From a virus: a DNA stretch of 20,929 nt. Location: positions 1 to 20,929 of IMG/VR virus record IMGVR_UViG_3300000882_000096; one strand, written 5' to 3'. Below are positions 1-20,929 of this stretch, in pieces. How positions within the stretch are numbered: the first letter of the stretch is position 1; every line of letters begins with the position of its first letter. A program made the position numbers and the translations under genes. A model generated the notes under the pieces. It was not told the origin of the DNA. It made no database searches and saw only the letters and a program-made list of their open reading frames with translations.

Positions 1-249
1 GGTATTTCAAGATCAACTGCAATTGGCATTACCGCTTTAGTGATGGCTGGAAGAACAAAAGAGGAAGCCTTGACAGAAATTGTAAAAGATAGACCAGAGG
101 CATGGCCCAATTTACGTATTCTTGGATTTGCTTCCGATATTCTTGATATTGATATTCATGGTCATGTATCAGATTGGAAAAAGAAATGCATAAACTCTGA
201 TGAAATTTTCATTATACCAGATAGAAAACAAAAAATAAGTCTTGACTAA
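1..249 (+). CDS. Protein-tyrosine/dual-specificity phosphatase-like protein, C-terminal part
   Basis: The frame is open from the first base of the window and ends at the TAA at 247-249, so only the C-terminal 82 residues are visible. It opens with GISRSTAIGI, which matches the end of the cysteine-phosphatase P-loop (HCxxGxSRS); the catalytic Cys would lie just upstream of the window. A helix with EEALTEI follows, then RPEAWPNLRIL and an alpha-helical end, as in small bacterial and phage phosphatases of this superfamily. The predicted activity is removal of phosphate from Tyr or Ser/Thr of proteins, or from another small phosphoester, in the cytoplasm. The ATG at 40 is internal, because the conserved loop lies before it. 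Substrate unknown. Confidence 0.7.
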   Translation, partial: GISRSTAIGITALVMAGRTKEEALTEIVKDRPEAWPNLRILGFASDILDIDIHGHVSDWKKKCINSDEIFIIPDRKQKISLD

Positions 250-275
250 ATTTTAAATTTCTCTATTTTTGTTTC

Positions 276-812
276 ATGATTGATAACCGAAAAGACAAAA
301 AAGTATCTATGAATCGCCAACCTCTAAGTAATTCTGCTTTTTTTGCTATGAGGAAAAACAATGTTAAATGGCCTACCATCCGTAAAGCTTATATGGATGA
401 TGGTAATGTAGAGGTTTTGAAAAATTATGTGACCTCTAAAGGGCGTTCTATTGTTTTTCTAGATGGACAATATCTAACTAAATTAAATCGTTATGCTGGT
501 AAAGCTCCAGAAGAGAGAGCTGTCTTTTGGGAGTTTATGGTTAAAGAGAAAGAAATTAAAGGAGGTCTTTTTCTTTTGTGTTGGTTGGGAAATTTTCATA
601 ATGGGTGTATTTTCCATGCTTCTCCACAATTTCCTCAAGTTCAGTGTTGGTATGAAGCTTTAGGGTATGAACAAGCTAATGCTATTTTCGAAAAGCATGC
701 CTTTAAAATATATAAAGAAGTTGTCAATATAGTTCATAACGGACAACCTATTATAGATGATGAAGTCAAAGATTTTATTACAACAGGAGAAAACCTTTTA
801 AGGTTTAGCTAA
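276..812 (+). CDS. Hypothetical protein (178 aa)
   Basis: Not recognised. It encodes a soluble alpha/beta-looking protein with several Trp and aromatic residues (for example LLCWLGNFHNG near residues 100-110 and QCWYEALGYEQA near 123-134) and no signal peptide or membrane helix. An alternative ATG at 309 (MNRQPLSN) would remove 11 lysine/aspartate-rich residues; neither start has a recognisable ribosome binding site. It follows the phosphatase-like gene by 26 nt and may be cotranscribed with it. Its 3' end overlaps the end of the convergent small gene at 798-998 by 15 nt. Codon use and AT bias match its neighbours. Confidence 0.6.
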   Translation: MIDNRKDKKVSMNRQPLSNSAFFAMRKNNVKWPTIRKAYMDDGNVEVLKNYVTSKGRSIVFLDGQYLTKLNRYAGKAPEERAVFWEFMVKEKEIKGGLFLLCWLGNFHNGCIFHASPQFPQVQCWYEALGYEQANAIFEKHAFKIYKEVVNIVHNGQPIIDDEVKDFITTGENLLRFS

Positions 813-998
813 AATGGCACAAAGAACATTAGTAATAGTTGTCAATTGTTCTTGTACATTGATGGGATATACTGCTTGTGCGAACAAAGCTCTCCCAGAA
901 CCAGCAATAGGGACCCAAGAAAAAGTTTCAGCCATAGAAGGATTGTAACTTAAAGGAGAACCTGGAGTAGTAGACAAAATAGGAATAAGAGTAGACAC
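798..998 (-). CDS. Small hypothetical protein (66 aa), GTG start
   Basis: A 66-residue frame on the minus strand in a stretch with no competing plus-strand gene. It starts with GTG at 998, and an exact AATAAATA late box lies 6 nt upstream of that codon. This spacing recurs before other genes in the window and supports both the gene and its unusual start. The product is mildly hydrophobic, rich in Ser, Pro and Thr at the N-terminus (STLIPILSTTPGSP) and ends in a hydrophobic helix-like stretch (TTITNVLCAILA). It may be a small late or virion-associated protein; no family recognised. Its end overlaps the end of the convergent gene at 276-812. Confidence 0.5.
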   Translation of the reverse strand: MSTLIPILSTTPGSPLSYNPSMAETFSWVPIAGSGRALFAQAVYPINVQEQLTTITNVLCAILAKP

Positions 999-1004
999 AA
1001 TTTA

Positions 1005-1012
1005 TATTTATT
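1005..1012 (-). promoter_or_regulatory. T4-type late promoter box AATAAATA
   Basis: Reading on the minus strand, AATAAATA matches the T4 late-promoter consensus TATAAATA at seven of eight positions. It ends 6 nt before the GTG at 998. In T4 the start of transcription lies about 6 nt after the box, so the transcript would begin at or one base before the start codon. Confidence 0.5.
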
Positions 1013-1064
1013 AATAATAAACGTGTATTTTTTATTTAAAATGACCATAATCATCAAATAAATC

Positions 1065-1232
1065 ATGAAACAAACCATAAAAAAAATAATTGAAGCTTTG
1101 AAAAAAGATCTTCAATTTAAAAAACAACCAACTACACCACTAGCTATCAACATGGTATGGTTTAGTAATTGTAGTTGGTTGGATCAACTAGAACACCAAA
1201 AACAAATGTATCGTTATATTAGTTATAAATAA
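1065..1232 (+). CDS. Small hypothetical protein (55 aa)
   Basis: An ATG-to-TAA frame of 55 codons starting MKQTIKKIIEALKKDLQF. A basic amphipathic helix occupies the first 20 residues, followed by a segment rich in Trp and Tyr (MVWFSNCSW) ending YRYISYK. It lies in the gap before two further small plus-strand genes: the next starts 2 nt after its stop, so the three may form one transcript. No family recognised and no clear ribosome binding site; the call rests on its packing with neighbours and on the absence of any other gene here. Confidence 0.45.
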   Translation: MKQTIKKIIEALKKDLQFKKQPTTPLAINMVWFSNCSWLDQLEHQKQMYRYISYK

Positions 1233-1234
1233 AA

Positions 1235-1408
1235 ATGAGTGATAGCGAATTTATTAATCTAAATGAAAATCAACAAATCAAAGTGGTTCAACATCACTTA
1301 AATTATCTTGAAAAAGAAGGAGTAGTAGTTAAAATGGAAAATGGTAATTATAGACTTAAAACAAAAAAAGAAATCAAACAAGAACTAGAAAACATACTTA
1401 AAAGCTAA
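1235..1408 (+). CDS. Small protein with winged-helix-like pattern (57 aa)
   Basis: The frame starts at ATG 1235, 2 nt after the stop of the preceding small gene, and its TAA ends 1 nt before the ATG at 1410. The centre reads VVQHHLNYLEKEGVVVKMEN followed by GNYRLK. This is the recognition-helix-plus-wing pattern of small winged-helix DNA-binding proteins (helix, LEKEG turn, hydrophobic hairpin, basic strand). The C-terminus is a lysine/glutamate-rich helix. A role as a small transcription factor is inference from this pattern only. A TATAAATA sequence at 1224-1231 is only 3 nt upstream and overlaps the end of the previous frame. Confidence 0.5.
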   Translation: MSDSEFINLNENQQIKVVQHHLNYLEKEGVVVKMENGNYRLKTKKEIKQELENILKS

Positions 1409-1409
1409 A

Positions 1410-1616
1410 ATGAACACAGAAGCACAAGAACTCATCAAACAATACATTGCAGAAACACTTAAAGATGTTAATGGTGTATCCTCTTCAGCATTTAAATTAT
1501 TGGAACTTATGATGAAGGTAGATCGTCATTTAGCAGTACAGCTTCATGACGTGTATGAACAGAGTATCCAAGCAGGAAATCGTTATTTTATTCCTGCAGA
1601 CGATTCTTTGAATTAA
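1410..1616 (+). CDS. Hypothetical protein (68 aa)
   Basis: A short, mostly helical protein (MNTEAQELIKQYIAETLKDV, then KLLELMMKVDRHLAVQLHDVYEQS) with no membrane segment and no recognised family. It begins 1 nt after the stop of the small winged-helix-like gene and is the third gene in that plus-strand run. Its stop overlaps the stop of the convergent gene at 1613-1987 by 4 nt, so plus- and minus-strand transcripts meet here. Confidence 0.55.
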   Translation: MNTEAQELIKQYIAETLKDVNGVSSSAFKLLELMMKVDRHLAVQLHDVYEQSIQAGNRYFIPADDSLN

Positions 1617-1987
1617 TCACACATGCCTGCTTTGGCGGCATCGTAGTTAATAGATCTAGATACAGCTTCTAAATTGTCTGCACAAACAGCAATCTTCTGT
1701 TGCATCCACGGATCTAACTTGATGCCTTCCATTGCATAACCGTGTAACTTTTTAGCATTACTGAAAAGTGAAAACAAATTAGTCATTGCCATATGGTTTT
1801 CTTCACTCTCTTCTGAATCCTCACATCCGCATTCTTGCTCAGGTTCAGAAGTACCCACAATAGAAATAGCCATCGGTTCAGGGTTAAGTTCAGTGTCTGC
1901 TTGTGGTGAACTAGAAGGAACATTAACTGCTTTTTGAACTGCTGAGATGTAAGCTTCTTGAAGAAGAGTAGAGTCTTTGAATACCAT
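1613..1987 (-). CDS. Small acidic phage protein (124 aa)
   Basis: The layout is an N-terminal helix (LLQEAYISAVQKAV), a low-complexity acidic middle with ECGCEDSEESEEN near residues 52-64, and a C-terminal helical region with MTNLFSLFSNAKKLHGY and DPWMQQKIAVCADNLEAVSR ending in a YDAA segment. The same layout, including the W-x-Q-x-KI-x-x-A helix, occurs in a recurrent family of small acidic proteins of T4-related and other myoviruses, whose role is not known to me. A weak late-box variant (ATTAAATA at 1999-2006) lies 11 nt upstream of the ATG. Convergent with, and overlapping by 4 nt, the gene at 1410-1616. Confidence 0.6.
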   Translation of the reverse strand: MVFKDSTLLQEAYISAVQKAVNVPSSSPQADTELNPEPMAISIVGTSEPEQECGCEDSEESEENHMAMTNLFSLFSNAKKLHGYAMEGIKLDPWMQQKIAVCADNLEAVSRSINYDAAKAGMCD

Positions 1988-2050
1988 AGGTTATATATTA
2001 TTTAATCATTTGAGTGGAATTTTAATTAAAATCTTTTATATTAATCATTA

Positions 2051-2776
2051 ATGAATAAAAAATGTGTAGTTGTTTTTAGTTCCGGAATGGATTCGTCGGT
2101 AGTTCTCCATCACTGTTTAAAAGAATTCGAAGAAATTTATTGTTTAACTTACGATTATAACCAGAGACATCGTAAAGAAATTGACAAAGCTTTGGAATAT
2201 ACTACTAATTTAGGGGTAGGAGATGGCAATTCTATTAAACAACATGTAGTAGTGGATTTAAAATTTCTTTCTTTATTAGCACCCACATCCGCTTTAACTA
2301 ATAAAGACATTAACGTTCCTCAAATGAAAGAGGTCATTGGAGAGGCTCAAAATAAAGCCCACGTTCCTAATCGTAATATGATCATGTTGTCTATTGCAGC
2401 TTCTTATGCAGAAGCTAATGAATGTTCAGATGTCTTTTACGGGGCTGCTTTAGTGGATGATACCAGTGGACATTGGGATGGAACCTCTCAATTCAGAAAT
2501 AGCCTAAATGATTGTTTGGCTTATAATCGTCTTCATAAAGTTCAGATACAAGCTCCTCTAGTTAAGATGTCCAAGAAAGAAATTATTGAATATGGAATTT
2601 CTTTGGGGGTTCAATTTGATAAGACGTGGACTTGCTATGAAGGTAAAGATTTAAGTTGTGCGACTTGTCCTGCATGTTCAGCTAGACTTCAAGGTTTCGT
2701 AGAAGCTAAAAAAGTAGATCCTCTTCTTTATTCTAAAGAAATCCCGTGGCAAAAATTTAATTGTATTGCAATATAA
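2051..2776 (+). CDS. queC: 7-cyano-7-deazaguanine (preQ0) synthase, QueC family
   Basis: QueC enzymes use ATP and ammonia to convert 7-carboxy-7-deazaguanine to preQ0 through an amide intermediate. The 241-residue product has the ATP pyrophosphatase loop FSSGMDSS at residues 9-16 (SGM in place of the usual SGG), the family motif VPNRN at 105-109, a GAALVDD segment near 131-137, and four Cys of the zinc site (C195, C203, C206, C209 in TWTCYEG...SCATCPAC). Length is normal for the family. It is followed after 4 nt by a free-standing glutamine amidotransferase and then an overlapping glycosyltransferase gene. The context suggests DNA rather than tRNA modification, as in phages with deazaguanine DNA; the transglycosylase and early pathway genes are not in this window. 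Confidence 0.92.
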   Translation: MNKKCVVVFSSGMDSSVVLHHCLKEFEEIYCLTYDYNQRHRKEIDKALEYTTNLGVGDGNSIKQHVVVDLKFLSLLAPTSALTNKDINVPQMKEVIGEAQNKAHVPNRNMIMLSIAASYAEANECSDVFYGAALVDDTSGHWDGTSQFRNSLNDCLAYNRLHKVQIQAPLVKMSKKEIIEYGISLGVQFDKTWTCYEGKDLSCATCPACSARLQGFVEAKKVDPLLYSKEIPWQKFNCIAI

Positions 2777-2780
2777 ATTT

Positions 2781-3410
2781 ATGTGTAATATTTGTGGTGC
2801 ACCTTCTTTAGAAAAAGCTCATCAACTTTATACAGAAGGTTTAGATCGAGGGTCTTTTGCTTCTGGTTGTTTGGTATTTACTCAAAATCATTTTCACGTT
2901 TCTAAACAGGAAGCTCCTTTTACTTTAGAAGGATTAAAAGAAGAATTAAAATCTTTAGAAGAATTTCCAATATACTATTTGTTTCATTCTCGGGCTCCAA
3001 CTAATTCTAAAGATCCTTCTTTTAATTACTGTACTACACACCCGTTTAATTTCGGTTTCCACTTTGTAGCTCATAATGGTATTATACAAAACTTCACAGA
3101 CTTTAACGGCCATCAAGAATTTAATGTAGATTCTTCTATTATACCTTATCACCTCTCAGTTAACGGAGGCGACATAGTTAAAGCTTATTCTAAATATAAA
3201 GGTCTATTAACATCTTGGATATATGACACAGAAAAACTTTATGTAGTAAAGGCTGGATCTTCTTTACATATGGATCAGGATTCTTTTAGTTCTATGGCAT
3301 TTGAAGGATCAAATCAAATAGAAGAAGATGGTATCATTTATGAATTTACTGGTTTAAATTTTAAACAAATAGGAACGTTTCCTTATAACAATCCTTACTT
3401 TCTTTTATGA
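2781..3410 (+). CDS. Class II glutamine amidotransferase partner of QueC (GAT)
   Basis: An Ntn-hydrolase glutaminase domain of 209 residues. The start is set at ATG 2781 rather than an upstream frame-open ATG at 2766, because it gives MCNICGA: Met removal exposes the nucleophilic Cys2 at the N-terminus, which this family requires. Other GATase II hallmarks are present: HSRAPTN at residues 69-75, THPF at 86-89, HNGIIQNF at 98-105 and VDSS at 116-119, aligning with GlmS HTRW, HNGI and the TDSE region. There is no synthetase domain on the same chain. In several phages a GAT domain is fused to QueC; here the two are adjacent genes 4 nt apart. The likely role is to release ammonia from glutamine for QueC-type amidation of a deazaguanine. 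Confidence 0.85.
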   Translation: MCNICGAPSLEKAHQLYTEGLDRGSFASGCLVFTQNHFHVSKQEAPFTLEGLKEELKSLEEFPIYYLFHSRAPTNSKDPSFNYCTTHPFNFGFHFVAHNGIIQNFTDFNGHQEFNVDSSIIPYHLSVNGGDIVKAYSKYKGLLTSWIYDTEKLYVVKAGSSLHMDQDSFSSMAFEGSNQIEEDGIIYEFTGLNFKQIGTFPYNNPYFLL

Positions 3411-4087
3411 ACAATAAACTATTAATTGTAGTATGCACTCAAGCCAAAACAGACGTAGAATTTGAACAGAAACAAATTTTTTTAAGTCTTAAAAAACAAT
3501 GTGAAACCAACTCCAATATTGATTTTCATATATTCAAAGATAATAAAAGAGGGTTAGGATTATGTTACAATGAAATTCTTAAAGACCCCAACCATATAGA
3601 TAAAACTGTTTTATTTGTTCATGATGATGTAGTCTTAGAAGATATATTTCTTTATGAGAAGTTAATGTTTAGTCCTTATTCTATTACAGGATTGGCTGGT
3701 ACTAAATCTTTTAACAAGAAAGTAGATAAGATGGCTTGGCACCTAGCTTCTAACGGAAGAGAAGATTTTGTAGGGGAAGTAGCTCATGTCAATAAAGACA
3801 ACCAAGCTTGGACTACCATATTTGGTCGGACCCAATCGAGAGCTTTGATTGTGGATGGATTGTTTATAGCTTGTAAGGTTAAAGACTTAGTGGATAACGA
3901 TCTTTGCTTTGATGAACAATTTGAATGGCATCACTATGATATGTCTTTTTGTTTGAAAGCCAATGAAAAGAAAGTTAAGGTAGGGGTTTTACCTATTAAG
4001 GTTCTTCATTATGGATTGGGCGATTCTATGTTGACCCCCGAATGGGAAGAATCAAATAAAAAATTTAAGGAGATTTATTGCAAATAA
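3407..4087 (+). CDS. Glycosyltransferase, GT2-like (GT-A fold)
   Basis: The 226-residue protein has the features of the small GT2-like family often found with HDD motifs: an N-terminal beta strand LLIVVCTQAK, VLFVHDDVVLED at residues 68-79 (the acidic pair probably binds the metal and nucleotide sugar), SITGLAGTK at 92-100, VDGLFIACK at 149-157, the acceptor-side FDEQFEWHHYDMSF at 168-181, and a late HYGLGD at 201-206. No membrane segment is present. Its ATG overlaps the amidotransferase stop (ATGA), implying translational coupling with the queC unit. The sugar donor and acceptor are unknown: the acceptor could be a modified base, a virion protein or a host surface molecule. Confidence 0.8.
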   Translation: MNNKLLIVVCTQAKTDVEFEQKQIFLSLKKQCETNSNIDFHIFKDNKRGLGLCYNEILKDPNHIDKTVLFVHDDVVLEDIFLYEKLMFSPYSITGLAGTKSFNKKVDKMAWHLASNGREDFVGEVAHVNKDNQAWTTIFGRTQSRALIVDGLFIACKVKDLVDNDLCFDEQFEWHHYDMSFCLKANEKKVKVGVLPIKVLHYGLGDSMLTPEWEESNKKFKEIYCK

Positions 4088-4093
4088 CATTTA

Positions 4094-4978
4094 TTATAAA
4101 GTTTTGAGTTTCCCTATTTCCAACCCCAATTCTTTAATTTCTTCTGGTGTTTTATAAAAATTTCTAGTTCCGTTATTACACACTTTTTTAATTATTGGTA
4201 TTACTCCCAGTGTGTATTTTAATTTTTCAATTTCTTCTGGAGTTTTTCTAAAATTTTTAATTCCGTTATTACACCATAATTTACCCCTAACAATATCCCC
4301 CATGTGTTGAATTTTTATTTTTTTTAAATTGTCTGGTAATTTTTTCCAATTATTTTTCATGGTATTAGAAGTTTTGTTTTTTATTTCATCTGTCATAATC
4401 AATCTACTCCTATATTCTTTTAATTTTTCAATATATTTTGATTTTTCTTCTTCTGAAAGATTTTGCCATTTTTGTTTGTTTAATTCGCCTATTTTTTTAT
4501 GTATTTGTTTTCTTTTCTGTTGAGGTATTTTTGATATACCCCCTTTAACTGCTTCGCTGTTGGCTTTTTTTTGTTCATCAGTCCAATTTTGTTTCGTTCG
4601 TTTCATTTTTTGGGCTGTTTGTTTTCTTTTTAGACGTCTATTAACCTCCTGTTTTTCACGAATAATTTTTTTTTCTTCTTCTGTTTTGCCATCAGACATA
4701 AATCCGCCTCCAGCTACATTTGTTAAATTGTAAAATTTTGAGTTAGTTGCACAATTAAATTTTTCTAACCAATATCTTTCTTTTTCTAAAAGCAAATCTT
4801 TATTATCTACTATTTCAATTATCTCTTTTTTAAAATTATGTTTGCCGTATTTTTCTATTGATTTTCTTATGGCTAAACCGGAACCTAAATAACTATCATT
4901 TAATTTGCCCCAATGAGATCCTATATATTGCATGTCATTTAATTTATTTGTTGTTTTGTAAATATAATATTGTTTCAT
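4094..4978 (-). CDS. GIY-YIG homing endonuclease (Seg-like)
   Basis: Residues 1-90 form a GIY-YIG nuclease domain: YYIYKTTN at 4-11 (YIY in place of GIY), QYIGSHWG at 17-24, the catalytic Arg in AIRKSIEKYG near residue 38, and the metal-binding Glu in LLLEKERYWL near 65-67. A long lysine-rich helical linker (about 95-230) leads to two copies of a CNNG-(IKNF/TRNF)-x-KTPEEI module near 237-260 and 268-290, which resemble DNA-contacting repeats of phage-encoded homing nucleases. The gene lies on the opposite strand between plus-strand genes, ends 6 nt from the glycosyltransferase stop, and is more AT-rich than its surroundings. All this fits a mobile free-standing endonuclease. A GATAAATA late box lies 6 nt upstream. 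Confidence 0.88.
   Translation of the reverse strand: MKQYYIYKTTNKLNDMQYIGSHWGKLNDSYLGSGLAIRKSIEKYGKHNFKKEIIEIVDNKDLLLEKERYWLEKFNCATNSKFYNLTNVAGGGFMSDGKTEEEKKIIREKQEVNRRLKRKQTAQKMKRTKQNWTDEQKKANSEAVKGGISKIPQQKRKQIHKKIGELNKQKWQNLSEEEKSKYIEKLKEYRSRLIMTDEIKNKTSNTMKNNWKKLPDNLKKIKIQHMGDIVRGKLWCNNGIKNFRKTPEEIEKLKYTLGVIPIIKKVCNNGTRNFYKTPEEIKELGLEIGKLKTL
4136..4274 (-). repeat. Two imperfect 46-bp direct repeats inside the endonuclease gene
   Basis: Plus-strand segments 4136-4181 and 4229-4274 both begin AATTTCTTCTGG and end TTCCGTTATTACAC, with only scattered differences between. They encode the two C-terminal CNNG...KTPEEI modules of the GIY-YIG protein, so they record duplication of a putative DNA-binding unit. 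Confidence 0.65.
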
Positions 4979-4980
4979 TG

Positions 4981-4992
4981 TATTTATTTATC
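4981..4992 (-). promoter_or_regulatory. T4-type late promoter box, overlapping double copy
   Basis: On the minus strand the sequence is GATAAATAAATA, which holds two overlapping NATAAATA boxes. The upstream one (4985-4992) ends 6 nt before the endonuclease ATG at 4978, the same spacing as at other genes here; the second ends only 2 nt before it. Confidence 0.5.
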
Positions 4993-5057
4993 GGATGGAA
5001 GTGACATAATAAAAAATTTGTTGATTTTATTAAAATTTACATCATAATCAAAGACGT

Positions 5058-5645
5058 ATGATTATTACAAGACAACAACTAAAGGAAGTAACAGGATGTG
5101 ACTATTATGACGGAAATGTTATTCATAATATTTTTAGCTATAAATTTTTGAAGAAGTCAGTGACCGCTACTGGGGATATCATTTCATTTATTGCCCCTAT
5201 GCATGTGGTTGATGCAATCATCGATTTAGAAGACTCCATTAATAAAGATTACATCTATTCAGATATGGCAATTAATTTTATTATTGAAATTCCTAAGGTA
5301 GATCTGTTCGGTGGAATTTGTTTTCAACGACTCTTTAATGCTCAATTAGGTTCTTTACTTTGTTCAGAGTATTTGGATAAACCCGGTTATGTAGACGGAG
5401 ATGATATTATGATTATAGATGGAGAAGAACACAAGAAGTGTTCAGTATCTATTGCTGCCCATAAAAACAATTGTGTTTTAATTCATACTGGTATTAATCT
5501 TCAAGCGGGGTCTAAAGCCCCTTCCTTTGCTTACTCTACTGGGCTGGATGATATCAAAGCTCTCGAATTTATGCAAAAGGCGGAGAATATCTTTTTGAAC
5601 ATGACTATGGATATCCATGTCGCGTCTCGTAAAGTCATTGTATGA
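5058..5645 (+). CDS. DUF366 family protein
   Basis: A 195-residue protein whose conserved blocks fit the DUF366 family known from archaea and some phages: an N-terminal YYDG segment, GDIISFIAPMHVVDAIIDLED, a MAINFIIEIP strand (HFIVE-type in relatives), CFQRLFNAQLGSLL (QRLL block), DGDDIMI, CSVSIAAHKNN (KLSVSIA block) and CVLIHTGINLQ (LIHFGIN block), ending with a basic RKVIV. The function of the family is unknown to me. It heads a tightly overlapping unit with gp62 and GroES-like genes. Upstream, TTGATT and CATAAT separated by 16 nt just before the gene could be a host-type promoter, but this is weak in such AT-rich DNA. Confidence 0.72.
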   Translation: MIITRQQLKEVTGCDYYDGNVIHNIFSYKFLKKSVTATGDIISFIAPMHVVDAIIDLEDSINKDYIYSDMAINFIIEIPKVDLFGGICFQRLFNAQLGSLLCSEYLDKPGYVDGDDIMIIDGEEHKKCSVSIAAHKNNCVLIHTGINLQAGSKAPSFAYSTGLDDIKALEFMQKAENIFLNMTMDIHVASRKVIV

Positions 5646-6007
5646 CGATCTTTGATTATCTCAAAGATATAGTATCTACCAAGAAAGGGGATATACCTCT
5701 TGAAAATTATAATTTATTTTTAATAAACCGATGGCTCAGCTTCTTAACCCCTTCTTCTTGTTTGGCTATTAATGAATCTGTTAATTCTTTGGGTAATATA
5801 GATAAACAGATTCATTATAAACTTTTAATATCTTGTTTTCCTAAACAAAAATACATGTCTAAAATAAATTATATTAAAAAAATCAAAGTAGATAAAGAAG
5901 ATCAAAATAATAAAATTCCTATCTTAGCTAAGACTATGGAACTTTCACAAAAAGAAATACAACAAATGCTTGACTTTAACGAAACACTTAATAAATCTAA
6001 TATATGA
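5642..6007 (+). CDS. 62: Clamp loader small subunit, T4 gp62-like
   Basis: In T4, gp62 with four copies of gp44 loads the gp45 sliding clamp at primer ends. The 121-residue product follows the divergent gp62 pattern of marine T4-like phages: MTIFDYLKDIVSTKK at the start, an ENYNLFLINRWLSF block near 21-34, a CLAINESVNSL helix, then HYKLLISCFPKQKYMSKINY with aromatic and basic residues, and a C-terminal helix SQKEIQQMLDF. Its ATG overlaps the DUF366 stop (ATGA) and its stop overlaps the next ATG. No gp44 or gp45 gene is in this window. The call rests on motif pattern and size; identity with T4 gp62 itself would be low. Confidence 0.7.
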   Translation: MTIFDYLKDIVSTKKGDIPLENYNLFLINRWLSFLTPSSCLAINESVNSLGNIDKQIHYKLLISCFPKQKYMSKINYIKKIKVDKEDQNNKIPILAKTMELSQKEIQQMLDFNETLNKSNI

Positions 6008-6369
6008 TACTACCAACAGAAATTAACGGAATTGTTCCTGAAGACTATAAAGATCTACCTTTACCAGAAGATTATGAAATCACCGAGTTATTGGGTGATG
6101 TGATCATGGTCAAATATCTAGATATGGTGGATGGGGGAGTTAAAAGAAACGGTATCATTTTACCCAACCAGATTGTAGACCAACGTGCTTGGAGAGTGGG
6201 TGAAGTTGTATTGGCTGGTCCTAATTGTAAACAAGTCAAGAAAGGTTCTAAAGTTATTTTTCCTGGCGATCGTGGACTTGTTGCTATCAGACAAAAAGAA
6301 GGTATGGTCATCTTCCTTTCTGAAAATCGCATCTTTGGTATTTGTGAGGTCAAAGAAAATATTGCATGA
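6004..6369 (+). CDS. GroES-like co-chaperonin (T4 gp31 role)
   Basis: The 121-residue protein has an N-terminal extension of about 28 residues and then a GroES fold: GDVIMVKYLD at 31-40 (GroES RVIVK strand), a short mobile-loop region with GGVKRNGIILPN at 44-55, where IIL matches the hydrophobic tripeptide that binds GroEL, WRVGEVVLAGPN at 63-74 (GEV-LAVG block), VKKGSKVIFPGDRG at 78-91 (VGD-VIF block) and VIFLSENRIFGIC at 102-114 (L-SE-DILAI block). Phage co-chaperonins replace host GroES so that GroEL can enclose the phage major capsid protein. It overlaps its neighbours by 4 nt at each end and is probably made with gp62. Confidence 0.85.
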   Translation: MILPTEINGIVPEDYKDLPLPEDYEITELLGDVIMVKYLDMVDGGVKRNGIILPNQIVDQRAWRVGEVVLAGPNCKQVKKGSKVIFPGDRGLVAIRQKEGMVIFLSENRIFGICEVKENIA

Positions 6370-6755
6370 GATTAGGAAGGGATGCATTAGCTTTAATTCT
6401 TCTTCAAAATGTTATTGAATTAAAATTTCGTAGAAGAATTAATAAGCCGGGTTATAGTGATTATCGGCGAATGCTGTGCACCAATGATAGTAACTTATTA
6501 TTGTCTAAATTAGGAAGAGATATTTTAAATTACAACCCCCCAAAAGGTTCTGGTCTTCTCTATAACCCTAAAGCCAAAAATTTAGTTATTGCTTATGATA
6601 TTTTTATGCAAAATTTTAGAGCGATTAACTGTAATGATGTGGAGGTAGTGTCTGTTATTAAAAGTTCCCCCGATACTAAAGAATTTTGGAAATACTTCAA
6701 TGAAAAAATTTACCCCATGTCAGCTGATCAAAAAGCCACATTTATGAACCAATGA
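6366..6755 (+). CDS. Conserved phage protein, SH3-barrel-like (DUF2693-type pattern)
   Basis: A 129-residue basic protein. The pattern NVIELKFRRRI (residues 15-25), YRRMLCTND (33-41), LLYNPKAKNLVIAYDIFMQNFRAI (split between 64-87) recalls small proteins of marine T4-like phages in which an F-x-K/R-R strand is followed by R-x-M-x-C-T-N and a V-W/Y-D...WR/FR-x-I strand, described as SH3-like beta barrels. The C-terminus is helical (TKEFWKYFNEKIYPMSADQK). The function is unknown; nucleic-acid binding would fit the basic strand but is inference. It is translationally coupled to the GroES-like gene and to the following gene by ATGA overlaps. Confidence 0.55.
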   Translation: MRLGRDALALILLQNVIELKFRRRINKPGYSDYRRMLCTNDSNLLLSKLGRDILNYNPPKGSGLLYNPKAKNLVIAYDIFMQNFRAINCNDVEVVSVIKSSPDTKEFWKYFNEKIYPMSADQKATFMNQ

Positions 6756-7135
6756 TTAATGTATCTAATATTTTTATGAATGAGATGTCTTGGGAGGATT
6801 TCTTCACCAAAAATTTTCAAAGTTCGATTAGTTTTAGTTTAGGATCAAAAACTATCCGCAAAGGTCGTTTAATTATTTTTAAACGAAGTCATTATTTTAT
6901 ACAAATTTCTTTAGCATCTCAAAAGAAACCTCAAGAAACTTTTGAAATTCCTATCCCGTTTAAAACCGAATATTACCCTGAAGAAAATTTAATTTACTTT
7001 GATTATCGTACAGATTGTTTAATTGAAAATAAAATGGATGATGATGTGATCCATTTTATTAAAAGACAAATATCTAAAAACACACCTTCTCAATATTTTA
7101 ATAAAATTTTAGAAATTCAAACTACCCCAACATAA
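6752..7135 (+). CDS. Hypothetical protein (127 aa)
   Basis: Not recognised. The protein mixes beta strands in the middle (GRLIIFKRSHYFIQISL, FEIPIPFKTEYY, NLIYFDYRTD) with helices at both ends, and has no membrane segment. It is the last gene of the five-gene unit that begins with DUF366; its ATG overlaps the preceding stop. Its 3' end contains the late box that serves the next gene, so it and the downstream gene are likely to be expressed at different times. Confidence 0.6.
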   Translation: MINVSNIFMNEMSWEDFFTKNFQSSISFSLGSKTIRKGRLIIFKRSHYFIQISLASQKKPQETFEIPIPFKTEYYPEENLIYFDYRTDCLIENKMDDDVIHFIKRQISKNTPSQYFNKILEIQTTPT

Positions 7136-7138
7136 ATA
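7131..7138 (+). promoter_or_regulatory. T4-type late promoter box CATAAATA
   Basis: CATAAATA spans the stop codon of the preceding gene and ends 6 nt before the ATG at 7145. It matches TATAAATA at seven of eight positions. With T4 geometry the transcript would start at or next to the ATG. Confidence 0.6.
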
Positions 7139-7144
7139 TAAAAA

Positions 7145-7693
7145 ATGAATACTCCTAAATTTAATGAACTTTTCGAAACTTTTCTTTGCACATTAGAAGA
7201 AAAAAAATTAAGCAATGTTAATTATATTTTTAATGACATCAAATCAGGTCAATTAGATCGCAACGAAAGAGAAAGAAGAGTTTGGGAAATTGGTTTTAAA
7301 GAAGGAGAAGGTCTTTCAAGCGGAGAACTTTTAGATCTTTTAAGCGACAGAACAGGATTAAAAGTATCTGCAATTTTAAGAATTTTAGATAGTCTTGAAA
7401 ATCAAGGAGTAGTTGAATCATCAGAAGGAGAATCCGCAGAAAAGGATTTAGAAGATATTGAAACTTCTGATGACGAAGAACTCCCTCATCCGGATTATGA
7501 AGAAGGTGAAAATCCTTTCGATACAGGTGATGATCAAGGAGAATACTACGAAAGTGTAGAGACTTTAGAAGAAGCAAAAAAACAAAAAGCAAATCCTTGG
7601 GCTATTGCTAAATCTATGGCAAAGAAAAAAGGTTATGGTACTAAAAAAGAAGAGAAGATAGTCAAAGCTATTAAAAGGGGACTCAAGAAGTAA
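7145..7693 (+). CDS. Acidic late protein with basic C-terminal tail (182 aa)
   Basis: Residues 1-90 are helical and include ELLDLLSDRTGLKVSAILRI then DSLENQGVV, which reads like a winged helix. Residues 90-140 are strongly acidic (clusters such as ETSDDEELPHPDYEEGE), and the last 35 are basic with NPWAIAKSMAKKKGYG and a KKEEKIVKAIKRGLKK tail. The NPWA-x-x-K...KKxEKIVKxIK ending is common at the C-termini of phage proteins. The late box directly upstream suggests a virion, scaffold or packaging-related role, but no specific function is recognised. Its 3' end overlaps the end of the convergent dCMP deaminase gene by 11 nt. Confidence 0.6.
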   Translation: MNTPKFNELFETFLCTLEEKKLSNVNYIFNDIKSGQLDRNERERRVWEIGFKEGEGLSSGELLDLLSDRTGLKVSAILRILDSLENQGVVESSEGESAEKDLEDIETSDDEELPHPDYEEGENPFDTGDDQGEYYESVETLEEAKKQKANPWAIAKSMAKKKGYGTKKEEKIVKAIKRGLKK

Positions 7694-8099
7694 CCTGAAT
7701 CAACTCTACACCAAAGGTTTCTGCTAAGTCTATAGTAGAAGAATCATGGTGATAAATGTCTTTGTATACTATCTTCTTAATACCATAAGAAGCTAATGAT
7801 TTTAAACAATCATTACATGGAAGTAATGTCACAGCAGCTAAATAACACTCATTAGGTTTTATATACCTTAAAGCATTTGTCTCTGAATGTACTACATATT
7901 TTCTACGTTCATCTCTATCAGACCAATCCTCTGACATACCAGAAGGAAATCCATTAAATCCCAGAGAAGCTACACTTTGATCATGACGAAGAAGGCAACA
8001 TCCTACTTTTACGTACGGGTCTTTAGATTTTAAAGAAGCGACTTCAGCTAACCTTAAAGCATATTCTTCCCAGGAGATATTAGTGAGTTTCGTATCCAT
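7683..8099 (-). CDS. dCMP deaminase
   Basis: It converts dCMP to dUMP, feeding dTMP synthesis by the ThyX encoded downstream. The zinc site is complete: H71-S-E73 (HSE rather than HAE) and PCNDC at 94-98, giving His71, Cys95 and Cys98 as ligands and Glu73 as the catalytic acid. FNGFPSGMSED at 48-58 is the family segment before the nucleotide site, and an N-terminal WEEYALRLAEVASLKSKDP helix matches T4-type enzymes. At 138 residues it is shorter than T4 Cd and lacks its extra zinc insertion. The ATG lies 20 nt inside the end of the upstream deaminase-like gene, so the two are cotranscribed. Confidence 0.88.
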   Translation of the reverse strand: MDTKLTNISWEEYALRLAEVASLKSKDPYVKVGCCLLRHDQSVASLGFNGFPSGMSEDWSDRDERRKYVVHSETNALRYIKPNECYLAAVTLLPCNDCLKSLASYGIKKIVYKDIYHHDSSTIDLAETFGVELIQVTS

Positions 8100-8499
8100 T
8101 ATCTGTAGACCAAATGATTTGTTTGAAGTTATGATATCTTAATAGAGATTGGCATGAAGAGCAAGGTTTAGCTAAGGCAATGTTATTATTACGATTGTAT
8201 CTCAAATTAATTAAAGTACACTTACGTGTATCTATATTAGTCAATCTCTTCAATTTGAGTATAGCATTTAATTCAGAACAAATTTGTTTTTGGTCTGAAT
8301 AATCTTCACCAGTAATCCTCGAAATTTTTTTATTTTTAAGATTAACTGGATGTGTCTTATTGACATTAAGACCAGTTGATATAAGACGATTCTTATAAAG
8401 AATAAAAGAAAAATGTCTACAACGATTAGCGTTATGAGTATCTAAAAGAGAAAGAGCGATGTCTTCAAGTTTTTGAAATGGTATTGTCTGTGAGATCAT
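8080..8499 (-). CDS. Cytidine deaminase-fold protein, second deaminase
   Basis: The frame is open from 8547, but the ATG at 8499 (MISQTIPFQKLED) is preferred because it reduces the overlap with the upstream gene from 83 to 35 nt. Counting from this start, the deaminase motifs are C74-S-E76 (ICSELNAI) and KPCSSCQ with C113 and C116. The first ligand is thus Cys, as in cytidine deaminases, whereas the neighbouring dCMP deaminase has His. A strand RHFSFILYKNRLISTG and the downstream HNFKQIIWSTDNG also fit the fold. The substrate is unknown: free cytidine or deoxycytidine, a modified base or RNA are possible. It lies directly upstream of the dCMP deaminase in the same minus-strand unit. Confidence 0.65.
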   Translation of the reverse strand: MISQTIPFQKLEDIALSLLDTHNANRCRHFSFILYKNRLISTGLNVNKTHPVNLKNKKISRITGEDYSDQKQICSELNAILKLKRLTNIDTRKCTLINLRYNRNNNIALAKPCSSCQSLLRYHNFKQIIWSTDNGYETH

Positions 8500-8776
8500 C
8501 AGAATGATTGTCGATAAATTTTTGTATGACATCAACGATAACTTCATTAATAGTCACATCTTTTTCTATTGACTCTTGAATAAGAAACATAAGTGTTTCT
8601 TTAGACCAATCTGACATATCCAAATCTAAAGTGGTCCACGGTTTCAGCAACACTGATCCATCTTCATTAATAACCCAATCTAGTTTGTCTCCATTTTTAA
8701 GACTCAATTTAGAAAGTTCTTCATCTGTAAATTGGATAAAGTATTCTTCACTTTTTTGTATAGTTTTAGTAAACAT
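8465..8776 (-). CDS. AbrB-like (swapped-hairpin) small phage protein
   Basis: Residues 10-46 (EEYFIQFTDEELSKLSL, then NGDKLDWVINEDGSVLLKPW) have the beta-hairpin and GD-x-L pattern of AbrB/MazE-type swapped-hairpin domains. The second half (LDMSDWSKETLMFLIQES, then DVTINEVIVDVIQKFID) is helical and recurs in T4-like phage proteins of this size. DNA binding or antitoxin-like control is possible but not shown; no toxin gene lies next to it. It is 1 nt downstream of the gene at 8778-9005 and overlaps the second deaminase. Confidence 0.6.
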   Translation of the reverse strand: MFTKTIQKSEEYFIQFTDEELSKLSLKNGDKLDWVINEDGSVLLKPWTTLDLDMSDWSKETLMFLIQESIEKDVTINEVIVDVIQKFIDNHSDDLTDNTISKT

Positions 8777-8777
8777 A

Positions 8778-9005
8778 TTAATGTAATGTCAATTGGTCTT
8801 CGTTTAAAATTTCCCAAAATTTAGTCCGCGTATCTTCATAAACTTTATATTGTTCATCTGTAAGACTCTCGTCGTATTTAATTTTACTTCTAAGATACTC
8901 GTCGATTTCAATCAAAGCAGAACGATATTTCCAACCTTTATTAGCTATATCAAATTCTTCTTGTTCTTCGGGTAGATTATATTTCAGTATCGCTTTCATC
9001 TTCAT
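8778..9005 (-). CDS. Conserved small phage protein (75 aa)
   Basis: It has the pattern of a widespread small phage protein: KAILKYNLPEEQEEFDIANKG, ALIEIDEYLRSKIKY, then a C-terminal helix with TRTKFWEILNE. The function is unknown. Two close ATGs exist: 9005 (MKMKAIL) and 8999 (MKAIL); relatives usually begin MKAxL, so 8999 may be the true start. It overlaps the upstream gene end at 8977 by 29 nt and is part of the minus-strand early-type block. Confidence 0.65.
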   Translation of the reverse strand: MKMKAILKYNLPEEQEEFDIANKGWKYRSALIEIDEYLRSKIKYDESLTDEQYKVYEDTRTKFWEILNEDQLTLH

Positions 9006-9234
9006 TATTTCTTTCTTCTGTATTTTCTCTAATAATAGCTACACTTTCATTTTCAGTCAACACAAATCCGCTAACAATTAAAAAATCTCGAAAATATTCC
9101 AAAAGAGTTTCTAATGGAACTTCCCCCCGTAAAGAAATTTTTATTTTAGTTGACGGTTCAGGATACATTCCATCAACCTCAGAACTTTCTTTTATAAATT
9201 TGTAACTAACATCAGGTTGTTGTTGAAATATCAT
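8977..9234 (-). CDS. Conserved small phage protein (85 aa)
   Basis: A short protein with a central TKIKISLRGEVPLETLLEYF block followed by FRDFLIVSGFVL and an acidic Asn/Glu-rich end (ENTEERNNEDESD). The pattern of a beta strand, GE-x-x-L and an F-x-x-FL-x-x-x-GF helix is seen in small proteins of many T4-like phages; no role is known to me. It overlaps the upstream gene by 4 nt and the downstream one by 29 nt, within a continuous minus-strand transcript. Confidence 0.6.
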   Translation of the reverse strand: MIFQQQPDVSYKFIKESSEVDGMYPEPSTKIKISLRGEVPLETLLEYFRDFLIVSGFVLTENESVAIIRENTEERNNEDESDTEI

Positions 9235-9836
9235 AGAAAGTTTCTAATAATAAAGTACTGAATACTATTGCAAATCCCTGATAGTTTATAAAAGACACTA
9301 GACATTTTTAACCAGAACCACTTCCAACCCACATAAGAAGCATACTTCTTAAAAAGATTCCAAGGATGTTTTTGTTGTTTTTTATACTCTTCTTCCCATT
9401 TTTTATTAGAAAAGGATCGAGAAGTTTCTTTTTTAAATTGTACTAATTCAATTTTATCTAACTTACCATAAACAAAGTAAGCATCAAATTCGACCCAATA
9501 ATCATTCTCTTCATTATAATCGTCATAGGTGTAAAATCGAATTTTACCATGATAGTCTTCTATCTTCTTATCATGAGTTTCTTTTTCAATGACTTCTTTC
9601 CAAAGATCCCAAGGTTTAATTTTTTTAGACTTTCTTTCTTCTGTGGTATAAGAAATATATTCTCTTTCTACTACGTGTTCATAAAGAAAACCTTCTTCAG
9701 ATATAAAGTAATCTAAAAGGCAGTTGTCTAAATCTTTGGTTTGAAAAGTATAATCTTTCCAGTTTACGTTTAATGATTTTAAATCTTCTGAAAGAGGAAG
9801 ATCTTGTTTTACTTTTATTGAATCATACATTCCCAT
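9231..9836 (-). CDS. Conserved phage protein of the MGMYD type (201 aa)
   Basis: It starts MGMYDSIKVKQDLPLS, the typical opening of a common phage family whose members then carry alternating strands with aromatic and charged residues (YTFQTKDLDNCLLDYFIS, HGKIRFYTYDD, DYWVEFDAYFVYGKLDKIEL). The last 50 residues are Trp-, Tyr- and Phe-rich with a lysine-rich start (EEEYKKQQKHPWNLFKKYAS, VGWKWFWLKM) and may bind a membrane or a partner, though no clear membrane helix is seen. The function is unknown. It is the first gene of the minus-strand operon that runs to the dCMP deaminase. Confidence 0.65.
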   Translation of the reverse strand: MGMYDSIKVKQDLPLSEDLKSLNVNWKDYTFQTKDLDNCLLDYFISEEGFLYEHVVEREYISYTTEERKSKKIKPWDLWKEVIEKETHDKKIEDYHGKIRFYTYDDYNEENDYWVEFDAYFVYGKLDKIELVQFKKETSRSFSNKKWEEEYKKQQKHPWNLFKKYASYVGWKWFWLKMSSVFYKLSGICNSIQYFIIRNFL

Positions 9837-9842
9837 AAAAAT

Positions 9843-9870
9843 ATAATAATATATTTTTGAGAATTATCAA
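9843..9870 (-). promoter_or_regulatory. Possible host-type (sigma70-like) promoter for the minus-strand operon
   Basis: On the minus strand, TTGATA (9865-9870) and TATTAT (9843-9848) are separated by 16 nt, close to -35/-10 consensus, and lie before the first gene of the block at 9836. No late box is present here, which fits early or middle expression. The region is very AT-rich, so chance matches are likely. Confidence 0.3.
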
Positions 9871-9879
9871 CTCACTCCA

Positions 9880-10215
9880 TCAAAGTTGTTTAATATATTC
9901 AGAATGTAAAGCTTTTAAAAAGGGGAAACGTATTTGTTTGTCTCTAATAAATTGATCTAATTTAGAAGGTGTATTGATATCAATATTAAATTGTCTTTTA
10001 AGTTCAGGAATCATTTCCTTTTTTATATCAAACAATTCTTTCCATAAAGCATTGTGAAGAAGTTTTTTGTCTATTTGAGGATTAGTTTTTTGGGATTTAT
10101 AATCCTTTAATGCCTGGTCTATATTAGGCCGTACATCATTGACCAACAAATCATTAAGATCTTCTTCTAAAAGAACTTGTTCACAAATTAACTGAAAATT
10201 CAAAGGTACTTGCAC
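9880..10215 (-). CDS. Hypothetical protein (111 aa), GTG start
   Basis: An all-helical soluble protein (FQLICEQVLLEEDLNDLLVN, then KKLLHNALWKELFDIKKEMI) of no recognised family. The frame starts with GTG at 10215, and an exact GATAAATA late box ends 8 nt upstream of it, so it is probably expressed late and apart from the operon that follows. There is no ribosome binding site. The gap of 43 nt to the next minus-strand gene holds a possible promoter for that gene. Confidence 0.6.
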   Translation of the reverse strand: MQVPLNFQLICEQVLLEEDLNDLLVNDVRPNIDQALKDYKSQKTNPQIDKKLLHNALWKELFDIKKEMIPELKRQFNIDINTPSKLDQFIRDKQIRFPFLKALHSEYIKQL

Positions 10216-10223
10216 TTGGTTAT

Positions 10224-10231
10224 TATTTATC
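10224..10231 (-). promoter_or_regulatory. T4-type late promoter box GATAAATA
   Basis: On the minus strand GATAAATA ends 8 nt before the GTG at 10215. It overlaps the stop codon of the small gene at 10227-10391. Confidence 0.55.
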
Positions 10232-10391
10232 GAACTTTATTAAAAAATAACCAAATTTTAAGTCGAAGATACGCTAAAAGGGGAAAACGAGGTTTCAAAT
10301 TAATGATACGTACATCTTCCTCTGTAAGGTTTGTCTCTACTTTAATTTGATTGAATTCTTTTTCTGAGATGAATGTTTCTTCTTTTTTCAT
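10227..10391 (-). CDS. Small hypothetical protein (54 aa)
   Basis: An ATG-to-TAA frame of 54 codons on the minus strand in the gap between two larger minus-strand genes. The first 30 residues are charged (MKKEETFISEKEFNQIK, NLTEEDVRII); the last 20 are hydrophobic and basic (FPLLAYLRLKIWLFFNKVR), which could lie on or in the membrane. No family recognised and no ribosome binding site. The call rests on position, strand and the lack of any other gene here. Confidence 0.45.
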   Translation of the reverse strand: MKKEETFISEKEFNQIKVETNLTEEDVRIINLKPRFPLLAYLRLKIWLFFNKVR

Positions 10392-10427
10392 GACCCCATA
10401 ATAGTGATTTTAATAAAAACGGCACGC

Positions 10428-10799
10428 TTATTCTTCTGTGATTTCTTTCTCGTCAATTCCCATCAATTCTCTCCAAAACCACAAAGTATTTGAAATGATG
10501 TCGCAATGTTCCCAATCCCTCATCTGCATAACGTCTTCATATACATTTTCATATTTTTCAATCGATTTTTTAATATCATTTTTATAATCTTCTGAAAGAT
10601 GTTTTTTAATAATATCTAAAACGGGTTTCAATTCTTCGTCATCTAAATGTATTTGTATACCAGCTCCATCATGTTTAGATCCGTATAAAAATGAAATATT
10701 CAACTCAACCGGGGCTGGATATTCCCCGAAACACTTACCCGAAAAATCTGAGTAATAAACTGATTCTTCTCTTACTTGAGGTTTAATAATTTTTTTCAT
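10428..10799 (-). CDS. Conserved small phage protein (123 aa)
   Basis: The ATG at 10799 (MKKIIKPQ) is preferred to an upstream TTG at 10808. The protein has the pattern of a common phage family of unknown role: an N-terminal YYSDFSGKCFGEYPAPVEL, a LNISFLYGSKHDGAGIQIHL block near 37-53, DDEELKPVLDIIKKHL, and a C-terminal helical half with Trp residues (RDWEHCD, NTLWFWRELMG). Its start lies 14 nt from the divergent ATG at 10814, and the late box for that plus-strand gene overlaps its first codon. Confidence 0.65.
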   Translation of the reverse strand: MKKIIKPQVREESVYYSDFSGKCFGEYPAPVELNISFLYGSKHDGAGIQIHLDDEELKPVLDIIKKHLSEDYKNDIKKSIEKYENVYEDVMQMRDWEHCDIISNTLWFWRELMGIDEKEITEE

Positions 10800-10804
10800 A
10801 AATA
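10797..10804 (+). promoter_or_regulatory. T4-type late promoter box CATAAATA
   Basis: CATAAATA ends 9 nt before the ATG at 10814. It overlaps the start codon of the divergent gene at 10428-10799, so late transcription to the right begins inside the start region of a leftward gene. Confidence 0.55.
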
Positions 10805-10813
10805 ACAATATAT

Positions 10814-11719
10814 ATGAATTTTAAAGAATTTACAACTATTTTAAAAGAAGCTAAATTCAGACAAGCACCTTCATCTGCGCTTCTTAAACAAATTAAAAAA
10901 ATTGCTCAACTTTATTACAACCAATATAACAGTAAAAATGTAGATGTTACTAAATTAATAGATAGTAAAAAAATTGTATCTTTTGAAAAAAATAAACATT
11001 ACAGAGAATATTTTAATCACTTTAAAATTAAATTGCCTACGTATTTTACTCCTTTAAACAAACCATTAGGAAAAGTTAAAGTAATGGATTTAGAAACACA
11101 GGAAGAAAAAGAAATTGTAATTTATTGTGTGTATGGGGATATTGGCGATGACTATGCAGCATATAGTGAAAAATTTGAAACTGTTAATGTCTACGATAAA
11201 AATTTAAAAAATACTTCTTTGCGATTTATAGAATCTAAAATTTTACACGAAATTACACACGGGTTTCAAGAGTATAAAGACATTTCTTCAAAATTTAGAG
11301 CTGCATCTAATTCTAATAATATAACCCCCGAACTTTATTATAAAGAACCTATTGAATATGATACTCATTTAAATGAAGTGATTTACAATATTAGAGAAAA
11401 ACATCAAGAATTAATTGATGGTATTAAAACCGCTAAAGAACCCACTGCTAAGAAAATCTTAGAAAATCGTTTAAATTTATTCTTTCAACAGTTAGCGACT
11501 TTAATTACAGCAGACCCCAGTTCTTACTTTGAATTAGAAGAATTAACATTACCTAGTTTTGTTTCAGATTTCGAAGATTTTTTAGGAACCATTAGTGGTG
11601 ACGTTCGTCTTTGGACAAAATTTAAATTAAAATTGAATCAATTTTATGAAAAATTAACAGGAAAAGATGTAAGAGGTAGATCAGTTAAAGAAGATGAACT
11701 TGCAAAAAAAGTAAAATAA
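10814..11719 (+). CDS. Putative zinc metallopeptidase (HExxH), late phage protein
   Basis: The 301-residue protein contains HEITHGFQEYK with H145, E146 and H149, the zincin HExxH signature, preceded by a helix (LRFIESKIL) as in true metallopeptidases. A possible third ligand is Glu178 or Glu181 in EPIEYDTHLNEV, about 30 residues on. Upstream, YAAYSEKFETVNVY resembles the edge strand next to the active site. The N-terminus MNFKEFTTILKEAKF is like that of many T4-like phage proteins. The late box suggests a virion or maturation protein. Whether it cleaves phage or host proteins, or only keeps the fold, cannot be told. No signal peptide is present. Confidence 0.6.
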   Translation: MNFKEFTTILKEAKFRQAPSSALLKQIKKIAQLYYNQYNSKNVDVTKLIDSKKIVSFEKNKHYREYFNHFKIKLPTYFTPLNKPLGKVKVMDLETQEEKEIVIYCVYGDIGDDYAAYSEKFETVNVYDKNLKNTSLRFIESKILHEITHGFQEYKDISSKFRAASNSNNITPELYYKEPIEYDTHLNEVIYNIREKHQELIDGIKTAKEPTAKKILENRLNLFFQQLATLITADPSSYFELEELTLPSFVSDFEDFLGTISGDVRLWTKFKLKLNQFYEKLTGKDVRGRSVKEDELAKKVK

Positions 11720-11738
11720 GTTAAATTGATTTTAACTT

Positions 11739-11966
11739 ATGAGAGTCAAAGAACTTATTGAACACCTTACTACACAAGACCCCGAAATGCGTGTAGTTGT
11801 GAACGGATATGAAACAGGTTACGATGAATTAGAAAATGTTTATACAGTTAAAATAACCCCAAACCCAAAAGCAGATATAAAAATATGGGAAGGAGATTTT
11901 GATGAAGTTTCTAAAAATTCTTATGAACCTTCTGAAACCGCTTTGTGCTTTCCAAGAAAATCTTAA
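11739..11966 (+). CDS. Conserved small protein of the VKELI...GYETGYD type (75 aa)
   Basis: The sequence MRVKELIEHLTTQDPEMRVV, then VNGYETGYDELENVYTVKI, is a short alpha-beta pattern found widely in phages and bacteria: a helix followed by D-P-x-x-x-V-V-V and a GYE/GYD turn. It is probably a small regulatory or accessory domain; its role is unknown. It lies 19 nt after the metallopeptidase gene and 9 nt before the next gene, within a plus-strand run leading to thyX. Confidence 0.6.
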   Translation: MRVKELIEHLTTQDPEMRVVVNGYETGYDELENVYTVKITPNPKADIKIWEGDFDEVSKNSYEPSETALCFPRKS

Positions 11967-11975
11967 TTTAAAAAT

Positions 11976-12209
11976 ATGAATACAGTAACTAGACCATCAC
12001 TAAAATCATCACCAATGATGAGCGAAATACGCAAAGCTCTTAAAAAGAAAGCAACACCAGGACAAGCTACTCTTTCTCGTAAAGAGGCTAATAAAACTTG
12101 GAGAGAAGATATTCTCGGCTTTCGTTCTAATGAGCAAAAAGAATTTGATAAAGTTAAAAAACAAGAACGTAACAACAATAAAAAAAATCGCACAAAAGAT
12201 CAAGAGTGA
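11976..12209 (+). CDS. Small basic protein (77 aa)
   Basis: A highly charged, Lys/Arg-rich protein (about a third of residues are basic), with KALKKKATPGQATLSRKEANK and a C-terminal KKQERNNNKKNRTKDQE tail, probably disordered or nucleic-acid binding. The plus frame is preferred to two overlapping minus-strand frames, because it fits the spacing of the plus-strand run and its stop overlaps the thyX GTG start (GTGA). No family recognised. Confidence 0.5.
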   Translation: MNTVTRPSLKSSPMMSEIRKALKKKATPGQATLSRKEANKTWREDILGFRSNEQKEFDKVKKQERNNNKKNRTKDQE

Positions 12210-12853
12210 AAGTTAAATTAATTTCTTTAACAAAACCTTTAATTGAAGGTATTGATACTGCTGAAGAATTAATTTCTTATTGTGCTCGGGTGTCAAACCC
12301 ACCCAATCAACTCAATACAGAAACATCACCAAGGCTCCTCAAATATTGTATAGACCATCAACATTGGTCTATATATGAACAAGCGTTTATGACTCTGGAG
12401 ATTAAAACCTCCAGAGCTATAGCAGCCCAAATTCTTCGGCATCGTTCCTTTTCTTTTCAAGAATATAGTCAACGATATTCCAAAGCTACTACCCTAGAAA
12501 ACCTAGAATGGAGATTGCAAGGTAAAACTAATCGTCAAGTAGGGGATGAAGAATACCCAATATCACAAAATATGGATGTTGCTGTTATAGTTCATGAAGC
12601 ACAACAAAAATGTCTTAAAGCATATGAAAAACTTATTGAGTCTGGAATTGCTAAAGAATGTGCTCGTATGATCCTTCCTCTTAATACTTCTACAACACTC
12701 TATATGTCTGGAAGTATTCGTTCTTGGTTGCATTACCTACAATTAAGAACTAAAGAAGACACTCAAAAAGAACATCGAGACATTGCATTGGAAATTAAAA
12801 AAATATTTGTAAAGGAATTTCCTGTTACCTCTTGTGCTCTTAATTGGGTATAA
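12206..12853 (+). CDS. thyX: Flavin-dependent thymidylate synthase ThyX
   Basis: It makes dTMP from dUMP with methylenetetrahydrofolate, FAD and NADPH. The ThyX signature RHRx7S is exact: R78-H79-R80 through S88 in RHRSFSFQEYSQRYS. Other family blocks are CARVSNP near 26-32, HWSIYEQAFMTLEI at 53-66, CARMILPLNTSTTLYMSGSI and RSWLHYLQLRTKEDTQKEHR with the substrate-binding Arg and Gln. At 215 residues it has normal length. The start is GTG at 12206, overlapping the previous stop. With the dCMP deaminase on the other strand it completes a dCMP to dTMP route for phage DNA synthesis. Confidence 0.95.
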   Translation: MKVKLISLTKPLIEGIDTAEELISYCARVSNPPNQLNTETSPRLLKYCIDHQHWSIYEQAFMTLEIKTSRAIAAQILRHRSFSFQEYSQRYSKATTLENLEWRLQGKTNRQVGDEEYPISQNMDVAVIVHEAQQKCLKAYEKLIESGIAKECARMILPLNTSTTLYMSGSIRSWLHYLQLRTKEDTQKEHRDIALEIKKIFVKEFPVTSCALNWV

Positions 12854-12862
12854 TTATAATAT

Positions 12863-13120
12863 ATGAATAAATTCGACTCCCTCTTAGAATCTTTACTAAA
12901 TGGTCTCTCTAAAGGAATGTCTATTGAAGACATTGCCAAGAAACACGATGTAGACTTAGAAGAATTGGAGACTGAGTGGGATAAAGGAACTACAATAGAA
13001 ACAGAACATACATCTAATAAAGAAATGGCTAAAGAGATTGCTAAAGATCATTTATTTGAAGACCCCAAATACTATACTAAGCTAGCAAAGATGGAGAAAA
13101 GTAAAGATGGCAATTTATAA
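12863..13120 (+). CDS. DUF5661-like protein (85 aa)
   Basis: The N-terminal half is helix-turn-helix-like (MSIEDIAKKHDVDLEELETEW). The second half carries the conserved block TEHTSNKEMAKEIAKDHLFE followed by DPKYYTKLAKME, which matches the DUF5661 pattern (E-HT...A-x-EIA-x-DHL-x-E-x-P-x-YY-x-KL). In that family the role is unknown, though it is common in phages and plasmids. It starts 9 nt after thyX and overlaps the next gene by 14 nt. Confidence 0.7.
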   Translation: MNKFDSLLESLLNGLSKGMSIEDIAKKHDVDLEELETEWDKGTTIETEHTSNKEMAKEIAKDHLFEDPKYYTKLAKMEKSKDGNL

Positions 13121-13520
13121 AAATATTTTAATAACACACGAAATACTAGACTCCGAACCAAATTCCTATTTTGTGTTTGGTGATAATTTAATTCATGAAG
13201 GTCATGGTGGTGCAGCAGCATTAAGAGATCACCCCCATGCTATTGGTTTTATTACAAAAAAATATCCAGACAATGTAACTGAATCCTTTTATAAACCAGA
13301 AGAATATTCCTCAATTTTCTTTGAGGAGTTAAAGAAACTTAAAAGTATTATAGAAAAAAGACCAGATAAGAAATTCTACATTTCTCAACTTGGTAGTGGG
13401 TTAGCGAATAGATTTAGAATATGGGATAAACTCATTCGACATAATCTAGTTAGGGCATTGGAAGGATTTGATAATGTTGTGTTCTGTTGGAATGATAGTT
13501 TAGTTTCTAGGTTGTCTTAA
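13107..13520 (+). CDS. Conserved protein with FGDN...GHGGAAA motif (137 aa)
   Basis: Residues 20-40 read NSYFVFGDNLIHEGHGGAAA, followed by LRDHPHAIGFITKKYPDN, EEYSSIFFEELKKLK and KFYISQLGSGLANRFRIWDK. This is a compact family seen in phages and bacteria. The GDN and GG-x-A loops, an ISQLGSGLA strand-loop and the final NVVFCWND strand suggest a nucleotide- or ADP-ribose-binding Rossmann-like or macro-like fold, but the activity is unknown. It overlaps the DUF5661-like gene by 14 nt and ends 22 nt before the tail gene that begins the virion cluster. Confidence 0.6.
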   Translation: MAIYKNILITHEILDSEPNSYFVFGDNLIHEGHGGAAALRDHPHAIGFITKKYPDNVTESFYKPEEYSSIFFEELKKLKSIIEKRPDKKFYISQLGSGLANRFRIWDKLIRHNLVRALEGFDNVVFCWNDSLVSRLS

Positions 13521-13528
13521 AGTAATAA

Positions 13529-13536
13529 CATAAGTA
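13529..13536 (+). promoter_or_regulatory. Late promoter box variant CATAAGTA
   Basis: CATAAGTA differs from CATAAATA at one base and ends 6 nt before the GTG of the gp15-like tail gene, the same spacing as several exact boxes in the window. Confidence 0.4.
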
Positions 13537-13542
13537 TAAGTT

Positions 13543-14286
13543 GTGAGGACTTATACTTTCAATAACGAGATATTCATCCAGATTAATGGAGTTATGAGTA
13601 TGCTCGATGATATAGTAGTAGCTCGTAGAAAGAGAACTAATTTTGGTGAAGCTGTTGATTGGTTAAAAGTTCGTTTCGTTTATTCCCCTAAGCAGCGAGT
13701 TCTCTTGGATCTTTTAGACAAAGCACAAAATATACAACTTCCAGTAGTAACATTTTATCTGGGTGGTATTAATAGAGACTCTGCTAGGACTTGGAATAAG
13801 TTAGAAGGTTATTATGCTAAATCTTTAGACTCATCTGAAGTTAAAAAAATTCCTCAACCTAATCCAGTAGACATCACTTTAAATTGTTCCATACTCACCA
13901 AATATGCTAGTGACATGGATCAAATTATTACTAACCTGGTAGCATGGACTAATCCCCAACACATTTTAAGTTGGAGGATCCCTGGTGTTTATGATCAAGA
14001 AATTCGCAGTCCTGTTATTTGGAATGGCGCGGTCAATACTTCTTACCCAACAGATTTAAACGCAACACAAATAGCTCGATATCAAGCAGATTTAAGTTTT
14101 ACTATTAAAGGATGGATCTTTAAAGCTATTCCAAGTAAGGGAGAAGCTAAAATCTTTAAATTTAATTCAGACTTCTCTATGATTGATGAATTAACTACCA
14201 AGTATTCTTTAGATCAATTAGATCCAAATTTAACAGAGAGAACTCTTCTTTCTGCTGTTCCACAACCTCAAATTTTAATTGGCTGA
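13543..14286 (+). CDS. 15: Tail sheath stabiliser / tail completion protein, T4 gp15-like
   Basis: In T4, gp15 caps the tail tube and sheath and forms the joint to the neck. The 247-residue product shows the same order of blocks as T4 gp15: an N-terminal YTFNNEIFIQINGVMSML with DIVVARRK, VRFVYSPKQRVLLDLLD at 43-59 (T4: VPITYASKEHF), LPVVTFYLGGINRDSAR near 66-82, then NPVDITLNCSILTKYASDMD at 107-126 (T4: NPSPIKMIYELSIFTRYEDDM) followed by QIITNLVAWTNPQ, and later RYQADLSFTIKGWIFKAIP. It starts with GTG behind a late-box variant and leads a run of virion genes with very short spacing. Confidence 0.8.
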   Translation: MRTYTFNNEIFIQINGVMSMLDDIVVARRKRTNFGEAVDWLKVRFVYSPKQRVLLDLLDKAQNIQLPVVTFYLGGINRDSARTWNKLEGYYAKSLDSSEVKKIPQPNPVDITLNCSILTKYASDMDQIITNLVAWTNPQHILSWRIPGVYDQEIRSPVIWNGAVNTSYPTDLNATQIARYQADLSFTIKGWIFKAIPSKGEAKIFKFNSDFSMIDELTTKYSLDQLDPNLTERTLLSAVPQPQILIG

Positions 14287-14288
14287 TT

Positions 14289-14888
14289 ATGATTATAGGA
14301 AAACCTTTTTTACCTCCTATAGTTCCTACTGGTGTCACTAAAACATTTAATGTTTTTGGTAAATCCTTTTTAAAGATACAAGGTGTTTTTCTGTCTGGGT
14401 GTGTTTTTGAAAATGAAACTTTTTTTAATCCTTTTTCAGCATCACGAAGACTATCTGCAGATTATCCAGGGTTTTATGGTATTCAATTAAGTGCTACAAA
14501 TTACACTTCAAATAATAACAACCAAGTAGTATTTACCATGCCCTCTGCAGCTTATGAAGGATTTGCTGATGTTATTTTAATGAATGAGGCTGGCTGGGGT
14601 AAATTAACTAGCTTTGTTATTAAAGATACTATTAATCCTTATGTATCTGGTACTACTGATTATGACAATTATCAACCTTATCAAAGACCTTGGAAAGATG
14701 GTATTGTCGTCGGAACCGAACTTCCTTTAAGCGTTACTCCAGAATTGTCTGTTAATTTTATATTGTCTCTTACAGCTGATGATGATTTTGATGGATACAC
14801 CAATGTAGTAGAATTAAGTGCAGGAACTGATCCGAACGATGCTAATGACTTTCCCTCTTCATTGTTTGGAGTATTTAATAATATATGA
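14289..14888 (+). CDS. Virion protein with Ig-like domain and TSP3-type calcium-binding loop
   Basis: Residues 1-112 look like an Ig/TIG-type beta sandwich (KTFNVFGKSFLKIQGVFLSG, QVVFTMPSAAYEGFADVIL, NEAGWGKLTSF), as in tail-associated adhesin and neck proteins of marine phages. Near the C-terminus, DDDFDGYTNVVELSAGTDPN (residues 164-183) is a thrombospondin-type-3/EF-hand-like loop: D164, D166, D168, N172 and E175 would ligate calcium, and GTDP is typical. It follows the gp15-like gene by 2 nt and overlaps the next start by 4 nt. It is probably a tail or neck decoration or fibre-attachment protein; the exact position is unknown. Confidence 0.55.
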   Translation: MIIGKPFLPPIVPTGVTKTFNVFGKSFLKIQGVFLSGCVFENETFFNPFSASRRLSADYPGFYGIQLSATNYTSNNNNQVVFTMPSAAYEGFADVILMNEAGWGKLTSFVIKDTINPYVSGTTDYDNYQPYQRPWKDGIVVGTELPLSVTPELSVNFILSLTADDDFDGYTNVVELSAGTDPNDANDFPSSLFGVFNNI

Positions 14889-16372
14889 GCGCTTTATCTT
14901 CTATCAAAGTAGAATCAAACTACACAGGTACTTTTAGCAAACAAAATTCAGTATCTTTTAATACATCTTTATGGGCTGCTACCAATGGAACTATTAATTG
15001 GACAGATTATCCAAACCAAGTTCCTTATACTGAGCAAGATGTTTTTCATACACAATTAACTCATACCCCGGGTTTAAGTTCCGATATAGGATGGACGATT
15101 AGAATAGGAAAAGGAGGACAGATTTACTACATTGACGTACAAGGATTGGGTCAAATTATTTGCCCACAAAGATCTTTCTCTGCTTGGAATGATGATTGCA
15201 TGACGACTACTGTTTATAGTGCACCTGAAAGTAATAAAGATACAGAAATGGGCGGTAATGATTCCTTTGCTAATGGATATATACACGGTTCAGGAATGTA
15301 TGTTAAACCCCAAATGGATCCCTTAAACAATAAACCTTTTTATTGCCCATTATTAGCTGAAAATTTTGATGTAAGAGATAGAAGTTATTCTATGGTAAAT
15401 TGGGGATTGGTTCCTAAACCTAATATAAATCGAGGGGATGTTTTATTTTATTCTCGTTATAGAGATATGGGTAATGGGGTTTTAGAATTAACATTTTATT
15501 GTTATAATTTTGGAAATAGAACTTACAATTTTGCTGAAACACCTTGGTGGGCAGTAAGACCTAGTAAATTTCCCAATATGATTGAAGGGATTAATGGAAC
15601 TTCTTCTTTTAAAATCACCAATAAAACTTTTCAAAGTGGCGCAATTCCATCTACTGGGGGTTGGGGAGCGCATACAGTAAATCCTTCCGATCCAAATTCT
15701 ATTACTTGTGCTTTGGTTTGGGGGAGTACTTCTAATGGAACTGGAGTCAATTTTGGATTTGTTGATAAAGGAGTTAGAGATATGTCTTTAATAGCACCTT
15801 CTTTCAGCCAACTAAATTTACCTTACGGCACTGGATTTTGTTATCGGCGATACGCTGTTTTAGGAAAATTAAAAAATGTTAGTATCATTTGTGCTGATTT
15901 AAATAAACATGCACTATTAAAATCTATAGAATTTCCTGCAAGTTATTCCGGTCGTTTACCACTATATACTTCCACTTTAGAAGGACAAAATGTATTAAGT
16001 ACCTCGGGAAGTAGTTTAGTAGGATACACTTATCCTATCCCTATCAAAAATTCTTTACCTTTATTATTAATGAAAAATAAAGGTAATGGGAATTATTTTC
16101 TTTCTACGGATCCTTATGCTGCTTGTGGAAAATTGCCATTTACTAATCCTTATCCAGTAGGACATGCCAAATATACCACGTATCAAAATAAACACATTTA
16201 TCAGGTTTATGACGGAAAAACAGAATGGGTTTCTTTATTAGGATTTGTAAAACCGACTTCTACTCCGGGTTTTGCTGATGCTGGATATCAATCACTTACA
16301 GACATTATCGGGAGTATTCCTTTTATTGCCGGTGAAAAATTAAATGCTGAAGACTTAATGATTCCTGTTTAA
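14885..16372 (+). CDS. Large beta-rich virion protein of unknown function (495 aa)
   Basis: Not recognised. The protein is rich in Asn, Ser, Thr, Gly and aromatic residues, with many short beta strands (WTIRIGKGGQIYYIDVQGLG, GVLELTFYCYNFGNRTYNF, SSFKITNKTFQSG) and several Cys and Trp, and no helix-rich region or signal peptide. It lacks the short repeats of a trimeric fibre shaft, so a globular receptor-binding, baseplate-peripheral or sugar-processing domain is more likely. It is coupled to the Ig/TSP3 gene by an ATGA overlap and precedes the fibre gene, which places it in the host-recognition region. There is no visible catalytic signature I can name. Confidence 0.55.
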   Translation: MSALSSIKVESNYTGTFSKQNSVSFNTSLWAATNGTINWTDYPNQVPYTEQDVFHTQLTHTPGLSSDIGWTIRIGKGGQIYYIDVQGLGQIICPQRSFSAWNDDCMTTTVYSAPESNKDTEMGGNDSFANGYIHGSGMYVKPQMDPLNNKPFYCPLLAENFDVRDRSYSMVNWGLVPKPNINRGDVLFYSRYRDMGNGVLELTFYCYNFGNRTYNFAETPWWAVRPSKFPNMIEGINGTSSFKITNKTFQSGAIPSTGGWGAHTVNPSDPNSITCALVWGSTSNGTGVNFGFVDKGVRDMSLIAPSFSQLNLPYGTGFCYRRYAVLGKLKNVSIICADLNKHALLKSIEFPASYSGRLPLYTSTLEGQNVLSTSGSSLVGYTYPIPIKNSLPLLLMKNKGNGNYFLSTDPYAACGKLPFTNPYPVGHAKYTTYQNKHIYQVYDGKTEWVSLLGFVKPTSTPGFADAGYQSLTDIIGSIPFIAGEKLNAEDLMIPV

Positions 16373-16386
16373 TGTTGACGTTTATA

Positions 16387-16394
16387 GATAAATA
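16387..16394 (+). promoter_or_regulatory. T4-type late promoter box GATAAATA
   Basis: GATAAATA lies in the 30-nt gap between the 495-residue gene and the fibre gene and ends 8 nt before the ATG at 16403. Confidence 0.6.
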
Positions 16395-16402
16395 TAAAAT
16401 AT

Positions 16403-17020
16403 ATGGCTAGCACCAAAGTTAAAAAATCTAATTTAGATAGTTCCGTTTTTACTGATTTGACTATTATCGGTAATATTTCAGCCACAGGTTACTTTTATGA
16501 TGCTAATGGTTTAGTTTCATCAGCTGCAGTCACAAGTCTTTCTTCGACAGTTGATGCTAATTTTGCTCTTAAATCTACTATCACCAGTCTTTCTTCGACA
16601 GTTGATGCCAATTTTGCTACAAAGTCTTCTGTTTTAAACTATTTACCATTGTCTGGCGGAACTTTGACGGGAACTGTTGACTTGTCTGCTGTTACTGAAA
16701 TTAAAGCAACTCCAACCATAAGTTTGAGTGCATTAAATTTAAATTTAACTTCTGCTGTAATGTTTCTTGTAAATCTTAATAGCAACATTACGACATTTAC
16801 TTTTACCAACGTTCCACCTTCTCCTAGGGTTTATTCGTTTGCATTGCAATTATCTGCAGATGGAACACCTAGAACTGTTGTTTGGCCAACTGGTACAAGA
16901 TGGTCTGGAGGAACTGGACCAACTCTTACGTCAACTGCTGGAAAGGTCGATACGTTTACATTCTTTACACACGATGGTGGTGTAAATTGGTTTGCAGCAA
17001 CAAGCATCCAAAATCAATAA
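16403..17020 (+). CDS. Tail fibre protein
   Basis: The 205-residue protein begins with a capsid- or baseplate-proximal segment (NLDSSVFTDLTIIGNISATG) common to marine phage fibres. It then has two copies of TSLSSTVDANFA at 44-55 and 61-72 (period 17, a probable coiled or beta-helical shaft), the fibre signature YLPLSGGTLTGTVDLSA at 80-96, and a C-terminal domain with VYSFALQLSADG, VVWPTGTRWSGGTGPTLTS and DTFTFFTHDGGVNWFA. That domain is widespread in phage fibres and structural proteins. It has its own late box and is followed by a tail assembly chaperone gene, as expected for a fibre module. Confidence 0.82.
   Translation: MASTKVKKSNLDSSVFTDLTIIGNISATGYFYDANGLVSSAAVTSLSSTVDANFALKSTITSLSSTVDANFATKSSVLNYLPLSGGTLTGTVDLSAVTEIKATPTISLSALNLNLTSAVMFLVNLNSNITTFTFTNVPPSPRVYSFALQLSADGTPRTVVWPTGTRWSGGTGPTLTSTAGKVDTFTFFTHDGGVNWFAATSIQNQ
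16530..16618 (+). repeat. Two 38-bp direct repeats, 51-bp period, in the fibre gene
   Basis: Segments 16530-16567 and 16581-16618 differ at only two bases; both contain GTCTTTCTTCGACAGTTGAT. They encode the duplicated TSLSSTVDANFA shaft unit in the same frame. Unequal exchange here could change shaft length in 17-residue steps. Confidence 0.8.
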
Positions 17021-17028
17021 AGCATTTT

Positions 17029-17036
17029 AATAAATA
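17029..17036 (+). promoter_or_regulatory. T4-type late promoter box AATAAATA
   Basis: AATAAATA ends 14 nt before the ATG at 17051 and is followed by AGGAA, one of the few Shine-Dalgarno-like sequences in the window. This leaves room for a short leader, unlike most other boxes here. Confidence 0.45.
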
Positions 17037-17050
17037 GGAACGAAAAAATT

Positions 17051-17515
17051 ATGAAAAAATACTGCTATGTTAAGAATGGAAAAATTGTTGCAGCAGAACA
17101 AGATCTGCCAGTAAATTTTGAAAATATTTCAAATTTTTATCTTTTAGGCGATGCTGACCTTAAGCGTTATGGCTGGCTTCCTTACGAAAAATTATCAGAG
17201 GATAAAGATGTTTTTGTTAGTTCTAGTTACGAAATTCTTGAAGATAAAGTAATCGAACGCTTTGTAACAAGAGATAAGACTAAACAAGAATTGCAAGCTG
17301 AAGTAGAAGAAAAAACAGCAATGCAATGGGATTCGATAAGATCTAAACGAAACATTCTCTTACAGGAGTCTGATGTATTTGTCGTTTCTGATAGATGGGA
17401 ACAAATGAGTTCCGAAACTAAAAAGGCATGGTCAGAATACAGAAAAGCATTAAGAGATCTTCCTCAAAATGTTACAAATTCTTTTGATGTAATTTGGCCA
17501 ATTCAACCGAAATAA
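17051..17515 (+). CDS. Phage tail assembly chaperone (Phage_tail_APC type)
   Basis: The 154-residue protein has an N-terminal beta segment (KYCYVKNGKIVAAEQDLP, YLLGDADLKRYGWLPYE), then a helical C-terminal domain with IRSKRNILLQESDVFVVSDR, QMSSETKKAWSEYRKALRDLPQ (helix to loop) and a final VIWPIQPK. R-x-x-LL-x-x-SD...W-x-x-YR-x-x-LRDLP is the signature of tail fibre/tail assembly chaperones encoded beside fibres. It is predicted to help fold or trimerise the adjacent fibre or tip protein and is not necessarily in the particle. It sits 30 nt after the fibre gene and 7 nt before the probable tip gene. Confidence 0.8.
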   Translation: MKKYCYVKNGKIVAAEQDLPVNFENISNFYLLGDADLKRYGWLPYEKLSEDKDVFVSSSYEILEDKVIERFVTRDKTKQELQAEVEEKTAMQWDSIRSKRNILLQESDVFVVSDRWEQMSSETKKAWSEYRKALRDLPQNVTNSFDVIWPIQPK

Positions 17516-17522
17516 CATTATT

Positions 17523-18068
17523 ATGTCCTTTTTGGCTAGAAAACTTCTTGCAACAAACGGTGTAGCTCCTCCTATGTATTTTTATAATTATGGAACTGTT
17601 TTAGGAACAGGATCTTGGACTTATACTACAATTCAACACAATTCAACACACGCTTTTACACAAAACTCAAACAACCTATATCTTTCTGTACAAGGTTCTA
17701 ACAGTACAGGCATTTGGGTTGGCACAAAAGCATATCATACGACTCCTTTAAAAATTCCAGCAACACACAATAAAATGGACGTGTATTGTTATTCAGTTGC
17801 TCTCGCTGGCATGAGACAAATTTGGTTTGGTTTAACAACTAATAACAATGATTGGTCGGATGCAATGTGGGGATCATCAGTAAGTACTGCTGGAGTTCAA
17901 GCGGTTGGTTACCATAATGGCAGTATTCCAGTAGGATCTTATGGTACCACAACTTTTGACATTACAGCTGCTCAAGGTAAATTGTGCTATTTTATACCTT
18001 CCGTAGCAACCGGTCAAAACGGTAACGTACAAATACAAATTTATAGTGCAAGAACGTACGTTGGATAA
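17523..18068 (+). CDS. Probable tail tip / receptor-binding protein (181 aa)
   Basis: The N-terminus MSFLARKLLATNGVAPPMYF is followed by a beta-rich Ser/Thr/Asn/Gly protein (YGTVLGTGSWTYTTIQHN, DVYCYSVALAGMRQIWFGLT, FDITAAQGKLCYFIPSVA) ending IQIYSARTYVG. It has the composition of phage adhesin tips rather than enzymes. The gene follows the fibre and assembly chaperone genes, the usual place for a host-range determinant that needs the chaperone. No exact family recognised. A short 10-bp tandem duplication (ACAATTCAAC twice) lies near 17632, within the coding region. Confidence 0.55.
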   Translation: MSFLARKLLATNGVAPPMYFYNYGTVLGTGSWTYTTIQHNSTHAFTQNSNNLYLSVQGSNSTGIWVGTKAYHTTPLKIPATHNKMDVYCYSVALAGMRQIWFGLTTNNNDWSDAMWGSSVSTAGVQAVGYHNGSIPVGSYGTTTFDITAAQGKLCYFIPSVATGQNGNVQIQIYSARTYVG

Positions 18069-18116
18069 CTAATATATTTTCAAAAAGGAAGTTTTAAAAT
18101 AATCAAATCTTCCTGC

Positions 18117-18124
18117 CATAAATA
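18117..18124 (+). promoter_or_regulatory. T4-type late promoter box CATAAATA in an intergenic region
   Basis: CATAAATA lies in the 244-nt gap between the tip gene and the minus-strand gene at 18313. It ends 5 nt before an ATG that opens only a 16-codon frame. No larger plus-strand gene follows until 18628. Confidence 0.45.
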
Positions 18125-18129
18125 ATATT

Positions 18130-18180
18130 ATGGCACTCAACTGCATTCCAACTTCAGAAGACCTAAAACACTCTCTTTAA
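18130..18180 (+). other. 16-codon mini-ORF behind a late box, possible gene remnant or peptide
   Basis: ATG at 18130 opens MALNCIPTSEDLKHSL and stops at 18180. The position 5 nt after an exact late box copies the arrangement at true late genes, but the frame is very short. It could be a real small peptide, a leader, or the start of a gene destroyed by deletion or frameshift. The rest of the gap (18181-18312) shows no other gene and no clear terminator. Confidence 0.3.
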
Positions 18181-18312
18181 TACTTGTAAATCTTTTTACC
18201 TTTAAAAACTTTACAGTCTTTAATACATAGTTATTAAATGACCTTCTCTAAAATTGGATCTTTACCCTTCCACCAATATATTTGGATAGATTCTTCTTTT
18301 AAACGAAACTAT

Positions 18313-18567
18313 TTATTCTTGTTCAGAATCTTTAGAAATTCCCAATTCCCAAGACTCCATAGAAGATTGATCGTCTTTTTGAATAAATACGGTTAAACGA
18401 ACCTCTTCCTCTTCTTCTTTAGCAGAGAAATAATAATGAACAATTTCTCCAGATTCTTTTAAAGGACAAAGAATATTATTAGCTTGATTTAAAAGATCTT
18501 CTTTAGTATTCCAAACAAAGTTAGAAAGATTTTCAATAAGGTTAGTGAGAATGTCTTCTAAAATCAT
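18313..18567 (-). CDS. Hypothetical small protein (84 aa)
   Basis: The ATG at 18567 (MILEDILTNLIENLSNF) is preferred to a TTG 33 nt upstream: a late-box variant, ATTAAATA, ends 5 nt before this ATG. The protein is an N-terminal amphipathic helix, a central hydrophobic strand region (GEIVHYYFSAKEEEEEVRLT, then VFIQ) and an acidic end (ELGISKDSEQE). No family recognised. It is the only minus-strand gene between the tail cluster and the protease gene, and transcription of the small membrane-protein gene at 18628 diverges from it. Confidence 0.5.
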   Translation of the reverse strand: MILEDILTNLIENLSNFVWNTKEDLLNQANNILCPLKESGEIVHYYFSAKEEEEEVRLTVFIQKDDQSSMESWELGISKDSEQE

Positions 18568-18572
18568 AAAAA

Positions 18573-18580
18573 TATTTAAT
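18573..18580 (-). promoter_or_regulatory. Late promoter box variant ATTAAATA
   Basis: On the minus strand ATTAAATA differs from AATAAATA at one base and ends 5 nt before the ATG at 18567. It is weaker evidence than the exact boxes. Confidence 0.3.
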
Positions 18581-18627
18581 AAAGAATCAAAGCTTGACAA
18601 CGTTTAAAATGACAATATATTAATTAA

Positions 18628-18819
18628 ATGATTAACAAACTCTACAACATCGGTCTTGTTCTTTTTTCTTCTCCTTTTTTAATTGTAGGAGCCTCTTCTC
18701 TGTATACTATGTTTCGAATCGAACCAGTTGCGACTTGTTTGAATCTTTCTTTTGTTATCGGAGCTACTTTGATTGTTCTGTCTTGGTACCTCACAGATAA
18801 AAAAGATAATAACAAATAA
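18628..18819 (+). CDS. Small membrane protein (63 aa)
   Basis: Two hydrophobic segments, about residues 8-28 (IGLVLFSSPFLIVGASSLYT) and 38-55 (LNLSFVIGATLIVLSWYL), separated by a short loop and followed by a charged TDKKDNNK tail, predict a hairpin in the inner membrane with both ends on the same side. It could be a holin-like or superinfection-related protein, but nothing identifies it further. It precedes the cupredoxin-like gene by 27 nt; that gene has its own late box. Confidence 0.6.
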   Translation: MINKLYNIGLVLFSSPFLIVGASSLYTMFRIEPVATCLNLSFVIGATLIVLSWYLTDKKDNNK

Positions 18820-18823
18820 TTTT

Positions 18824-18831
18824 CATAAATA
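18824..18831 (+). promoter_or_regulatory. T4-type late promoter box CATAAATA
   Basis: CATAAATA ends 15 nt before the ATG of the cupredoxin-like gene and probably serves both it and the protease gene that starts 4 nt after it. Confidence 0.55.
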
Positions 18832-18846
18832 GAATTTATATATTAT

Positions 18847-19254
18847 ATGAGTTCTATTAAAATAAATGGAAAATTAGCAATAGAAGGAAAGATTGAATTT
18901 GGTCCTCTTGGGTATCAACAAGTTTTCGTATCTCATTCTATTCCTATTACCATTACTACTTCGGGATTTAGTTACAATTTATATCAAATAGGAACTAATA
19001 ACCCTTCTCTATCTTGTTATAGAGGAACCAATTACGATTTTATTGTTAATACTTCTTCTCACCCTTTTGCTTTAAGGGCGTCTAGCGGTGATACTTCTAC
19101 TACTATAGAAGGAGCGTATAATAACAATCCTTTAAATGGAAAAGCCAATGGGGAGGTAATTATGTTTACCCCCAATGCTTCTACTCCTTCTACTTTAGTT
19201 TATCAGTGCGTATTGCACCCTTCCATGATAGGAACTATTACGATTTTAGATTAA
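18847..19254 (+). CDS. Virion-type protein with cupredoxin-like domain
   Basis: After an N-terminal segment typical of marine phage tail proteins (SIKINGKLAIEGKIEFG), residues 50-135 form a cupredoxin-like beta barrel: YRGTNYDFIVNTSSHPFALR, EVIMFTPNASTPSTLVYQC and the end VLHPSMIGTITIL. The positions that bind copper in type 1 sites are all present: His72 (SSHPF), Cys121, His124 and Met127 (YQCVLHPSM). Similar domains are frequent in structural proteins of marine phages, where metal binding has not to my knowledge been established. It forms a two-gene late unit with the serine protease that follows. Confidence 0.7.
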   Translation: MSSIKINGKLAIEGKIEFGPLGYQQVFVSHSIPITITTSGFSYNLYQIGTNNPSLSCYRGTNYDFIVNTSSHPFALRASSGDTSTTIEGAYNNNPLNGKANGEVIMFTPNASTPSTLVYQCVLHPSMIGTITILD

Positions 19255-19258
19255 TATT

Positions 19259-20548
19259 ATGAATGACGTAGAAAAAATTTTAAAATGGATTAGAGAAGTA
19301 AATATTAAATCTCTTCCTTACAATGTAGCTGGTGTTGGTTGGGGTCAAAAAGAAAAGAACGGCGAAAAAACAGGAGAATATGGGGTCATCTTTACGGTAC
19401 AAGAAAAGAAAGATTTAAGCCAACTAGCTCCTTCAGAAATTATTCCTAAAGAATTAGAACTGTTACTTCAAGAAGCTAAGATGGAAGTCTCTGAGACTAT
19501 AGTGGTTAAAACAGACGTAAAGATAGCTAAGGTTCACGAAAAAATCATTTCATATTGCCATCCAACTAGTAATACTATTAGTCCAGTTAGAGACCATAGA
19601 TCTCGCCAAAGAACCCTAATGGGGGGAATTGAGGCTATGACGGACTGGGGAAATTATGTAGGAACTTTAGGTCTTTTTGTACAAGACAAATCAGATGGTC
19701 AAATTGTAGCGCTTTCTAACAATCACGTCTTTGCTAATAGCCAAGTAGTAGCTAGTCTAGAAAACCCAAACGAACAAGGATTTACTACCACATTAAACAT
19801 CTCTGGGTATCAACCTACAGGGTATTGGAAAACTACTCCAGATCAAGACTATATAGGAAAGTGTAAAAGAGCCGTCTTAGTAGGAAATGAAGACTCTACT
19901 ATATTAGGTTATAGTAATGGAAATCCGGTTTTAGCAGAAACTTCTTGTGATGCGGCTATTTTGGAACTATCTGGTTATCAATTGATCGATTCGATTAATA
20001 GTCCTAATATTTTAAATTTTAATCCCCGAGCACCCTTTCCCTTTGCTACAGACTTAGAAATTGATTCTCTAGCTCCTGGAGGATCTCAACAAAAAGCTCC
20101 TATATTTAGAGCAGGAAGAACTCTAGGTCCTATTGGATATCCCGGAAATACTTTTAGTTGTAACTTATCGGTAGACGAATTGAATTGGGTTTTGGTGGGA
20201 ACTTATAGTGGATTTCTTTCTTATTTCTCTAATTGTTTTTATGTAAAAGGAGACGTGGCACCCGGAGCTGGGGGAGACTCTGGATCTGCTATGTTAGCTC
20301 TCTTTAATGCCAATAGTCCTACCTTATCAGCTTGGAAAGTTATTGGACTTCTCTTTGCAGGACCTTCAGATAACTCTTATACTGTTGGTTGTAGAATAAC
20401 CGAAATATCTAAAGCTCTTAATATTGGACCTTGGGATACTTTAATTCCTAGTATTAGTTCTCAAAGAAGTATTGTAAACCTTAAAAACAATTATTCACAA
20501 ACCATAACACTCTCTGGTAGAACATTCTATCAAGTAGGATATCAATAA
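19259..20548 (+). CDS. Trypsin-like serine protease (429 aa)
   Basis: A chymotrypsin-fold peptidase with a recognisable catalytic triad: His156 in VALSNNHVFAN, Asp231 in SCDAAILEL and Ser341 in APGAGGDSGSAM. About 120 residues precede the catalytic domain; they start with a KILKWIREVNIKS helix, then GVGWGQKEKNG and GEYGVIFTVQEKKDL, resembling the propeptide-like N-terminal part of similar bacterial proteins. After the catalytic domain a 45-residue tail ends in a beta strand (TITLSGRTFYQVGYQ). There is no signal peptide. Its position 4 nt after a cupredoxin-like structural gene and behind a late box points to a virion-associated or maturation protease; it is not the S77-type T4 prohead protease gp21. 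The substrate is unknown. Confidence 0.82.
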   Translation: MNDVEKILKWIREVNIKSLPYNVAGVGWGQKEKNGEKTGEYGVIFTVQEKKDLSQLAPSEIIPKELELLLQEAKMEVSETIVVKTDVKIAKVHEKIISYCHPTSNTISPVRDHRSRQRTLMGGIEAMTDWGNYVGTLGLFVQDKSDGQIVALSNNHVFANSQVVASLENPNEQGFTTTLNISGYQPTGYWKTTPDQDYIGKCKRAVLVGNEDSTILGYSNGNPVLAETSCDAAILELSGYQLIDSINSPNILNFNPRAPFPFATDLEIDSLAPGGSQQKAPIFRAGRTLGPIGYPGNTFSCNLSVDELNWVLVGTYSGFLSYFSNCFYVKGDVAPGAGGDSGSAMLALFNANSPTLSAWKVIGLLFAGPSDNSYTVGCRITEISKALNIGPWDTLIPSISSQRSIVNLKNNYSQTITLSGRTFYQVGYQ

Positions 20549-20598
20549 ATAAAATTATATAAACTCAACGACGGTTACACTTACAGTTTTAAAATCCT

Positions 20599-20929
20599 TT
20601 AAAGAGGAGTCACAGTCGAAGGAGATTCCCACTCAGAGGAAGGCGGAGCTTTATCAATAAAGTAAGGACCGCGAAAGTTCTTTTTGGTATAAGAAAAAAG
20701 TTGTTTCAATGCCGGACAATTCTTAGGATACTCATTATAATACCAAAAAGAGATATAAGTTCCGTTCATGTCTGATTGTTTAGGCATGATGATTCCAGAG
20801 TATTTAGTAGAAATTCTTTGTGGGTTTCCTAAAACTTCTTTAGTTCCTCCTGTCCAAAGAGAAGCATCTAATACTCGATAAGGATCCTTAGGTTCAATAA
20901 CCTTTAAAGTTCTTAAAGAAGATACTATA
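20599..20929 (-). CDS. Hypothetical protein, C-terminal part (cut by window end)
   Basis: The minus-strand frame is open to the last base of the window, so at least 110 residues are visible and the ATG at 20787 is probably internal. The visible part includes EPKDPYRVLDASLWTGGTKE, GNPQRISTKYSGIIMPKQSD, TYISFWYYNEYPKN and a proline-rich end (DKAPPSSEWESPSTVTPL). Aromatic-, Thr- and Gly-rich composition fits a virion or tail-associated protein, but no family is recognised. It is convergent with the serine protease gene, with 50 nt between the stops and no evident terminator hairpin. Confidence 0.6.
   Translation of the reverse strand, partial: IVSSLRTLKVIEPKDPYRVLDASLWTGGTKEVLGNPQRISTKYSGIIMPKQSDMNGTYISFWYYNEYPKNCPALKQLFSYTKKNFRGPYFIDKAPPSSEWESPSTVTPL

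Follow-up and report, generated by a model that had tools for sequence, protein, structure and literature searches.

A predicted cupredoxin domain and a putative NAL1-like serine protease encoded side by side in the tail gene region of a T4-like phage

The gene pair and its surroundings

The window, the whole stretch of DNA analysed here, is a viral contig of 20,929 bases (IMGVR_UViG_3300000882_000096, positions 1-20,929). Two genes follow one another on its plus strand, both as exact ORFs. The first (18847..19254) encodes a protein of 135 aa, of which approximately residues 29-135 make up a predicted cupredoxin domain; the second (19259..20548), separated from the first by an intergenic gap of 4 nt (19255..19258), encodes a putative trypsin-type serine protease of 429 aa that resembles NAL1. 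Within the cupredoxin gene, a position check and alignments placed the codon of His72, the first copper-type ligand, at 19060..19062, directly followed by that of Pro73, and the other ligands fall in a C-x2-H-x2-M loop at 19207..19227 (Cys121, 19207-19209; His124, 19216-19218; Met127, 19225-19227). The catalytic residues of the protease, assigned by alignment, are His156 (codon at 19724..19726), Asp231 (19949..19951) and Ser341 (20279..20281), the last within the motif GGDSGS.

Upstream on the same strand lie a T4-type tail sheath stabilizer gene (13543..14286) and the genes for a tail fibre protein and a tail fibre assembly protein (16403..17515), neighbours that place the pair in the tail/fibre region of a T4-like phage from water. 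Among phage isolates, the matches to the stabilizer came exclusively from cyanophages and uncultured marine viruses, with 23-27% identity among the matches listed, and a stabilizer gene of this type is also found upstream of the gene pair in the related contigs L038/L040, L041 and L043. A candidate T4-late-promoter-like sequence, CATAAATA, with one mismatch, is located at 18824 and is the sole pointer to late expression of the pair. Elsewhere, at 2051-2776, 6004-6369, 7683-8547, 3407-4087 and 4094-4978, the window carries QueC, a GroES-like Cpn10, two tandem deaminase-like genes, a glycosyltransferase-like gene and a weak GIY-YIG match.

Fold and ligands of the cupredoxin domain

Neither of the two window proteins gave a significant match when run directly against Pfam and NCBIfam, and relatives and profiles were therefore used. 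Scans of IMG/VR with each window protein singly likewise returned no matches, and alignments were needed to reach the relatives. The AlphaFold2 model of the cupredoxin protein, made with 71 homologues, is an all-beta sandwich with a pLDDT of at least 90 across nearly all of residues 31-135; the N-terminal 30 residues are predicted to be disordered, and the first 31 had no match among the relatives' loci retrieved. The predicted model has the Greek-key beta-sandwich of the cupredoxin fold. Foldseek searches with it (E 1.6e-5) led to AcoP, plastocyanin and amicyanin, and VIA-align superposed it on a cupredoxin domain of a three-domain copper nitrite reductase (Z 10.3, rmsd 2.1, 90 residues) and on rusticyanin (Z 10.2, rmsd 2.2, 93 residues). 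The profile of the family matched almost exclusively blue-copper proteins, the top PDB matches of the 71-sequence profile being Cu nitrite reductase (E 3e-5), amicyanin, plastocyanin, pseudoazurin and azurin.

His72, Cys121, His124 and Met127 are all present at the ligand positions of a type 1 copper domain, and in alignments they fall on the copper ligands of amicyanin and pseudoazurin. The C-x2-H-x2-M loop aligns with amicyanin residue for residue. The placement of His72 rests on fewer alignments: it pairs with the first His in four Pfam PF00127 proteins and in a single amicyanin variant (2gb2), but the profile sets the first His two residues off in the wild-type-like amicyanin rows. Few columns of the 71-row alignment reach 90% conservation, and all four ligands are among them. 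Of 94 distinct copies of the domain, some of which were retrieved with patterns containing ligand residues, 90 retain the complete H-C-H-M set; in one further copy the Met is shifted by one residue. The earlier note had proposed a cupredoxin-like protein with a full type 1 ligand set, a proposal upheld by the confident fold prediction, the PDB profile matches and this retention of the ligands. In our preferred reading, set out below, a single copper ion is most likely bound by the window domain in a Cys-His2-Met site. The residue that follows His72 is Pro in every aligned row (71/71). In classical blue-copper sites the first His is usually followed by Asn or Ser, whose backbone NH is bonded to the Cys sulfur, and Pro73 in their place leads us to expect an altered copper-type site.

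The same proline also lends itself to an alternative, in which the domain is a metal-free beta-sandwich serving as a fibre tip or binding domain, the ligand residues are needed for folding only, and no copper is present in the virion: with an invariant Pro73, there is no backbone NH to hydrogen-bond with the Cys sulfur as in classical sites. Phages assemble in the cytosol, where free copper is essentially absent, which would also suit a domain without metal. A nested clade of relatives (L040, L041 and L043) bears on the question in both directions. Here the ligand set reads H-D-Y-N, with His72 kept and Asp, Tyr and Asn replacing Cys, His and Met; the protease is retained nonetheless, so the pairing does not need copper. 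However, the three loop ligands were lost together, and dN/dS of the domain is higher in the ligand-lost clade (0.35-0.52, against 0.10-0.20 elsewhere, from few pairs that are not independent); where the ligands are kept, these comparisons suggest, they appear to be under selection. Scattered loss of the ligands in close homologues had been named by the earlier note as an argument against its reading; loss did occur in one close clade, but in concert rather than scattered. Given also that all four ligands are among the few strongly conserved columns and align with known copper ligands, we regard a metal-free domain, which would be compatible with any reading of the protease, as unlikely.

The protease and its linkage to the cupredoxin gene

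The best Foldseek matches of the protease model, which is of moderate confidence (pLDDT 60.8), were structures of rice NARROW LEAF 1 (E 1.4e-12), followed by trypsin-fold proteases, and the profile of the protease family matched NAL1 in the PDB (E 0.0018). The moderate model and the profile match together point to a NAL1-type fold with a chymotrypsin-like core. The triad His156/Asp231/Ser341 is invariant across seven full-length relatives (alignment A8). As well as matching these structures, the window protein directly matched phrog_20754 ('protease'); this was its sole PHROG match, on which ground a prohead (gp21-type) protease was rejected. Pfam NAL1_N and Nal1_C are each matched by 2 of the 14 aligned members, and by the window protein in neither case. 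A search of phage isolates with the window protease gave no match at E<=1e-3, and the two peptide patterns of its close subfamily found no member in the cellular genome collection. The predicted fold and the conserved residues identify the window protein as a NAL1-like, putative serine protease with a complete triad, in agreement with the earlier note, which had described a trypsin-like protease with an intact triad encoded 4 nt downstream of the cupredoxin gene.

Two observations concern the architecture of related proteases. At L013:5080-5979 and L016:2350-3249, a NAL1-like protease starts a 664-aa frame, the remainder of which is lysozyme/SH3-type and endolysin-like by eye. Inspection by eye suggested Calx-beta-like repeats in the extensions of the L040-L043 proteases, but Pfam gave them no support and they were rejected.

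Scans with the cupredoxin pair alignment and the protease pair alignment identified 11 other contigs of the same sub-clade. For the earlier note, an unlinked protease in relatives would have spoken against the pair; what we found is a protease gene directly behind a gene ending in a cupredoxin domain in all 12 contigs of the sub-clade, window included. The gap between the genes is -8 to +1 nt in the 11 relatives and +4 in the window, and each relative carries exactly one NAL1-like protease. Identity to the window proteins is 43-63% for the cupredoxin and 40-49% for the protease, the genes flanking the pair differ between contigs, and, in the pairs compared, purifying selection acts on both genes. 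The NAL1-linked cupredoxin domains form one clade with full support. The pairing of cupredoxin and protease is real and conserved.

Linkage of this kind could arise between mere neighbours, if the protease were active within the infected cell, targeting host proteins or host defence, and shared a transcript with a tail gene with no functional contact between the products. The partnership of the two proteins is predicted from the genes, and NAL1 of plants is an intracellular protease. The distances of the partners correlate (Mantel r 0.84), mostly via clades. Between L040 and L041, the cupredoxins are similar (dS 0.12) and the proteases more diverged (dS 0.56), an unequal divergence which indicates that partners recombine and which fits neighbours without contact. 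Such an arrangement would nevertheless have to persist in every contig of the sub-clade at 41-63% identity despite differing flanks, with genes that overlap or nearly do so and that are located in tail gene regions, and we consider it quite improbable.

In the relatives, the cupredoxin domain caps the C-terminus of proteins of 480-1074 aa, whose linkers are rich in Thr and Pro and whose central domains change from one protein to the next, while the window copy is a bare domain without the fibre-like part. We rejected a role as a phage electron carrier, in the manner of a plastocyanin in photosynthesis, because in relatives the domain is one part of large fibre-like proteins. The main rival to a module acting at the virion surface is maturation of the fibre, in which the protease would cut the cupredoxin-bearing protein during assembly, for example in the Thr/Pro-rich linkers or beside the C-terminal domain. 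The protease gene stands strictly behind that of its presumptive client, with coupled start codons, like the gene of a dedicated assembly factor; in L029, a single protease lies behind two tandem cupredoxin proteins; and the constant part of the partner is the C-terminal domain, while the central domains vary. However, the bare domain in the window offers no fibre to trim, and in the independent subtilisin case protease and domain share one chain. Most cupredoxin-bearing phages lack the NAL1-like protease, so the domain has uses without it, and most cupredoxin proteins would have to manage without such processing. Maturation is thus an explanation that we hold possible but somewhat unlikely.

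The paired loci contain further domains. RCC1-type beta-propeller repeats occur within cupredoxin-capped fibre-like proteins (L029:4405-6948 and L032:1985-4339). The gene directly behind the protease at L031:5649-6659 matches Pfam LCIB_C_CA (beta-carbonic-anhydrase-like, E 2e-26), and its product has an N-terminus of the MPNVPxF type that is shared with cupredoxin fibre proteins, with a similar start at L030:5656-6660 and L032:5648-6022; it is possibly a carbonic anhydrase displayed on the virion. The 157-kb contig of L031 (G002) encodes a second cupredoxin domain at 31605-31916, situated within a Thr/Pro-rich region and with no NAL1-like protease adjoining.

Spread of the domain and comparison with known systems

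The cupredoxin domain was found in 220 phage isolate records, all of cyanophages or marine viruses, and in at least 583 IMG/VR stretches. It occurs in proteins of the tail fibre and baseplate and, judged by fold, in some from giant viruses too. A cupredoxin domain on tail proteins is common in aquatic phages and is not peculiar to the window locus; the earlier note had called the pairing unusual, and whilst the pair proved to be conserved, its cupredoxin half is no rarity. PHROGs labels for families with the domain are just 'connector' or 'unknown function', and a literature search with most subscription journals outside it returned no paper that describes a cupredoxin on phage tails or its pairing with a protease. 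In cellular genomes, a by-eye count found the Cys-His-Met loop in 31 of 31 strong copies, which were retrieved with patterns omitting that loop. The cellular copies are often C-terminal in Bacteroidota proteins, some with lipoprotein-like starts. Bacteroidota proteins that end in the domain and keep all ligands include L129:2495-4327 (Marivirga sericea), L127, L132, L134 and L136.

For evidence from virions, phage S-CREM2 was unusable because no cupredoxin domain was found there, although its virion proteome is published. Synechococcus phage S-SZBM1 was usable: its one copy of the domain is C-terminal in S-SZBM1_206 and has all four ligands, and this protein was detected by mass spectrometry in CsCl-purified virions, with 9 peptides and 24.9% coverage (PMC9146016). 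The description of the window product as a virion protein in the earlier note therefore holds at the level of homologues only.

The domain is also joined to a second kind of protease. Synechococcus phages ACG-2014e and ACG-2014h encode a subtilisin (Pfam Peptidase_S8) and the cupredoxin domain in a single open frame, and phrog_9158, of 'unknown function', matches a protein of this kind along its full length. Peptidase_S8 was present in 26 of 54 cupredoxin-bearing viral ORFs, a proportion inflated because the query came from a Peptidase_S8-cupredoxin ORF. Subtilisins with a C-terminal cupredoxin are widespread in cyanophages and marine viral contigs (L044:644-2821, L157, L158 and INPHARED H77-H94). 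None of the 80 domains in the subtilisin-fusion search set has a NAL1-like protease within 2.5 kb. Two unrelated protease folds have thus been joined independently to the same domain, and the fused form favours an enzyme carried on the appendage over a separate processor.

The predicted folds, the conservation of ligands and triad, the gene linkage and the homologue in cyanophage virions are the evidence for a model in which the pair is a tail-appendage module, with a cupredoxin tip domain and a protease working with it at the virion surface. The module would sit in a tail fibre or baseplate appendage and would take up its copper from copper-bearing water or in the cell envelope, the host cytosol being poor in copper. 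The NAL1-like protease, predicted to be translationally coupled to the cupredoxin gene, may bind the cupredoxin end of the appendage and cut protein there; its substrate would most likely be a host surface protein, cut during adsorption. Copper, if the site is occupied, could stabilise the tip or help to anchor it. This is our preferred reading, held tentatively and at a little below an even chance, and it is weakened because one paired clade lost three ligands, most cupredoxin phages lack the protease and partners recombine. A wider proposition, that aquatic tailed phages widely bear true type 1 copper sites on tail appendages, repeatedly paired with virion-borne serine proteases (the NAL1-like type as a coupled gene, subtilisin as a fusion), would make the pair a copper-bearing adsorption module that acquires its metal outside the host cell and requires it to infect or to contact the host; it seems to us rather doubtful.

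That very common aquatic phages bear a full set of copper ligands on their tail proteins has consequences worth stating. If the domain binds copper, phage particles carry the metal, and infection could hinge on trace amounts of it. That the domain has repeatedly been joined to serine proteases of two unrelated kinds suggests an undescribed way to attack proteins of the host surface or to mature fibres.

Taken singly, the components (cupredoxins, NAL1-like proteases, phage fibre domains) are of known kinds. The window domain shares with amicyanin, pseudoazurin and plastocyanin (PF00127) the cupredoxin fold and the His-Cys-His-Met set, and with amicyanin the C-x2-H-x2-M loop. It differs in having Pro where they have Asn or Ser after the first His; it is also of a type encoded by phages in tail proteins, with no signal peptide or redox partner seen, and its copper is predicted. 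Closer at hand is the baseplate wedge/tail fibre connector of cyanophages (phrog_677, gp9-type), which has a homologous C-terminal domain with the same four ligands and one bearer in purified virions. The window protein matches the last 84 positions only (E 8.4e-16, profile positions 327-410 of 412), and is not filed as gp9 because the N-terminal gp9 body is absent; unlike the window, cyanophages with phrog_677 have no NAL1-like protease next door. In phrog_9158, the same domain is joined to a serine protease, but the protease fold is unrelated and the two form one fused chain, whereas the window has a neighbouring gene. Rice NAL1 and its bacterial and phage relatives (phrog_20754) share the predicted fold and the His/Asp/Ser triad with the window protease, although identity to rice NAL1 is only ~15% in structural alignment, the phage gene is coupled to a cupredoxin gene, and the paired set has a C-terminal tail of the TLSGRxxxQ/VxG type.

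The nearest described parallel lies in the iron-binding HxH motifs on tail fibres of T4 (gp37) and of Alteromonas phage R22Y (PMC11705849). There too, metal-ligand residues are carried on tail appendages, marine phages included, but as histidine iron sites in intertwined fibres, with neither a cupredoxin copper site nor a protease. If infection depended on copper, this would parallel the Trojan-horse idea proposed for iron, and the parallel could be tested.
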